Part shown: positions 1 through 64,000 of the stretch, piece after piece | Layout of the letters: each line of letters begins with the position of its first letter | Position numbering within the stretch: position 1 is the first letter of the stretch | Assembly: GCF_900299525.1 (NCBI RefSeq) | Contig: NZ_OMKA01000029.1 | Location: forward strand, 546,986 to 610,985 | Length of the DNA: 64,000 bases | From: Aquimarina sp. Aq78 | GTDB lineage: Bacteria > Bacteroidota > Bacteroidia > Flavobacteriales > Flavobacteriaceae | Direction: 5' to 3' | Translations under genes and position numbers: made by a program | The notes under the pieces: model-generated | What the model was told of the DNA's origin: nothing | What the model saw: only the letters and a program-made list of their open reading frames with translations | Databases searched by the model: none

Positions 1-2
1 GC

Positions 3-1322
3 TCCACTATCAGTAATTTTCCGTATAGTGAAAGTTTTGAATCTGGATTAGGAGATTGGACTAATGCCACAGGAGATGATATCGAATGGACAAGAGACTC
101 TAACGGAACTCCCTCGTCGGGAACAGGACCTTCTACAGCACAAAACGGCTCTTTCTACCTTTACACAGAAGCATCTACAAATGTAACCCCAGCCGGGAGT
201 CCTAATAAAACAGCAATATTAAACAGCCCATGTATAGATTTACCCCAGGCTGGTAATATGTCTCTAGAATTTGGATATCACATGCTAGGTAGAGATATAG
301 GAACTATAGAAGTTTTGGTAAGTACTAATGATGGAACATCTTATACTTCTATATGGTCACAAAATGGAGCCAAAGGAGACACCTGGAATCAAGCAACTGT
401 TGATCTTTCTGGATATTCTGGTTCTGTGATTAGATTGCAGTTTAAAGGAACAACAGGAACGAGTTGGAGAAGTGATATAGCAATTGATAATATCAAAATC
501 AAGGAAACTACAACCAATCCTTCTTCTTGTAACGGGATTACCAGTTTTCCTTATAACGAAAGTTTTGAATCCGGGATTGGTGAATGGACACAAGAAACTA
601 GTGATAATATAAACTGGACCGTTGATAGCAATAGCACGCCATCATCTAGCACAGGGCCTTCTTCTGCAACTAATGGTAGTAATTACATTTTTACCGAAGC
701 TTCTGGTAGCGGAAATGGATTTCCTAATAAAGTAGCTTTATTAACAAGTCCTTGTGTAGATTTAACCAGTGAATCAAATGCAGAACTTAGCTTTGATTAT
801 CACATGTATGGATCAAATATGGGTACTTTAGAAATACGTGTATCTACCAATGATGGTGTAAACTGGACCACTGCCTGGAGCAAAAATGGAAACCAGGGAA
901 ATAGTTGGAGTTCTCAAACCGTAAACTTATCTACTTATAGCGGATCTACAATAAAATTACAACTTAAAGGAACTACAGGATCTAGTTACAGAAGTGATAT
1001 GGCTATCGATAATTTAAAAATTACTTCTGGTTCTGCAGATAGTGATCTCACTGATAATGAAATCCGTACAACGAATCCAAAGATAAGTATCTATCCCAAC
1101 CCTATTGCATCTGGCTCTTTATCTATCCAACATCCTGGATTCTCGAAAAATGGAGGAAAAACACAAATCACCATTACAGATTTTCTAGGAAAAACAATTG
1201 ACATAGTAGATTCTAATAACGAAACTACGGCTTACGATGTTAGTAATCTAAGTAACGGTGTTTATTTTATAATCATTAATAATAAAGAAGGACAAGTAAC
1301 TCAAAAATTTATCAAAAGATAA
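3..1322 (+). CDS. T9SS cargo protein with tandem MAM-like domains (5' truncated by window edge)
   Basis: The reading frame is open to the window edge, so this is the C-terminal part of a larger secreted protein. Two similar units of about 175 codons follow one another (about 3-510 and 535-1030). Each has FPYxESFESG, a GPS/NG motif, a Cys-containing NSPC or TSPC strand, FxYHM, and ends RSDxAIDNxKI. This layout matches MAM or MAM-like adhesive domains. The last 75 or so residues (ISIYPNP, ITDFLGK, LSNGVYFI, QKFIKR) form a type A Por secretion C-terminal sorting domain, so the protein is expected to pass through the type IX system to the cell surface or medium. Any catalytic domain would lie upstream of the window. 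Starting at the internal ATG at 258 would cut the first MAM unit, so I reject it. Confidence 0.9.
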   Translation, partial: STISNFPYSESFESGLGDWTNATGDDIEWTRDSNGTPSSGTGPSTAQNGSFYLYTEASTNVTPAGSPNKTAILNSPCIDLPQAGNMSLEFGYHMLGRDIGTIEVLVSTNDGTSYTSIWSQNGAKGDTWNQATVDLSGYSGSVIRLQFKGTTGTSWRSDIAIDNIKIKETTTNPSSCNGITSFPYNESFESGIGEWTQETSDNINWTVDSNSTPSSSTGPSSATNGSNYIFTEASGSGNGFPNKVALLTSPCVDLTSESNAELSFDYHMYGSNMGTLEIRVSTNDGVNWTTAWSKNGNQGNSWSSQTVNLSTYSGSTIKLQLKGTTGSSYRSDMAIDNLKITSGSADSDLTDNEIRTTNPKISIYPNPIASGSLSIQHPGFSKNGGKTQITITDFLGKTIDIVDSNNETTAYDVSNLSNGVYFIIINNKEGQVTQKFIKR

Positions 1323-1351
1323 GATTTGTTTAGTTTTTTTGAATGTACCCT

Positions 1352-1385
1352 AACTGCCCGAGAATTTTTTCGGGCAGTTTCTATT
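1352..1385 (+). terminator. Intrinsic terminator after the MAM/T9SS gene
   Basis: Inverted repeat AACTGCCCG (1352-1360) and CGGGCAGTT (1371-1379) with a short A/T loop, then a T-rich tract. It lies 30 bp after the stop codon and before the dipeptidase gene, so the two genes are probably separate transcripts. Confidence 0.8.
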
Positions 1386-1454
1386 ATTAAAAATATCATC
1401 TGGAATTTGTTTTGTAAGTTTATAACGCTATAAAACACATAATCACATCTAATT

Positions 1455-2783
1455 ATGAAAAACTTTTCAATTTTTGCTGCTATTGTACTCTTACTTATTT
1501 CATGCAAACAAGAGAATATGAAAAAAGATACTTCTACAGAAGATCAATCAACCATTACAGAGGATCAACTTATCGCCAAAGCAAAAGAAATTCATAATAA
1601 AGTCATTACTCTAGATACTCACTGTGATATTAATGTAAAAAACTTTACAGACTCTATAAATTACACTCAGGATCTTAGTTCACAAATCACTTTACCAAAA
1701 ATGAAAAAGGGTGGATTAGATGTTGCCTGGTTTATTGTTTATACAGGACAAGACTCTCTAACAACTAAAGGTTATGAAAAAGCGTACGAAATTGCAATGT
1801 CAAAATTTAAGGCTATTCATAAACTAGCAGAAGAAATTGCACCAGATCAAATTGAACTAGCCTTAACATCTGATGATGTTCGTCGTATTCATAAAAAAGG
1901 AAAAAAAGTAGCTATGATTGGTATCGAAAATGGATATCCCGTAGGAACCGATATTAGTAATGTAAAGAAGTTTCATGACCTTGGTGCCAGATATATGTCA
2001 CTTTCTCATAATGGGCATAGCCAGCTTTGTGATTCTAATACTGGTGAAGCAGATGGCATTTGGTTGCATAATGGCTTAAGCGATCTAGGAAAAGAAGTTA
2101 TTACAGAAATGAATAAAACAGGGATTATGATAGATGTTTCCCACCCTTCTAAAGAATCTATGCGACAAATGATCAAGCTTACCAAAGCTCCGATCATTGC
2201 TTCTCATTCTTCTGCAAGAGCATTATGTGATCATAGTAGAAATCTGGATGACGAACAATTGCAATGGTTAAAAGAAAATGGTGGTGTGGTTCAAACCGTA
2301 GCTTTTACCTCTTACCTAAATACAGAGAAATTTGAAAAACGAAATAAGAAAGAAGTAGAAATAGCTAAGCAAATTGCTGATTCTATGGGAGTAACTTGGA
2401 TAGATCGAAAAGAAATAGCTAAGCTAGGTACCGAAGAAAAAGAAAAGTACTATGATTTTTATATGAAAATGCTAACGATTCGAAGAAAAAAAGTAAAAAA
2501 AATGGATAGTCTTCCTCCTGCTGTAGATGTCGTGGATTTTGTAAATCACATTGATTATATGGTTAACAAAATTGGCATTGATCATGTAGGCATTAGTTCT
2601 GATTTTGACGGAGGTGGTGGAATTGAAGGATGGAGTGATGCTTCTGAAACTTTTAATGTAACTCTAGAATTGGTAAAACGCGGATACACAGAAGAACAAA
2701 TCGGAAAACTTTGGAGTGGAAATCTGTTACGTGTTCTTGATGAAGTGCAAAAAATAGCAAAGGAGTTAAATCAAGCTGGATAG
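1455..2783 (+). CDS. Membrane dipeptidase, peptidase family M19, lipoprotein
   Basis: A 442-residue protein of the zinc-dependent renal dipeptidase (M19) family, which cleaves dipeptides, often including D-residues. The N-terminus is a lipoprotein signal with lipobox LISC (Cys17), so it is probably anchored in the envelope facing the periplasm or outside. Metal-site motifs are THCDIN (His56, Asp58), GIENGYP, SLSHNGHSQLCDSN, DVSHPS, IASHSSARALC and a C-terminal GISSDFDGGGG. Length is normal for the family once the signal and a short acidic linker are subtracted. It stands alone: a terminator precedes it and the next gene is convergent, with only 2 bp between the stop codons. Substrate preference cannot be read from sequence. 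Confidence 0.93.
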   Translation: MKNFSIFAAIVLLLISCKQENMKKDTSTEDQSTITEDQLIAKAKEIHNKVITLDTHCDINVKNFTDSINYTQDLSSQITLPKMKKGGLDVAWFIVYTGQDSLTTKGYEKAYEIAMSKFKAIHKLAEEIAPDQIELALTSDDVRRIHKKGKKVAMIGIENGYPVGTDISNVKKFHDLGARYMSLSHNGHSQLCDSNTGEADGIWLHNGLSDLGKEVITEMNKTGIMIDVSHPSKESMRQMIKLTKAPIIASHSSARALCDHSRNLDDEQLQWLKENGGVVQTVAFTSYLNTEKFEKRNKKEVEIAKQIADSMGVTWIDRKEIAKLGTEEKEKYYDFYMKMLTIRRKKVKKMDSLPPAVDVVDFVNHIDYMVNKIGIDHVGISSDFDGGGGIEGWSDASETFNVTLELVKRGYTEEQIGKLWSGNLLRVLDEVQKIAKELNQAG

Positions 2784-2785
2784 CA

Positions 2786-3913
2786 TTATTTTGAAATCTC
2801 TTCGATAATCGAAATGTAATCAGATCGGTTTGCTATAAAATCCCGTTCAGATACATCGATTATCTTTATATTAAATTGCGGTTGTGATTTCATGAATTGC
2901 AAATACCCCTTATTGATCTTATCCAGATATTCTGCAGGGATTTTTTGCTCATAGTCTCTACCTCTTTTTTTGATATTTTCTAAAAGACGTTCTGTATTTT
3001 GATATAAATAAACGTATAGTCCGGGTTTGGCTAAATTTCTATACATCAGGTCAAATACTTTTTTATACAGCATAAACTCTTCTGATTGTAAAGTAACCTT
3101 AGCAAAAATCAATGATTTAAATACATCATAATCACTCACTACAAAATCTTTAAACAAATCAAATTGCGCTATATCATCTTGTAAACGTTGATAACGATCT
3201 GCCAGAAAAGACATCTCGAGAGGAAAAGCATAACGCTCCATATCCTCATAAAACTTTGGCAAAAAAGGATTATCGGCAAACCGTTCCAGAATGAGTTTTG
3301 CATTAAACTCTTTAGCAATCAATTGTGCCAAACTTGTTTTACCAGCTCCAATATTTCCCTCGACAGTAAGGTATTGAAACCGTGATAAAGTATACTTCTC
3401 TTTTGGGTTTGTTATTTTTTCACCAAGTAGAGTCACTTTTGAATCATCAGAAGTACTCTTTAACAATTGTTTTACGTTTTGCTTCAATATTGGGTGTACC
3501 ATATCTCCCGCAATCTCTGCTAGTGGTTCTAGCACAAATTTTCGATCCTGCATTGCAGGATGGGGAACTATCAATTCTTTGGTTTCTATATTTCCTTCCG
3601 AAGAGAAAATAATATCCAGGTCAATCGTTCTTGCCTCATACCCTTCGCCATCTGTTCTATTTCTACCCAGAGAGTTTTCGATTCCTAACAAGATCGTCAA
3701 TACTTCAGTTTCAGAAAGAAAAGTACGTATTGTAACACAAGCATTATAAAAATCATCACTATTAAATCCCCAGGCCGGAGTTTGATAAACTCCAGAAATT
3801 GAAACTATATCTCCTATCGTTTCATATATCTCATTAACAGCATTCTGCAGAAAATCTATGCGATTTCCTATATTACTTCCTAATGAAATATGTAATAAAC
3901 GGGATGTTTTCAA
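2786..3913 (-). CDS. folK: Fusion of HPPK (FolK) with a deoxynucleoside kinase
   Basis: Residues 1 to about 160 are 2-amino-4-hydroxy-6-hydroxymethyldihydropteridine pyrophosphokinase, a folate-pathway step: SLGSNIGNR near the start, RTIDLDI at 95-101 and PHPAMQDRKFVLEPL at 117-131. Residues about 180-375 are a deoxyadenosine/deoxyguanosine-kinase-like domain with a P-loop GNIGAGKTS (185-193), ERFADNPFL, and the ERLLENIKKRGRDYE lid-type segment, which salvages deoxynucleosides. Both domains look complete, so one polypeptide carries two cytosolic nucleotide-related kinase activities joined by a charged linker. I recall such fusions in other Bacteroidota, so it is a lineage trait rather than a local accident. 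It is convergent with the dipeptidase gene. Confidence 0.92.
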   Translation of the reverse strand: MKTSRLLHISLGSNIGNRIDFLQNAVNEIYETIGDIVSISGVYQTPAWGFNSDDFYNACVTIRTFLSETEVLTILLGIENSLGRNRTDGEGYEARTIDLDIIFSSEGNIETKELIVPHPAMQDRKFVLEPLAEIAGDMVHPILKQNVKQLLKSTSDDSKVTLLGEKITNPKEKYTLSRFQYLTVEGNIGAGKTSLAQLIAKEFNAKLILERFADNPFLPKFYEDMERYAFPLEMSFLADRYQRLQDDIAQFDLFKDFVVSDYDVFKSLIFAKVTLQSEEFMLYKKVFDLMYRNLAKPGLYVYLYQNTERLLENIKKRGRDYEQKIPAEYLDKINKGYLQFMKSQPQFNIKIIDVSERDFIANRSDYISIIEEISK

Positions 3914-3990
3914 TATTGGATTTTTTATATTCTGATCAGAACTCCTTATTTTTAGGACAAATTAAACAAAACAAAATCACTTCGCCTTAT

Positions 3991-4033
3991 TTTTGAGCGA
4001 ACTATTATTAACTATTATTTTATTTTGAGCGAA
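3991..4033. repeat. Short direct repeat around the start of the YhhQ-like gene
   Basis: TTTTGAGCGAA occurs at 3991-4001 and again at 4023-4033. Between them ACTATTATT is itself repeated. The second copy contains the TTG used as start codon by the downstream gene. The copies are 32 bp apart and therefore out of frame with each other. Confidence 0.7.
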
Positions 4034-4732
4034 ACTCTTCTAAACTTAAAAAATAAACGTACTGCTTATAGAATATACCTGATACTTGGTGCGCTTTTTA
4101 TTTCATCTTTGGTGGTATCTAATCTTATTTTTCAAAAATTCTTTTACTGGGATTTTTTTGGAATATATACTTTTGAAATTTCTGTAGGGATTCTACCATA
4201 CCCTATTACATTTTTGATCACAGACATTATTAGTGAAGTATATGGTAAGAGGAAAGCTAATCAAATCGTTACTGCTGGTATTTTTGCATCTTTTTTTTCA
4301 TTACTTATCGTATATGCTTCATCTTCGGTTCCTGCTACGGCTTGGTCTCCAATAAATGATGAAATATTTAATCAGGTTTTTGGCGCTACAGTAATTGCTG
4401 TATTTGCATCAATGATGGCTTATCTTTTTGCACAATATATCGATATCCAGATTTTTCATTTTTGGAAACGCGTCACCAAAGGAAAGCACCTTTGGCTGCG
4501 AAATAATTTCTCTACTTTTTCTTCCCAGTTTATAGATACACTAACAGTTCTTTTATTACTCTGCTCTGCTGGGATTATCGATTGGGATCGTTTTGGAATA
4601 TTATTACTTAATGGTTTTTTGTTTAAAATATTGGTTGCTGCACTAGATACTCCAATTTTGTATCTATGTGTATATGTTATGAGAAAACGATTTAAGCTAA
4701 AACAAGGTGGTGAATTAGCTTTGGAAATTTAA
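4025..4732 (+). CDS. VUT family / YhhQ-type queuosine precursor transporter
   Basis: A 235-residue polytopic membrane protein with about six hydrophobic segments. The family signature is clear: FEISVGILPYPITFLITDI followed by SEVYGKRKANQ, with a later FHFWKRVTKGKHLWLRNNFS and a cytoplasmic-loop Asp. YhhQ homologs import queuosine precursors such as preQ0/preQ1 for tRNA modification; that role is from the family and the substrate here is inferred. The only start preserving the first membrane segment is TTG at 4025; no ATG occurs in the first stretch. It is divergent from folK and followed by an unrelated gene. Confidence 0.88.
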   Translation: MSETLLNLKNKRTAYRIYLILGALFISSLVVSNLIFQKFFYWDFFGIYTFEISVGILPYPITFLITDIISEVYGKRKANQIVTAGIFASFFSLLIVYASSSVPATAWSPINDEIFNQVFGATVIAVFASMMAYLFAQYIDIQIFHFWKRVTKGKHLWLRNNFSTFSSQFIDTLTVLLLLCSAGIIDWDRFGILLLNGFLFKILVAALDTPILYLCVYVMRKRFKLKQGGELALEI

Positions 4733-4769
4733 AATCTAACAAATAGTTAACTTAAAAAAAGTAACATCG

Positions 4770-4777
4770 TATCTTTG
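4770..4777 (+). promoter_or_regulatory. Putative -7 element TATCTTTG upstream of the AsmA-like gene
   Basis: TATCTTTG matches the Bacteroidota -7 consensus TAnnTTTG and lies 35 bp before the ATG at 4812. I see no TTG at the usual -33 distance, so it is a half-supported promoter. Confidence 0.45.
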
Positions 4778-4811
4778 TAAATCGTTACTTTATCTCAAAG
4801 CTATTTTTATC

Positions 4812-7445
4812 ATGAAAAAAGTCCTCAAAATTCTTGGTATTTTTTTACTATTACTTATCATAGGTGTCATCTCAATTCCTTTTTTATTTAAGGGAACTAT
4901 CCAGGACAAAGTACGTTACCTGGTCAATGAGCATGTACATGCAAAAGTAGATTTTGCAAATTTGGACATCAGTCTTATCAGGAGCTTTCCTCAGGCATCT
5001 GTGGTTATCGATGAACTTTCGATCATTAATTATGCGCCTTTTGAAGGAGATACCTTAGCATATTCTAAAAAAATTGCCTTGGATATGTCTATTAAAGAGT
5101 TATTTAAAAATGCTTCAGAACCTATTAGTGTTCAAAAAATAGTAATCGATGAAGCCAATATTGCAATCAAAACTGATTCATTAGGAAATTCTAATGTTGA
5201 TATCGTTAAAAAACAGGAAGATGTTGTAGAAACTCAACCAGAAGAAGAAAGTGGTGCTTTTACCTTTGCTTTAGATCATTATGAAATAAACGATAGTAAA
5301 ATTCTATTTAAAGATGATATAAGCAAAACCATATTGGCGATGACAGATCTTAATCATAGCGGTGATGGGTCGATCTCTGGTGAGAAAATAATTTTGGATA
5401 CCAAAACGAATACTGAAGCCTCATTAAACCTCGATGGCACTAAGTATCTAAATAAAAACAAATTACAACTTGATGCTCAAATAGAATTAGATCTTGAGAA
5501 TCAACGTTATTCTTTTAAAGAAAATAAGGCCCAGATCAACAGATTACCTCTTGAATTTGCTGGTTACGTTCAGTTATTCGAAAAATATACTGATGTAGAT
5601 CTTAGTTTTAAAACCCCTTCGTCTGATTTTAAGAATTTTCTGGCTGTTATCCCCGAAACTTATGTCAAAAACCTGGATGGAGTACAAACTAGCGGAGATT
5701 TTTCTATTAATGGAATTATTAAAGGAAAATCTGATGATACTTATATCCCAAAAATGGATATCAAGATCGCTTCAAGTAATGCTTCTTTTAAATACCCTGA
5801 CTTACCTAAAGGTGTTAAAAGCATAAATATCGATACTCAGATCAAGAATGAAACCGGGTTAGTGGATGATACATATATAAACATTGATAATCTAACTTTC
5901 AAAATAGATCAGGATTCTTTTGCTGCCAAAGGTAGTTTGCGAAATCTAACTAAAAACATGGTCGTAGATATGATGCTGAAAGGCACATTAAACCTGGCTA
6001 ATCTAAATCAGGCATATCCGTTACAATTGGAAGAAAAAATAAATGGAATTGTTAATGCAGATGTCAAAACCAATTTTGATATGCAATCTTTAGAAAAGGA
6101 ACAATATCAGAATGTAAAAAGCTCAGGTACTGCCAGTATCTCTCAATTTACATATGCTTCTTCTGATACGCCTAATGAAATAAAAATAGAAAACGCCAAT
6201 GTAAGTTTTACACCAGAAACCATCTCATTAGATAAGATGCAGGCCACCACCGGAAGATCTGATCTTGCAGCTACAGGTACTATACAAAACCTTATGGGCT
6301 TTTTATTTGCTAAGCAAGACCTAAAAGGAAATTTTGATGTAAACTCTAATGTGTTTGCTGTAGATGATTTTATGGTGAGTGAACAAGAGGCCGAAGCCGA
6401 AGAAGAGGTAGCAAGCACAACAGAAGATGAAACCATGAGAATTCCCTCTTTTCTGGATGCTACACTAAACTTTGATACCAAAAAAGTATTCTACGATAAC
6501 TTAGAATTACAAAATACAAAAGGAACAGTAAAGATAAAAGATGAAACCGCCTATCTAGAAAACGTAACTTCTAATATTTTTGATGGAGGAATGGCTCTTA
6601 ATGGTAACGTATCTACTAAGTCTAAAGTTCCAACTTTTGATATGGCTCTCGACTTAAGTAAAATAGATATTGTAAAATCTTTTAATAATTTAGAATTAAT
6701 AAAAGGTTTAGCTCCCATAGCAAAAGCACTTACTGGTAACCTTACAACAAAAATCAACCTGAATGGTAATCTCAATGAAAATCTTATTCCTGTTTTAACC
6801 TCATTAAAAGGTAAAGCACTTGCCGAAATCCTTAATGCTCAAGTTTCTACAACTAAGACTCCATTTTTATCTACCTTAGACAACCAGCTTAATTTTGTAG
6901 AAATTGATCAATTGAATCTAAAAGACATTAAAACTAACCTGAGTTTTGATGATGGAAAAATTAATGTAAAACCTTTTGAGTTTGATGTCCAGGGGATAAA
7001 GGTTACTGCTGGTGGGGACCATAGTTTTGAACAAAACATGAATTATAATATCAAACTAGATGTACCGGCCAAATATCTAGGTAGTGAGGTTGGAAATTTG
7101 ATCTCGCAACTTGATCAAAAAGAAGCTAATAATATGACTGTTGGGCTACCAATTGGGCTCTCTGGTAATTTTAAAAACCCAAAGATTAACTTAAATACAG
7201 ACCTAGCTATAAAACAACTCACACAACAAATAGTAGATAAACAGAAAGAAAAAGTGAAAGGAGAGCTTATCGGCAAGGGTGGGAAAGTATTAACAGACCT
7301 ATTAGGAAATTCTAAAAAACAAACTGATTCTTCTAAAACGAATTCAAATAATACTGAAGAAACATTAAAAAATACGGCAAAAAATATTTTAGGAGGGTTT
7401 TTAGGTAAGAAAAAGAAAAAAGACTCTACAAAAACAAAGAATTAA
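4812..7445 (+). CDS. AsmA family protein (envelope, AsmA-like C-terminal region)
   Basis: An 877-residue protein with one N-terminal membrane segment (about residues 5-25, LGIFLLLLIIGVISIPF). A long, mostly beta-structured region with the AsmA pattern follows: DFANLDISLIRSFPQASV, then repeated D(L/I)xxKxxxxDxxxxxxGxxxNL strands. The last hundred or so residues carry VGLPIGLSGNFKNPKINL, typical of the AsmA C-terminal module, and a Lys/Ser/Thr-rich tail. AsmA relatives bridge the periplasm and are tied to lipid transport or outer-membrane assembly. The protein is inner-membrane anchored with its bulk in the periplasm. It is a single gene with its own promoter-like element and faces a convergent gene. 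The exact role in this lineage is unknown. Confidence 0.88.
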   Translation: MKKVLKILGIFLLLLIIGVISIPFLFKGTIQDKVRYLVNEHVHAKVDFANLDISLIRSFPQASVVIDELSIINYAPFEGDTLAYSKKIALDMSIKELFKNASEPISVQKIVIDEANIAIKTDSLGNSNVDIVKKQEDVVETQPEEESGAFTFALDHYEINDSKILFKDDISKTILAMTDLNHSGDGSISGEKIILDTKTNTEASLNLDGTKYLNKNKLQLDAQIELDLENQRYSFKENKAQINRLPLEFAGYVQLFEKYTDVDLSFKTPSSDFKNFLAVIPETYVKNLDGVQTSGDFSINGIIKGKSDDTYIPKMDIKIASSNASFKYPDLPKGVKSINIDTQIKNETGLVDDTYINIDNLTFKIDQDSFAAKGSLRNLTKNMVVDMMLKGTLNLANLNQAYPLQLEEKINGIVNADVKTNFDMQSLEKEQYQNVKSSGTASISQFTYASSDTPNEIKIENANVSFTPETISLDKMQATTGRSDLAATGTIQNLMGFLFAKQDLKGNFDVNSNVFAVDDFMVSEQEAEAEEEVASTTEDETMRIPSFLDATLNFDTKKVFYDNLELQNTKGTVKIKDETAYLENVTSNIFDGGMALNGNVSTKSKVPTFDMALDLSKIDIVKSFNNLELIKGLAPIAKALTGNLTTKINLNGNLNENLIPVLTSLKGKALAEILNAQVSTTKTPFLSTLDNQLNFVEIDQLNLKDIKTNLSFDDGKINVKPFEFDVQGIKVTAGGDHSFEQNMNYNIKLDVPAKYLGSEVGNLISQLDQKEANNMTVGLPIGLSGNFKNPKINLNTDLAIKQLTQQIVDKQKEKVKGELIGKGGKVLTDLLGNSKKQTDSSKTNSNNTEETLKNTAKNILGGFLGKKKKKDSTKTKN

Positions 7446-7459
7446 TAAATGTAATAGAA

Positions 7460-7495
7460 AAGAGTGTACCTGATTTCTCAAGTACTCTCTTATAC
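7460..7495. terminator. Possible bidirectional hairpin between convergent genes
   Basis: AAGAGTGTAC (7460-7469) pairs with GTACTCTCTT (7482-7491) with one mismatch across a 12-nt loop. The T-tract is weak on both strands. It sits between the convergent AsmA-like and astacin-like genes. Confidence 0.4.
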
Positions 7496-7587
7496 TCGAA
7501 AATAATATTTTATTGGATATGATGATCCAATTGGTTTTTACATCACAGATTTATATGTGTATAGAGATTTTCCATCAAAATATAGAA

Positions 7588-8433
7588 TTATCTTTTAGGA
7601 TATTCTAAATTAGTGCCTATAATGTCTAACGGGGATATAGTTTCCTGAGCTCCGGTATAGCCTTCACCATTAAGTAACGTAATTGTTGGTTTACCATTTT
7701 TAGAAAAAGCATATTGATGATACATCATTATACTATTAATATCAAATGCCCTAGTTAATCTTCTTGAATTCTTAATCTTGAATTGATCTTCTTGACCACT
7801 TCGAATGTTTTCCCATTTTATAATAATATAGTTGTCTCTTTCTGGTCTTGCTTGTTCATGACGAAAACCAAGCGTATGACCTATTTCATGAGTAACAAGG
7901 TTGGCACCGACATTATGACCTAATTTAATAATTCCTCCACCTAAATTGAACCCAATAGATGCCAAACCACAAGTTGAACATACATCTGTAGATTGTGTGA
8001 AAGTTACATAACCGAACAACTCATTGGTTCTTTTTTTAAACTTTATATTAGTTTTTCTACTCCATCTTTTCATCGCCAATAGTATATTAGTACGTAACTT
8101 AAGACTTAAGTTACTACTTAAGGCAAAAATAACAGTGTTGTTTGGCCATTTTTTAACAGGATCTTGTAACGTTAATTTTTGATCAACAATTTGAGGAGTG
8201 TCTGATACATGTTCTTCAGAAAGAATGATATCATCATGGTAAAGGTATTCTCCGTTACCCATGTCTTTGACAGTAACTAAATCTCCATCAAAATACTTTT
8301 CAATTAATTTTCCGTTAGATGTTGTTACGTCTTCGGTTACACTTTCTTCTACGTTCTCTTTTTGACAAGAAGCGAAAAGTAAAACTGTGCCCAGTGCGAG
8401 AGTTTTAAATGACCTGATTTTTTTTGTATTCAT
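7588..8433 (-). CDS. Astacin-like zinc metalloprotease (M12A), lipoprotein
   Basis: A 281-residue protein. The N-terminus is a lipoprotein signal with lipobox FASC (Cys23) and a following acidic stretch. The zinc site THEIGHTLGFRHEQ (HExxHxxGxxH near residues 182-192) with ARPERD is the astacin signature, and SIMMYH downstream is the Met-turn. An Asp/Cys-rich strand (DVCSTCGLASIGFN) precedes the active site as in bacterial astacins. Family members cleave proteins outside the cytoplasm; flavastacin is a flavobacterial relative. There is an N-terminal propeptide-like region of about 80 residues (EKYFDGDLVTVKDMGNGEYL). The gene stands alone, transcribed away from the long spacer at 8434-9230. 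Confidence 0.92.
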   Translation of the reverse strand: MNTKKIRSFKTLALGTVLLFASCQKENVEESVTEDVTTSNGKLIEKYFDGDLVTVKDMGNGEYLYHDDIILSEEHVSDTPQIVDQKLTLQDPVKKWPNNTVIFALSSNLSLKLRTNILLAMKRWSRKTNIKFKKRTNELFGYVTFTQSTDVCSTCGLASIGFNLGGGIIKLGHNVGANLVTHEIGHTLGFRHEQARPERDNYIIIKWENIRSGQEDQFKIKNSRRLTRAFDINSIMMYHQYAFSKNGKPTITLLNGEGYTGAQETISPLDIIGTNLEYPKR

Positions 8434-8698
8434 GATTGTGTGAAATTAAGTTTGTTTTAAAAAATTATTTAAACCCGGATTATTCAATAGGATTCAATTC
8501 ATTAGTGTACTACCATAAATACTAATGCTTTTTTTTAATTTTTGTATAGCATCATTATTATAGTAAAATTGAAAAATATAGGGAAAAACAGTAGTGTTTG
8601 CAGTATTTCAAAAATGTAATAGATTTTCTATTATAAAACAAGCACAGATACTGGGGTGAACAAAAACTTCCCTTACTATCTTATTTATCCCCCAACTC

Positions 8699-9061
8699 AA
8701 AGGGAAACTTATCCTCCTCCCTTGGGAGATTGAATTGGGATAGATAAACAATTGTTTATACCATTGCAAATTTTCCTTTAAAAAGGGAAATCGTCGTACA
8801 CCCCCTTTCTAGCATTTTTGTAAAACTATAATACTATTGACACTATATTGTCCTGATTCTTTGAATAATCAAAAAATTAGGACAACCTTGTAACGGGTTC
8901 ACGACAAGTTTCCCTTTAACCCGAATTATAGATTAGAACTTCGTTATGAGATTTGAAAGTACCATAAAATATGACACATTTTCCTAGTTTTAGCATAGCC
9001 AGTTTATCCTGAGTTTATCGAAGGGCTACGGTTACACTGAAAAATGTAGTGCAATGGTATA
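8699..9061. repeat. Interleaved inverted repeats in the spacer, possible degenerate mobile or repeat element
   Basis: AAAGGGAAACTT (8699-8710) is repeated inverted as AAGTTTCCCTTT (8906-8917). TATACCATTGCA (8757-8768) is repeated inverted as TGCAATGGTATA (9050-9061). A further hairpin TTGTCCTGATT (8848-8858) and AATTAGGACAA (8875-8885) has no T-tract after it, so it is not an obvious terminator. The two long-range repeats interleave rather than nest, which suggests overlapping or rearranged copies of a repeat family rather than one clean element. Confidence 0.5.
8995..9027. repeat. REP-like palindromic unit
   Basis: The stretch begins TAGCC and ends GGGCTA, with AGTTTATC occurring twice inside, and contains CCTGAGTTTATCGAAGG. 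This resembles the widespread CCTGAGCTTGTCGAAGG type of intergenic palindrome found in many genomes. No RAYT transposase gene is visible nearby. Confidence 0.5.
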
Positions 9062-9230
9062 TTTTGAATACATTGCTACGCAGCTTTTCAAAATAGAGTT
9101 TCACTGATAAAAACATAATCTTGGATGCAATACACCTGTTAAAGATACGTTAACAATTTAGTAATCTTATACCTACAATATAAGTATACATATAGTTATA
9201 ATTTTACTGTAAAACTAAATCCCCATAGCT

Positions 9231-10499
9231 ATGAAATTGAAGAGTATCCCCATAATTCTTTTTTGTTCCCTTTCCTTTTTATCATTCTCGCAAGCAGAAA
9301 TTAATGACAATCAAATGCAATGGATTAAAGGATGGACAAATTTTGAGCCTAATCAAAGAGAGTACCCAGAACCAGATGAAGTACTTCCTAATATTATTGA
9401 TAGTAACTATTATTTAAAAAATGATGTAACTTACCTAATGTCGGGAAATGTTTATGTAATTAATAATGCCACTTTAACGATACAAGAAGGAACCATAATC
9501 AGATGCGATGTCGAAAATGCTGCAAGTTTAGTAATAACCAAAGGTTCTAAATTAATTGCAAGAGGCACAAAAGGGTTTCCAATTGTATTTACATCAAATA
9601 AGGCCCAAAAATCCAGAAAAGCCGGAGATTGGGGTGGTATTATAATTGCCGGATCCGGCACAATTAATTCTCCTGCTGTATCTAAAATGATAGAAGGAAA
9701 TTTTCTACCTCAATATTCTTCATATGGAGGAACACAGGAAAATGAATTAACAACTATGATGTCTTATGTTCGAATTGAATATGCAGGGAAAAAAATTAAT
9801 CAATCCAAGGAGCTAAATGGATTATCACTTTATGCTTTAGGAAATGGTTCCATCATAAACAACGTCATGATTAGTTACTCGGCTGATGATTCCTTCGAAT
9901 GCTTTGGAGGTAATGTGAACATGTCTAACCTAATCTCTTATAAAGCAAAAGATGATGATTATGATTTTACACTAGGGTATAGTGGAGAATTAAACAATAT
10001 TCTTGCAATTAGACATCCTTATATTAGTGATATTAGTGGTTCTTATGTTATCGAAGCAGATGGATATGATAAAAAAGAAGGCTTTATCAATCTAGAATCA
10101 TTATCAAACATACACATCAAAAATGCAACTTTAGTAAACTTGTCTGATCAAAGCAATTATCAGCATACTACAGCTGCAATTTCATCTAAGAATTTAGCTA
10201 AACTGAACCTTACCGACATGCGTATATCTGGTTTTGCTAATGTTGTAAAATTTGATAAGACATACAAATCCTATTCAGATCTTCAAAAGTATTTCTCATT
10301 AGAAAATAGCGTTTTCAATGTGCATAGTAAATCAGTTCTAACACAATATGACTCTGCTATAAATACTGATCAATTACTTAAATATAATATGTATACCAAT
10401 CATTTTAAAAGTGCTGCCGATTTGTTTACTGATCCTTTTGATGAAAAAAAACCAATATTTACATTAAAGGATTCGGAAAATTATACTGTAATGCAGTAA
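9231..10499 (+). CDS. Secreted right-handed beta-helix-like protein, copy 1 of a duplicated cassette
   Basis: A 422-residue exported protein with a signal peptide ending FLSFSQA. After an N-terminal segment (WIKGWTNFEPN), the chain has the regular short-strand pattern of a parallel beta-helix: YVINNATLTIQEGTIIRC, SLVITKGSKLIARG, PIVFTSNKA and GDWGGIIIAGSG (132-143). The last is a hallmark of a Bacteroidota beta-helix family. No T9SS sorting domain or catalytic residues could be recognised; it ends NYTVMQ. Its closest relative in the window is the protein at 11468-12727, alike along the whole length. It is followed after 33 bp by a small secreted protein whose paralog follows copy 2, so the pair probably works together. 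Function is unknown. Confidence 0.85.
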   Translation: MKLKSIPIILFCSLSFLSFSQAEINDNQMQWIKGWTNFEPNQREYPEPDEVLPNIIDSNYYLKNDVTYLMSGNVYVINNATLTIQEGTIIRCDVENAASLVITKGSKLIARGTKGFPIVFTSNKAQKSRKAGDWGGIIIAGSGTINSPAVSKMIEGNFLPQYSSYGGTQENELTTMMSYVRIEYAGKKINQSKELNGLSLYALGNGSIINNVMISYSADDSFECFGGNVNMSNLISYKAKDDDYDFTLGYSGELNNILAIRHPYISDISGSYVIEADGYDKKEGFINLESLSNIHIKNATLVNLSDQSNYQHTTAAISSKNLAKLNLTDMRISGFANVVKFDKTYKSYSDLQKYFSLENSVFNVHSKSVLTQYDSAINTDQLLKYNMYTNHFKSAADLFTDPFDEKKPIFTLKDSENYTVMQ

Positions 10500-10532
10500 A
10501 TTTGAATATATGCACTTAAAATCATCACAATA

Positions 10533-10970
10533 ATGAAATTATTCAGTATCGCTTTCTTTGTCTTTTTTATCATGAACCTTAATTATGCTCAAACAAGAAA
10601 GAATGTTTTTTTTGAGCAAAAGGCACTAACCAAAAAATTCCATACTATAGATGAATTAGAAGACCTAAAAAAGGGTGAACTTGTTAAATTGTATACAGAT
10701 CGTATTAATGAGATAATAACCGTTCTCCCCTATTTAGCTCTTACTAATGAAGCTGGTATTAAATTGTCTGATATTGGTATTAAAGAAAGCTCAGATCACT
10801 TAAAGTCACTTAATAAGCACCATACGATGACTACAGACATGATCGAAAGTAATGAAGGCTTAATTTCAGAATTTATCCCTTATGCAGATACAGAAAAGAT
10901 TATTTGGGGTATTTTATATTTTGAAGAAGTAATTAAAAAAGTTAGAATAGGTGCTAATGGAAATTTTTAA
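10533..10970 (+). CDS. Small secreted protein of unknown function, partner of the beta-helix protein (copy 1)
   Basis: A 145-residue protein with a signal peptide ending NLNYAQ. The mature part is helical and charged: KFHTIDELEDLKKGELVKLYTDRINEIITVLPYLALT, then SDIGIKE, and it ends PYADTEKIIWGILYFEEVI and RIGANGNF. I do not recognise a named domain. The same blocks, including the C-terminal RIGxNGNF, occur in the protein at 12794-13234, and both genes follow a beta-helix gene by fewer than 70 bp. The strict conservation of the C-terminus suggests it is functional. Likely periplasmic or extracellular; the partnership is inferred from duplication of the pair. Confidence 0.85.
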   Translation: MKLFSIAFFVFFIMNLNYAQTRKNVFFEQKALTKKFHTIDELEDLKKGELVKLYTDRINEIITVLPYLALTNEAGIKLSDIGIKESSDHLKSLNKHHTMTTDMIESNEGLISEFIPYADTEKIIWGILYFEEVIKKVRIGANGNF

Positions 10971-11467
10971 CCAAGTATATTAGTACATATTCCTATCCAT
11001 ATAATTAAATCGACTTGTTATTAACTAATAAGTCGATTTTTTTTACAAATAAACAGGTTTTCAAAACACTTTTTCACTTACAAATCACACATATCACATG
11101 TAATATGTCGTCATTTTCCGTTCTTAAATATCACATTCTAAGGAAAAACAGCGTACAAATAGCTCCCTAAAATAGGGGGAAACGCCCCTATTTTAACAAA
11201 AAAATGAATTTACCAAACAAAATTGTTTAATATTTACAAAAATCCAGTAAACATTCGTTAATTTTTTGATTATCAGCATGATAGAAAAATAGTTATGTAG
11301 GAATTTTACTCATAATATTTTACTAATTTAAGTTAAAATAACGACCAACGTACAAAGTCTACGGTAAACACGTAACCAATTTTGTTAAAACTCTTCTATC
11401 TTAGTAGTCCCAAAATCGGAGGAAAGAAATTTCTTCCAAAAAAAGTTTAACCCCAAAATAAACTATT
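10971..11467. other. 497-bp intergenic region between the two cassette copies
   Basis: It holds the terminator at 11007-11045, then AT-rich sequence with no credible open frame. The stretch before the second cassette contains TACGGTAAACACGTAA (near 11363) and a GGAAAGAAATTTCTTCC near-palindrome (11421-11437), probably in the 5' leader. A promoter could not be placed with confidence. Confidence 0.6.
11007..11045 (+). terminator. Intrinsic terminator after cassette copy 1
   Basis: AAATCGACTT (11007-11016) pairs perfectly with AAGTCGATTT (11030-11039), followed by a run of T. It ends the first beta-helix/small-protein transcript. Confidence 0.85.
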
Positions 11468-12727
11468 ATGAAAAAAAGATGTTCTCTATTAACAGCTTTT
11501 ATCCTACTATTAACTTCTAATCTAGCTATTGCACAAGATTTTAATGAAAATAATGACAGATGGACCAAAGGATGGACAAACTTTACACCAAATAAAACTG
11601 ACTATCCAGAAGCTGATGAGAAACTACCTAATATTATAATGGATCACACTTATTTAAGAAATGATATTGTTTATTCAATGTCTGGTGATGTATATGTAAC
11701 GAATGGTGCATCTTTAACTATTCAAGAAGGAACAATTATACGATGTGATCATGAAAACCCTGCAAATCTTATTATTTCTAAAGGTTCAAAGTTAATTGCA
11801 GCAGGATCCAAAGCTTATCCTATTGTTTTTACCTCTAGCAAAGCTTCTAAATCCCGAAATAGTGGTGATTGGGGAGGTATAATTATTGCTGGATCAGGAA
11901 AAGTGAATACTGTTTCGGGTAACGGTATACTTGAAGGAGATTTCAACCCTCAGTATTCTGTTTATGGCGGAAATAACATAAATGAAGAAACAACAATACT
12001 AAGATATGTGAGAATCGAATTTTCTGGAAACAAAGAATCTAATGGATTATCTCTATATGGCTTAGGAACTTCTTCTATCGTAAAAGATATTATGGTAAGT
12101 TATTCTGGTCAGGATTCTTATAATATCCACGGAGGAAAAAATAATATTCAAAATCTGGTTTCGCTTAAGGCACAAGATGATGATTACCAAATTTCTGAAG
12201 GTTTTAGAGGAACAATTAAGAATGTTCTTGCTATAAGACACCCATACATTAACAGTCCACAGGGGTCATATGCTATCGAAATAGATGGATACAATAAAGA
12301 ACTTGGATACATTAAACCAGATGCTATAACAGATGTTACTATTGCAAATGCAACTCTTGTTAATCTGTCTGACAAAACCAATTACCAACATACAACTGCA
12401 GCTATTTCTACATCTAATTCGGCAATAACATATATACATAATTCTAAAATATCTGGTTTCTCTGATGTTGTTAAGTTTGATAAATCATATACATCTTTAG
12501 CCGTTATACAAAAAGCATTTATGATGGATAATAGTTTTTTCAATATTCATGGTAAAGGTATAACCACTAGCAATGCGACAATTAACGGAGCCCTGGATAT
12601 TCTAAAATACAATAGATTTACCGAAAGCTTTGTCGGTGTAAATGATTTGTTTAGTGATCCAAAAAGCTCTATTGTTCCTAAATTTCAATTAAAAAAATCA
12701 TTAAACAATTATATGGTGATGCAATAA
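11468..12727 (+). CDS. Secreted right-handed beta-helix-like protein, copy 2 of the cassette
   Basis: A 419-residue paralog of the protein at 9231-10499, with a signal peptide ending NLAIAQ. Shared blocks include KGWTNFxPN, LPNII, SLTIQEGTIIRCD, GSKLIAAGSKAYPIVFTSS, SGDWGGIIIAGSG, RHPYI, NYQHTTAAIS and the C-terminal NYMVMQ. Similarity runs over the full length, so the whole gene was duplicated, and differences are spread evenly, so the copies have diverged for some time. It lacks a recognisable T9SS tail or active site. The small-protein paralog follows after 66 bp. Expected to be periplasmic or surface exposed; function unknown. Confidence 0.85.
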   Translation: MKKRCSLLTAFILLLTSNLAIAQDFNENNDRWTKGWTNFTPNKTDYPEADEKLPNIIMDHTYLRNDIVYSMSGDVYVTNGASLTIQEGTIIRCDHENPANLIISKGSKLIAAGSKAYPIVFTSSKASKSRNSGDWGGIIIAGSGKVNTVSGNGILEGDFNPQYSVYGGNNINEETTILRYVRIEFSGNKESNGLSLYGLGTSSIVKDIMVSYSGQDSYNIHGGKNNIQNLVSLKAQDDDYQISEGFRGTIKNVLAIRHPYINSPQGSYAIEIDGYNKELGYIKPDAITDVTIANATLVNLSDKTNYQHTTAAISTSNSAITYIHNSKISGFSDVVKFDKSYTSLAVIQKAFMMDNSFFNIHGKGITTSNATINGALDILKYNRFTESFVGVNDLFSDPKSSIVPKFQLKKSLNNYMVMQ

Positions 12728-12793
12728 TAAAATAGCTTGCTCTTGATTTTACTATACGAGATCAATCCAAATCAAATGTATATTACAAACACT

Positions 12794-13234
12794 ATGTCAA
12801 AAATATTAACAAGCTTAATCTTCTTTCTTGCAGCAAGTACAATTCTTGCACAACAAGCAAATGAAGCCATATTCTTTACACAAAGGAGTCAGACTAATAA
12901 ATTTCACACTATTAGTGACCTACAAGCCTTAAAGAAAGGGCAACTCGTAAAGTTATATCAAGATCGGGTCGAGGAAATCATAACCATACTCCCATTTCTA
13001 TCACTTACCAATGAACCTGGTGTAAGACTAAGTGATATTGGCATTAAGGAAGATTCCCGACACCTCAAAATCCTCAGAAATAACAAGGAGTCTACACGAA
13101 AAAACTTAGAAGTCACCAAAGAAACGATAGAAGAGTTGGTTCCGTATGCTGATACAGAAAAAATTATCTGGACAATTCTTTACTATGAAGAAGTCATTAA
13201 AAAAATGAGAATAGGAGTTAACGGAAATTTTTAA
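12794..13234 (+). CDS. Small secreted protein of unknown function, partner of the beta-helix protein (copy 2)
   Basis: 146 residues from the ATG at 12794, which gives a clean signal peptide (MSKILTSLIFFLAAST then ILAQ) and the same length as its paralog at 10533-10970. In-frame ATGs further upstream (12737, 12776) would add a non-signal extension, so I reject them. Shared blocks with copy 1 are NKFHTISDLQALKKGQLVKLY, TNEPGVRLSDIGIKE, PYADTEKIIWTILYYEEVIKK and RIGVNGNF. No domain is recognised. Gene order and the conserved pair suggest co-expression with the beta-helix protein and probably a physical partnership, which is inference. Confidence 0.85.
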   Translation: MSKILTSLIFFLAASTILAQQANEAIFFTQRSQTNKFHTISDLQALKKGQLVKLYQDRVEEIITILPFLSLTNEPGVRLSDIGIKEDSRHLKILRNNKESTRKNLEVTKETIEELVPYADTEKIIWTILYYEEVIKKMRIGVNGNF

Positions 13235-13281
13235 AAAATTAAATTAGTAATGTGTTTAAATTATCATATTTACTTAGGGTT

Positions 13282-13312
13282 AGAAGCGACAGTTGTCGCT
13301 TCTATTTTTTTT
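13282..13312 (+). terminator. Intrinsic terminator after cassette copy 2
   Basis: AGAAGCGACA (13282-13291) and TGTCGCTTCT (13294-13303) form a perfect 10-bp stem, followed by a run of T. Confidence 0.9.
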
Positions 13313-13354
13313 ATTTAATTGTAAGATTATCGGATTTATAACTACTAAGATTTT

Positions 13355-13993
13355 ATGACATTATCTGTACTATATCTCTTATTAGGAACCGTTACGGCAG
13401 TAATAGGTGCACTTCCTCTTGGAGCTGTTAATCTGGCTGTTATTCATACCTCTGTAAAAGAGAATATTAAAAACGCATCCTACATAGCATTAGCTGCAGG
13501 GATTGGTGAAGTTTTACTAGCCCTTTTTGCGTTGCATTGCAGTATGGAATTATCCGATTTTTTTCAAGAAAATCAATGGATACAAATCGTGTTCATTATA
13601 CTCTTCTTCTCTATTGGAATGTATTTCTTACTTTTCAAGAAGAAAATAAATACTAAACATAAATCCAACAAATTAAAACTATCCAATTCTAAATTCCTTA
13701 CCGGCTTTTCTTTAGCAGTATTAAATCCTCCAGTAATTATTTACTGGGTTTTAGCCATTTCACTGGTGAACAAATATATTTTTAAACTCACAGTTCAAAA
13801 TCCGCTCACCTCTCTTTTTCTTTTCTTTCTGGGAATCTACTTAGGAAAAATAGGAACATTATATTTTTATAGTCTATGGGGAAATAAAATCGCACAACAA
13901 CCAGGGGATTCAAAAGCTAAGCTTTCTAGGATTATAGGTATAGTCTTGGTAGTTATTTCTATTTTCCAAGGTATCAATTTTTTGGCTGAATAA
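13355..13993 (+). CDS. LysE family amino-acid exporter
   Basis: A 212-residue inner-membrane protein with about six hydrophobic segments. The N-terminal GALPLGAVNLAVIHTSVKEN matches the LysE/RhtB PxGP-like region, followed by AAGIGEVLLALFALH and a lysine-rich middle loop. The second half has GFSLAVLNPPVIIYWVLAIS, as in the family. Such proteins export amino acids or related small molecules. The next gene, about 100 bp downstream on the same strand, encodes a PLP-dependent amino-acid decarboxylase, so the pair may deal with one substrate or product. Substrate is not predictable from sequence. Confidence 0.87.
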   Translation: MTLSVLYLLLGTVTAVIGALPLGAVNLAVIHTSVKENIKNASYIALAAGIGEVLLALFALHCSMELSDFFQENQWIQIVFIILFFSIGMYFLLFKKKINTKHKSNKLKLSNSKFLTGFSLAVLNPPVIIYWVLAISLVNKYIFKLTVQNPLTSLFLFFLGIYLGKIGTLYFYSLWGNKIAQQPGDSKAKLSRIIGIVLVVISIFQGINFLAE

Positions 13994-14061
13994 AGACGTA
14001 ACCTATAGCAAAATACCATTTTTTGATCCATTTGTACAAGTAATTATCCATTAAGTGTTTT

Positions 14062-14069
14062 TATATTTG
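14062..14069 (+). promoter_or_regulatory. Putative -7 element TATATTTG before the decarboxylase gene
   Basis: TATATTTG matches TAnnTTTG and lies 28 bp before the GTG start. No TTG at standard distance was found. If real, the decarboxylase is transcribed independently of the LysE gene. Confidence 0.4.
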
Positions 14070-14097
14070 TTCGCAATTCTGATAAAATTATATTGCT

Positions 14098-15558
14098 GTG
14101 AAAAAAGACGATTTCAACTCTAAATTAATGTTGCCAAAAGAAGAAATGCAACGTTATGGGTATAAGATTATAGATCATATTGTAGATCATTTTGAGACTC
14201 AGAACTCAAAAAAACCTGTAACCATTGCTTCAAGAGAAGAGATGGACTCATTACTAACAGAAGATCTACCTGATCACCCCACTCCTGCAGATGAAATTCT
14301 GGATTTTGTAATGGATCAAGTCATTCCAAACAGTAGTATTGTATCTCACCCAAAATCATACTCTTTTGTACCTGGGCCAAGTAACTATATAAGTGCAATG
14401 GCTGATACTATTGCAACTGGTTTTAATATATTCTCTGGTGGTTGGGCAGCATCTCCAGCAGCAGCAGAATTAGAAATAGTAGTTATGAATTGGTTGCTTA
14501 AGATTTTTGGATTTCCAACAAAAAAGGGTGGAGGAATATTTACAAGTGGCGGTTCGATGGCAAATCTTACTGCATTGGTAACAGCCAGAAGGATAAAATG
14601 TGGGCAAGATTTTTCTAAAGCTATAATCTACTTATCAGATCAAGCTCACTCTTCAAATATAAAAGCAATCAAAGTAATTGGCTTTAAAAAAGAGCAGATC
14701 AGACTTATCCCTACTGATCTAGAATTTAAAGTTTCTTTAAACAAATTAAAAAATGTGATTGCCAAAGATCGTCTTGAAGGATATCAACCATTTTGCATAA
14801 TTGCTTCTGCAGGTACTACCAATACAGGAACTGTAGATCCTATGGATGAAATTGCAAATATCTGTGAGGAAGAAAATTTATGGATGCATGTCGATGGAGC
14901 TTATGGAGGTGCGGCAATTTTAGCTGATAAAGGAAAAAAACTTTTAAAAGGTATCGAAAGAGCAGACTCATTAACTGTAGATCCACACAAGTGGTTTTTT
15001 CAACCTTATGAGATGGGTTGTTTATTGGTTAAAGATCATAACTGGTTAAGCGGTACATTTAGTGAGAAACCAGAATACTTAAGAGATATAGAAGGTAATG
15101 AGTCTGAAATTAATTTTTATGACCACGGTATTCAGTTAACTCGACGTTTTCGTGCATTAAAATTTTATATGTCATTGAAGACATTTGGCCTCGAATCTTT
15201 TAGAAAAGCCATACAATACAACATAGACCTTGCAGAACAGACCGAAGATATCTTACGAAAAAGCACATATTGGGAAATTACATCACCGGCGACATTAGCC
15301 ATAATTAACTTTAGATATCATCCTATTGGTCATCAGCTTTCTGAAGAAGAATTAGATCGTATCAATCAGAATATTTCTAAAAAAATAGTCGATTCCAGAG
15401 AGGCAATACTGGTAACTACAGTTTTACAAGGTCAGATCGTACTTAGAATGTGCCTTATAAACCCAAGAACAACTATTGATGATATTCAAAGTACGTTACA
15501 ACAATGTGAAATCTACGGAAAAGAAGAATTGGCTATAATTGCAAAAAAAACATGCTAG
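14098..15558 (+). CDS. PLP-dependent group II amino-acid decarboxylase
   Basis: A 486-residue enzyme of the aromatic-amino-acid/glutamate/histidine decarboxylase superfamily (fold type I). Visible motifs are SHPKSYSFVPGPSN, GGWAASPAAAELE, FTSGGSMANLTAL (phosphate loop), HVDGAYGG (Asp for the pyridine nitrogen) and VDPHKWFFQPYE with the PLP-binding lysine at about residue 298. It starts with GTG; there is no in-frame ATG that keeps the N-terminal helix. The product would be an amine from an aromatic or similar amino acid, but the substrate is not assignable. It follows a LysE-type exporter. Its stop codon overlaps the last codons of the convergent DUF2797 gene by 4 bp. Confidence 0.92.
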   Translation: MKKDDFNSKLMLPKEEMQRYGYKIIDHIVDHFETQNSKKPVTIASREEMDSLLTEDLPDHPTPADEILDFVMDQVIPNSSIVSHPKSYSFVPGPSNYISAMADTIATGFNIFSGGWAASPAAAELEIVVMNWLLKIFGFPTKKGGGIFTSGGSMANLTALVTARRIKCGQDFSKAIIYLSDQAHSSNIKAIKVIGFKKEQIRLIPTDLEFKVSLNKLKNVIAKDRLEGYQPFCIIASAGTTNTGTVDPMDEIANICEEENLWMHVDGAYGGAAILADKGKKLLKGIERADSLTVDPHKWFFQPYEMGCLLVKDHNWLSGTFSEKPEYLRDIEGNESEINFYDHGIQLTRRFRALKFYMSLKTFGLESFRKAIQYNIDLAEQTEDILRKSTYWEITSPATLAIINFRYHPIGHQLSEEELDRINQNISKKIVDSREAILVTTVLQGQIVLRMCLINPRTTIDDIQSTLQQCEIYGKEELAIIAKKTC

Positions 15559-16349
15559 GTTATTGTTAAACTAACCACATATCCTTCGTTATTTCTCACA
15601 TTAAAGACTGTATTATCTTCAAAAATAAGATATTGCCCTTTAATTCCTTTTAGCACACCAGAATATTCTGGTGTTTTCGTTAGGTTGAGGCTTTTTAATG
15701 CATTGGGATATTGAAGCACAGGAAAATGAAGTTGAGTTTCTTTTCCATTTTCAATAAAATACTCTTTTACCTCATCAGGGATAAAATCCTTTAGTTTCTC
15801 TTTAAAAGAGATCAGGTCTTCGTCTGTTATTTCATTCTTAAGCATGGTACGCCAATTTGTTTTATCAGCAACCTTTTCTTTTAAGGCCACCTCGGTAATA
15901 CCTGCCAAATACCGATTAGGAACCTCTACAATTTCTATAGCCTCATGTGCTCCCTGATCTATCCACCTTGTAGGTACCTGGGATTTTCTGGTTACCCCCA
16001 CCTTAACATTACTAGAATTAGCCAGATACACAATATGTGGTTGAAGCTGTGCCTTTTTCTCAAATTCTAAATCTCTATCTTCAATATCTAAATGTGCAGT
16101 ACTTAATTCTGGGCGCATTACCCAATCTCCAACTTGAGGTTGGTTATAAAAGTCATCATAACAATATCCTTGTCTAAATATTTTTTTATTTTCACCACAG
16201 GCAAGACATTGATACCCTACAAATTCTATTCGTATTTTTTTATCCAATAACTGATTCATATGGATAAAATCGGATTCGAAAACCAAATAATATTGAATAG
16301 GGTCATTAATTTCTGTTTGCATTTTTGTTAGTACTCCCTGATATTGCAT
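15555..16349 (-). CDS. DUF2797 domain protein
   Basis: A 264-residue protein. Near the N-terminus is a putative metal-binding Cys set (Cys48, Cys51 in CLAC, Cys63). The middle segment HIVYLANSSNVKVGVTRKSQ, followed by RWIDQGA, resembles the first strands of a GIY-YIG nuclease-like fold, a recognised feature of this uncharacterised family. The C-terminal part is less structured. It is divergent from the GH3-like gene, an adjacency I recall from other flavobacteria. Cytosolic, since no signal peptide is present. Function is not established and I do not assign one. Confidence 0.85.
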   Translation of the reverse strand: MQYQGVLTKMQTEINDPIQYYLVFESDFIHMNQLLDKKIRIEFVGYQCLACGENKKIFRQGYCYDDFYNQPQVGDWVMRPELSTAHLDIEDRDLEFEKKAQLQPHIVYLANSSNVKVGVTRKSQVPTRWIDQGAHEAIEIVEVPNRYLAGITEVALKEKVADKTNWRTMLKNEITDEDLISFKEKLKDFIPDEVKEYFIENGKETQLHFPVLQYPNALKSLNLTKTPEYSGVLKGIKGQYLIFEDNTVFNVRNNEGYVVSLTIT

Positions 16350-16466
16350 AAAATTTCGTTATATAATAATCTAATAAGAAGAATGTGATTATTTTTATTA
16401 TTTTAGTTTCTAATTGACAACAACAAAAATAATGTATTCCAATTTTATATCAGAATTGGTGTACTT

Positions 16467-16474
16467 TATTTTTG
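16467..16474 (+). promoter_or_regulatory. Putative -7 element TATTTTTG before the GH3-like gene
   Basis: Matches TAnnTTTG, 19 bp before the ATG at 16494. Just upstream CCAATT (16439-16444) and AATTGG (16454-16459) form a short inverted repeat overlapping the promoter region. Confidence 0.4.
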
Positions 16475-16493
16475 CCTAAATATACATTAAAAA

Positions 16494-18026
16494 ATGCCAA
16501 TCCCATTAGTTAATTCTATAGCCAGCTGGTTCTTAAAAAAGCGTTTTCATCAAATGGAGCTTTTTCTTAAGTATCCTAATGAGGTTCAGCTTGAGTTGCT
16601 GCATGTGCTATTAGAAACAGCTAAGAATACAGAATTTGGGAAAAGCTATGATTTTGCAACCATAAGCAATTATGAAACTTTTAAAGAACGTGTACCTATA
16701 CGATCTTATGAAGATTATGAATCGATAATCGAAAGAAGTCGTTTGGGAGAACACAATATTTTTTGGCCCACTCCTATCAAGTGGTTTGCAAAATCTAGCG
16801 GTACTACCAGTTCAAAAAGTAAATTTATCCCTGTTAGTGAAGAATCACTAGAAGATTGTCATTTTGCCGCTGGTAAAGATCTCTTATGCATGTATCTTAA
16901 TAATAATGAGGAATCAAAACTCTTTACCGGCAAAAGCCTTAGATTAGGAGGTAGTAAAGAATTATATAAAGAAAACGGAACTTCTTTTGGAGATTTATCC
17001 GCAATAATCATAGATAACATGCCCTTTTGGGCAGAGTTTAGCTCTACTCCTAGCAACGAAGTGTCATTAATGAGTGATTGGGAGTATAAAATGAAAGCTA
17101 TTGTTAATGAGACTATTCAGGAAAATGTAACTAGCTTAGCTGGTGTTCCTTCCTGGATGTTGGTTTTACTTAATCAAGTGTTAGAAATTACAGGAAATGA
17201 GAATATCTTCGAAATATGGAATAATCTCGAAGTGTATTTTCATGGTGGGGTAAGTTTTGAGCCATACAAAGATCAATACAGCAAAATTTTACCTAGAAAC
17301 TCTTTTAAATATTATGAAATATATAATGCTTCTGAAGGCTTCTTTGCTATACAGGATCATAATAATTCTTCTGAGTTATTATTAATGTTAGATTATGGGA
17401 TATTTTATGAATTCATACCCATGAATACATATGGTACCAAAACCGAAAAGGTGATCCCATTAAGCGAAGTAGAAGTTGGAAAAAATTATGCTATTATCAT
17501 TACGACTAATGCTGGATTATGGCGTTATAAAATTGGAGATACTATTCGCTTTACCTCTATAGATCCATATAGAATTAAGGTATCAGGAAGAACCAAACAT
17601 CACATTAATGTCTTTGGAGAAGAGCTTATTATCGAAAATGCAGAAGAAGCTCTTAGAAAGACAACCAAAACCACTAATAGTGAGATTGTAGATTACACCG
17701 TGGCTCCAATTTTCATGAAAGGACGAGAAAAAGGCGCACATGAGTGGATCATTGAATTTAAAAAACATCCTAAAGACATTAAAGAATTTATTCATATTCT
17801 AGACCAAAACCTGCAACAGGTAAATAGTGATTATGAAGCCAAAAGATACAACAATACAACTCTTAATATTCTTCATGTACGTATTGCAAGACAAAACCTA
17901 TTCTATGATTGGCTGAAAAAGAATGACAAACTGGGAGGGCAACATAAAATCCCAAGGTTATCCAATGAACGAACCTATATTGAAGAATTAATTGCATTAA
18001 ATAGTGTGGGTTCTTATTCTCCCTGA
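16494..18026 (+). CDS. GH3 auxin-responsive promoter family protein (acyl-adenylating enzyme)
   Basis: A 510-residue protein of the bacterial GH3 branch of the ANL (acyl-CoA synthetase-like) superfamily. It has the ATP-loop motif FAKSSGTTSSKSKFIP, EIYNASEGFFAIQ (the YxxxE adenylate motif region), LWRYKIGDTIRFTS and the hinge HHINVFGEELI. In plants GH3 enzymes join acyl acids to amino acids; in Bacteroidota the family is widespread but its substrate is not known, so only adenylate-forming ligase activity is inferred. The N-terminal 50 residues (KRFHQMELFLKYPNEVQ) match the family start. No signal peptide; cytosolic. Divergent from DUF2797. Confidence 0.9.
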   Translation: MPIPLVNSIASWFLKKRFHQMELFLKYPNEVQLELLHVLLETAKNTEFGKSYDFATISNYETFKERVPIRSYEDYESIIERSRLGEHNIFWPTPIKWFAKSSGTTSSKSKFIPVSEESLEDCHFAAGKDLLCMYLNNNEESKLFTGKSLRLGGSKELYKENGTSFGDLSAIIIDNMPFWAEFSSTPSNEVSLMSDWEYKMKAIVNETIQENVTSLAGVPSWMLVLLNQVLEITGNENIFEIWNNLEVYFHGGVSFEPYKDQYSKILPRNSFKYYEIYNASEGFFAIQDHNNSSELLLMLDYGIFYEFIPMNTYGTKTEKVIPLSEVEVGKNYAIIITTNAGLWRYKIGDTIRFTSIDPYRIKVSGRTKHHINVFGEELIIENAEEALRKTTKTTNSEIVDYTVAPIFMKGREKGAHEWIIEFKKHPKDIKEFIHILDQNLQQVNSDYEAKRYNNTTLNILHVRIARQNLFYDWLKKNDKLGGQHKIPRLSNERTYIEELIALNSVGSYSP

Positions 18027-18095
18027 TTAAGAAACAGTTAAGCCTATCTAAATCGGTCTTTTTTCCATAAAAACTTCAAATAAAAACATAAATAA

Positions 18096-18114
18096 TTACG
18101 GTTAAACCGTAAAA
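18096..18114. promoter_or_regulatory. Palindrome TTACGGTTAAACCGTAAAA, candidate operator
   Basis: An 8-bp stem TTACGGTT / AACCGTAA around one central base, 156 bp before the start of the small secreted protein gene at 18271. A copy differing at only two central bases lies at 53866-53884, at nearly the same distance from another secreted-protein gene. The match in sequence and position suggests a regulator-binding site. Confidence 0.55.
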
Positions 18115-18224
18115 TAACTATGTAAGAATTGTCGTTTTTAACAAAATTATTAGTATTTCATCGTTCAAAAAAAGCGTTTGATCTAAAAAATATCAAATCA
18201 TTTTTTAGGCTCTTATTTTCATAT

Positions 18225-18232
18225 TAAATTTG
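18225..18232 (+). promoter_or_regulatory. Putative -7 element TAAATTTG before the 112-residue secreted protein
   Basis: TAAATTTG fits TAnnTTTG, 38 bp before the ATG at 18271. No clear -33 TTG. The palindrome at 18096-18114 lies 110 bp upstream of it. Confidence 0.4.
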
Positions 18233-18270
18233 TCCTCAGATAGTTATTAAATATACCAAAGCCCCAAAAT

Positions 18271-18609
18271 ATGAAAACTACGATATCTTGCATTACTTTA
18301 TTATTTCTGGTTATAGGAATTAACGCACAAGAAATCAAAACCAAAAATCATATTACTAAAGCCAATGAAACGGCTACTGTAACTTCAAAGGAGACTACTA
18401 CAAATATTTCTTCTTCAACTAGGGCTTTAAAAACAGAAAACACATTAGAAGAAGACACATGTTATAGTGAAATTTCTAAAGCAACATTTTACGAAGCTTT
18501 AATTCGTCAAAATGGTTTCGAAATACACCTTAACAACAGTGATCTCGTTTTAAAAAATACAGAAGATATTATTACTAATAATAAGGAACGAATATCATAT
18601 TCAGAATAA
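18271..18609 (+). CDS. Small secreted protein of unknown function (112 aa)
   Basis: Begins with a signal peptide (CITLLFLVIGINAQE). The mature part is Thr/Ser-rich (about residues 27-60) and then has a short acidic and helical segment, EEDTCYSEISKATFYEALIRQNG, with a single Cys. No domain is recognised. It is flanked by its own promoter-like element and a strong terminator, so it forms a one-gene transcript, which argues that it is real rather than spurious. Location periplasmic or extracellular. Confidence 0.7.
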   Translation: MKTTISCITLLFLVIGINAQEIKTKNHITKANETATVTSKETTTNISSSTRALKTENTLEEDTCYSEISKATFYEALIRQNGFEIHLNNSDLVLKNTEDIITNNKERISYSE

Positions 18610-18636
18610 TTTATATCATCAACTAATCAACCAACA

Positions 18637-18672
18637 AAAAACACCTTTATAAATTTATAAAGGTGTTTTTTT
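18637..18672. terminator. Strong hairpin terminator between convergent genes
   Basis: A perfect 17-bp palindrome centred at 18653 (ACACCTTTATAAA and its complement) flanked by A-run and T-run. It can stop transcription both from the small secreted protein gene (+) and from clpX (-). Confidence 0.9.
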
Positions 18673-18705
18673 TATATAAAAAGTTTTTCTATATTTTTCT
18701 TCTAC

Positions 18706-19938
18706 TTAAGAGACTGCTTTTAGCTTTTTAATTGTAGATTTATTTAGCTTCTTTTCGGCATAATCTTTAGTTACTCTAAACTCTGTTTCTTCGCTTTCTG
18801 GCAGTTCGTACATTGCGTCTGTTAGAATTGCTTCACAAAGTGATCTAAGACCTCTTGCTCCTAATCTGTATTCCAGAGCTTTTTCTACAATGTACTCTAA
18901 TGCACCATCAGTAATTGAAAAACCAATATTATCCATTTCAAACAACTTCTTATATTGCTTTATAATAGCATTTTTAGGAACTGTTAAAATAGACCTAAGG
19001 GTTTCTTCATCCAGAGGGTTCATATAAGAAAGCACAGGAAGTCTACCAATAATCTCAGGAATCAATCCAAAATCTTTTAAGTCTCTCGGAATAATATACT
19101 GCAGCAGATTATCTTTCTCTATAGCGTCTTCACTTTTAGAAGCACTATATCCAACCGCTTGCATATTTAATCGTTTCTGGATCATTTTTTCGATCCCATC
19201 AAAGGCACCACCTGCAATAAAAAGAATATTTTCGGTATCTACTTCGATAAATTTTTGATCTGGATGCTTACGTCCACCTTTTGGCGGAACATTTACTACA
19301 GTACCTTCTAGCAACTTAAGTAAAGCTTGTTGAACTCCTTCTCCAGAAACATCTCTGGTGATACTAGGATTGTCACTTTTACGAGCTATTTTATCAATCT
19401 CATCAATAAATACAATACCTCGCTGTGCTTTTTCAAGATTGTAATCTGCAGCCTGAAGTAATCGTGTAAGAATACTTTCTACATCTTCACCCACATAACC
19501 CGCTTCGGTAAGTACAGTTGCATCTACAATAGCCAATGGAACGTTAAGCATTTTGGCAATGGTCTTAGCCATTAATGTTTTACCCGTACCCGTTTGACCC
19601 ACCATAATGATATTACTTTTTTGAATCTCAATATCATCTTCTGTCTGTGGTTGCAATAAGCGCTTATAATGATTATATACTGCAACAGACATTACTTTTT
19701 TTGTAAATTCCTGTCCTATTACATATTCATCCAAAAACTTCTTGATAGCCATAGGCTTTCGTAACATTAATTCGTTACTAAGCTCACCTGTTTCTTCATC
19801 TTTAGCTTCTTCTACTACAATTCCATGTGCCTGAACAATACACCTATCGCAAATATGGGCATCTAACCCTGCAATAAGCAAATTGGTTTCGGGCTTCTTT
19901 CTTCCGCAAAAAGAGCATTCTAAGTCTTCCTTAGCCAT
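18706..19938 (-). CDS. clpX: ClpX, ATP-dependent unfoldase subunit of ClpXP
   Basis: A 410-residue AAA+ protein of standard ClpX length. The N-terminal zinc-binding domain has four Cys (8, 11, 30, 33). The ATPase has Walker A GQTGTGKT (114-121), Walker [10 protein letters not shown] (175-182), the pore loop GYVGED, and sensor and arginine-finger regions with ARGLRS near the C-terminus. It recognises and unfolds substrates and feeds them to ClpP. It follows clpP on the same strand with a 95-bp gap, so it may be co-transcribed or have its own weak promoter. All key residues appear present. Confidence 0.98.
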
Positions 19939-20033
19939 AGTTATTTAATTTCATTTTCATAAAAACTTCTCCTGTTTTCGTATATGCATACAAGTATAAG
20001 GGAAAAATCCCCTTATTAACAAGAAAAATCACA

Positions 20034-20708
20034 TCATTCTCTAGTCAAAATCTCATCAATCATTCCATACTCCAGAGCTTTATCTGCTTTCATCCAATAA
20101 TCTCTATCGCTATCCTCATAAACTTTATCGTAGGTTTGTCCGGAGTGTTTGGCAATAATTTTATATAATTCTTCTTTTAATATCAAAATCTCACGTGCAG
20201 TGATTTCTATATCACTTGCTTGTCCTTGAGCACCGCCCAATGGCTGATGAATCATTACGCGACTATGAGGTAATCCAGAACGTTTTCCTTTTTGCCCTGC
20301 ACATAATAACACAGCTCCCATAGATGCAGCCATACCTGTACATATAGTAGCTACGTCTGGTTTGATAAATTGCATTGTATCATAAATACCAAGGCCTGCA
20401 TAGACACTTCCTCCTGGAGAATTAATATAAATCTGAATATCTTTAGAAGAATCTACACTTTCGAGAAATAACAATTGAGCCTGAACAATATTAGCCACCT
20501 GATCATTAATCCCGGTTCCTAAAAATATAATACGATCCATCATTAACCTCGAAAAAACATCAAAAATAGCAATATTCATTTGACGTTCTTCTATGATATT
20601 AGGAGTCATCCCGGTTGGATACATACTACTAACGATCTGGCCATAATAATTGCTATTAATACCATGATGCTGTGTAGCGTATTTTTCGAATTCTTTTCCG
20701 TAATCCAT
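20034..20708 (-). CDS. clpP: ClpP, ATP-dependent Clp protease proteolytic subunit
   Basis: A 224-residue serine peptidase (S14). The nucleophile lies in GMAASMGA (Ser129) and the histidine in MIHQPLGG (His154), with the Asp in the later DSDRDYWM region. [14 protein letters not shown] is the oxyanion and dimer-contact region. The N-terminus is about 30 residues longer than in E. coli, as usual for the flavobacterial enzyme with its propeptide-like start. It assembles into the tetradecameric chamber served by ClpX, encoded next. A terminator separates it from tig, so it has its own transcript or depends on readthrough. Confidence 0.98.
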
Positions 20709-20735
20709 ATTTCTTTTTCTGAAATTTTTATTGAT

Positions 20736-20770
20736 AAAAAGGGCGTTAACCTAAAGATAGTTTAACGCCC
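20736..20770 (-). terminator. Terminator of tig (minus strand)
   Basis: GGGCGTTAA (20741-20749) pairs with TTAACGCCC (20762-20770). Read on the minus strand the stem is followed by TTTTTATCAA. It ends the tig transcript just before clpP. Confidence 0.85.
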
Positions 20771-20809
20771 TAAATATAAGTATAATTCCTTAGTAAATTA
20801 CAACATTAA

Positions 20810-22132
20810 TTATTTGTAAACTTCTTTTATGAATTCATCAAAGCTAACCTCTTTTATCTTTAGCTTCGCATTTTCTTTATAATAATTAAGCAACTTTTTA
20901 CTCATCAATTGCTCAGAGATTCTTTTAACCTCTTCTTGATTTGATAATATTCTTGCTGCAATATCCTCTAGCTCTTTATCTTCTGGAGAATTTTGCCCAA
21001 ATTGAGCCATCTGACCTTTAATCAAATCTTTTGCAAAATCTTTTAATTCTTCAAAAGTTACCTGAAGGTTATTATCATTAATTATTTTACCTTCGATTAA
21101 TTGATAACGTAATCCTTTTTCACTTTTTTCAAACTCATCCTTTGCTTCATCTTCTGTTAAAGGCTGCTCACCAGTTGCTCTAATCCATTTCTGTAAAAAC
21201 TCATTAGGAAGGTCAAATTTAGTATTCTCTAAAACGTTTTCAGTAATAGCATTAAGCAATTGTTGTTCTGATTGTTGCTCGAACTGGCGTTCGGCATCTT
21301 CTTTTATTTTTTCTCTCAAATCAGTAACCGATTTTATAACACCAGCACCATATAGTTTATCAAACAACTCTTGATCTAAATCTGCAAGCTCCTGAGTATT
21401 TATTTCTGAAACTGTAAAGATTACTTCTATATTAAGATCATGTGCTTCATCATGATTTATTTTTAAAGCACTTATCAAATCATGATCATCGGCAAACAAT
21501 CCTTTTGTTTTTAATTTGATAACATCACCTACCTTTGCTCCCATAAATTTATCAAGGTTCTTTTTACCTTTAATTTTATCTAGGGAAACAGTAAATGGAT
21601 TATCAATTTCTTTTTCTTCATTAGCAAAAGAACCAGCTACCAAATCATCTTCCTCTACAGTATCTTTAGGTATTAGTTTACCATATTGCTTTTGGATAGT
21701 TTTGATCTGATTATCGATCATCTCATCGTTTGCTACAATTTTGTAGTGAGTGATAGCTTTTTTACCATTAAGCTTCACTTCGAATTTTGGAGCTAATCCA
21801 AGTTCGAATTCGAAAGAGTAATTATCAGTATCCCAGTCAAAATTATCCTGCTCCTTAGGCAAAGGATTTCCTAATACATCAAGTTTTTCCTCTGTAAGAT
21901 ATTTATTTAATGCATCTTGTAACAGCTTATTTACCTCATCTACCAAAACTGCTTTTCCATATTGTTTTTTAACAAGTCCCATAGGAACGTGACCTTTTCT
22001 AAAACCAGGAATGTTAGCATTTTTACGATAATCACTAAGGATTTTTTCAACCTTATCACTATAGTCTTCTTTAGCGATATCTACGGTTACCACTGCATTT
22101 AATTCGTCTAATTGCTCTTTTGAAATATTCAT
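20810..22132 (-). CDS. tig: Trigger factor, ribosome-associated chaperone
   Basis: A 440-residue protein with the ribosome-binding motif region (IPGFRKGHVPMGLVKKQYG) near residues 40-58, a central PPIase-like part that looks degenerate, as in other Bacteroidota, and a helical C-terminal arm domain. It binds nascent chains at the ribosome exit. Located upstream of clpP-clpX on the same strand, the classical tig-clpP-clpX arrangement, though here an intrinsic terminator separates tig from clpP. A good promoter is visible upstream. Confidence 0.96.
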   Translation of the reverse strand: MNISKEQLDELNAVVTVDIAKEDYSDKVEKILSDYRKNANIPGFRKGHVPMGLVKKQYGKAVLVDEVNKLLQDALNKYLTEEKLDVLGNPLPKEQDNFDWDTDNYSFEFELGLAPKFEVKLNGKKAITHYKIVANDEMIDNQIKTIQKQYGKLIPKDTVEEDDLVAGSFANEEKEIDNPFTVSLDKIKGKKNLDKFMGAKVGDVIKLKTKGLFADDHDLISALKINHDEAHDLNIEVIFTVSEINTQELADLDQELFDKLYGAGVIKSVTDLREKIKEDAERQFEQQSEQQLLNAITENVLENTKFDLPNEFLQKWIRATGEQPLTEDEAKDEFEKSEKGLRYQLIEGKIINDNNLQVTFEELKDFAKDLIKGQMAQFGQNSPEDKELEDIAARILSNQEEVKRISEQLMSKKLLNYYKENAKLKIKEVSFDEFIKEVYK

Positions 22133-22164
22133 TATCTCTACGTTTACTACTAAAAATTGGCTTG

Positions 22165-22194
22165 CAAAAGTAATACTTTTTTACATCACAACAA
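22165..22194 (-). promoter_or_regulatory. Promoter of tig (TTG / TACTTTTG)
   Basis: On the minus strand TACTTTTG (plus 22165-22172) matches TAnnTTTG and a TTG lies 19 nt upstream of it (plus 22192-22194). It is about 32 bp before the tig start codon. Confidence 0.55.
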
Positions 22195-22228
22195 ACTTTT
22201 AACTCCTTGAAAAACAGTAAGCGTTACA

Positions 22229-22576
22229 TTAATTCTTGTCTTTCTTCAAAATAGAATGTAGTATTGATTGAAACACAGATAACAAGACACTAAAGATCAG
22301 TGCCCACAACCATCCATTTACACTAAAACCTGCTATAAAATAATCTGCCAATAAAATAATTGCTGCATTAATAACTAAAAGAAACAATCCTAAAGTAAGT
22401 ATTGTAGCTGGTAGCGTTAAAATAACCAGTAAAGGCTTTACAATTGTATTTAAAATTGCCAAAACGGCTGCAACTATCAATGCACTAACATAGTTATCGA
22501 CTCCTACTCCTGGCAGGATCTTGGCTAGAAGAAGCACTGCTAATGCATTTAAAATAAGTTTAAGTATAAAATTCAT
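22229..22576 (-). CDS. Four-helix membrane protein of the phage holin superfamily IV / YvlD type
   Basis: A 115-residue hydrophobic protein with four membrane segments: LILNALAVLLLAKILPGV, ALIVAAVLAILNTIVKPLL (with the characteristic NTIVKPLL), LTLPATILTLGLFLLVINA and a C-terminal WLWALIFSVLLSVFQSILHS. Proteins of this family are annotated phage holin family but are chromosomal and not linked to phage here. Role unknown. It is alone between tig and the SGNH gene, with a terminator on its upstream side. Confidence 0.85.
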   Translation of the reverse strand: MNFILKLILNALAVLLLAKILPGVGVDNYVSALIVAAVLAILNTIVKPLLVILTLPATILTLGLFLLVINAAIILLADYFIAGFSVNGWLWALIFSVLLSVFQSILHSILKKDKN

Positions 22577-22605
22577 ACCTCAAATATAAACTTTATCTCA
22601 TTCAA

Positions 22606-22640
22606 TAAAAAAGCCTGCTGAAAAAAAACAGCAGGCTTTT
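22606..22640 (-). terminator. Terminator after the SGNH-hydrolase gene (minus strand)
   Basis: GCCTGCTG (22613-22620) pairs with CAGCAGGC (22629-22636) over an A8 loop. On the minus strand a run of T follows. It also has T residues on the plus-strand side. Confidence 0.85.
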
Positions 22641-22666
22641 ATCTAAACATTGTTTAGTATATTTTC

Positions 22667-24259
22667 TTAATTAACATCATTATTTAAGGTAATAGTACCA
22701 TAATCCGCAGGATTAACCCTTGGCAAATTAGCCCCATAAGTAGCTTTGATAGCATCCAATACCCCATTTGTTATCAGAGCATGAGCTCTTGGTGTTGGGT
22801 GCACCCCATCTAATGAGAACCCTCCTCCTGTAACAAATTCTGATGTAATCGCTCCTCCATCAATAGGAATACCTCCATTTGCTGCTTGCGCCAAATCGGC
22901 TGCTGCATCATAAAATGCCAACCCTTTTGCTGTCGCAAGACCTGCAATAGTAGCATTAAATCCTGTACGAGCATTTTCTATAGCCGTTTGTTCTGCAGGT
23001 GTTAACACATACTTATCCTCTAAAGGAAAACTAACACCATTAACTGCTAATTGTCCGGCTTCTTCCTGAGACAAACCTAAACCAACTAATTCTGCAAACC
23101 TGGCTTCATTAAGTTTCCCTATAATACTTGAACTGGTAAGCACTAACAAATCATCTGCAGTAGCTTGTCTTGCCTGACCGTACTGCGCTCCAAAAAGAGC
23201 TGCTTTTAATGCTCCAAATGTAGGAGTCAAAGCCGCAGTCAATTGTGCCGTTTTATCATCGAGTGATTCATCTTTAATTACCACAGCACTTGCTCCAGTA
23301 GCAGAAAATTCTATTGCTCTTTCTGGAACACCAATACCTGCAAATGCAAGGTTTAATCCTGCATAGGTTGCATTAAGTGTTGGTATTTGCGGTCCGAAAT
23401 CAGGATTTAAAGGACTTAATGGTGCATAAGGAACAGTTGTAAAAAATGGTATAGAAGTTACACTTGGTAAATTCAACAACACTCCTTTAGCTCCTTTTGC
23501 AGTAAGCGCATCAATTAATTGACTATATACCCCTGCAAATACAGTAGTATTTGTAATATCATTTGAACCATATGAAGTTGGATCAAGATTAGGCACTTCA
23601 TTATTATCTGCTCCTACACCGCCAGAAGTAGCATAGCTAAGTATGTCATTATTTCCGATCCATAAACTAAAGAAGGTAGGATTCTGTGCTACAGCATCTC
23701 CTATCACCGTTGCCGTTGTAGAAGAAGCAAATCTTGCATAGTAAGGATTTGCCAAACCACCTGCTACCCCAGCTACATTACCATATCCTGGTGCAGCCAA
23801 ATGAAAACTTTTTGCTCCTGGAACTCCCATATTATTAAAAGAACCATCTAAACTACTAGTTATCTCTGTAGTAGGTGCAGCTCCTGTATATACAGAAGGT
23901 CCTACAGGGTTACCATCTGCATCAAAAACTAACACAAATCTATTGTCTAAAATCTGAGTTCCTCCTAGTAATGCTCCTCCTGTATTATCCGACATTAATG
24001 GTTGTGTAAAATCACCACCACCTGCAAATGCAAATTGCTTGGATACTATATTAGGATATGAATTTTCTTGTCCTGTTATATATAATGCTCCGTCCGCAAA
24101 ACCAGCCGTAAGTGAGTTCCCTAATGCTACATAAGTACTAAAATCAGCTTCTCCACTTGTATACGTTCCTGCTTCATCAATAGGATTATCAAATTCTGGT
24201 TCACATGCTATTATTCCTAATGCAAGAATTGCTAAGTATTTTATATTTTTCCTCATCAT
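22667..24259 (-). CDS. SGNH/GDSL-type hydrolase, lipoprotein
   Basis: A 530-residue lipoprotein (lipobox region GIIAC, Cys19). The SGNH blocks are visible: block I YVALGNSLTAGFADG with nucleophile Ser49, the block III-like IGNNDIL, and block V DGVHPTPRAHAL near the C-terminus with catalytic Asp and His. A long Ala/Gly/Leu-rich insert between blocks is typical of the Bacteroidota members. It would hydrolyse an ester, perhaps a lipid. It lies 5 bp after the FadL-like porin gene, the usual flavobacterial pair, which suggests joint uptake and cleavage of hydrophobic substrates. Confidence 0.88.
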   Translation of the reverse strand: MMRKNIKYLAILALGIIACEPEFDNPIDEAGTYTSGEADFSTYVALGNSLTAGFADGALYITGQENSYPNIVSKQFAFAGGGDFTQPLMSDNTGGALLGGTQILDNRFVLVFDADGNPVGPSVYTGAAPTTEITSSLDGSFNNMGVPGAKSFHLAAPGYGNVAGVAGGLANPYYARFASSTTATVIGDAVAQNPTFFSLWIGNNDILSYATSGGVGADNNEVPNLDPTSYGSNDITNTTVFAGVYSQLIDALTAKGAKGVLLNLPSVTSIPFFTTVPYAPLSPLNPDFGPQIPTLNATYAGLNLAFAGIGVPERAIEFSATGASAVVIKDESLDDKTAQLTAALTPTFGALKAALFGAQYGQARQATADDLLVLTSSSIIGKLNEARFAELVGLGLSQEEAGQLAVNGVSFPLEDKYVLTPAEQTAIENARTGFNATIAGLATAKGLAFYDAAADLAQAANGGIPIDGGAITSEFVTGGGFSLDGVHPTPRAHALITNGVLDAIKATYGANLPRVNPADYGTITLNNDVN

Positions 24260-24264
24260 CTTTA

Positions 24265-25512
24265 TTACATTTTATAAGTTAAACCAAGTCCAGGAGCAAA
24301 TGCGCTGGATTTATATGTTCCTCCAAAAGATTCTCTACCACCTGTCGAGTTTGTACCAAAATCATAAGAAGCATCTACTTCTTCAAATCTTAAATAAAAG
24401 AATGAAGCGTCAATAGCTAACTTAGGTGTTACAGCAAAACTCAAACCACCAGTAAACCCATCAGAGTCATTACGAGGAGTTTCTGGAGCGAAATAGCCTG
24501 GTTGCACCGGAGTTTCATCACGATAATACCCTGCTCTTAAGGTAATTTTATCAGTCGCCTGATACTGTAATCCAAGTCGGTATACTGAAGAATTTTTATA
24601 ATTACGTGGGTTTACTGAATTAGAACCATTACCAAAAGTAAGGTCCAATGATTTATACACATCCCAGAATTGTCTGTTATAATCAAATGCAAATACCCAT
24701 TTCTCATATTCGTATGACAGTCCTATAGTAAGCTCTGCTGGTAATGGCAATTCTGCATTAAAAGTTGTAGTTCCATTAGCTGGTGTAGCAGGAGAATTTG
24801 GAAAATTCGAAAAAGTAGCTTCTCCCCCTTCAACTTCCATAATAATCTCACTACGGTAGTTAAATCCTATATGAAAATCTTCGGTAGGATTAAACATTGC
24901 ACCTATACTCCATCCCCAATTAGTAACTCCAGAATCATCAACCGTAATATTGGAACGGTTACCTTCTAAATCGGTTGTTGTTCTACTAGCATTACGATTA
25001 AAATTCACAGAACCGGTAACATAAATTGGCCCACCTCCAATACTAAAATGATCAGAAATCTTAAATGATACTACTGGCTGTATATAGATTGCCGCTAATT
25101 CAATATTATTAACCAAATGAGAACCTGCCCAATCAGTCGGCCATTCTACTTCGCTACCAAAAGGAGTATATACCCCCAAACCAATAGACATCCAATCATT
25201 TACCTTATAAGAACCGTATAAACTAAGAGGAGTACCTACAGAACTATCAGTTTCTGAAGAGGTACCTAATCCTTGGTTTTGATATATTACATTCGTAAAG
25301 ATACCACTTGCACCAACACTTACGTTTAATTTATTTTCTAAGTACACAAGACCCGCAGGATTAAAGAATACCAATTCTGCACTATTCACCACCGCTACTC
25401 CAGTATGCCCCATGGCAACAGCTCTTTGTCCTTGCACACTAACTCTATATCCGCCTGCATACGTAACCAAGGTTACCGAGACGAACAGAATAAATAATAA
25501 AAGTTTTCTCAT
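24265..25512 (-). CDS. Outer-membrane transport protein, FadL/OmpP1/TodX family
   Basis: A 415-residue outer-membrane barrel with an N-terminal signal peptide (LLLFILFVSVTLVTYAGG). The start of the mature part, GYRVSVQGQRAVAMGHTGVAVV, and ELVFFNPAGLVYLE match the FadL N-terminal hatch. Repeated amphipathic strands follow, and the last residues GLGLTYKM end on an aromatic-Lys-Met pattern. It transports long-chain fatty acids or other hydrophobic compounds across the outer membrane. It is the first gene of an operon with the SGNH hydrolase. Confidence 0.9.
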   Translation of the reverse strand: MRKLLLFILFVSVTLVTYAGGYRVSVQGQRAVAMGHTGVAVVNSAELVFFNPAGLVYLENKLNVSVGASGIFTNVIYQNQGLGTSSETDSSVGTPLSLYGSYKVNDWMSIGLGVYTPFGSEVEWPTDWAGSHLVNNIELAAIYIQPVVSFKISDHFSIGGGPIYVTGSVNFNRNASRTTTDLEGNRSNITVDDSGVTNWGWSIGAMFNPTEDFHIGFNYRSEIIMEVEGGEATFSNFPNSPATPANGTTTFNAELPLPAELTIGLSYEYEKWVFAFDYNRQFWDVYKSLDLTFGNGSNSVNPRNYKNSSVYRLGLQYQATDKITLRAGYYRDETPVQPGYFAPETPRNDSDGFTGGLSFAVTPKLAIDASFFYLRFEEVDASYDFGTNSTGGRESFGGTYKSSAFAPGLGLTYKM

Positions 25513-25794
25513 AATTAATTAGTATTGTTTGTTATGTTTAGAATGAACTTGTCTACTTTTTTGTTTGTAAGTGAAAAATTTTGACAGTTAATCTAGAATA
25601 AAAGATTTCCTGAGAGTATCACCAAGCCATATTATGGTAAAGACACAAAAACTTAGAGGCCAAAATGTAAAATTCGTAGGTAAACAAAAAGTTTATATAA
25701 GTTCTATATTAAAATTTGATTTTCCAAATTTAATAGAAAATACTAATTATCCAACGAAATCATCAAAATATTATGCATACATAGCATTTTTTCT

Positions 25795-26562
25795 CTATTT
25801 TTTGATGAATTCTAACACTTCTTCCAAAAAATTAGTTGGGTTTTCGGCATGTAACCAGTGGCCAGCGTTTGAAATTTCCCCGATTATCGAATTAGGGAAT
25901 TGTTTTTTTATTCTGGTTTCATCTTCATCCAGAATATAATTAGATCTTTCTCCTTTAAGAAAAAGAGTATACCCAGAATAGGTATATTGTTCAGGAAGTT
26001 CTACTCCTATTTCATGAGCATTTTCAATCAATGCTTTTAAATTTATTCGCAATCCAAGTACTCCTTTATCTATCCAGTACAAGTTTTTAAGAAGAAACAT
26101 TCTTACTCCTGCATCAGGCACATACGTGCTTAACTCCTGATCCACTTCTCCTCTGGATTTTAAAATCTCAAAATCTAAAGCACTTAACCCATCCAAAATA
26201 TCCTGATGATGCAACGGATAATATTTTGGTCCTATATCAGCTATAATTAGATGGTCAATCAAATCAGGATATTTTGATGCAAAAAGCATTACCGTCTTCC
26301 CTCCCATAGAGTGTCCCAAAACATTACAGTTTTGCAAATGATGTTCTTCACAATACGTTGCTAAATCATCTGCAAGTATGTCATAACTAAACTCATTACT
26401 ATGAGGGCTTCTACCATGGTTTCGTTGATCTACCAAATGAACCTGAAATCCTTGTTCAGAGATTTTCTTTCCAAGTGTTTTCCAATTATCTCCCATCCCT
26501 AAAAATCCATGAAGGATTATAAAAGGTTGCCCTTTGCCAAAAACGTTTGCATGTAACTTCAT
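25795..26562 (-). CDS. Alpha/beta hydrolase (YbfF-like esterase)
   Basis: A 255-residue cytosolic alpha/beta-fold hydrolase. Motifs: LHGFLGMGDNW (oxyanion region), DQRNHGRS, the nucleophile elbow GHSMGGK (Ser), DIGPKYYPLHHQ and the C-terminal histidine in NAGHWLHAENP. The pattern is that of YbfF-type esterases acting on small acyl or thioester substrates. It is the second gene of a two-gene operon after pdxJ with a 9-bp gap. The substrate is unknown. Confidence 0.9.
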   Translation of the reverse strand: MKLHANVFGKGQPFIILHGFLGMGDNWKTLGKKISEQGFQVHLVDQRNHGRSPHSNEFSYDILADDLATYCEEHHLQNCNVLGHSMGGKTVMLFASKYPDLIDHLIIADIGPKYYPLHHQDILDGLSALDFEILKSRGEVDQELSTYVPDAGVRMFLLKNLYWIDKGVLGLRINLKALIENAHEIGVELPEQYTYSGYTLFLKGERSNYILDEDETRIKKQFPNSIIGEISNAGHWLHAENPTNFLEEVLEFIKK

Positions 26563-26571
26563 ATCTACAAT

Positions 26572-27285
26572 TTATTTTAATCGATGTAAATACATATTAA
26601 CTACATTTTCTAATCCCAGATATATAGATTCACTTATTAAAGCATGCCCAATAGAAACTTCAAGAAGTCCAGGAATATTTTCTTTAAAAAATTTGATATT
26701 ATCTAAAGAGAGGTCATGACCTGCATTCACCCCAATCCCAAGGTCTATTGCTTGTTGAGCACAAACCGTGTAAGGTTGTATCGCTTTCAAATTTCCTTTA
26801 GCATATTCTGAAGCAAATTCTTCGGTATACAATTCAATTCTATCCGCTCCCGTAATTGCAGCTCCCTCTATTATCTCAGAAACGGGATCTACAAATATTG
26901 AGGTTCTAATATCATTACGTTTAAACTCAGATATTACTTCTTTCAAAAAACTTTCGTGTTTTTTTGTATCCCAGCCCGCATTACTTGTTATAGCATCCAC
27001 TGCATCAGGCACCAAAGTAACCTGTGTTGGTTTAACAGCCAATACTAACTCTATAAACTTAGGGATTGGGTTTCCTTCTATATTATATTCTGTATTTACA
27101 ATTGGCTTCAGATCATACGCATCCTGATATCGTATATGCCTCTCATCTGGTCTTGGATGTATCGTAATTCCTTCCCCTCCAAAATGCTGAATATCGGTAG
27201 CTACTTGTATTAAATTCGGAGTATTTCCTCCTCTTGAATTACGTAAAGTTGCAATTTTATTAACGTTAACACTTAACTTTGTCAT
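26572..27285 (-). CDS. pdxJ: PdxJ, pyridoxine 5'-phosphate synthase
   Basis: A 237-residue TIM-barrel enzyme joining 3-amino-2-oxopropyl phosphate and 1-deoxyxylulose 5-phosphate to pyridoxine 5'-phosphate. Visible motifs: LSVNVNKIATLRNSRGGNTP at the start, GITIHPRPDERHIR, ELVLAVKPTQVTLVPD, RIELYTEEFA, and GHDLS followed by EVSIGHALI at the end. Length and order match PdxJ. A TATTTTTG -7-like element lies on the minus strand at 27313-27320, 28 bp upstream. It forms an operon with the alpha/beta hydrolase. Confidence 0.97.
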   Translation of the reverse strand: MTKLSVNVNKIATLRNSRGGNTPNLIQVATDIQHFGGEGITIHPRPDERHIRYQDAYDLKPIVNTEYNIEGNPIPKFIELVLAVKPTQVTLVPDAVDAITSNAGWDTKKHESFLKEVISEFKRNDIRTSIFVDPVSEIIEGAAITGADRIELYTEEFASEYAKGNLKAIQPYTVCAQQAIDLGIGVNAGHDLSLDNIKFFKENIPGLLEVSIGHALISESIYLGLENVVNMYLHRLK

Positions 27286-27385
27286 GGTTTTTGATGTCTT
27301 TTACTAAAAAAGCAAAAATACAAAGTTGAGAACGCCTTGATTGTATATTTTTTGATTATTTTGCATAATATAGCCCCCAAAAGTT

Positions 27386-28042
27386 ATGAAAACGAATTTA
27401 TACATAGTTAATGAAATAGAACCTCTTGATGTATCTGTCAAAGTAACAGAGGCACAATTGCTATTCAATGAACTTACTTACACCCATTTTCCAGTTATAA
27501 AACAGAATATATATCTAGGATGTATCTCTGAAGCAGATATCCGATGTTTTGAAACCGACAAAACTTTGGATACATATCAATACGCCCTTGAAGGGTTTTA
27601 TGTAAGGAAAGATGATAACTGGTTGGATATTCTAGAATCTTTTGCACAAAATAATTCTAATATTATGCCAGTACTTGACGACAACAATAGTTATTTAGGC
27701 TTTTTTGAACTTGGAGATATTATAAACCTTTTTAATGAAACCCCGTTTCTTAGCGAACCTGGTAATATTTTAATAGTAGAAAAAGGTGTTTTGGATTATT
27801 CTTTTAGTGAAATTTCACAAATTGTAGAATCAAATAATGCCAAGGTGTTGGGGTTATTTATATCTAATATGGAAAATGATGTTGCACAGATCACATTAAA
27901 AATTAGTGATAGTGACATTAACAATATTGTACAAACGTTTAGAAGATATAGCTATAATATTGTTTCAAAACATCAAGATGATACATTTTTGACAAACCTT
28001 AAAGAAAGATCCCAATATTTAGCAAAATACCTTAATATTTAA
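27386..28042 (+). CDS. CBS domain protein
   Basis: A 218-residue cytosolic protein with a CBS pair in the first 130 residues (LLFNELTYTHFPVIKQNIYLG and the second motif NSNIMPVLDDNNSYLGFF) and a C-terminal ACT-like stretch of about 70 residues (AKVLGLFISNMENDVAQITLKIS). CBS pairs bind adenine nucleotides and act as regulatory modules. It lies immediately upstream of nadK, between pdxJ and nadK, an arrangement I recall as conserved in flavobacteria, which suggests a metabolic sensor near NAD and vitamin B6 synthesis. Target unknown. Confidence 0.85.
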   Translation: MKTNLYIVNEIEPLDVSVKVTEAQLLFNELTYTHFPVIKQNIYLGCISEADIRCFETDKTLDTYQYALEGFYVRKDDNWLDILESFAQNNSNIMPVLDDNNSYLGFFELGDIINLFNETPFLSEPGNILIVEKGVLDYSFSEISQIVESNNAKVLGLFISNMENDVAQITLKISDSDINNIVQTFRRYSYNIVSKHQDDTFLTNLKERSQYLAKYLNI

Positions 28043-28083
28043 AACAGTTTACCTAATCAAATACTAACACAAATCAAATTATA

Positions 28084-28968
28084 ATGAAGATCGGTATATA
28101 CGGCCAGTTCTATCATAAAAATTCGGGAATCTACATCCAACAGTTATTAGAAACTCTTGACAAAAATGGTGTAGAAGTTGTAATTGAGAAAAATTTTCTC
28201 GAATTGATAAATCTTCATGATGAAATAGATAAAACATATTCTCATTTTAGCACTTTTGAGGAATTGGATACATCTTATGATCTTTTTTTTAGTATTGGAG
28301 GAGATGGTACTATTCTCAAAACGATTACCTATGTTCGAGATTTAGGAATCCCTATTGCGGGTATCAACACTGGAAGACTAGGTTTTTTGGCAACCATTCA
28401 AAAAGAAGAAATTAAAGATACTATAGCACTCATCCTTGACAAAAAATTTTATATTTCTTCAAGAAGTCTCGTAACGATAGAAACTTTACCAGCAACTGAA
28501 GAATTCGGAGTATTAAATTTTGCCATGAATGAGATCGCAGTAAGCCGAAGAAATACAACCTCTATGATTACTGTACACACAAGTCTTAACAATGAATTCC
28601 TTACTTCATATTGGGCAGATGGCTTAATTGTTTCTACCCCTACCGGCTCTACAGGATATTCATTAAGTTGCGGTGGCCCGGTAATGATGCCTGATGCAGA
28701 AAGCATGGTACTCACTCCTATTGCTCCACATAACCTTAATGCAAGACCTCTTGTTATACCAGATAGTCAAGAAATCAAATTACAAGTTTCCGGAAGAGAA
28801 GACACCTATTTAATTTCTTTAGACTCTAGAATACATACACTCCCAAATGAAGCTACAGTAGTTATTAAAAAAGCTCCTTTCAAAATCAACATGGTAGTTC
28901 TTCAAGATGATAGTTTTCTAAAAACGTTGCGTAAAAAGATGCTTTGGGGGGAAGATAAACGCAATTGA
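28084..28968 (+). CDS. nadK: NAD kinase
   Basis: A 294-residue enzyme phosphorylating NAD to NADP with ATP. The signatures are GGDGTIL in SIGGDGTILKT, NTGRLGFLA, the NE/ISR region MNEIAVSRRNT, and the late STPTGSTGYSLSCGGP motif. Length is normal for NadK. It follows the CBS gene by 41 bp on the same strand. No riboswitch or leader hairpin is seen. Confidence 0.98.
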   Translation: MKIGIYGQFYHKNSGIYIQQLLETLDKNGVEVVIEKNFLELINLHDEIDKTYSHFSTFEELDTSYDLFFSIGGDGTILKTITYVRDLGIPIAGINTGRLGFLATIQKEEIKDTIALILDKKFYISSRSLVTIETLPATEEFGVLNFAMNEIAVSRRNTTSMITVHTSLNNEFLTSYWADGLIVSTPTGSTGYSLSCGGPVMMPDAESMVLTPIAPHNLNARPLVIPDSQEIKLQVSGREDTYLISLDSRIHTLPNEATVVIKKAPFKINMVVLQDDSFLKTLRKKMLWGEDKRN

Positions 28969-29021
28969 ACAATAAAATGTACTAAAAAGTGTTTTTTATT
29001 CATACTATTTTACTCAAATTC

Positions 29022-29050
29022 TTGTGTACTAAAGTTAATTGTTATATTTG
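29022..29050 (+). promoter_or_regulatory. Bacteroidota-type promoter before the DUF6089 gene
   Basis: TTG at 29022-29024, an 18-nt spacer, then TATATTTG at 29043-29050, 17 bp before the ATG at 29068. Both elements fit the TTG-N17-23-TAnnTTTG consensus. It probably drives the DUF6089-uppS-bamA-ompH run. Confidence 0.7.
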
Positions 29051-29067
29051 CAAACTTTTGAAAATCT

Positions 29068-29745
29068 ATGAGATACTTAGCATCACTTATAATTGTTGTA
29101 TTTTTTATACAACCAATCGCATCACAAACTTACGAGGTAGGTTTGATGGCTGGAGGAGCTAACTATATAGGAGATGTAGGATCTACATACTATATTTCAC
29201 CTAATAATGTTGCTTTTGGAGCTATCGGAAAATGGAATCGAAGTAAACGACATGCTTTTAGAGCTTCATTTTTATATGCTAAACTCAATGCTAATGACGA
29301 TAAAGGAGATGACAGAAGAAAACAAAGAGGATTAAGTTTTAGCAATTCTGTAAAAGAAATATCGCTAGGAATGGAATTTAATTTCTGGGATTGGTATCTT
29401 TACGACGGAGGATCCCAATTTACCCCTTATCTATATACAGGAATCACCACATTTAATTATGGTGCATTAGCTGTTGATGCGAATAATCAAATCGACGCAT
29501 ATGCTGATAAATGGAGTTTCGCAATCCCTATGGTTTTAGGGATTAAAAAAACATTAGGTAAAAATTTTGTATTTGGCGCAGAAATAGGTGCTCGATACAC
29601 GTTTACTGATAACCTTGATGGCAGTAATCCTGATGATAGATTTGGAACAGGATTTGGTAATTTAAATAACAATGACTGGTATGTATTTACAGGTATAACA
29701 CTATCGTATACCTGGGGTAGAATACCGTGTTTTTGTGCTTTCTAA
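29068..29745 (+). CDS. DUF6089 family outer-membrane beta-barrel protein
   Basis: A 225-residue exported protein with signal peptide ending PIASQ. Alternating hydrophobic strands, YEVGLMAGGANYIGDVG at the mature start, a KxxHAFRASFLYAKL strand and a YTWGRIPCFCAF end fit a small eight-stranded barrel of this flavobacterial family. It is the first gene of the envelope operon, with only 2 bp before uppS and bamA following, so it probably helps outer-membrane assembly. No specific biochemical role is established. Confidence 0.85.
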   Translation: MRYLASLIIVVFFIQPIASQTYEVGLMAGGANYIGDVGSTYYISPNNVAFGAIGKWNRSKRHAFRASFLYAKLNANDDKGDDRRKQRGLSFSNSVKEISLGMEFNFWDWYLYDGGSQFTPYLYTGITTFNYGALAVDANNQIDAYADKWSFAIPMVLGIKKTLGKNFVFGAEIGARYTFTDNLDGSNPDDRFGTGFGNLNNNDWYVFTGITLSYTWGRIPCFCAF

Positions 29746-29747
29746 AA

Positions 29748-30485
29748 ATGATTGATAAAAAACAATTAAACACTAATATCCCACAGCACGTTGCCATTAT
29801 TATGGATGGTAATGGGCGATGGGCAAAAAAGAAAGGTCTATTTAGAGCCGTTGGTCACGAAAACGGAACTAAAGCTGTTAAAGAAGCTGTAGAAAGCAGT
29901 GCCGAGATAGGCATTAAGTATCTTACACTTTATGCTTTTTCTACAGAAAACTGGAATAGACCAAAACTTGAAGTAGACACCTTAATGAAACTTTTGGTAA
30001 ACTCCTTAAAAAAGGAAATCAAAACACTTCAAGACAATAATATTAAACTTAATGCTATTGGAAATTTGCAGTCGCTTCCCAAAAAAGCAAGAGTAGAACT
30101 TTTAGAAGTTATCGAAAAGACCAAATCCAATACACATATGACACTTACTCTGGCTCTGAGCTATGGAAGCAGAGAAGAGCTTATAAAAACTATCCAAGAA
30201 ATAAGTATTAAAGTTAAAAATGGTGTAATTTCGCCACATCTTATAAATGAATCAGTCATTAATGAGCATTTGTACACAAAAGACCTGCCTGATGTGGACT
30301 TATTGATACGTACCAGTGGGGAACAACGTATTAGTAATTTTTTACTATGGCAAATTGCGTATGCAGAATTATATTTTACAGAAATTTTATGGCCAGACTT
30401 TAAAAAAGCCGATTTATTCGAGGCCATATTCAATTATCAAAAAAGAGAAAGAAGATTTGGAAAAACTAGTGAGCAGCTCAGTTAA
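29748..30485 (+). CDS. uppS: Isoprenyl transferase (undecaprenyl diphosphate synthase)
   Basis: 245 residues from the ATG at 29748; an earlier ATG at 29727 would overlap the preceding gene and adds a non-family N-terminus. IIMDGNGRWAKKKG carries catalytic Asp20; LTLYAFSTENW and LLIRTSGEQRISNFLLWQ with the C-terminal Glu region are the other conserved regions. It makes the C55 lipid carrier for peptidoglycan and O-antigen synthesis from IPP and FPP. Its stop is 4 bp before the bamA start, consistent with translational coupling. Confidence 0.97.
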   Translation: MIDKKQLNTNIPQHVAIIMDGNGRWAKKKGLFRAVGHENGTKAVKEAVESSAEIGIKYLTLYAFSTENWNRPKLEVDTLMKLLVNSLKKEIKTLQDNNIKLNAIGNLQSLPKKARVELLEVIEKTKSNTHMTLTLALSYGSREELIKTIQEISIKVKNGVISPHLINESVINEHLYTKDLPDVDLLIRTSGEQRISNFLLWQIAYAELYFTEILWPDFKKADLFEAIFNYQKRERRFGKTSEQLS

Positions 30486-30489
30486 AGAA

Positions 30490-33120
30490 ATGACAAAAAA
30501 ACTACCTATTACGTATTTTACGTTACTCGCCTTATTAATATCAACATCACTTTCTGCACAAAATTTACCTGGTGCTAACGGGAAAGAATATATTATTGGG
30601 GATATTAAAGTTACCGGGATTACCAGTTACAATGAAAACACAGTAATTACTTTTACTGGTCTTAGAAAAGGGGAACGTGTTTTTCTTCCGGGAGATCGGA
30701 TAAGTAAAGTCATTAAGAAATTGTGGGATCTCGAATTATTTAGCGATATTAATTTTTACATTAGTAATGTAGAAGGAGACGTTGCTGATCTCGAAATTAA
30801 CATACAAGAAGTACCTGAGTTAAACGAAGCCCGTATTCAAGGAATTAAAAAGCGTAAATCCGAAGAGTTAATTAAAGATAATGGATTAACCAAAGGCGCT
30901 AAGGTTACAGAAAACCTTATAACTACAACTCGTAACTTTATTACTAATAAGTATAAAAAAGACGGATTCCTAAACACTAAAGTTGTTGTTAACACCATTC
31001 CTATTAAAGATACAGTTGCTAGCAACAAGGTAAATATGGTTATTCTGATCGACAAAGGAGATCGGGTTAAGGTTGATAAAATCAATATAGAAGGAAACGA
31101 GCAACTTTCTGATGCTAAGGTGCGCAGAGCAATGAAAAACACCAAGCGTAAGAAATTTTTAAGATTCTGGAAACGATCAAAATATATCCGGGCAGATTAC
31201 GAGGAGGATAAAGATAATATCATTACTAAATATAAAGAAAAAGGATATCGAGATGCTCGTATCACCTCTGATAGTTTGATTATAGAAGATGATAATAGTG
31301 TATCGCTTAATCTTAATCTTGAAGAAGGTAATAAGTATTATTTTGGTAATATTACATTTTTAGGTAATAGCGTATATACCGACCGAGAATTAGCCCGACA
31401 GCTAGTTATTAAAAAGGGAGATGTCTATAATGGCGTTCTTCTAGAAAAACAAATTGCAGATAATAGTAAGCCAGATGCAAATGATCTTACCAATTTATAT
31501 CAAAATAATGGGTATTTATTTTCTTCTATTGATGCAGTAGAAACAAAAGTGTACAATGACACTCTTGATTTTGAAATCAGAGTACGTGAAGGGAAATTAA
31601 CCTATTTTGATCATATTACCGTTACCGGAAACGATAAAACAAATGATCACGTAATTTATAGAACACTTAGAACCAGACCAGGTCAACGTTACAGTAAGGA
31701 TCTTGTAGTACGAACCGTTCGTGAATTGGGGCAATTAGGATTTTTTGATCCAGAACAATTAGAACCTCAATTTCAAAATGCAAATCCTCAAGCAGGAACT
31801 ATAGATATTAATTATCCGGTAGTAGAAAAAGGATCCAGTCAAATTGAGCTTCAAGGTGGTTTTGGAGGTGGTGGTTTTGTAGGAACTCTGGGACTAGCTT
31901 TTAGTAACTTTTCAATACGTAATATTTTTAACAAAGAATCCTACAGTCCTCTACCAATGGGAGATGGTCAAACTCTTAGAGTTAGAGCTCAGGCCAGTAG
32001 ATTTTTTCAAACCTATAGCCTTTCTTTTGTAGAACCATGGCTAGGAGGAAAAAGACCATATCAGCTCTCTACATCATTCTCTCATACTATTCAGTTCTTG
32101 CTTAACAACAGAACACGTAAAGTAGATAGAGACAGTAAATTCCTTATTACTGGTGGATCAATAGGAATAGCCAAAAGATTAAATTGGCCAGATAATTACT
32201 TTACATTATCTCAAGCCATCAGTGTAAGACATTACAATCTTAAAAACTATAACACTCGATTATTTACTTTTGGTAATGGATCTTCTAATGATTTATCCTA
32301 TACCATTGGGATCAATAGAAATAACACTACTGTAAACCCAATTTTTCCAACTGGTGGATCAGAGTTTAATCTTGTTGCTAAACTTTCTGTACCCTACTCT
32401 CTTTTTGATGGGGTAGATTATGGTGAATTAGCAGATCGTAGAGATTCTTTAGAAGAAGAAAGAAGTAATCTTGATAACACAAATTCGAGAGATCTTGTAA
32501 GAAGTGCTGAAATAGGTACTGAAATTGGAGAAATCGATCAGGAGCGTTTTAAATGGCTAGAATACTATAAACTTAAATTTGATGGTACCTGGTATACAAG
32601 TTTAGTTAATATAGGGAAAAAACCCCTGGTTTTAAAGACAAAAGCAGAATATGGTTTTTTAGGTGCATATAACAACAATAGAGGTAATATTCCTTTTGAA
32701 CGTTTTTTCCTGGGAGGAGATGGATTAGGGGCTACAAGTCTTGATGGCCGTGAAGTTGTTTCATTAAGAGGATACCCAAATCAATCTCTTACACCTCAAA
32801 GTAGAACTAATAATCAAGATTTTGATGCCGATGGGGCAACAATTTATAACAAATATTCGTTAGAGCTTCGTTATCCTATAACACTAAAACCCGCAGCATC
32901 AATATATGTGCTAGGATTTTTGGAAGGTGGAGCTTCCTATGATAGCTTTAAAAGTTTCAACCCTTTCCAATTAAGTCGTTCTGCTGGAGCAGGTTTACGT
33001 ATCTTTATGCCAGCATTTGGGTTATTAGGTATAGATTTTGGGTATGGTTTTGATCCTATTCCGGGAACAAATCAGGCTAATGGATGGGAAACCCATTTTA
33101 TTATAGGACAACAATTTTAG
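30490..33120 (+). CDS. bamA: BamA, outer-membrane protein assembly factor
   Basis: 876 residues from the ATG at 30490, which gives a proper signal peptide (LLALLISTSLSAQ). The N-terminal half carries about five POTRA repeats (for example EYIIGDIKVTGITSYNENT, GNITFLGNSVYTDREL, YFDHITVTGN). The C-terminal half is a 16-strand barrel with GSEFNLVAKLSVPYSL, the RFFLGGDGLGATSLDGREV strand and the loop LRGYPNQSL (VRGF-like substrate-exit motif). An Asp/Glu/Arg-rich insert at about residues 640-685 lies in the barrel and is typical of flavobacterial BamA. It inserts beta-barrel proteins into the outer membrane. Confidence 0.97.
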   Translation: MTKKLPITYFTLLALLISTSLSAQNLPGANGKEYIIGDIKVTGITSYNENTVITFTGLRKGERVFLPGDRISKVIKKLWDLELFSDINFYISNVEGDVADLEINIQEVPELNEARIQGIKKRKSEELIKDNGLTKGAKVTENLITTTRNFITNKYKKDGFLNTKVVVNTIPIKDTVASNKVNMVILIDKGDRVKVDKINIEGNEQLSDAKVRRAMKNTKRKKFLRFWKRSKYIRADYEEDKDNIITKYKEKGYRDARITSDSLIIEDDNSVSLNLNLEEGNKYYFGNITFLGNSVYTDRELARQLVIKKGDVYNGVLLEKQIADNSKPDANDLTNLYQNNGYLFSSIDAVETKVYNDTLDFEIRVREGKLTYFDHITVTGNDKTNDHVIYRTLRTRPGQRYSKDLVVRTVRELGQLGFFDPEQLEPQFQNANPQAGTIDINYPVVEKGSSQIELQGGFGGGGFVGTLGLAFSNFSIRNIFNKESYSPLPMGDGQTLRVRAQASRFFQTYSLSFVEPWLGGKRPYQLSTSFSHTIQFLLNNRTRKVDRDSKFLITGGSIGIAKRLNWPDNYFTLSQAISVRHYNLKNYNTRLFTFGNGSSNDLSYTIGINRNNTTVNPIFPTGGSEFNLVAKLSVPYSLFDGVDYGELADRRDSLEEERSNLDNTNSRDLVRSAEIGTEIGEIDQERFKWLEYYKLKFDGTWYTSLVNIGKKPLVLKTKAEYGFLGAYNNNRGNIPFERFFLGGDGLGATSLDGREVVSLRGYPNQSLTPQSRTNNQDFDADGATIYNKYSLELRYPITLKPAASIYVLGFLEGGASYDSFKSFNPFQLSRSAGAGLRIFMPAFGLLGIDFGYGFDPIPGTNQANGWETHFIIGQQF

Positions 33121-33155
33121 TTTTGGCACGATTATTTCTATATACACACAAAGTT

Positions 33156-33998
33156 ATGAAAACAAAGGGTCTTTTACTAGTTGCAGCAGTCAGTTGGCTA
33201 TTTTTCACAAACGCAGTACATGCGCAGAAAGGTATTAGGATTGGCTATATTGATATGGGATATATTCTGGAAAATGTTCCAGAATATAATGAAGCTTCTT
33301 CTGAACTCGAAACCAAAGTACAAAAATGGAAAGTTGAAATAGAAGCTGAGCTCAAAGAAGTTGAAGAAATGCGTAAAGACCTTAATAATGAAAGAGTCTT
33401 GCTTACCAAAGAACTAATTGAAGAAAGAGAGGAAGATATCTTTTTTAAAGAAAAAGAGATATTAGAATATCAGCAAAAACGATTTGGTCCAAATGGAGAT
33501 CTTTTTATTCAGAAAAAAAGATTAGTTCAACCAGTACAGGATCAAGTTTTTGTAGCAGTTCAAGAGATTGCAAAAAACAAAAAGTATGATTTTGTTTTTG
33601 ACAAATCAGCAGATCTTGTGATGCTCTATTCTGCAGATCGATTTGATATAAGTGATCAGGTATTGCTAAGAATAAACAGAGCTTCAAAAAGAAAACAGCT
33701 CAATAGCAAAAAAGACAAGAAAGCTCTGGAAAGAGCCGAAAAAAGAAATGTAGAACAAGAAACAGAAATATCAGATAGAGAAAGAGCAGCTCAAAAAAGA
33801 TTATCAGAAAGAGAGCAACTTCTTAAAGAACGTAAAATCCAAAGAGATTCTATAAGAGCTGCAAAAAAGAAAGAATTCGAAGCAAGAAGAGCAAGATTAT
33901 TAGAACTACAAAAAAGAAAAAAAGATTCTATTAATGCATTAAAAGCTCAAAAAGAAAATCTGAAAAATAATGATTCATCGTCTGGTTCTGACAACTGA
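33156..33998 (+). CDS. OmpH/Skp family periplasmic chaperone, long form
   Basis: 280 residues from the ATG at 33156, giving a signal peptide ending NAVHAQ; the upstream ATG overlaps bamA and is rejected. The Skp-like core RIGYIDMGYILENVPEYN is followed by helical arms. The last 100 or so residues are extremely charged (KKDKKALERAEKRNVEQ, RAAQKRLSEREQLLKERK) and form a long coiled coil beyond the usual Skp length. Skp binds unfolded barrels on their way to BamA. The extra coiled-coil tail is unusual and its role is unknown. Confidence 0.9.
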   Translation: MKTKGLLLVAAVSWLFFTNAVHAQKGIRIGYIDMGYILENVPEYNEASSELETKVQKWKVEIEAELKEVEEMRKDLNNERVLLTKELIEEREEDIFFKEKEILEYQQKRFGPNGDLFIQKKRLVQPVQDQVFVAVQEIAKNKKYDFVFDKSADLVMLYSADRFDISDQVLLRINRASKRKQLNSKKDKKALERAEKRNVEQETEISDRERAAQKRLSEREQLLKERKIQRDSIRAAKKKEFEARRARLLELQKRKKDSINALKAQKENLKNNDSSSGSDN

Positions 33999-34060
33999 AC
34001 AGATAATGATTAAAAAATTAATTTTTATAAATTTATAACACCTTTTAATATTACTTACAA

Positions 34061-34570
34061 ATGAAACAATTTAGAACATTACTAGTAGCTATTGCACTTA
34101 TCATAGGAACCTCAAGTTTTATGAATGCTCAATCTAAAGTAGCGCATATCGCGTCACAAGAGCTAGTAGAAGCAATGCCTGCTTTTAAAGCTGCAAAAAG
34201 TGAGATCGAAAAATTGAATAAGACCTATGACGCAGAAATTAGAAATATGGTGTTAGAGTTACAAAACACTATCAAAAAATATTCTCAGGAAGCTGAAACT
34301 AAAACTGATGAGGAGAACTTAAAAAGACAGCAAGAAGTACAGGCTACAGAGAAAAGCATTAACGATTATAGAACAAATGCACTTCAGGATCTTCAGAAAA
34401 AAGAGATCGAACTAATGAAGCCTATCTATGAACAAGCACGTACATCTATCCAAAAGGTAGCAAGAGCACAAGGTTTTCAATATGTATTAGATTCTACTAC
34501 AGGAACCGGAGTAATTATGGCTGATGGTAAAAACCTAATGGCAGATGTAAAAAAAGACCTAGGTATCTAA
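34061..34570 (+). CDS. OmpH/Skp family periplasmic chaperone, short form
   Basis: A 169-residue protein with signal peptide ending SFMNAQ. The core KVAHIASQELVEAMPAFKAAKSEIE and the helical hairpin (NTIKKYSQEAETK, QEVQATEKSINDY) are standard Skp. It is the second Skp paralog in tandem after the long one; they share the N-terminal domain, but this one lacks the C-terminal charged extension. It assists delivery of outer-membrane proteins to BamA. Followed by a strong terminator. Confidence 0.93.
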   Translation: MKQFRTLLVAIALIIGTSSFMNAQSKVAHIASQELVEAMPAFKAAKSEIEKLNKTYDAEIRNMVLELQNTIKKYSQEAETKTDEENLKRQQEVQATEKSINDYRTNALQDLQKKEIELMKPIYEQARTSIQKVARAQGFQYVLDSTTGTGVIMADGKNLMADVKKDLGI

Positions 34571-34600
34571 CAGTTTTACTTTAAACTTTTAATAAAAATA

Positions 34601-34637
34601 AAAAAACAGTGAGATGTCATCTCACTGTTTTTTTATT
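34601..34637 (+). terminator. Intrinsic terminator after the Skp genes
   Basis: ACAGTGAGATG (34606-34616) pairs with CATCTCACTGT (34618-34628), followed by TTTTTTTATTTTT. Ends the bamA/skp operon before murI. Confidence 0.9.
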
Positions 34638-34661
34638 TTTGGGATAAACTATTATGTGATT

Positions 34662-35450
34662 ATGCAAGATCAACCTATTGGTATATTTGACTCAGGTGTT
34701 GGTGGAACAACAATCTGGAAAGAAATCGCCTCCCTATTGCCTTATGAGAACACTATCTTTCTGGCTGATAGCAAATATGCTCCTTATGGCAAACGTAGTA
34801 AAGAAGAGATTACCGCATTAAGCATTAAAAACACCGAAAAACTCCTTGATTTAAATTGTAAGATCATCGTGGTTGCATGCAATACTGCGACTACAAATGC
34901 CATAAAAACGCTACGATCCACTTACAACATACCAATTATTGGAATTGAACCGGCGATAAAACCGGCAGCTATTTACACCAAAACAAAAAAAGTAGGTGTA
35001 CTTGCTACAAAAGGTACTTTATCTAGTGAGTTATTTGTCAAAACATCAGATCTATATACTCAAAATATTGAAGTCCTCGAAGTCATTGGCACTGGACTGG
35101 TGGAGCTTATTGAAAAAGGCAAGATAGATACGGATGAAATGTACACATTACTTCATTCTTATATTACCCCTATGCTTAACAAAAACATAGATCATTTAGT
35201 CCTTGGATGCACACATTACCCGTACTTAATCCCACTTCTAAAAAAAATGCTCCCCAACGAGATTACAATTATTGATTCGGGAGAGGCGGTTGCACGACAA
35301 ACTAAAGCTGTGTTGATTGCAAATAATTTTTTAAATCCAAACCCCAAAATAGGTAAACATACTTTATATACTAATGGTAACGTAGATATACTAAAGAATA
35401 TATTACATGAAAATACTATTACGTATACTGCTAAAACTTTAGACTTTTAA
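34662..35450 (+). CDS. murI: Glutamate racemase
   Basis: 262 residues from the ATG at 34662. An in-frame start at 34614 would lie inside the preceding terminator and adds a non-family tail, so I reject it. Motifs: IGIFDSGVGG at the start, CNTATTNA with Cys73 and LGCTHYPYLIP with Cys183, the two catalytic Cys. It interconverts L- and D-glutamate for peptidoglycan, fitting the envelope gene neighbourhood. Downstream of the Skp terminator, so probably a separate transcript. Confidence 0.97.
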   Translation: MQDQPIGIFDSGVGGTTIWKEIASLLPYENTIFLADSKYAPYGKRSKEEITALSIKNTEKLLDLNCKIIVVACNTATTNAIKTLRSTYNIPIIGIEPAIKPAAIYTKTKKVGVLATKGTLSSELFVKTSDLYTQNIEVLEVIGTGLVELIEKGKIDTDEMYTLLHSYITPMLNKNIDHLVLGCTHYPYLIPLLKKMLPNEITIIDSGEAVARQTKAVLIANNFLNPNPKIGKHTLYTNGNVDILKNILHENTITYTAKTLDF

Positions 35451-35475
35451 TTTTTATAATACATAAACTTAAAAA

Positions 35476-35570
35476 AGATTGTCTAAAAAATAATGTTCTT
35501 CATTTTTATAAGACATAAGCAATAAATTAGTTCTCAAAAAGACAATAAACAAGTTACTTCTAGACAATCT
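35476..35570 (-). terminator. Long-loop inverted repeat, possible terminator for the precursor gene
   Basis: AGATTGTCTA (35476-35485) and TAGACAATCT (35561-35570) are perfect inverted repeats 75 nt apart. Read on the minus strand, the second arm is followed by TTTTTTAAG, so it could end the transcript of the small precursor gene; the loop is unusually long and may fold inside. Confidence 0.4.
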
Positions 35571-35594
35571 TCATTTCTCTAACTTAAAAGAGGA

Positions 35595-35810
35595 TTAACA
35601 GTAAATAGGCCCGCTAATTCCTCCACCACCAGTACCTCCACCAGTGCCTCCACAATTATTAGTGTAACACGTTTGCCCCGGTTGATTACCTTGTCCGGCA
35701 CAACTATGTAATGATGGATTACCTGTCCCTCCAATAATAGCTTTAGAGGCTAGGTTAGAAATTTTGATTTTTTCTAGAGATAGTTTTTTTAACGATTCTC
35801 TTTTTTTCAT
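35595..35810 (-). CDS. Putative RiPP precursor peptide (class I lanthipeptide-like leader, Cys/Gly-rich core)
   Basis: A 71-residue peptide. The leader MKKRESLKKLSLEKIKISNL matches the pattern of Bacteroidota natural-product precursors (Lys-rich start, LKKLSLEKxxIxxL) and is followed by an IIGGTG segment that could be the leader cleavage site. The putative core (about 41 residues) has four Cys (at HSC, QTC, NNC and the C-terminal IYC), seven Ser/Thr and a run of Gly and Thr. Such composition fits thioether-ring peptides or a Cys-rich modified peptide. No LanB/LanC, radical SAM, YcaO, peptidase-transporter or other modification gene is visible on either side, so it is an orphan in the window. 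A LytTR two-component pair lies 115 bp upstream. Family membership is inferred by eye. Confidence 0.65.
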   Translation of the reverse strand: MKKRESLKKLSLEKIKISNLASKAIIGGTGNPSLHSCAGQGNQPGQTCYTNNCGGTGGGTGGGGISGPIYC

Positions 35811-35925
35811 TATTTTAAGTTTTTGTAGTTAATAATACCGGATATTACAAATTACAACAACTAACACTTGTTTTCTTAGCGTATTTTAACAAAAAAAATT
35901 AGAATTTAATAATTATAAATCATGA

Positions 35926-36657
35926 TTATTTAAAATAATTCAATAATGTTCCTTTTTTAGAAGAAGACACAGATAATTCTTTGCCCGAAGAAAGCACAAC
36001 GCTTCCTCCTTTTCCCTTCCGATATCGTGTTATTTTACTCACATTCACCAAATAGCTTTTATGAGTTCGTACAAATCCGTGCGTATTTAGGGATTCTTCA
36101 AAATATTTCAGCGTTTTGCTTACTAGCTTCTGACCTTTATTCAGGTAAATTTTGGTATAGTTATCGTCTGCTTCGCAATATAGAATATCACAAATCTGTA
36201 GAACTTCAAAACCATCTTGCTGTGGGATCGTGATTTTACCTTCTACCGTAGTCACCTTAGGAACTAAAACAGTGTCCAAAAGAGCAGCTTCCCGTTGCTT
36301 GATATAGCTTACATGATCAACAGCTTTGATAAGATTATCAATTGCAATAGGTTTTAACAGGTAATAGGTTGCCTGAGCATTTAAAGCATCTACCGCATAA
36401 TGATCATAGGCCGTTACAAAAACAATTTCGAATGTACGATCAGGCACTTGTTCCAATAAATCAAATGCATTACCGTAAGGCATTTCTACGTCCAAAAACA
36501 ACATATCAGGAGTATGAGATTCTAGCAGGACTAATGTTTCTTTTACACTGGAAGCTTCTCCCAAAATGGTAACCGATGGGCAATATTTGCCTAAATAATT
36601 TCTAAGTATGGCTCGGCTATTAGCTTCATCATCTACTATGATTGCAGTTAAGTTCAT
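35926..36657 (-). CDS. LytTR family response regulator
   Basis: A 243-residue regulator. The N-terminal receiver has VDDEANSR (acidic pocket), phospho-acceptor Asp56 in MLFLDVEMP and FVTAYDHYA with the later Lys. The C-terminal LytTR DNA-binding domain (about residues 140-243) has LYCEADDNYTKIYLNKGQ and FVRTHKSYLVNVSKI. It is encoded with zero spacing after the histidine kinase, which is transcribed first. LytTR regulators usually act on envelope or natural-product genes; the target is unknown. The small precursor gene is the next gene downstream on the same strand. Confidence 0.95.
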   Translation of the reverse strand: MNLTAIIVDDEANSRAILRNYLGKYCPSVTILGEASSVKETLVLLESHTPDMLFLDVEMPYGNAFDLLEQVPDRTFEIVFVTAYDHYAVDALNAQATYYLLKPIAIDNLIKAVDHVSYIKQREAALLDTVLVPKVTTVEGKITIPQQDGFEVLQICDILYCEADDNYTKIYLNKGQKLVSKTLKYFEESLNTHGFVRTHKSYLVNVSKITRYRKGKGGSVVLSSGKELSVSSSKKGTLLNYFK

Positions 36658-38868
36658 TTACTTGTCTTTCTTAAGAATTAATTTTACCTGGGTTCCTTCT
36701 GTATTATCTTCGAGGTCCGATATAAAAACATCTACCTTATCTTTATACATTTTATTAAGGATTGCAATTCTCTTTTTGATATTGCCCATCCCTCTGGATT
36801 TTTGAAGTTTTTGGTTTTGCGTTTTCAATTCTTTAGACTTTTTACGCCCTATTCCATCATCAGTAATTATAATTTCTATACTCTCTGATGTTTCTTTTTG
36901 AAAACGTATGGACAACAAGCCCTTTTCAGTTTTATATCGTAATCCATGCCATACAGCATTCTCTACATATGGCTGCAATAACATAGGAGGAATCATATAT
37001 TCATTAATGTCGATTTCGGGATCAACCTCAACCGTATATTCAAATTTATCCTGAAACCTAAAATGCTCTAATTGCACATATAACCTTAAGAGTTCTATTT
37101 CTTTTTCTAGAGGAATAAAATCTTCTTCACTATTCTCTAAAACGGCTCTCATTAATAACGAAAAATCAGTAAGGTATCGATTTGCGGTTCTTTCATCACT
37201 CGTAGCTATAAATGTATTTACAGAATTTAAAGCATTAAAAATAAAATGAGGATTCATTTGGGAGCGTAGTGATTTTAATGCTAAAAGGTTATTTGCATAC
37301 CGTTGTTGCTTCATATTACGATACATTAAATATGCAGCAAGAAGTAATAAAACTGTTAACCCTATTAAAAAATAGATTACAGTTTGTTGTCGTATACTTT
37401 GTTGATTTGCTATTTCTTGAGAAGCAAATGCCAATTCGTATTTTGCCTCATTTAGCTCCCTGTCTTTCTCTAGCGTGGTAATCCTATTTGCTCTCTGTGC
37501 TAACTCTCTACTAAAACGAGCTGCCTGTGATATCTCCTGATCTTTTTGTATATATAATTTATCAATGATTACCTCATATTCTTCAAAGGCATCTGATGCT
37601 TTTTTTAATTCTCCTTTTTCTCGATAGACTTCTCCCAGTTTTCGGGTGGCATCTTTTTGAACAATTAGATCATTTTTTGATTCTGCTTCCTTAATACTTT
37701 CTTTCAGATATGGAATAGCTTCATCATATTCTTCTTGCGCAGCAAAGGCACTAGCAATTTTATAATTCTGTACCTGGGTAGTTAAAGAGTTATCTTCTGC
37801 CGTTGGACCTTCATTTTCATTAGTTTTCTCGATCTCTTCGATATCCTCGAGTGCCTCTTTTCTTAATTGTATTTCTTTACCATAGCTATTACTCTTATTA
37901 TAAAAATCTGCTGCAGTCGATCTTTGCCGTGCCGATGTCTTTTTATCCTTTTGTTGCGCTAACTGTACCGAATTATCCAAATACTCTTCAGCATCTCTAA
38001 TATTTCCTTCCTGCTGTAATACCTCGGCTAACTTAGAATTTAATAAAATCACTCTATCATCCAGTTTTTTTCTCTGGCTTATAGAAAGAGCTTTATTATA
38101 ATTGGCAATAGCATCAGGGTAGTTTTGTAGTCCTTTATAACTATCTCCTAAACCTTCATAGACAATAGCCCTTTGAGTATTATTTAACCTAGATCGCTGT
38201 AACTGGTCAAAAGTATTTAAAGCCGCCTGATAATTTTTACCTTCTAATCGTGCATTAGCCAATTTAATTTTTACATCAGTACTATATTTATTTTTAAGAC
38301 TCATGAGATAATTACTTTCAGCAAGATCGGGTTGTTTCCAATACTTATAAATATCTGCTAATGACTCAAACAATTCGGCTTTTTTATCATCTGACGAAGG
38401 GTCATCATCTCGTATAGTCTCTAAAGCATTAGTGATATACTCTATACTTGTAGCAGCATCCTTTTTTAAAGTACTTTTTGCTGCTTTTAGATTTTTCTTA
38501 TACCGAGACTCGCTCTTTTGTTTTGAAATTGATGGTGATTCAGCCTCCCGAGGGTTATCATGTACTTCAATATCAATTTTTTGACCATCTTTGATCGTAT
38601 ATCGAATTGTATTAAAACTATCATGAGTAATTACAAGTTCGTCTCCAACACGGGCTTCTATTTTAAAATTACCAAAAATATCAGTTGTTACTGTTCCTTT
38701 CCCTAGTACAGTTACCTCTACATCTCTAACCGCTTTTCGAGTACTCTTTTCTTTCACAGAACCTTTGATACTCATTGATTCTGGTCTCTTCATTCTAGCA
38801 TTCTCTTGTCCCAAAACCAATACAGGCAGGAACCAAAGAAATACTATTATCAAACCAATCTTCTTCAT
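36658..38868 (-). CDS. TPR-containing sensor histidine kinase (LytS/HisKA-like type), envelope
   Basis: A 736-residue sensor. N-terminal signal or membrane anchor (LIIVFLWFLPVLVLGQ), then a CarboxypepD-regulatory-like beta domain (about residues 30-110: IKGSVKEKSTRKAVRDVEVTV, TVTTDIFGNFKIEARVGDEL), then TPR-like helical repeats (about 180-480; YEGLGDSYKGLQNYPDAIANYNKAL), a transmembrane helix (VIYFLIGLTVLLLLAAYLM), and a histidine-kinase domain with SQMNPHFIFNALNSV (His541) and the ATP-binding VENAVWHGLRYKTEKGLL and DDGIGRKKSK. The sensing part therefore lies outside the cytoplasm. Paired with the LytTR regulator that follows directly. Confidence 0.93.
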   Translation of the reverse strand: MKKIGLIIVFLWFLPVLVLGQENARMKRPESMSIKGSVKEKSTRKAVRDVEVTVLGKGTVTTDIFGNFKIEARVGDELVITHDSFNTIRYTIKDGQKIDIEVHDNPREAESPSISKQKSESRYKKNLKAAKSTLKKDAATSIEYITNALETIRDDDPSSDDKKAELFESLADIYKYWKQPDLAESNYLMSLKNKYSTDVKIKLANARLEGKNYQAALNTFDQLQRSRLNNTQRAIVYEGLGDSYKGLQNYPDAIANYNKALSISQRKKLDDRVILLNSKLAEVLQQEGNIRDAEEYLDNSVQLAQQKDKKTSARQRSTAADFYNKSNSYGKEIQLRKEALEDIEEIEKTNENEGPTAEDNSLTTQVQNYKIASAFAAQEEYDEAIPYLKESIKEAESKNDLIVQKDATRKLGEVYREKGELKKASDAFEEYEVIIDKLYIQKDQEISQAARFSRELAQRANRITTLEKDRELNEAKYELAFASQEIANQQSIRQQTVIYFLIGLTVLLLLAAYLMYRNMKQQRYANNLLALKSLRSQMNPHFIFNALNSVNTFIATSDERTANRYLTDFSLLMRAVLENSEEDFIPLEKEIELLRLYVQLEHFRFQDKFEYTVEVDPEIDINEYMIPPMLLQPYVENAVWHGLRYKTEKGLLSIRFQKETSESIEIIITDDGIGRKKSKELKTQNQKLQKSRGMGNIKKRIAILNKMYKDKVDVFISDLEDNTEGTQVKLILKKDK

Positions 38869-38897
38869 TATATACTATTAAAACAAGGTAAACTTAA

Positions 38898-38911
38898 CCC
38901 ATTTAAATGGG
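38898..38911. promoter_or_regulatory. Perfect palindrome CCCATTTAAATGGG upstream of the histidine kinase
   Basis: A 14-bp perfect dyad 30 bp before the start codon of the histidine-kinase gene (minus strand). It could be an operator, possibly autoregulatory; no direct evidence beyond its symmetry and place. Confidence 0.4.
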
Positions 38912-39086
38912 ATAATAAAATTCGGATCTTTTGATTATACTGTTTTATAGCAGCTTTTTAGCAGAAAAAAGAAACTTCCCTAATTAAAAGGGTAAGTTCC
39001 CTCATTCACTTTCTCTAATCCCTCATTTTAGATTTTTAGTCAAAAAAGTTCGCTGTAGTTTTATCCAAAATTAAAAAAGGGAAACT

Positions 39087-40259
39087 ATGAAGACGTTTTT
39101 TACATGGAGTATATTATGTTTACTTGTTACTATTTCTTGTAACGCAAATAATAAATCGAACTCCGATCTCGCATTTCAAAAAGAAAAAAATCACCTGATA
39201 CAGACTACTAAAACTGATCCGAATACGCGTAACATACAAGTAGCTTTACTATTAGACACCAGTAATAGTATGGATGGTCTTATTGATCAGGCTAAGGCTC
39301 AACTATGGGAAATCGTAAATGAGCTTTCGTATGCTAAATGTGGACATAACAAAATAAAGTTGGAGATAGCATTATATGAATATGGTAATGATGGTTTACC
39401 ATCTCAAGAAGGATTTATTAGACAGGTGTTACCGTTTTCTGATGATTTGGATGAGATATCAAAAGAGCTTTTTGCACTTACTACTAATGGAGGGAACGAA
39501 TATTGTGGTAAAGTGATCAATACCTCAATTAACCAATTAGGTTGGAAAAAAAATAATGATCACTTAAAACTAATTTTCATAGCGGGTAATGAACCATTTA
39601 CTCAAGGTCCCGTAGATTATAAAGATGCAGCTACAGATGCATTAGAAAAAGACATTACAATTAACACTATTTTTTGTGGTAATTACCGACAAGGTATTGA
39701 GACGAGGTGGAAACACGGAGCAGATATCACAACCGGAGAATATAGTGCCATAGATCATAATCGCGAAACCGTACATATTGCAACACCATATGATGATATC
39801 ATTCTCGAACTCAATCATAAACTAAATAGTACGTATATCTATTACGGCCATCAAGGAGCTCAAAAAAGACAATTGCAAGCTGAACAAGACAGTAATGCAA
39901 GATCGTATAGCTCTGCAAATGCTGTAAGTCGAACCGTTAGTAAAAGCTCTGGTTTCTATAAAAACAAAAGTTGGGATCTAATTGATGCTGCAGAAGACGA
40001 GGCTTTTGAAGTAGAAAAAGTAGCTAAAGACGAATTACCAAAAGAGCTTAAAGGTAAATCTAAAGCCGAGTTAAAGCAATATATCGCAGAAAAAAGTACA
40101 GCACGTAAAAAGATACAACAAAAGATTAAAGAGTTAAATAAAAAGCGTGTATTATATATTAAAGACAATAGTAAAAAAGATGATACAAATCTCGAAGCTG
40201 CTTTACTAAATGCAATCAAAAAGCAAGGAAGAAAAAAATCTTTCTCCTGGGAAGAATAA
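39087..40259 (+). CDS. VWA domain lipoprotein
   Basis: A 390-residue protein with lipobox TISC (Cys18). The VWA domain spans about 50-240: VALLLDTSNSMDGLIDQAKA holds the MIDAS DxSxS (Asp57, Ser59, Ser61), LIFIAGNEPFTQGPVDY another metal-site loop, and INTIFCGNYRQG. The C-terminal third is helical and Lys-rich with KELKGKSKAELKQYIAEKST. A metal-dependent binding protein on the envelope surface or periplasmic face. It is followed after 43 bp by a rhodanese-domain gene, likely co-transcribed. Partner unknown. Confidence 0.88.
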   Translation: MKTFFTWSILCLLVTISCNANNKSNSDLAFQKEKNHLIQTTKTDPNTRNIQVALLLDTSNSMDGLIDQAKAQLWEIVNELSYAKCGHNKIKLEIALYEYGNDGLPSQEGFIRQVLPFSDDLDEISKELFALTTNGGNEYCGKVINTSINQLGWKKNNDHLKLIFIAGNEPFTQGPVDYKDAATDALEKDITINTIFCGNYRQGIETRWKHGADITTGEYSAIDHNRETVHIATPYDDIILELNHKLNSTYIYYGHQGAQKRQLQAEQDSNARSYSSANAVSRTVSKSSGFYKNKSWDLIDAAEDEAFEVEKVAKDELPKELKGKSKAELKQYIAEKSTARKKIQQKIKELNKKRVLYIKDNSKKDDTNLEAALLNAIKKQGRKKSFSWEE

Positions 40260-40302
40260 ATCCTAAAATAATAATGTATTCAAAGAAAAATAAATATTCA
40301 AG

Positions 40303-40815
40303 ATGAAAACAGTTATTAAAATAATCATACTAATTCTAATACCAATATCCATGCAGGCGCAGCAACAAAAGAAGTTATCAAAATCGAATGTTGATTATGA
40401 TTCTTTTCTGGAAATATCTGAAGAAATTTTAGAATATAGGAAAGAACAATTAATCCCTCTGGAAATTTTTCTAAAGTATATGACAGAGGAGAACACTATT
40501 TTATTAGATACTCGCTCTGAAAGCGCTTACAAACAAAAACATCTTAGAGGTGCTACCCACATCAATTTTTCTGATTTTACAGAAGGTAAACTGGCAAAGA
40601 AAATACCTTCTAAAGAAACTCGAATTTTGATTTACTGCAATAACAATATTGATGGAGATTCTATTAATTTTGCTTCTAAAATGGCTCCTTTAGCATTAAA
40701 CATCCCAACATTTATAAACCTCTATGGATATGGTTATAAAAATGTATACGAATTATCCTCTTTGGTTCCTATAAAAGATCAAAGACTACAATTTGATGGT
40801 ACTTTTACCAAATAA
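40303..40815 (+). CDS. Rhodanese-like domain protein, exported
   Basis: A 170-residue protein with a signal peptide (IIILILIPISMQAQ). The rhodanese core has LLDTRSESAYKQKHLRGATHINFSD and a catalytic-loop Cys112 in LIYCNNNIDGD, but the loop CNNNIDGD differs from the usual CxxGxRS pattern, so classic sulfurtransferase activity is uncertain. It follows the VWA lipoprotein gene by 43 bp and ends in a terminator. Periplasmic location is inferred from the signal. Confidence 0.85.
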   Translation: MKTVIKIIILILIPISMQAQQQKKLSKSNVDYDSFLEISEEILEYRKEQLIPLEIFLKYMTEENTILLDTRSESAYKQKHLRGATHINFSDFTEGKLAKKIPSKETRILIYCNNNIDGDSINFASKMAPLALNIPTFINLYGYGYKNVYELSSLVPIKDQRLQFDGTFTK

Positions 40816-40816
40816 A

Positions 40817-40853
40817 AATAGAAATGCCTGCAGATTTGCAGGCATTTCTATTT
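40817..40853. terminator. Bidirectional terminator between convergent genes
   Basis: AATAGAAATGCCTGCA and TGCAGGCATTTCTATT form a long near-perfect hairpin centred near 40835, with T-rich tracts on both sides. It separates the rhodanese gene (+) from the PorP/SprF gene (-). Confidence 0.9.
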
Positions 40854-40879
40854 TAAATACTATTTTTTTTTTGCTTTGA

Positions 40880-41902
40880 TTAGTTTTTTGAATTAACGGC
40901 GGGGCAATTACAGTTCCATCTTTCTTTACGTTTTCCAAAATCGTACCCCAGAGTAATTTGGTGAAAACCTCCATTACTAACAACTACCGAATTTAATTGA
41001 TAACTATAGGTATATCCAGCCATCCATTTTTTATAATTAATTCCTAAAAATGGGGTTATGTATTGCAATTGCTGGCTCTCTATCGAAGTACCATCCTGAG
41101 AAAATTCTGCTCCATCCAAGCTACGTCTGTAAGATATCCCTCCCCATAAAGTACTGGAGCTAAAATCCCGGTACACTTTTAAATTAGCATCAATGGTACT
41201 TTCTTGAGTTTCATCTGTAGCTTGATACATAATAGATGGCTCTAAACTCCAAGGAGTAGCACCAATGCCAAATAAATATCCTAAAGAAAAGATATATCTA
41301 CGTTGATTATTAGATTCTCGTATTGGTGTATCATTATCAAAAATATCACGAACAGTTGGTAATATATTTTTAACAGTAATGTGAGCATACCACTCTAAAA
41401 AATTATAGGATAATCCCACATCTACATTATAATATACATCTTTTTGTACTCTATCCAGAATTACAGGATCAGGATCAAAAGGATCATCAAGCCCTCTTAA
41501 ATCTACATTAGATTGTATTAAACCGGCACTAAGACCAAAAGATAACATGTTTAAATCTGTTCTATCTCTAGAAAACAAAAGATGATAAGCATATGTTAAA
41601 TACAGTCCTGTTTGAGAAAACCTACCATTTTCATCCCTATATACAATTCCTCCTAAACCAGATTTCTCACCAGTTCTAAAATTAATATTTAAGGTCTGTA
41701 AATTAGGAGCATTATTCACATCAAACCATTGCTTTCTAGCAGTAAGCCTAATTTTATTAGCATTTGATGCACCAGCCATTGCAGGATGTATCAAGTACAA
41801 ATTATCAGAAAGATAATCAGAGTATACAGGAATACCTTCTTGCGAAAAGACAAATGGAGATACTAGTACAAATACTACTACATAGAATGTTTTTAAGTTC
41901 AT
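40880..41902 (-). CDS. PorP/SprF family type IX secretion-linked outer-membrane protein
   Basis: A 340-residue outer-membrane protein with signal peptide ending PFVFSQ. The family start GIPVYSDYLSDNLYLIHPAMAG and LTARKQWFDVNNAPNLQTL (the ARxQW motif) are clear, and the C-terminus YDFGKRKERWNCNCP is as in many members. SprF-type proteins associate with the type IX secretion or gliding machinery and often pair with a giant SprB-like adhesin; no adhesin gene is adjacent here, so it is an orphan paralog. It has its own promoter on the minus strand at 42025-42053. Confidence 0.93.
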   Translation of the reverse strand: MNLKTFYVVVFVLVSPFVFSQEGIPVYSDYLSDNLYLIHPAMAGASNANKIRLTARKQWFDVNNAPNLQTLNINFRTGEKSGLGGIVYRDENGRFSQTGLYLTYAYHLLFSRDRTDLNMLSFGLSAGLIQSNVDLRGLDDPFDPDPVILDRVQKDVYYNVDVGLSYNFLEWYAHITVKNILPTVRDIFDNDTPIRESNNQRRYIFSLGYLFGIGATPWSLEPSIMYQATDETQESTIDANLKVYRDFSSSTLWGGISYRRSLDGAEFSQDGTSIESQQLQYITPFLGINYKKWMAGYTYSYQLNSVVVSNGGFHQITLGYDFGKRKERWNCNCPAVNSKN

Positions 41903-42024
41903 TTGAGCACTATCATTTAGGGGCTAAAATAGAATTTGTGAATTCAATCTAAACTATTAAAAACAGTTTATATTGTGAGGCTTCACCTTAATTTTTAAAA
42001 TAAATCTTTGTATTTCAATTGTTC

Positions 42025-42053
42025 CAAAGATATAAATTTTTGCCAGAATACAA
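42025..42053 (-). promoter_or_regulatory. Bacteroidota-type promoter of the PorP/SprF gene
   Basis: On the minus strand TTG (plus 42051-42053), an 18-nt spacer, and TATCTTTG (plus 42025-42032), a full match to TTG-N17-23-TAnnTTTG. About 120 bp upstream of the start codon, giving a long leader. Confidence 0.65.
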
Positions 42054-42381
42054 GATTTATACTTTTTGAAGCCAATATAAACCAAAGAATTCACATCTCT
42101 CGTACGTTGTTATTGTTAACTCATTGACAGACATTAGAAAAAATATTTGACCATGATGTTTTACACAAACACAATTACATTCATAAAATATAACAATATC
42201 TAACTTAGATTTTGAGATGAATTATTTTAGCAGGTAATTTTATTATTCTTTATATCTCTACAAGTATTATTAATGCAATAACAAAACTAAAATTATACAC
42301 TTTCTTTATTTACATTTATCAAAGATTAGTTAAAAATTGTTAGCATTACAAATACACTACTAATATCGTGTTGCTTTTTAG

Positions 42382-42389
42382 TAAATTTG
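42382..42389 (+). promoter_or_regulatory. Putative -7 element TAAATTTG before the Nfu gene
   Basis: Matches TAnnTTTG, 13 bp before the ATG at 42403. No convincing -33 element. Confidence 0.4.
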
Positions 42390-42402
42390 CAAAAAATAGC
42401 GC

Positions 42403-43314
42403 ATGGAAAAGAATTTTGAAATAAAAATAGAAACTACTTCAAATCCAGGTATTGTTAAATTTGAAGCCAATTACTTTTTAACACAGCATACCAGTTATGA
42501 GTTTGAGAATATAGATCAGGCCAAAAATGCTCCTCTTGCACAACAGTTGTTTTATCTACCATTTGTAAAAAGAGTTTTTATTGCACAAAATTTTGTTGCT
42601 ATAGATAAGTATGATATTGTAGAATGGTCTGACGTGCAAGAAGAAGTTGCACAACAAATCAAAAGTTATCTTAATAGCGGTCAACCAATTGTTATTGAAA
42701 CCGAAGCTGAAACCACAAAAAAAGTCCCTATTACTATCTATGCAGAGAGTACACCTAATCCTGCGGTATTAAAATTTGTGGCTAATAAAAAATTAGTCAC
42801 TTCGGGGCATGAATTTAAAAATATTGATGATGCCGGCGAAGCCCCTTTAGCACAAGAGTTATTTCATTTTCCATTTGTTAAAGAAATATACATTAATGAG
42901 AATTATATTTCTATAGGTAAATATGATATGGCAGATTGGAATGATATCACTACTGAGGTCAGAGATTTTATACGTAATTATCTAGAGCAAGGGAAAGAAG
43001 TTTTAACCGCCAATGCTGCTGTGTCAAAAGGGGAAGTAGAAAAACAATCTGATTTAGATTTTGAAAACCTGGATGATGTTTCAAAAGATATTGTAAATAT
43101 TATTGAAGAATATATAAAACCAGCTGTAGCCAGTGATGGAGGTAACATATTATTTGATTCTTATGACCCAAAGAGCAAAGGTGTAAAGGTTGTTTTACAA
43201 GGTGCTTGTAGTGGATGTCCATCTTCTACTTTTACATTAAAAAACGGAATCGAAAACATGTTGAAAGAGATGCTAAAAGATAAAGTAGAATATGTAGAGG
43301 CTATAAATGGCTAA
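42403..43314 (+). CDS. Nfu-type Fe-S cluster carrier with duplicated Nfu N-terminal domain
   Basis: A 303-residue protein. The N-terminal Nfu_N-like domain occurs twice: residues about 1-100 (TSNPGIVKFEANYFLTQ, PLAQQLFYLPFVKRVFIAQNFVAI) and about 108-205 (STPNPAVLKFVANKKLV, PLAQELFHFPFVKEIYINENYISI). The C-terminal NifU domain has the cluster-binding CxxC (Cys269, Cys272, in GACSGCPSS). It carries and delivers [4Fe-4S] clusters to client proteins in the cytosol. Nearby iron-sulfur or glycine genes are not obviously its clients. The double N-domain is a known flavobacterial form to my knowledge. Confidence 0.93.
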   Translation: MEKNFEIKIETTSNPGIVKFEANYFLTQHTSYEFENIDQAKNAPLAQQLFYLPFVKRVFIAQNFVAIDKYDIVEWSDVQEEVAQQIKSYLNSGQPIVIETEAETTKKVPITIYAESTPNPAVLKFVANKKLVTSGHEFKNIDDAGEAPLAQELFHFPFVKEIYINENYISIGKYDMADWNDITTEVRDFIRNYLEQGKEVLTANAAVSKGEVEKQSDLDFENLDDVSKDIVNIIEEYIKPAVASDGGNILFDSYDPKSKGVKVVLQGACSGCPSSTFTLKNGIENMLKEMLKDKVEYVEAING

Positions 43315-43511
43315 TACTGTTTATCAAAAACCTTAAACATAGTCTTTTATCTATTCTCTATCATACTAAATTACCATATACTAGTATCAAAACACCAAAT
43401 CATACACTTTTTAATACATTTCAAACTATTGATCGTAGATAATTTATAAAACCGACATATATTAGCTACTTAAAAGAAGTACAAACTATTTTTTATTAGT
43501 GTAAATTAAGA

Positions 43512-43548
43512 ATCATCCCAAGAAAATATTTTTTGGGTTTTGGATGAT
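43512..43548 (+). promoter_or_regulatory. Inverted repeat just upstream of the AraC gene
   Basis: ATCATCC (43512-43518) pairs with GGATGAT (43542-43548), and CCCAA/TTGGG can pair within the same region. The second arm ends 32 bp before the AraC start codon. It could be a leader hairpin or an operator. Confidence 0.35.
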
Positions 43549-43580
43549 GAATGAATCACTCAAAATAAATTATTGGGATA

Positions 43581-44414
43581 ATGTATGACAAAAATAAACA
43601 TAATAATGTCCAGCATTTTATAAATAACGCTCTCGATAATTTAGAGTTATTTAAAGGATCATTTACATCTCATCAATTTAAACCTCATTTTCATGAAAGT
43701 TATACTATAATTTTTATGGATTATGGTATTGGTGATTATTCTAACGATTCTTCTAATTTTATTTTATCCACTGGCTCAATCCTTGTTTTCAATCCCTATG
43801 AAGTACACACTGGAAAACCCGTGAATAATTCTCCATGGAACTTTCTTACTATGTATGTTCCTATTGGGATCATGAAAAAGGCTATGGATACTCTAAATCT
43901 GCCTATAGAGTTACCTATTTTCAAAGAAAATATTATAAACAATAAGGTATTATTCAAAAAAGGGAAAGCCGTATTTCCGAATTTGATTTACAATCAACAT
44001 AATCCAAAGTCCGAATGTTTACTTATGGACTTTCTTAAAGAGCTTATCCAAAGGTATGCGTATACTGAAATAAATAATGAACCAATTTCAGAAAAACTTA
44101 TTGTTGCACGGCAAATCAAAGAATATTTACACGACCATTATCTTGAAGAAGTTTCGACACATGATCTTTCTAACTTAACAGGCATTTCAGAATACGGATT
44201 GATCAAATCTTTTAAAAAACAATATCAACTACCTCCACATCAATATTTAGTAAATCTTAGAATAGAAAAAGCCAAAAAACTACTAACAGAAAGATTATCA
44301 GCAACAGAAGTTGCGTATCAGTCTGGTTTTTTTGACCAAAGTCATTTTACCCGGCATTTTAAAAAAATAATAGGTATTACCCCTAAACAATTTGCCAATA
44401 AGGTAATTACCTAA
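43581..44414 (+). CDS. AraC family transcriptional regulator
   Basis: A 277-residue regulator. The N-terminal part is a cupin-like sensor (HFHESYTIIFMDYG, GSILVFNPYEVHTGK) and the C-terminal 100 residues a double helix-turn-helix (STHDLSNLTGISEYGLIKSFKKQY; VAYQSGFFDQSHFTRHFKK). The effector is unknown. It lies upstream of glyA and the glycine-cleavage genes on the same strand with a 221-bp gap, so it is a candidate regulator of that cluster, although AraC regulators can act elsewhere. No terminator is visible after it. Confidence 0.93.
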   Translation: MYDKNKHNNVQHFINNALDNLELFKGSFTSHQFKPHFHESYTIIFMDYGIGDYSNDSSNFILSTGSILVFNPYEVHTGKPVNNSPWNFLTMYVPIGIMKKAMDTLNLPIELPIFKENIINNKVLFKKGKAVFPNLIYNQHNPKSECLLMDFLKELIQRYAYTEINNEPISEKLIVARQIKEYLHDHYLEEVSTHDLSNLTGISEYGLIKSFKKQYQLPPHQYLVNLRIEKAKKLLTERLSATEVAYQSGFFDQSHFTRHFKKIIGITPKQFANKVIT

Positions 44415-44635
44415 AATATCCCCTTACAAACTACAAAACAGCATTCTATCTCCGTTTTCATTTTATTAAATCGATACAAATATTCGATTGCAATTTTGTA
44501 CTATTTTTTCAATTTTATTCTTCACAATTTGCATCCGTTAATTTTTGATTCATAAAAATCTTATACGTCAAAAAAAATACAGTAACCAAAATCCGATGCT
44601 CAATATTGGATATAATATGCTAAAAAAAAGAAAAT

Positions 44636-45916
44636 ATGGTACAAGATATTCAGGACAATGAGATAAAAAACCTTATCACAGAAGAAACAGAACGTCAAGA
44701 ACATGGAATAGAACTAATTGCCTCAGAAAACTTTACATCTAAGCAGGTTATGGCGGCCATGGGTTCTTCTCTAACCAATAAATATGCAGAAGGGCTTCCT
44801 GGAAAAAGATATTATGGTGGTTGTGAAGTAGTCGATAAGGTAGAAACACTTGCTATAGATAGAGCTGCAAAACTCTTTGGAGCAGAATGGGTAAATGTAC
44901 AACCGCACTCTGGAGCACAAGCAAACGCAGCTGTAATGCTAGGCTGTCTTAATCCAGGTGATAAAATACTAGGTTTTGACCTATCACACGGAGGCCACCT
45001 TACTCATGGATCACCGGTTAACTTTTCCGGTAAACTTTATCAACCAAGTTTCTATGGAGTAGAACAAGAAACAGGTCTTATCAATTGGGATACCGTTGCA
45101 GAAACAGCAGAAAGAGAAAAGCCTAAATTAATTGTTTGCGGAGCATCTGCCTATAGTCGTGATTGGGATTATGAAAGATTAAGAGCTATAGCAGATCAGA
45201 CAGGAGCTTTATTATTAGCAGATATCTCTCATCCGGCAGGATTAATTGCTAAAGGTCTATTAAATGATCCTATAAAACATTGTGATATTGTAACTACCAC
45301 AACACACAAAACATTGAGAGGCCCAAGAGGAGGAATGATTATGATGGGGCAAGATTTTGAAAATCCATGGGGCCATGCTACCAAAAAAGGAGTAATCAAA
45401 ATGATGTCTAATGTTTTAGATATGGCTGTTTTCCCTGGAACTCAAGGAGGACCATTAGAGCACGTAATCGCAGCAAAGGCAGTTGCATTTGGCGAAGCAC
45501 TTACAGATGACTATAAAGTATATGTAGAACAAGTAGCAAAAAATGCCAAAGCAATGTGTGCTGCCTTAATAGAAAGAGGGTATGATATTATCTCTAACGG
45601 AACCGATAACCATATGGCTCTTATTGATCTGCGATCAAAAGACATCACAGGAAAATTAGCAGAAAACACATTGATAAAAGCAGATATTACAATTAACAAA
45701 AACATGGTTCCCTTTGATGATAAATCACCATTTGTAACGTCTGGTATGCGATTAGGAACATCTGCCATTACTACAAGAGGAATGAAAGAAAATGATATGT
45801 ATACCATGGTTGGTTTTATAGATGAAGTATTATCAAACCATAATAATGATTCTAAGATTTCATCTATCAAAACAGAAGTAAATAACTGGATGAAAAAATT
45901 TCCTTTGTATAAATAA
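44636..45916 (+). CDS. glyA: Serine hydroxymethyltransferase
   Basis: A 426-residue PLP enzyme converting serine and THF to glycine and 5,10-methylene-THF. Seen: [55 protein letters not shown], the PLP lysine in [14 protein letters not shown], and the C-terminal [14 protein letters not shown]. Length matches bacterial GlyA. It is the first gene of a cluster with gcvP, gcvT and gcvH, so it links serine/glycine interconversion with glycine cleavage. No glycine riboswitch is visible upstream. Confidence 0.98.
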
Positions 45917-45941
45917 AAACAATCTAGCGGATAGTTATATT

Positions 45942-48845
45942 ATGAAAGATCTAAGTACACTTAAACAAGAATTCCTACCAAGGCATATAGGCCCAGGTAA
46001 AAAGGAAATTGGTCAAATGCTAAACGTGATTGGTGTTTCATCATTAACACAGTTAATTGATGAAACGGTTCCAAAAAACATTCGTTCTACAAAACCATTA
46101 GCATTACCAGCAGCTCAAACAGAATTGGAGTTCCTTACCAACTTCAAATCTATGATGGAAAACAATAAAGTATTCCGTTCATTTATAGGAATGGGATATC
46201 ACGACTGTATTGTACCGCCAGTTATTCAGCGAAATATTCTTGAGAATCCAGCTTGGTATACTGCTTACACACCGTATCAGGCAGAGATAGCACAAGGTAG
46301 ATTAGAAGCCTTGATCAATTATCAAACCATGATTACAGATCTTACAGGAATGGAACTAGCTAATGCTTCTCTTTTGGATGAAGCTACGGCTGCAGCAGAA
46401 GCCATGACACTTCTATATCGTGTAAAAAGCAGAGCAAAAAAACAAGCCAGTACATTTTTCATTGATAAAAAAACATTTCCGCATACCATAGAGCTTATCA
46501 TAGGTCGTGCAGAACCTATCGGTATTAATGTAATTGTTGGAGATATCGCTGAACTTGATATCTCAAATCCAGATCTTTTCGGACTTCTTATCCAATATCC
46601 GGATAGTGATGGCGCAATTACAGATCCAGCATCTTATATTACTGAAGCACAAAAGCATGAAGTAAAAATTGCAGTAGCATCAGATCTAATGGCATTAACA
46701 CATATTACTGCACCAGGCGAAATGGGAGTAGATGTAGTTGTAGGTACTTCACAAAGATTTGGAGTACCCCTAGGATATGGAGGGCCACATGCTGCATATT
46801 TTGCTACAAAAGAAGTATATAAACGTCATATTCCTGGTAGAATTATTGGAGTAACAGAAGATAGCCATGGTCGTCCTGCATATCGAATGGCACTACAAAC
46901 CAGAGAGCAACACATTAAACGAGAAAAAGCTACCTCAAATATCTGTACCGCACAGGTATTACTTGCTGTAATGGCTGGTATGTATGCTGTGTATCACGGG
47001 AAAGATGGACTATCTCGGATCGCCAATAAAATCCATTTATCAACAGCTAAGCTTAATCAGGAATTAGAAAAACTTGGATATACGCAAACTAACACTCATT
47101 TTTTTGACACTTTAAAGATTAAAGTTGAGGACAAAGAAAGTATCAAAAAATTAGCGCTGGATAAAGAAATTAATTTCAGATATTTTGATGATAATCATAT
47201 AGGAATATCACTACATGAGAAGACAACATTAGCAGATCTACAAGACATCACCGAAATCTTTGCTACTGCAAAGGGTAAAGCTGTAAAAATAACAGATTGG
47301 AAAATTGACACAACAGCAATCCCTGCTTCTTTAAAAAGAAAATCTTCTTATTTAGAACACCCTGTATTTAATTCTTATCAGGCAGAGCATGAAATGCTTA
47401 GATATCTAAAAAGATTAGAAAATAAAGATCTCTCATTAGTACATTCTATGATTGCCTTAGGTTCATGCACCATGAAACTTAATGCAACTACAGAGATGAT
47501 GCCTTTATCGTGGGGTGAATTAGCTAATATTCATCCTTTTGTACCAACAAATCAAGCAAAAGGATATCATCAAATGTTTGAACATTTGGCCTCTTGGTTA
47601 GCAGAAATCACTGGTTTATATACCACCTCTCTACAACCAAATAGTGGAGCTCAGGGAGAACTCGCTGGTTTAATGGTTATAAAAGCATATTATGCAGATA
47701 AAAATCAAACCCACAGAAATATAACCCTTATCCCATCCTCTGCGCACGGTACCAATCCAGCAACAGCAACTATGGCGGGTCAACAAGTAGTTATTGTATC
47801 CTGTAGAGAAAATGGAGATATAGATATTGATGACTTGCGTGCTAAAGCAGAAAAGCATAAAGATAATTTAATGGCATTAATGGTTACCTACCCTTCTACT
47901 CATGGTGTTTTTGAAGAAAACATCAAAGAAGCTTGTGAGATTATTCATAATAATGGAGGGAAAGTATACCTGGATGGAGCAAATCTAAACGCTCAACTAG
48001 GGTTAACAAGCCCTGGAATTATCGGTGGAGATGTATGTCATCTTAACCTTCATAAAACCTTTTGTATCCCACACGGTGGTGGTGGACCAGGAATGGGTCC
48101 TATTGCAGTAAGTAAAGAACTTGCTCCGTTTATACCTGGTAACGCTGTGGTAAAAAACGCGGGAGGAGAAAAAGCTATCGCAGCTATCTCTGCAGCACCT
48201 TGGGGTAGTGCAAGTATTCTTTCTATCTCCTATGCATATATTGCATTAATGGGTGGCGAAGGATTAACCTCTGCGACAGAAATGGCAATTCTAAATGCTA
48301 ATTACATTAAAGAAAAACTTGTAGATCATTACCCTATCCTATTTACTGGAGAAAACGGACGTAATGCTCATGAGCTTATAATCGACTGTAGAGCATTTAA
48401 AGAAGAGGATATTACCGTAACTGATATTGCAAAAAGACTTATGGATTATGGGTTTCATGCGCCAACTGTATCATTTCCTGTTGCAGGAACGATTATGATA
48501 GAACCTACAGAAAGTGAAACCGTAGAAGAGCTCGATCGTTTTATTGATGCTATGATCAGTATCAGAAGTGAAATAGAAGAAATAACAAATGGAGTTGCCT
48601 CTAGAGATCAAAACGTCCTAAAAAATGCACCTCATACGATGGATTTTATTGCTCAGGATAATTGGGATATGCCGTATTCCCGAACCAAAGCTGCTTTTCC
48701 CTTACCTCATATAAAAAGTAATAAATTCTGGCCTAGTGTAGGTCGTGTAAATGATGCCCATGGAGACAGAAATTTAATGTGCAGTTGTCTACCTGTTTCG
48801 GCTTTTGAAGAAGATACAAAGAATACAGAAATAACTATAAACTAA
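45942..48845 (+). CDS. gcvP: Glycine dehydrogenase (decarboxylating), P-protein
   Basis: A 967-residue P-protein of the alpha2 (single-chain) type, decarboxylating glycine and passing the aminomethyl group to the lipoyl arm of GcvH. N-terminal [14 protein letters not shown]; the N-half [19 protein letters not shown] and the C-half with PLP lysine in [19 protein letters not shown]. Both halves look intact. It follows glyA by 25 bp and is 1 bp before gcvT, so the genes are clearly co-transcribed. Confidence 0.98.
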
Positions 48846-48846
48846 T

Positions 48847-49941
48847 ATGGAAACAGAACTAACAAGCATAGCTCTCGAAGCTAAGCACCAAGAATTGGGA
48901 GCAAAAATGGTCCCATTTGCAGGATATTTAATGCCACTTCAATATACCTCTGTAGTACAAGAACATAAAACCGTAAGAGAAGGTGTTGGTATATTTGATG
49001 TATCGCATATGGGTGAATTTATCCTTAGGGGCCCTAAAGCGTTAGATTTAATTCAGAAAATAAGTAGTAATGACGCTACCAAACTAAACATTGGAAGTGC
49101 ACAGTATTCTTGTATGCCTAATGATAAAGGCGGTGTTGTAGATGATCTTATTATCTATAAACTAGATGATCAAGAATATCTATTGGTAGTTAATGCCTCT
49201 AACATTGATAAGGATTGGAACTGGATAAAAAGTCATAATACCGATAATGTAGAAATGATTGATCGTTCTAATGAGATGTCACTTTTTGCTGTACAAGGTC
49301 CACTTGCAAGTCAAGTATTACAAAAACTTACCAAAGTAACTCTTGCTGATATCCCATACTACACTTTTGTTATGGGGGAAATTGCAGGAATACAAGATGT
49401 AATTATTTCTGCTACAGGATATACAGGTGCAGGAGGTTTTGAGCTTTACGTGCCTAATTCTGGAGCAGAACAACTTTGGGATGCAATTCTTGAAACCGGA
49501 AAAGAAGATAACATTCAACCTATCGGACTTGGAGCAAGAGATACATTACGATTAGAAATGGGATTCTGTTTGTACGGAAACGATATTGATGACACTACCT
49601 CTCCATTAGAAGCGGGGTTAGGTTGGATTACAAAATTCACTAAACCTTTTATCAATTCTGAAGCCTTACAAAAACAAAAAGCAGAAGGGATTACCAAAAG
49701 ATTAGTTGGTTTTGAAATGATAGAAAAAGGTATCCCTAGAGCTGGATATACAATATATAATGAAAATGATGAACTCATCGGAAAAGTAACTTCCGGAAGT
49801 CAATCACCTATATTAGAAAAAGGAATAGGGCTTGGCTATGTAACGGTTTCCCATGCTAAAGCAGACAGTACTATTTTTATCGAAATTCGAAATAAGCGTA
49901 TCAAAGCAGTAGTTAAAAAAACACCCTTCATAAAAAAATAA
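48847..49941 (+). CDS. gcvT: Aminomethyltransferase, glycine-cleavage T-protein
   Basis: A 364-residue THF-dependent T-protein producing methylene-THF and ammonia. Motifs: [18 protein letters not shown] at the start, [27 protein letters not shown] and the C-terminal [17 protein letters not shown]. Starts one base after the gcvP stop and ends 4 bp before gcvH. Length is typical. Confidence 0.98.
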
Positions 49942-49945
49942 AACT

Positions 49946-50329
49946 ATGAATATACCAGAAGAATTAAAGTATAGTAAAGATCACGAATGGATCAGAATAG
50001 AGAATAATATTGCACATATAGGTATTACCGATTTTGCACAAGGTGAGTTAGGAGATATCGTTTATGTAGAGCTCGAATCTTTGGATGAAGAACTTAATGA
50101 AGGAGAAGTAATGGGGTCCATTGAAGCGGTTAAGACTGTTTCTGATATTTTTATGCCCATTTCAGGTACTGTTATCGAAGTTAATGAAGAACTGGAGTCA
50201 AATCCAGAAATGGTAAATTCTGATCCTTATACCAATGGTTGGCTTGCTAAAATAGAGATCTCTAATCCAGACGAAATTGATGCCTTATTAAATGCTGATG
50301 GATATAAAAAATTGATAGGCGCAGAATAA
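49946..50329 (+). CDS. gcvH: Glycine-cleavage H-protein
   Basis: A 127-residue lipoyl-carrier protein. GSIEAVKTVSDI holds the lipoylated Lys63; KDHEWIRIE near the start and NSDPYTNGWLAKI near the end are standard. It shuttles the aminomethyl group between GcvP and GcvT and electrons to the dihydrolipoyl dehydrogenase, whose gene is not in the window. Confidence 0.98.
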   Translation: MNIPEELKYSKDHEWIRIENNIAHIGITDFAQGELGDIVYVELESLDEELNEGEVMGSIEAVKTVSDIFMPISGTVIEVNEELESNPEMVNSDPYTNGWLAKIEISNPDEIDALLNADGYKKLIGAE

Positions 50330-50488
50330 TAGTTTTCTATCAAAAATTTAACTGGCATGCTTTTAAACGATAAATTGATAATTATATCGAAAAATCATAT
50401 AAAAGAATACATGCTATTTTTTCCGAAAAGCAACTGTTTATTGTATCTTAGAGACTCTTTAAAAAAATTAATTTAAAAACTCATAAAA

Positions 50489-50689
50489 ATGGCAATTATT
50501 AAAGTTATTGAAGTTCTAGCGAATTCTGAAAAAAGCTGGGAAGATGCAACCAAAAATGCAGTGAAACAAGCTAGCAAATCGGTAAAAAATATTAAATCGG
50601 CATATATAGTTGATCAAAGCGTAGTGGTCAAAAATGATGACGTATCCGAATTTAGAGTGAACTTAAAAATCTCTTTTGAAGTAAAATAA
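50489..50689 (+). CDS. Dodecin family protein
   Basis: A 66-residue protein with dodecin fold signatures: KVIEVLANSEKSWEDATKNAVKQASKSVKNIKSAYIVDQ then EFRVNLKISFEV. Dodecins form hollow 12-mers that store flavins. The Trp that stacks on the flavin in characterised dodecins (in the motif R(W)FEVVE) is replaced here by Ser-Ala (IKSAYIVDQ), so flavin storage may be lost. Not part of the gcv transcript as far as can be seen (160-bp gap). Confidence 0.85.
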   Translation: MAIIKVIEVLANSEKSWEDATKNAVKQASKSVKNIKSAYIVDQSVVVKNDDVSEFRVNLKISFEVK

Positions 50690-50710
50690 TAATTTTATTT
50701 CTTCTTTATA

Positions 50711-50745
50711 AAAAGCATCCTGAATTATTCAGGATGCTTTTTATA
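50711..50745 (+). terminator. Intrinsic terminator after the dodecin gene
   Basis: AAAAGCATCCTGAA and TTCAGGATGCTTTT form a 14-bp perfect stem with a 3-nt loop and a T-run. Confidence 0.9.
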
Positions 50746-50773
50746 TTTTTATACATTACTAAAATCGACTCTG

Positions 50774-52879
50774 GTGAAATATTCATACCTCTTTATATTA
50801 TCATTATTGTTCACAACATGCACAAGTCAAAACAAATCTCCTATGGAACAACATACCTATACTAATGATCTTATTCATGAAACCAGTCCATACCTCTTGC
50901 AACATGCACACAATCCCGTGAATTGGAAACCTTGGGGAGAAGAAGCACTACAACAAGCTAAAAAAGAAAACAAGCTTATCATTGTAAGCATAGGATACGC
51001 AGCTTGTCATTGGTGTCATGTTATGGAACATGAAAGTTTTGAAGACCCAAAAGTAGCAGAAATCATGAATGCTAACTATGTAAATATTAAAGTAGATCGT
51101 GAAGAACGACCAGACATAGATCAGGTATATATGAGTGCTGTACAATTAATGACTGGTAGTGGTGGTTGGCCTCTTAATATGGTTATATTACCCGACGGAA
51201 GACCTGTTTGGGGAGGTACTTATTTTCCTAAAGGGAATTGGGTTGATGCATTAAAACAAATTTCAAACTTATATGAAAAACAACCCGATAAGTTAATAGA
51301 ATATGCCGAAAAACTGGAACAAGGAATTAAAGCTGTAGACCTCATCGAGGTAAATACTAATGCTATTAATTTTGACAAAGAATTTATAGCATCTTCTGTA
51401 AAAGAATGGAGTTCTCATTTTGACCATCAAAAAGGAGGTACAAAACGAGTTCCAAAATTTATGATGCCAAATAATTATCATTTTCTTCTTCGATATGCCT
51501 ATCAAACCAAAGACGAAACGCTATTAGATTTTGTAAAAAATACTTTGATAAAAATATCATATGGTGGGGTATATGATCATGTTGGGGGAGGATTTGCGCG
51601 ATACTCTACTGATGGGAAATGGCATGTTCCTCATTTCGAGAAAATGTTATATGATAATGCGCAATTGGTAAGTCTGTATTCTGATGCTTTTTTGATCACC
51701 AATGATCCCTGGTTTAAGGATGTGGTATATGAAACTCTGGATTTTATATCAAGAGAACTCACTAATAAAGAAGGTGCCTTTTATTCATCCCTGGATGCAG
51801 ATAGTAAAACTCTGGACGGAGAATTAGAAGAAGGAGCTTTTTATGTATGGACCAAAGAAGAACTAAAAAATATAGTACCAGATGATGACTATCCCCTCTT
51901 TGCTGATTATTATAATATAAATTCATACGGTTTCTGGGAAAAAGAAAACTATGTTTTAATTAGAAAGGATACTCATCAAAAGTTTTGTGATAAAAATAAT
52001 ATCGACAGCGAAGTCTTGATAAAAAAAATCTCTCAATGGAAAAAAGTTTTACTTCATGAACGTGAAAAACGGTCTCGGCCACGATTAGATGATAAAACTT
52101 TAACCTCCTGGAATGCTTTAATGTTAAAAGGTTACCTGGATGCTTATAGAGTTTTTGGAGAGAAAAAGTTTTTGGATGCTGCTATAAAAAATGCAAATTT
52201 CATCAAAACTACTCAGTTAAAAACCGATACTTCTTTATTTCATAACTACAAAAATGGTAAAAGTACCATTAATGGGTATTTAGAAGATTATGCACTAGTT
52301 ATCGAAGCCTTTATAGCCTTATACCAAAATACATTTGATCCAGAATGGCTAGAAATATCAGAGCAACTTACACAATATACTTTAAGTCACTTTTTTAATG
52401 AGAATAAAAACATATTCTATTTCACTTCTGATCAAGATCCAAAACTCATTACTCGCACTATAGAATATAGTGATAATGTAATCCCGGCATCCAATTCGAT
52501 TATGGCTAAGAACTTATTTCTACTATCTCATTATTATGATCGTTCTAATTACAAAGAAATAAGTGAACAAATGTTACATAATATTAAACCGAAAATCAAG
52601 TCTTATGCATCAGGATACTCTAATTGGTTAGACCTTATGCTTAATTTTTCTTTTGACTTTTATGAATTGGTTATTATAGGTAAAGAAGCAAAAATTAAAT
52701 TAAAAGAAGTCAGTCAAATTTATATTCCAAATAAACTAATGGCGGGGGGTACATCAGATTCTGATACAGCCTTATTAAAAAACAGATTTGTTAAAGACAA
52801 AACTTTGTTTTATTTATGCGTAAACAATTCATGTAAATATCCGGTTGAAGAATTTAAAAACATTTTACCTTTAGAGTAA
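50774..52879 (+). CDS. DUF255 thioredoxin-fold protein (SPATA20/YyaL family), lipoprotein form
   Basis: A 701-residue protein. The N-terminal thioredoxin-like DUF255 part has [32 protein letters not shown] (CxxC at Cys78 and Cys81), [14 protein letters not shown] and [15 protein letters not shown]. The rest is the (alpha/alpha)6-barrel with [13 protein letters not shown] and SSLDADSK. Unusually, the N-terminus is a lipoprotein signal (LLFTTC, Cys16), pointing to an extracytoplasmic enzyme, while many relatives are thought cytosolic. It starts with GTG at 50774. Activity is unknown for the family. Confidence 0.92.
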
Positions 52880-53007
52880 ATACCTTTGAGAAAAGCTCAT
52901 AAGGGATTCAACTGAAATCAATATTGAATTTTAAATTAAATTGGCGTGGTTTTTGAACCAAATTTATCTAAAACAGTATTTTAACACTAATCCAAAATTC
53001 ACTTATT

Positions 53008-53715
53008 ATGAAAAAAATGATCTTATTTTTTATAGCTTCCATGTTTGTATTTGCCGTTAATGCTCAAATAGGAACTGCTCATGCAGATTTTTTAACTCCT
53101 TTATTTCAAACACACAATAATGTTAAAGACTTTAAAAAATCAAATGATATTCATAGTAAAACAAAAGGATCTCCATATGAAAACGAAAAGTTTGAATTAG
53201 GAGAAATTGTACATACGAATTCTAAACAAAAAATTCAAAAATTATTTTTACGATATAATGTATTTGACGATCAAATAGAAGTAAGTAAAACCTCAGAAGT
53301 TACCGAATTACATGGTCTTCTTAAGAGTGAACATATATATGCTCGTATTAATAATAAAGAATATCATTACAAGAAGTACAAAGATTTAAACGACCAAACA
53401 AAGAAGGGGTATTTAGTCAAACTAAGAGGTAATGCTAAAATTAGTTTATACAAATTACTTGTAAAAAAATATACCAAAGCCAAAATTGCAAATACTTCAT
53501 ACCATAAAAATACTCCTGCAAAGTTTACAGATCAACAGACCTATTATATAGAAATAAACGAAAAACTATTCCCTGTTAGTTCAAGTAAAAAGAAAACGGT
53601 AAGTATCTTTCCTGAAAATCAAAAAGAAGTAAAAGATTTTATTGGTAAAGAAAAATTAAGTTTAAAGAAAGAAAAAGATTTGGCTAAATTAATAAATTTC
53701 TATAGCACATTATAA
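53008..53715 (+). CDS. Secreted protein of unknown function, 235 aa, paralog 1
   Basis: Signal peptide ending FAVNAQ, then a basic, Lys-rich beta/alpha sequence. It resembles the protein at 54045-54752 in layout and several blocks: LFLRYNVFDDQIEV vs LKYNIYSDALEY, IYARINNKEYHYKKY vs IHARIDGDYFYYCEF, YYIEINEKLF vs YYLEESGVIM and the closing KLSLKKEKDLAKLINFYSTL vs RIRLRKEEDLIRLVARYNAL. No known domain. Periplasmic or secreted. Confidence 0.8.
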   Translation: MKKMILFFIASMFVFAVNAQIGTAHADFLTPLFQTHNNVKDFKKSNDIHSKTKGSPYENEKFELGEIVHTNSKQKIQKLFLRYNVFDDQIEVSKTSEVTELHGLLKSEHIYARINNKEYHYKKYKDLNDQTKKGYLVKLRGNAKISLYKLLVKKYTKAKIANTSYHKNTPAKFTDQQTYYIEINEKLFPVSSSKKKTVSIFPENQKEVKDFIGKEKLSLKKEKDLAKLINFYSTL

Positions 53716-54044
53716 AACCTTTTTTCAATAATGTGTTCATAAAATGCTCAATCATTTTTTCATTTTGAGTCACTCAATAAATGTTAAAAAAGTGTATTTC
53801 ACAGGTTTTTTAAACACATTAAACCATAGACAAACAGCAAGTTAGTAGTCTAAATCTTACAATTTTTACGGTTTTACCGTAAAAATTGTATGTGAATTAT
53901 TTGTTAAAATTGCAATTTTACTCCTAATAATTTAACGCTTCATGTGTTTGAATTATGAAATTCGTAAAAATTTGATCAAAAAAGCATAATATTTGTATTT
54001 AAAGTGTTATTTCTTTAAGTTTATCATACCTAAATCGAAAAACT
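53716..54044. other. 329-bp intergenic region with a large palindrome
   Basis: No gene visible. Contains the 31-bp palindromic structure at 53859-53889 and AT-rich sequence; the -7 region of the downstream gene is not identified with confidence. Confidence 0.65.
53859..53889. promoter_or_regulatory. Palindrome with TTACGGTTTTACCGTAAAA core, candidate operator
   Basis: ACAATTTTTACGGT (53859-53872) and ACCGTAAAAATTGT (53876-53889) form a perfect 14-bp stem over TTT. The core at 53866-53884 matches the site at 18096-18114 at 17 of 19 positions and lies 160 bp before the next secreted-protein gene, like the other copy. It could also act as a terminator for the gene at 53008, though a T-run is not separate from the stem. 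Confidence 0.5.
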
Positions 54045-54752
54045 ATGAGAAGAATATTACTTTTTTTATGCTTAACAGCATCGTCGGCATTATTTGCTCA
54101 ATTACCCCGAAATTTACTTACACCTACTACCAGAGTTTCTTTATATGATGAATATGATGGTAGTATTTATATGAAGAGTCGTTATAAAGAATCTAGTGTT
54201 ATTGATGAAAAATCAGGAACTTTTGATGCTAAACTTAAATATAACATCTATTCTGATGCTCTTGAATATAATTCGCAATCCAAATTATACGAAGTGGTTA
54301 AAAGCCCAACTATTCATGCTCGAATTGATGGTGATTATTTTTATTACTGTGAATTCAAAAATCAACGAGGAAGCAATAGAGATGGCTACTATGTATTAGT
54401 AGAATTAACCGATAAATATCGTATTTATAAAAAATTTACACTCAAGGTAAAAGATCCCGAAAAAACAGGCCCGATAATCAGTGGTCCTTCTGATCCAGGT
54501 ACACTTAGAATGCTTACCTCCTATTATCTAGAAGAATCGGGTGTTATCATGGAATTACCTATGAACAAAAAAGAAATGCTTGCAGCATTTAATGATAAAG
54601 AAAACGAATTAAAAACTTATTTAAAAAAGGAAAGAATTCGTTTGAGAAAAGAAGAAGATTTAATTCGACTTGTTGCTAGATATAATGCTCTAAAAAGCTC
54701 TGATTCTAGCCCGTCACAAAGTCTTTTAAGTAATACGGGTCGAGGTAACTAA
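54045..54752 (+). CDS. Secreted protein of unknown function, 235 aa, paralog 2
   Basis: Signal peptide ending SALFAQ. Same general layout as the protein at 53008-53715 with matching blocks but clear divergence, and a longer C-terminal tail (SSDSSPSQSLLSNTGRGN) that overlaps the convergent tsaB gene by 47 bp. The tail is low-complexity and absent from paralog 1, so it may have been added by loss of an earlier stop. Function unknown. Confidence 0.8.
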   Translation: MRRILLFLCLTASSALFAQLPRNLLTPTTRVSLYDEYDGSIYMKSRYKESSVIDEKSGTFDAKLKYNIYSDALEYNSQSKLYEVVKSPTIHARIDGDYFYYCEFKNQRGSNRDGYYVLVELTDKYRIYKKFTLKVKDPEKTGPIISGPSDPGTLRMLTSYYLEESGVIMELPMNKKEMLAAFNDKENELKTYLKKERIRLRKEEDLIRLVARYNALKSSDSSPSQSLLSNTGRGN

Positions 54753-55368
54753 CATCTTCAAAATCTTTTTTCAAAAATTTAGGATAACTTAACATTGCCA
54801 TCTCATTTGCAGATGGCAATTTGTTTTGTATAAATACAGCATTAGCATCGCTACAAATAGCTGAAAATTTTTCTACACCGTTTCCTATGAAATATACTTT
54901 TTTCTCCTGCAAATATGTTTCAAAAGAAGTACCAATAAGAATCTCTGCCTCTGTCTTTCTTATTTCTTCATAAGTATTAGTAAATACAGCAGAATACACC
55001 TCCATTCTTCGAGCATCAAGCATAGGGACAATGTAGCTATCATTTTCCTGTGATACTTGTAGTGCTAATGAGTGAAGAGTAGAAACAGATAGTAATGGTA
55101 TATCTAATGCATAACATAAACCTTTTGCTGCAGACACTCCTATTCTTAATCCCGTATATGACCCAGGACCCTTGCTAACCGAAACCGCAGAAAGATCCTT
55201 TGGGGTCAACCCAGCTTCTTTGATAACTTTATCTATAAAATTATGCAACCGTTCTGCATGAGAATATGTACTATCATAATCCTCTATTAATCCAATCACC
55301 TCTTCGCCATTAGCTAAAGCTACAGAACAATTGGTTGTTGAAGTTTCTATGCAAAGGATATAGGCCAT
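54706..55368 (-). CDS. tsaB: TsaB, tRNA threonylcarbamoyladenosine biosynthesis protein
   Basis: A 220-residue ASKHA-fold protein, the TsaB partner of TsaD needed for t6A at position 37 of ANN-decoding tRNAs. Motifs: ILCIETSTTNCSVAL at the start and VSVSKGPGSYTGLRIGVSAAKGL, plus LDARRMEVYSA. It ends SYLDPYYLKDF. The minus-strand -7 element TATCTTTG (plus 55385-55392) is 17 bp upstream. Its last 15 or so codons overlap the 3' end of the convergent 235-residue protein gene. Confidence 0.95.
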   Translation of the reverse strand: MAYILCIETSTTNCSVALANGEEVIGLIEDYDSTYSHAERLHNFIDKVIKEAGLTPKDLSAVSVSKGPGSYTGLRIGVSAAKGLCYALDIPLLSVSTLHSLALQVSQENDSYIVPMLDARRMEVYSAVFTNTYEEIRKTEAEILIGTSFETYLQEKKVYFIGNGVEKFSAICSDANAVFIQNKLPSANEMAMLSYPKFLKKDFEDVSYLDPYYLKDFVTG

Positions 55369-55384
55369 TTATCAAAAATTTAGG

Positions 55385-55392
55385 CAAAGATA
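55385..55392 (-). promoter_or_regulatory. Putative -7 element TATCTTTG of tsaB
   Basis: Minus-strand TATCTTTG fits TAnnTTTG. Just upstream of it (minus strand) lie two copies of the palindromic decamer TCTAATTAGA. Confidence 0.45.
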
Positions 55393-55393
55393 A

Positions 55394-55426
55394 TCTAATT
55401 AGACAAAATTGTTTATCTAATTAGAT
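55394..55426. repeat. Two copies of palindromic decamer TCTAATTAGA upstream of tsaB
   Basis: TCTAATTAGA occurs at about 55394-55403 and 55416-55425, separated by 12 bp (CAAAATTGTTTA). Each copy is itself a perfect palindrome, so together they can form a hairpin or a dimeric protein site. It sits between the end of the efflux operon and the tsaB promoter. Confidence 0.45.
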
Positions 55427-55502
55427 GTGTCCTTTACTAAATATTATACTGAAGTTTTAACTGATAGATATTTTGATTAATACCTAACTTTTGATCGTAT
55501 TT

Positions 55503-56780
55503 TTATTTGGTAGATTTTTTCTCTTTCTCGGTAGTTACCTTATCTCCTGTTTTAAGTATTTTGGTAACCACATTATAGGGCCCTGTTATAACCTCATCTC
55601 CTTCTTTCAATCCGCTAGTTATCTCAATATTACTATCATCCTGGATACCTGTTTTTATCACTCTTAATTTTGCTGTTTCGCCATTCTTAACGAACACACA
55701 TTCGAATTTTTTATTGGTATCTGATGAGATTTTATCCTTAGATGAGATTTCTTTTATAGCTGAAGTATCATTTTTAATTACTATTGAGCTTATAGGAACT
55801 CCTATTACATCCTTTCTTTTATCAGTAATAACATCGACTGTAGCTGTCATACCTGGTCTAAACGGAGAATAGTTTTCGGGTTTACCTTCTGTTAAATCGG
55901 CATATGATTCTTCCAGAATTCGAACTTTCACTCTAAAATTAGTTACCTGATCTGCACTTACAGCATTTTCTGCAGAGTTAGCGATTTCTGTAACAATTCC
56001 TTTAAATTGTTTCTTTAGATAAGCATCTACTTCAACAATAGTAGAGTCAGCGATTGAAACTTTAACGATATCATTTTCATTCACATCTACTTCTACTTCC
56101 ATATTACTAAGGTCAGCAACACGTACAATCTCTGTACCCGCCATTTGTTGAGTACCTACTACTCTTTCTCCAAGTTCTACAGACAACTTAGAAATTGTAC
56201 CAGTCATCGGGGCATATATCGTAGTTCTGCTTAAATTATCTTTGGCTTCATTAACAGTTGCCTGAGCACTTCTTACATTATAATATGCCGATTGTTTAGC
56301 AGCTTCTGCTCCTTCATATGCCGAGATTGATCTATCCCAATCTGCTTTAGAAATCACTCCTTTGTCAAACAATGCTTTATTACGATCATAGCTTAGTTTT
56401 GATTCTTTTAAACTAGCTTCGGCCTGTCTTAATCCTGCTCTTACATTTTCTAATGCCGCCTGAGATCTGTTTAATCCAGATTGAATAATATCTGGATTTA
56501 TACGAACCAAAAGATCTCCTTTTTGAACTTGTTGGCCTTCTTTGATTGGCAAGTCGATAATCTCTCCCGATACTTCTGAAGAAAGTTTAACCTCTACTTC
56601 GGGTTGTATTTTACCCGTAGCCGAAACAGTTTCTACAATATCAATTTTCTCAATTTTGGTAACTGATACTTCTTTAAAGTTTCCGCTTTCACCAAACCAT
56701 CCAGCTTTTTTACCATAAACGAGTAGTACAATTACAACAGCAACTATACCTAAAATGAAGAGTAATTTTTTTTTATTCAT
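55503..56780 (-). CDS. Efflux periplasmic adaptor (HlyD/MacA type), adaptor 2
   Basis: 425 residues from the ATG at 56780; a longer start at 56819 would add a non-signal extension. Membrane-anchored adaptor (LLFILGIVAVVIVLLVYG), with the biotinyl-lipoyl-like halves EVSGEIIDLPIKEGQQVQKG and IYAPMTGTISKLSVELGERV, a coiled-coil hairpin between them (SQAALENVRAGLRQAEASLKE) and a beta-barrel plus membrane-proximal domain. A MacA-like link between inner-membrane ABC permeases and TolC. It is the last gene of the efflux operon and has a relative at 58482-59600. Confidence 0.93.
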   Translation of the reverse strand: MNKKKLLFILGIVAVVIVLLVYGKKAGWFGESGNFKEVSVTKIEKIDIVETVSATGKIQPEVEVKLSSEVSGEIIDLPIKEGQQVQKGDLLVRINPDIIQSGLNRSQAALENVRAGLRQAEASLKESKLSYDRNKALFDKGVISKADWDRSISAYEGAEAAKQSAYYNVRSAQATVNEAKDNLSRTTIYAPMTGTISKLSVELGERVVGTQQMAGTEIVRVADLSNMEVEVDVNENDIVKVSIADSTIVEVDAYLKKQFKGIVTEIANSAENAVSADQVTNFRVKVRILEESYADLTEGKPENYSPFRPGMTATVDVITDKRKDVIGVPISSIVIKNDTSAIKEISSKDKISSDTNKKFECVFVKNGETAKLRVIKTGIQDDSNIEITSGLKEGDEVITGPYNVVTKILKTGDKVTTEKEKKSTK

Positions 56781-56860
56781 GACGTACTTTAACGTTAATT
56801 CTATTCTATGAAAATACAATCTTTTTCTATATAGCAGCCAAAAAATCGAATGCCACTATT

Positions 56861-58309
56861 CTATAATTTTATATCAGCGATCTTTATTCCGAAATAAAGT
56901 TCTAGCACTTTTAATTTAAAAATATAATCAAATTTATTTTGTACTTCCTGGCTCTGAGCATTTTCTAATCTAAATTTTGATTGACTAAAATCAAATGCAT
57001 TAGTTAGTCCTACATCATAACGATCTTTTGCATATTCATATGCTCTTTCCTGAGCCTTTACAGAAACCTGAGCAGCTTCATATGCCTCTGCAGCTCCTTT
57101 TGCATCAAGATATGCCTGGTATACGTTACTATCCAAATCCAATTCTGCTTGTTCTAATTGAAATTCTGTACGCTTTACATTAACCTTATTTCTTTTTACA
57201 GCATTCCTTGCAGAAAATCCATTGAAAATTGGTACCTGAAGAGATAATCCATAAGAAATCCCATCGTTAGTATACAACTGATCAATATATGATGCAGCAT
57301 TCTGTTCTACAAGAAGTAGATTAGGGCTCTGACCAATAACATTCTGCCCTGTTGCTTCTACAACACCAATACTTTGAGTTGTTACAGGGTTATTCTCATC
57401 CAAAATACGTGCAAAAGATTTAGCTCCTGATTCTCTTGTATTATAATTAAAAGAACCATTTAATGTAGGATAGTATGCTCCTCTTGCAATTTCAAGGTCT
57501 TTTTCTGCTATAAGTTTATTCTGCTCGGCAATCTGTACTTCGTATCTTGATTCTCTGGCCTGAGCAATCACTTGATCTATAGGTTTATCTAACATTTCTG
57601 ATCCGGGAACCAGATACTCTTGTTCTATAATATCAAAATCTTCGTAATTTTTAATCAGCAACCGTTGTGCTAATCCAATTAATGCAATCTGCACAGCATT
57701 TTCTGCCTGCACAATTCTAGTTAATTCATCTGCCGAAGTTGCTTCAATTTCGAGAAGATCACCTTGAGGCAACACTCCTGCTTCTACAAGATCTTTAGTA
57801 CGTTGTAATTGTTCTAATGTAATCTCGTGCTGTTTCTCTACTACTTTTAATGATTCTTTGTTTAAAAGGACCTGCAAATAACTATTTGCAACAAATAACG
57901 CGATATCATCTTTAGACTTACCGAGGTTATATTGACTTAGTAGTTTATTAAGTTTTGCTCTTTGAAATCTTTTTATATTTCTTAAACCACCAAATATGGT
58001 TATTCCAGCACTTATATTATAATTAGAACTTCTAAATGTCTGTGTTTTATTTTCGTTTGTAATAGGATCTGTTGATAAACCAGAACTCCAAAAGTTAGAA
58101 GCAGATGCGTTTAACGTAGGTAGAAAATTTCCTATAGCATCAATCCTATCAATTTCTGTTGCCTCTACATCTAATGCTGATTGCTTTATCGCAATATTAT
58201 TTTCTAAAGCATATTCTACACATTCGCGTAATGTCCACTTCTTTTCTTGTGCCTGAGTTTCTAGCACTCCAAAAAATGTAATGCATAAAATTAAAATTCT
58301 AACTCTCAT
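56861..58309 (-). CDS. TolC family outer-membrane efflux protein
   Basis: 482 residues from the ATG at 58309, which gives signal peptide LILCITFFGVLETQAQ; the longer start adds no signal. KKWTLRECVEYALENNIAIKQ at the start is the OEP signature, with long heptad-rich helices (for example LEIARGAYYPTLNGSFNY and QVSVKAQERAYEYAKDRYDVG) of the tunnel. It gives the outer-membrane exit duct for the ABC efflux system encoded around it. Lies between two adaptor genes. Confidence 0.95.
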   Translation of the reverse strand: MRVRILILCITFFGVLETQAQEKKWTLRECVEYALENNIAIKQSALDVEATEIDRIDAIGNFLPTLNASASNFWSSGLSTDPITNENKTQTFRSSNYNISAGITIFGGLRNIKRFQRAKLNKLLSQYNLGKSKDDIALFVANSYLQVLLNKESLKVVEKQHEITLEQLQRTKDLVEAGVLPQGDLLEIEATSADELTRIVQAENAVQIALIGLAQRLLIKNYEDFDIIEQEYLVPGSEMLDKPIDQVIAQARESRYEVQIAEQNKLIAEKDLEIARGAYYPTLNGSFNYNTRESGAKSFARILDENNPVTTQSIGVVEATGQNVIGQSPNLLLVEQNAASYIDQLYTNDGISYGLSLQVPIFNGFSARNAVKRNKVNVKRTEFQLEQAELDLDSNVYQAYLDAKGAAEAYEAAQVSVKAQERAYEYAKDRYDVGLTNAFDFSQSKFRLENAQSQEVQNKFDYIFKLKVLELYFGIKIADIKL

Positions 58310-58481
58310 AAGTTTAAAATCTATAGTGTCCTTTTGTGACGAGAACTTGCCTAAATCTTTTACTATTATTTTCATACTATGGTATAGGTATATATTTGAT
58401 TGATGTTGTTACAGATTATTTAAAAAAATATTTTTAATTACCTAACTACTATCAAAAATATTGTTTTAAAACATGCTGGTT

Positions 58482-59600
58482 TTAACCTTTTTCATCTTCT
58501 TTTTTAATTGGCTCGGTTTTATTCCAAACTTTAATATCATCTTCTTCAGTTATTCCTGATAGGATCTCAACATTAATGCCATCAGAAATACCAATCTCAA
58601 CATCTTTTCTTTCAAACTTTTGATCTCCCGTTTGTACTTCTACATAAGGGTCTTCTGTTTCTTTATCAAATTGTAAAAGGGCTTCTTTTACAGCGAGAAT
58701 ATCATTCTTTGTTTCCAAAACAATTGAAGCATTTGCACTATATCCTGCTCTTATAAAGTATGATTTATCCAGAAAAACTTCACCTTCAATTTTAAACTGA
58801 ACTGCTCCTTGTTCTTCATCTCCTTTTGGTGCAATGAATTTTAGTTTTGCATCAAATTCTTTATCTCGAATTGCTCCCAGACTAACTTTTAGAGGCATAT
58901 CAATTTTTAATTTATTCACCTCTGCTTCATCTACTTTTCCTTCAAAAATCATTTTGTTCAAATCTGCAATTGTAGCAATTGTGGTTCCATCGTTAAAGTT
59001 ATTACTTTCGATCACCTGATCTCCTTCTTTAACAGGAATCTCAAGGATTGTTCCTGATACAGTTGCACGTATATTAGTATTAGCTGTAGAAGAACCTCCT
59101 GCAGAACCCAATCGTATGATCTGAAGATCGCTCTGAGCATTTGAAAGGTCTTGTTTTGCCTGATTATATCTTAGATCTACAGTATTAAAATCCTGACTAG
59201 AGATTACTCCTTTATCAAAAAGCGCTTTATTTCTATCGTACTCTACCTTAGAATTATTCAGAACAATTTGCGCATTTTTAACACGTCCTCTGGCACTGTT
59301 TAAGGATTGTTCATTAGGCACTACTTTTACTTTGGCTATTAAGTCTCCGGTTTTTATTGCTGCTCCTTCTTCAACATAAATCTTTTCTATAATTCCTGAG
59401 ATCTGGGGTTTGATTGCCACTTCATCTTCTGGAACCACTTTTCCTGTTGCTACTGTTTTTTCTTCAATAGAAGTTTTAAACGCTTTTTCTGTAGTAAATA
59501 CAATCGGTGATTTGCTATTAGAATCTAGAAGGTACTTACCTGAAAAACCAAGTAAGGCCACGAAAACTACAACTAGTAAAATTTTAAAAAACTTTTTCAT
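58482..59600 (-). CDS. Efflux periplasmic adaptor (HlyD/MacA type), adaptor 1
   Basis: A 372-residue membrane-anchored adaptor (IILLVVVFVALLGFSGKYL-like N-terminus). Lipoyl-like halves QISGIIEKIYVEEGAAIKTG and RATVSGTILEIPVKEGDQV, coiled-coil hairpin in between (KVEYDRNKALFDKGVISSQ). It is related to the adaptor at 55503-56780, both having NKALFDKGVIS in the hairpin, but is shorter. It follows the permeases and precedes tolC, so it is likely the cognate adaptor of the pump. Confidence 0.93.
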   Translation of the reverse strand: MKKFFKILLVVVFVALLGFSGKYLLDSNSKSPIVFTTEKAFKTSIEEKTVATGKVVPEDEVAIKPQISGIIEKIYVEEGAAIKTGDLIAKVKVVPNEQSLNSARGRVKNAQIVLNNSKVEYDRNKALFDKGVISSQDFNTVDLRYNQAKQDLSNAQSDLQIIRLGSAGGSSTANTNIRATVSGTILEIPVKEGDQVIESNNFNDGTTIATIADLNKMIFEGKVDEAEVNKLKIDMPLKVSLGAIRDKEFDAKLKFIAPKGDEEQGAVQFKIEGEVFLDKSYFIRAGYSANASIVLETKNDILAVKEALLQFDKETEDPYVEVQTGDQKFERKDVEIGISDGINVEILSGITEEDDIKVWNKTEPIKKEDEKG

Positions 59601-59630
59601 TTTGATTGATGATTATTCTGGTTATTTATT

Positions 59631-60893
59631 TTATTCTTCTCTTAATGCTTCTATTGGTTTTATACTTACTGCTTTTTGTGCTGGAATAAGTCCTATTAAC
59701 GTTCCTAACAACACTATTGACAATAATGCTCCTGCTACCGCAAAGAAATCGACTGTAGGATTTAAAATGGGCACATCATCATTATTACCAATTGCAGTAT
59801 TGATACCCCAAAGTAACAGTGTACCAAAAATAAAACCTAATAATCCTGCTATAAAAGTAAGCAATACAGACTCTAACATGATTTGCCCTCTTACTTCTGC
59901 TGGTGTCGCCCCCAATGCTCTACGCACTCCAATCTCTCTTGTACGCTCTTTAACTGTAATTAAAAGAACATTACCTATTGCAATTACTCCTGCAATAAGT
60001 GTAGCTATTCCTACGATATAGGTAATCAAACGCATACCACCCAGAAATCCATTAATTTTCGCTACTTCTTCGCCTAGATTAAAACTCCCAAAAGCCTGAG
60101 TGTCATCTGGGTGCACATTATGCATTCTCTTAAGCGTAGTTTTTATTGTAGTTTCTGTATTTACTATATTCTTATCTGGTTTGGCGGTGATTACCATCCA
60201 GGATATATTTTGACCTTGGTTAAAAATTGTTTGAAATGTTGTGAATGGCAGAAAAATAGAATCATCTCCTTCAAATCCAGATTGAGTAGGTTTATATACT
60301 CCTATTACTTTGAAATAAATTCCATTTATTCTCACAAAGTCTCCTACTGCCTCTTCATCTTTATCATAGAATTGCTTATAGATATCTTCACCAATCACAC
60401 AGACCTTACGTTCATATTTTATATCTTCTTCATTAATAAATCTCCCTCCATCAAATATTTTTTTCTTTGATACTTTGTCGATCGTTGGATAATCACCAAA
60501 CACCTTAAATGCTCCTGACTTAGAACCTTTTACAAATTGCCCTGGTGGGGTTCCCCATTGACCAGTAACGTTACGAGGGGCGATATACTCAATATCATCG
60601 ACCTGAGATTTTAATGTTTCTACATCATTTAATGTGAGTTGCATTCGTCTCCCTCTTTTAAAACCTTCGTTAGGTATACTGGTTTGTTGCCCCCAAACAA
60701 ACATCGTGTTGGTTGCAAAATCATTAAACTGACTTCTAAAACTATTATCCAAGCCCTTAGCCATCCCCAAAAGAAACACAAATAAAAACACTCCCCAGGT
60801 TACCCCGATAACTGTAATTATGGTTCTTATTTTATTCTTACGAATAGCTCCATAAATTTCTTGCCAGGTATCTCTTTCAAATATAAATTTCAT
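59631..60893 (-). CDS. ABC transporter permease, MacB/FtsX type, 2
   Basis: A 420-residue permease without a fused ATPase. The N-terminus has a cytoplasmic start and first membrane helix (TIITVIGVTWGVFLFVFLLGMAKGL), a large periplasmic MacB-like domain (about 60-280), then three membrane helices (IVGIATLIAGVIAIGNVLLITVK, MLESVLLTFIAGLLGFIFG, FFAVAGALLSIVLLGTLIGL) and the closing PAQKAVSIKPIEALREE typical of the FtsX family. It uses the ATPase at 62133. Paralog of the next gene. Confidence 0.94.
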   Translation of the reverse strand: MKFIFERDTWQEIYGAIRKNKIRTIITVIGVTWGVFLFVFLLGMAKGLDNSFRSQFNDFATNTMFVWGQQTSIPNEGFKRGRRMQLTLNDVETLKSQVDDIEYIAPRNVTGQWGTPPGQFVKGSKSGAFKVFGDYPTIDKVSKKKIFDGGRFINEEDIKYERKVCVIGEDIYKQFYDKDEEAVGDFVRINGIYFKVIGVYKPTQSGFEGDDSIFLPFTTFQTIFNQGQNISWMVITAKPDKNIVNTETTIKTTLKRMHNVHPDDTQAFGSFNLGEEVAKINGFLGGMRLITYIVGIATLIAGVIAIGNVLLITVKERTREIGVRRALGATPAEVRGQIMLESVLLTFIAGLLGFIFGTLLLWGINTAIGNNDDVPILNPTVDFFAVAGALLSIVLLGTLIGLIPAQKAVSIKPIEALREE

Positions 60894-60910
60894 ACCAATT
60901 CGATTTTTAG

Positions 60911-62140
60911 TTATTCATCTCTCAATGCAATTATAGGCTTTATTCTTGCTGCTCTTCTTGCTGGAATATATCCCGCTAAAAGACCAAAAAATATCAATAT
61001 TATTGTTGCAGTCATAATAATACCTGTATCAACTTTAGGGTTAAGAATAAAGAACTCTTCCAGGTTGTTACCTATAAGTTTTAATGCCAAAATCCCTAAA
61101 ATTAATCCAAGATATCCTGCAACAGATGTTATCAGAACTGATTCTTGAAGCACCATAGCTATGATTGATTTTGGTGATGCTCCCAGTGCTTTTCTGATTC
61201 CTAATTCTTTGGTACGTTCTTTAACACTAAATGTCATGATATTACCAATACCAATAACTCCAGAGATTAGAGTCCCTATACCTACAACAAATATGATCAT
61301 ATAAATACCTCCAAGAATAACCATAGTTTCTTTAATATCTTCTGCAAAACTTCGTACCCTGATTGCACTTTGATCATCTGGGGCTACTTTAAATTTTTCT
61401 TTAAAATCTTCTTCAATTTTTTTAGAAAATGCAATAGCCTGCTCGGTACTCATAGCCATATTATAAGATAGGTTTATCTGATTAATATGATCATTATTTC
61501 CATAGAGTAATTGAACAGTTTTATATGGCATATAGATTATTCGCTCTTCATTATCACCGCCACTATCTTGAAAAACTCCAATTATTTTATAGGCTATCCC
61601 ATCTACATTTAACATTTTACCTAAGGCCTTTTCATTTTTAAAAAGATCTTTCTCTACTAATCTACCAATAACAATGTTCTTGGTACGCTCGTTAACATCT
61701 GATTCATTAAGATATCGTCCGTTCATCATTATGGTTTTCTCAAGATATTGATGATCTGGATGCACAGCTCTTATGCTATAGCTACCAGATTCTTTCTTAT
61801 ATTTTGCAGAACCATTTCTATATATTCTTGGGGTAGCAAACTCAACCTTGCCTATATAATTACTTTTTATAAATTCGAAATCTTCATTTTTAAACTGAAT
61901 TCTTCTATTTTCCTGAAAGCCTTTATACGCTTTTGATGTATTTCCTCCACGAATGAATATGATATTTTGAGCGTCATCTACAAAACTGCTTAAAAAACTA
62001 TTGAGAAGACCATTACCCAGTCCTAACAGAATGGTAAAGATCAGGATTCCTAAAGCCACTGTAAACCCAGAAAGGAATGTACGTAGCTTATTTTTTCCTA
62101 TAGCTTCAAATATTTCACCCCATCTATCTCTATCAAACAT
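60911..62140 (-). CDS. ABC transporter permease, MacB/FtsX type, 1
   Basis: A 409-residue permease similar in build to the one at 59631-60893: first helix FTVALGILIFTILLGLGNGL, MacB-like periplasmic part, three C-terminal helices and the ending PARRAARIKPIIALRDE. Its start overlaps the end of the ATPase gene by 8 bp, showing tight coupling. The two permeases could form a heterodimer with the single ATPase. Confidence 0.94.
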   Translation of the reverse strand: MFDRDRWGEIFEAIGKNKLRTFLSGFTVALGILIFTILLGLGNGLLNSFLSSFVDDAQNIIFIRGGNTSKAYKGFQENRRIQFKNEDFEFIKSNYIGKVEFATPRIYRNGSAKYKKESGSYSIRAVHPDHQYLEKTIMMNGRYLNESDVNERTKNIVIGRLVEKDLFKNEKALGKMLNVDGIAYKIIGVFQDSGGDNEERIIYMPYKTVQLLYGNNDHINQINLSYNMAMSTEQAIAFSKKIEEDFKEKFKVAPDDQSAIRVRSFAEDIKETMVILGGIYMIIFVVGIGTLISGVIGIGNIMTFSVKERTKELGIRKALGASPKSIIAMVLQESVLITSVAGYLGLILGILALKLIGNNLEEFFILNPKVDTGIIMTATIILIFFGLLAGYIPARRAARIKPIIALRDE

Positions 62141-62834
62141 ATTGAGATGCTCTAACTTGTTCTACTTCTTTATCTTCAACAATAACACCATCTTTAAGGT
62201 GTACTATACGTTTACACATATCAGCAATATCTGGTTCGTGAGTTACTACTAATATTGTTTTGCCTTCATCATTAATATTCTGAATGATATCCATTACTTC
62301 GTACGAAGTTTTACTATCCAAAGCTCCTGTGGGCTCATCTGCCAATAACACTTTAGGATCTGCAGCTAATGCTCTGGCAATTGCTACACGTTGTTTTTGT
62401 CCTCCGGAAAGCTCACTTGGTAGGTGGGTTGCCCATTCTGCCAATCCTACTTTGCTAAGATAATCCATTGCTGTATCAATTCTTTCTTTTCGTTTTTTGC
62501 GTTGGTAGTACAATGGAAGGGCAACATTTTCTAAAGCTGTCTTGTAGTTAATCAAATTGAAAGATTGAAAAACAAATCCTAAAAATTTGTTACGATACTG
62601 TGCTGCTTTAGTTTCGTTTAATCCTTTTATAGGAACTTCATCTAAAAAATAGCTTCCGCTATCGGCCTCATCTAACATTCCTAAGATATTTAACAATGTA
62701 GATTTTCCAGAACCCGAAGATCCCATTATAGCGACCAACTCGCCCTCTTTTACATTAAAATCTATTCCTTTAAGTACATGAAGCGAATTGCTTCCCATTT
62801 GGTAAGATTTATGTAAGTCTTTTATTTCAATCAT
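62133..62834 (-). CDS. ABC transporter ATP-binding protein, LolD/MacB type
   Basis: A 233-residue ATPase with Walker A GSSGSGKST, the Q-loop FVFQSFNLI, the signature LSGGQKQRVAIARALA, Walker B VLLADEPTGALD and the His switch VVTHEPD. It powers the two downstream permeases and is the first gene of the six-gene efflux operon: ATPase, permease, permease, adaptor, TolC, adaptor. Substrate could be a peptide, siderophore or toxic compound; not predictable. Confidence 0.95.
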   Translation of the reverse strand: MIEIKDLHKSYQMGSNSLHVLKGIDFNVKEGELVAIMGSSGSGKSTLLNILGMLDEADSGSYFLDEVPIKGLNETKAAQYRNKFLGFVFQSFNLINYKTALENVALPLYYQRKKRKERIDTAMDYLSKVGLAEWATHLPSELSGGQKQRVAIARALAADPKVLLADEPTGALDSKTSYEVMDIIQNINDEGKTILVVTHEPDIADMCKRIVHLKDGVIVEDKEVEQVRASQYV

Positions 62835-62896
62835 AATACTGGATTAAGATTTGCAAGGCAAAATACCTTAGTAAAACTGAGACACACTAGCCTAAA

Positions 62897-62912
62897 AATA
62901 CTGTATAGTATT
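62897..62912. promoter_or_regulatory. Short dyad AATACTGTATAGTATT upstream of the efflux operon
   Basis: AATACT / AGTATT separated by GTAT, 62 bp before the ATPase start on the minus strand; could be an operator. The rest of the 212-bp gap has no recognised feature. Confidence 0.3.
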
Positions 62913-63046
62913 AGATCAATCTTACAGTTTTCCCCTGAAGACTTATTGATTGGTTAGTGTCGTCTTGTTACATAAGACTAGCTACATGGTATTTTTGTTA
63001 CAGCTTTTCTTGTTATGAAAATGTTAAAAAATTAAGAACTCTTTAA

Positions 63047-63280
63047 TTATGGCTTTTTTGTAGTTGTCGATTTTCTTTTATTTCTATAAATAAAATACCC
63101 CACAACTCCTATTAAGATATATGGTACAACCATTAGGTATACAATACCATTATTGATTCCTTTTGCTGTTTCCTGCCCCTCTTCGTTCTCCAAAACTGCT
63201 CTGCACATTGCACATTGTGCCTCTACCGGGATGGTAAATATCAAAAAAAGAATTAGTATGTAAAAAACTTTTATTCGCAT
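63047..63280 (-). CDS. Small CxxC membrane protein, respiratory assembly neighbourhood
   Basis: A 77-residue protein with a signal-like N-terminus (FYILILFLIFTIPVEAQ), a CxxC motif in AQCAMCRAV just after it, then one membrane helix (GIVYLMVVPYILIGVVGYFIY) and a basic tail. It is encoded 15 bp after the DUF420 gene, so the CxxC may be exposed to the periplasm for copper or thiol handling in cytochrome-oxidase assembly; this is inference from context. No named family recognised. Confidence 0.7.
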   Translation of the reverse strand: MRIKVFYILILFLIFTIPVEAQCAMCRAVLENEEGQETAKGINNGIVYLMVVPYILIGVVGYFIYRNKRKSTTTKKP

Positions 63281-63295
63281 AAATATGTATTCAAA

Positions 63296-63844
63296 CTAAA
63301 CATAATATGGTGATATCATAAAGTACACAATCACTCCTGTAACGGCTACATATAACCAAATCGGAAATGTAATTCTCGCAATTTTTTTATGCCTATCAAA
63401 TCGTTTCGCTAGTGCTCTTACATAAGTAATCAATACAAAAGGAATAACAACAACAGACAGGATTATATGAGTGACCAAAATAAAATAATATACATATCGT
63501 ATCGTTCCTTCTCCTCCAAATCGAGTAGAATCACTAGTCATATGATACGCGATATACATCAATAAAAACAACACCGAACATAAAATAGCTGTTTTCATGA
63601 GCTTCTCATGCAATGCAATATTCTTATTTTTTATTGCCCATAAAGCAGCTAGTAAAATCACAGCGGTTAAACCATTAATAGTTGCATATATTGGGGGTAA
63701 AAAAGTAAGGGGTTGCACATCAAACCCAAGTTTTCTCAGATTAACTCCAAATAATGCTGCTACTGCAAGAGGAATAAAAACCGATAAAATTACAATCCAT
63801 TTATTGTATTTTTTTTCTACATCTGATTGGTTGTTGTTACTCAT
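63296..63844 (-). CDS. DUF420 family membrane protein (cytochrome-oxidase assembly type)
   Basis: A 182-residue protein with about five membrane segments. Features: PLTFLPPIYATINGLTAVILLAALWAI, ALHEKLMKTAILCSVLFLLMYI with His, then YHMTSDSTRFGGEG and TRFGGEGTIRYVYYFILVTHIILS. DUF420/CtaM proteins are needed for cytochrome-oxidase biogenesis or activity. Overlaps the end of the upstream gene (SCO-like) by 8 bp and precedes the small CxxC protein. Confidence 0.9.
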   Translation of the reverse strand: MSNNNQSDVEKKYNKWIVILSVFIPLAVAALFGVNLRKLGFDVQPLTFLPPIYATINGLTAVILLAALWAIKNKNIALHEKLMKTAILCSVLFLLMYIAYHMTSDSTRFGGEGTIRYVYYFILVTHIILSVVVIPFVLITYVRALAKRFDRHKKIARITFPIWLYVAVTGVIVYFMISPYYV

Positions 63845-64000
63845 TCTTATCTAATAGTTTCTTTATATCTTCTAATAAAATAGTTATTTGTTCTTCTTCT
63901 CCATTTTCATCTACTTTTTCCTTTACCCCAATTGTTCCTCTATAATAAATAATAGGATTACCTGACGCATCATATCTAGATCTTATATATCCTTCCTGAT
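63837..64000 (-). CDS. Partial gene, C-terminal end of a probable SCO1/SenC family protein
   Basis: Only the last 53 codons or so are inside the window (5' end beyond the right edge). The frame reads EGYIRSRYDASGNPIIYYRG followed by an acidic segment and a closing LEDIKKLLDKNE. The RSRYDxxGNPIIYYR pattern is that of the C-terminal strand of flavobacterial SCO copper-chaperone proteins, and position next to DUF420 supports it, but the catalytic CxxxC lies outside the window. Stop codon 63837-63839 overlaps the DUF420 start. Confidence 0.65.
   Translation of the reverse strand, partial: QEGYIRSRYDASGNPIIYYRGTIGVKEKVDENGEEEQITILLEDIKKLLDKNE

Follow-up and report, generated by a model that had tools for sequence, protein, structure and literature searches.

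A candidate orphan class I lanthipeptide precursor in Aquimarina sp. Aq78 and the distant LanB, LanC and C39 exporters that may serve it

Introduction

RiPP mining commonly inspects the genes that lie beside modification enzymes. A short gene of Aquimarina sp. Aq78 poses the reverse question: what should be made of a Cys- and Gly-rich peptide with a lanthipeptide-type leader when no LanB, LanC, C39 or SPASM gene lies around it? Its neighbours were followed across the genus, the source genome was searched for the machinery that could act on it, and its leader was compared with those of other family members. We consider it probable that the peptide is an orphan class I lanthipeptide precursor (LanA) of the LxLxKx5L-GG type, which would be modified in trans by a distant LanB and LanC and exported by a C39 transporter.

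Results

A conserved precursor gene

The window, by which we mean the whole 64,000-nucleotide stretch that was analysed, carries the gene on its minus strand at 35595..35810, and the 71-residue open reading frame described in an earlier sequence-only reading of this DNA was confirmed there. Among 66 genomes of the genus searched, orthologues with 90-100% identity are present in 10 Aquimarina genomes, the source genome included, and a 69% identical homologue is present in a genome of another species (G053). At least two named relatives, Aquimarina megaterium XH134 and A. atlantica 22II-S11-z7, are carriers among the matches listed. A Pfam search of the peptide gave no match.

Pooled over all pairs of the 10 orthologues, the pn/ps ratio is 0.099 (ps 0.434, pn 0.043), with values of 0.115 for the leader and 0.087 for the core. 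Compared with the G017 orthologue, the gene displays 11 synonymous and 0 non-synonymous changes plus one extra Gly codon; all length differences among the orthologues are whole codons, and the frame is open in all 10. The gene is under strong purifying selection, and the pn/ps results indicate that it is translated and that leader and core both matter. The local absence of enzymes could suggest a gene in decay, left over from a lost cluster, a reading that is already contradicted by the selection result and by the 10 open frames, and that we find scarcely credible.

The leader belongs to a class I family

According to the survey by Walker et al. 2020, LxLxKx5L is the motif of Bacteroidetes class I LanAs, many of which have a GG end and in whose clusters a C39 protease is often found (PMC7268733). 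The predicted leader of the peptide (residues 1-28; 35727..35810, minus strand) contains this motif exactly in residues 10-20, LSLEKIKISNL (L10, L12, K14, L20), and ends with G27-G28. Among window ORFs of at least 25 aa, the peptide alone has the motif in its first 45 residues, and the combination LxLxKx5L..GG appeared in 0 of 2000 shuffled leaders.

Leader profiles, from all of which the peptide itself was kept out, were run against 486 targets, namely the 484 window ORFs of at least 25 aa, the peptide again, and the G053 homologue; only the last two obtained good scores. One profile was built from every leader that had been seen in a complete LanB-LanC locus of another genome (16 in all: 5 from three other family genomes, 11 from the genus); it gave the peptide 27.6 bits (E 7.1e-8), compared to 4.4 bits (E 1.3) for the next window ORF and 13.1 bits for the best of 2000 shuffles. 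All 16 were run because a subset of nine such leaders had been our own choice; that subset gave 31.2 bits (E 4.7e-9), compared with 7.2 bits for the next window ORF and 12.1 bits for the best shuffle. A profile of 12 other leaders from the source genome gave 27.1 bits (E 1e-7, 486 targets), and the highest-scoring of 2000 shuffled leaders reached 10.6 bits. When the profile was confined to the 11 same-genus leaders, the peptide obtained 12.7 bits (E 0.0029), below the 14.3 bits of the top shuffle among 2000, and the G053 homologue obtained 30.0 bits. The profile link therefore comes mainly from other genera and from the scattered leaders of the source genome. As judged from these profiles, the leader is a member of the family, in a branch formed by other genera and the scattered genes of the source genome and not by the usual Aquimarina clusters.

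Exact motif and profiles together bear out the lanthipeptide-type Bacteroidota leader that the sequence-only reading had recognized. Curated models were less responsive. The class I leader model NF038153 (lant_leader_L1a) is the single NCBIfam match and aligns with residues 1-20, but its 11.7 bits fall below the cut-off of 22, which two other leaders of the source genome exceed (26.8 and 22.8 bits). A TIGR04149-type model, which the sequence-only reading had put forward for searching, is not listed among NCBIfam matches to E 10, although within that range weak matches are mostly removed by the HMMER filters. The same reading would have been given up for a peptide with neither similarity to leader models nor conserved homologues bearing the same leader; such homologues exist.

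The core retains its Cys and most of its Ser/Thr residues

The core (residues 29-71; 35598..35726, minus strand) was delineated from composition and an alignment of nine of the 11 known sequences. Its 43 residues include four Cys, at positions 37, 48, 53 and 71, as had been claimed; the claimed seven Ser/Thr are eight after GG28, and the lower count is obtained only if Thr29 is omitted. The nine aligned sequences agree in all four Cys and in six of the eight Ser/Thr (S33, S36, T47, T50, T60 and S66), and the two omitted ones (G018, G064) have the same residues, while the Gly/Thr run varies in length between the aligned sequences. Starting at Thr29, the core has a calculated monoisotopic mass of 3999.66 Da without modification and 3927.62 Da after four dehydrations. 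Spacings resembling those of class I products would permit rings S33-C37, T50-C53 and S66-C71.

An extra gene between a LytTR regulator and murI

The next two genes upstream, on the same strand as the peptide gene, are a LytTR response regulator (35926..36657, minus strand; Pfam LytTR and Response_reg) and then a TPR sensor histidine kinase (36658..38868, minus strand; Pfam His_kinase and TPR above cut-off), in the order originally described. At its N terminus, ahead of the TPRs, the kinase also matches CarbopepD_reg_2 weakly, with 22.9 bits against a cut-off of 32.2. Alignment of the upstream regions revealed a block directly upstream of the peptide gene (35811..35875, minus strand). Eight of the 10 carriers have it in near-identical form and G016 retains most of it, whereas G008 and the G053 homologue have divergent sequence there. 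Its conservation in most carriers suggests that the peptide gene probably has its own promoter at this block. On the other side, the gap between the peptide gene and murI contains an 11-bp inverted repeat, AAGATTGTCTA/TAGACAATCTT (35475..35571, no strand assigned), the arms of which are retained in seven of the 10 carriers aligned; a hairpin is predicted in the source genome (G000), and the repeat is probably a bidirectional terminator.

The regulator is present in 52 of the 66 genus genomes, and its locus was read in 30 of them. The peptide is present at 10 of these loci; at 13 it is absent, with regulator and murI tail to tail and about 7-28 bp apart; six have a larger gap of about 700-1050 bp in which pattern matching found no leader-type ORF; and the sequence of one (G036) is too short to tell. 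Three of the larger gaps were examined for ORFs, and in each the opposite strand encodes another protein, of 164-215 aa. As portrayed by the survey, the peptide gene is an addition to an older pair of convergent genes, between which it lies.

These data weaken the earlier proposal that the LytTR pair controls the peptide. In its strongest form, which is compatible with the explanation we prefer, the peptide would serve the adjacent system alone, as its output or signal, and in 10 of 10 carriers it does lie directly downstream of the regulator on the same strand. However, 19 of the 30 loci read have the regulator without the peptide, most carriers have the conserved block 5′ of the peptide gene, and the G053 homologue is located elsewhere, adjoining LanC, with the LytTR gene on a different contig. 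We down-weighted such a dedicated module after the survey across the genus and now regard it as improbable: the regulator is probably not dedicated to the peptide, with read-through or regulation of the peptide by the LytTR system being possible.

The regulator-murI junction can also harbor a putative lipoprotein of about 180-215 aa (L056:9512-10048, L058:8953-9510; also L106 and L113). It co-occurs with the peptide in G008 and G033; the peptide is absent from G022 and G019, whose lipoproteins share 37-53% identity with the copy of G008 or of G033. A Pfam scan of the G008 and G033 copies gave no match. The lipoprotein could be an immunity protein, but a role as that of this peptide was set aside because of the relatives in G022 and G019, which occur without it.

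Modification and export genes reside elsewhere in the genome

Whole-genome family searches placed no LanB, LanC, C39 or SPASM family member in the window, and tblastn of ten RiPP-locus proteins from the source genome and G053 against the window found only a weakly similar ABC ATPase (62169-62807). For these four families, the orphan status proposed from the sequence thus holds across the window. The accompanying suggestion that enzymes encoded elsewhere might act in trans is also strengthened: further precursors, LanB, LanC and C39 exporters are all encoded elsewhere in the genome, in which no SPASM protein was found.

The peptide gene lies on contig C4, the single LanB on C16 and the single LanC on C29. 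LanB is split into a Lant_dehydr_N protein (C16:507011) and a following Lant_dehydr_C protein, and it matches NisB structures; upstream, in divergent orientation, are the genes for an HlyD protein and a C39-ABC exporter, and downstream those for two AraC-type TPR regulators. The LanC gene (C29:53086; 430 aa) is followed by two precursors, an HlyD protein and a second C39-ABC exporter that matches peptidase-containing bacteriocin transporters, and on the opposite strand of this locus lie a third precursor and another AraC-type TPR regulator. Three C39 proteins are encoded in the genome, on C16, C29 and C34. This stand-alone LanC is the one LANC_like protein of the genome, which has no LanM-type protein. 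It retains SHG, WCYG and CHG, which we take to be the active-site and zinc motifs, and the alignment with 8byk agrees. A caution comes from Bacteroidales, the stand-alone LanCs of which are reported to be without key residues and were judged unrelated to lanthipeptides (PMC10352776).

A different enzyme class, for example a SPASM radical SAM protein, might be invoked instead. Radical-SAM peptides too can have Cys-rich cores. No SPASM match was found in the source genome or in the carriers G008 and G064, and we rejected SPASM radical-SAM modification for the source genome; modification by another enzyme class altogether is very unlikely.

Beyond the LanB-side C39 exporter on C16, and on the same strand, are short GG-leader peptides with a different leader of the MKNL..NGG type, together with a VKOR protein (L053:152-485, 3124-4410; G000). 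They are possibly a second bacteriocin-like set that shares the exporter. Their presence at the LanB locus counts against our preferred reading, as the exporter may serve these peptides. Regulators combining TPR and HTH_18 (AraC-type) domains recur (L053:13131-17007, L006:12119-13879, L174:7587-12202), adjoining LanB, the C29 precursors, and orphan precursors in another genus, and they may be likelier than LytTR as regulators of the peptide family.

Some relatives of the peptide adjoin LanB and LanC

In G053, a LanC gene (404 aa) lies about 160 bp downstream of the homologue, in the same orientation. The source-genome LanC is 47% identical to this protein but 54% identical to another LanC of G053, so the protein next to the homologue is not its counterpart. 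In a search of the family, eight of 397 genomes drawn matched at E ≤1e-3, the source genome counted, and one 20-kb stretch was examined for each of the seven others. At three of these seven out-of-genus loci (G281, G440, G083) leader relatives adjoin LanC, LanB and Lant_dehydr_C; the other four (G142, G352, G416, G243) have tandem precursors only, with no LanB or LanC in the 20 kb, and those of G142 are accompanied by a TPR-AraC regulator of the type found beside the source-genome LanB. Two family genomes outside the genus (L179:7940-9860, L180:3816-11175) each display five tandem or near-tandem leader-type precursors, likewise with no LanB or LanC in 20 kb.

Leaders are scattered and co-occur with LanB

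The leader profile found 17 matches at E ≤0.1 in the source genome, 14 of them at E ≤1e-3 and spread over nine contigs. This count is partly circular, as the profile had been built with 13 of the 14, which NF038153, similarity to the peptide, or inspection by eye beside LanC had brought to light; the fourteenth (C16:264922), examined afterwards, likewise encodes a short peptide that has a GG leader and Cys. Four of the 14 are no more than 20 kb from LanB or LanC. Across five genomes (the source genome; G024, G025 and G034, with one contig each; and G064, with three contigs), 57 leaders matched at E ≤1e-3, 17 of them within 20 kb of LanB or LanC and 40 farther away or on another contig. With 40 of 57 leaders away from the enzymes, the orphan state is the rule.

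Within the genus, three or more leader matches are present in 44 of 50 LanB-positive and in 0 of 16 LanB-negative genomes (Fisher p 8.7e-11, rank test p 1.1e-8, both uncorrected for kinship; the threshold of three was fixed after the counts were seen). The difference persists among genomes at least 95% complete (44 of 48 versus 0 of 10) and among those that are also 3.5-5.0 Mb in size (12 of 14 versus 0 of 7). Six LanB-positive genomes have fewer than three matches, LanB-negative genomes tend to be smaller, and the carriers and the LanB-negative genomes each form related groups. LanB and LanC are found in 11 of 11 carriers, which is weak evidence (chance probability for LanB 0.035).

These counts bear on a competing reading, in which a GG-leader peptide is merely cleaved and exported by a C39 transporter and forms disulfides instead of thioether rings. 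The GG leader, the C39-domain proteins in 11 of 11 carriers, the four Cys, which could make two disulfides, and the weak match to the same-genus leaders of LanB-LanC loci would all suit it. On the other hand, the leader motif is the one published for class I LanAs, relatives adjoin LanB and LanC, and the eight LanB-negative genomes that have C39 proteins hold just 0-2 leader matches. We judge cleavage and export without lanthionine formation unlikely.

Proposed pathway

Under the preferred reading of a class I precursor modified in trans, the single split LanB (C16) would recognize the leader and dehydrate Ser/Thr of the core, the single LanC (C29) would use the four invariant Cys to close thioether rings, and one of the C39 peptidase-ABC exporters (that of C16 or C29) would cut after Gly28 and secrete the core. 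A dozen or so further precursors, likewise scattered, would probably be substrates of the same enzymes. Dehydration, the ring pattern, the choice of exporter and any activity of the peptide are what we infer from genes and their comparison.

Discussion

The kind of peptide is already known. The Bacteroidetes class I LanAs share with it (i) the leader motif, (ii) the GG end, (iii) a core with Cys and Ser/Thr, (iv) C39 exporters in the genome, and (v) a split LanB (PMC7268733). Here, however, no enzyme gene is near the peptide, and LanB and LanC are at separate loci: both are present in the genome, but neither is in one cluster with the peptide, and the arrangement differs. Walker et al. considered seven genes in each direction from LanC, required LanB among them for a class I assignment, and left out LanC clusters that had no dehydratase nearby (PMC7268733), a design by which both the peptide and the LanC of the source genome would have been missed. 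Another likeness is to the class I lanthipeptides of Pedobacter lusitanus (PedA15.2), also from Bacteroidota, the leader of which was removed with LahT150, a GG-leader protease (PMC12328550).

The scatter itself resembles that of the class II prochlorosins and synechococsins, the precursors of which are reported to be distributed over the genome with one synthetase for many of them (PMC10783134). Those systems employ a class II LanM and Nif11-type leaders in cyanobacteria, whereas the genome studied here has class I LanB and LanC and another leader family. The likeness consists of the 14 leader ORFs on nine contigs, and their service by one enzyme set would be the further step. The literature searched, from which subscription papers were mostly absent so that a prior description is possible, contained no report of scattered or orphan class I precursors or of Aquimarina lanthipeptides; the arrangement in which LanB, LanC and most precursors lie apart was not found in this mostly non-subscription literature.

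We lean, by a modest degree, towards a broader proposal, namely that this Aquimarina lineage operates a genome-wide class I system that would be the equivalent, in this class, of the prochlorosins. Its one LanB and one LanC, encoded apart from each other, would serve about 14 scattered precursors, and the peptide described here would be a conserved, non-diversifying member with a promoter of its own. Mining restricted to a few genes around LanC would overlook this peptide and, if such leaders are processed in trans, most precursors in these five genomes (40 of 57) escape enzyme-neighborhood mining. If the proposal is true, the lineage would offer a natural LanB/LanC pair that acts on many unrelated substrates and would be useful for peptide engineering.
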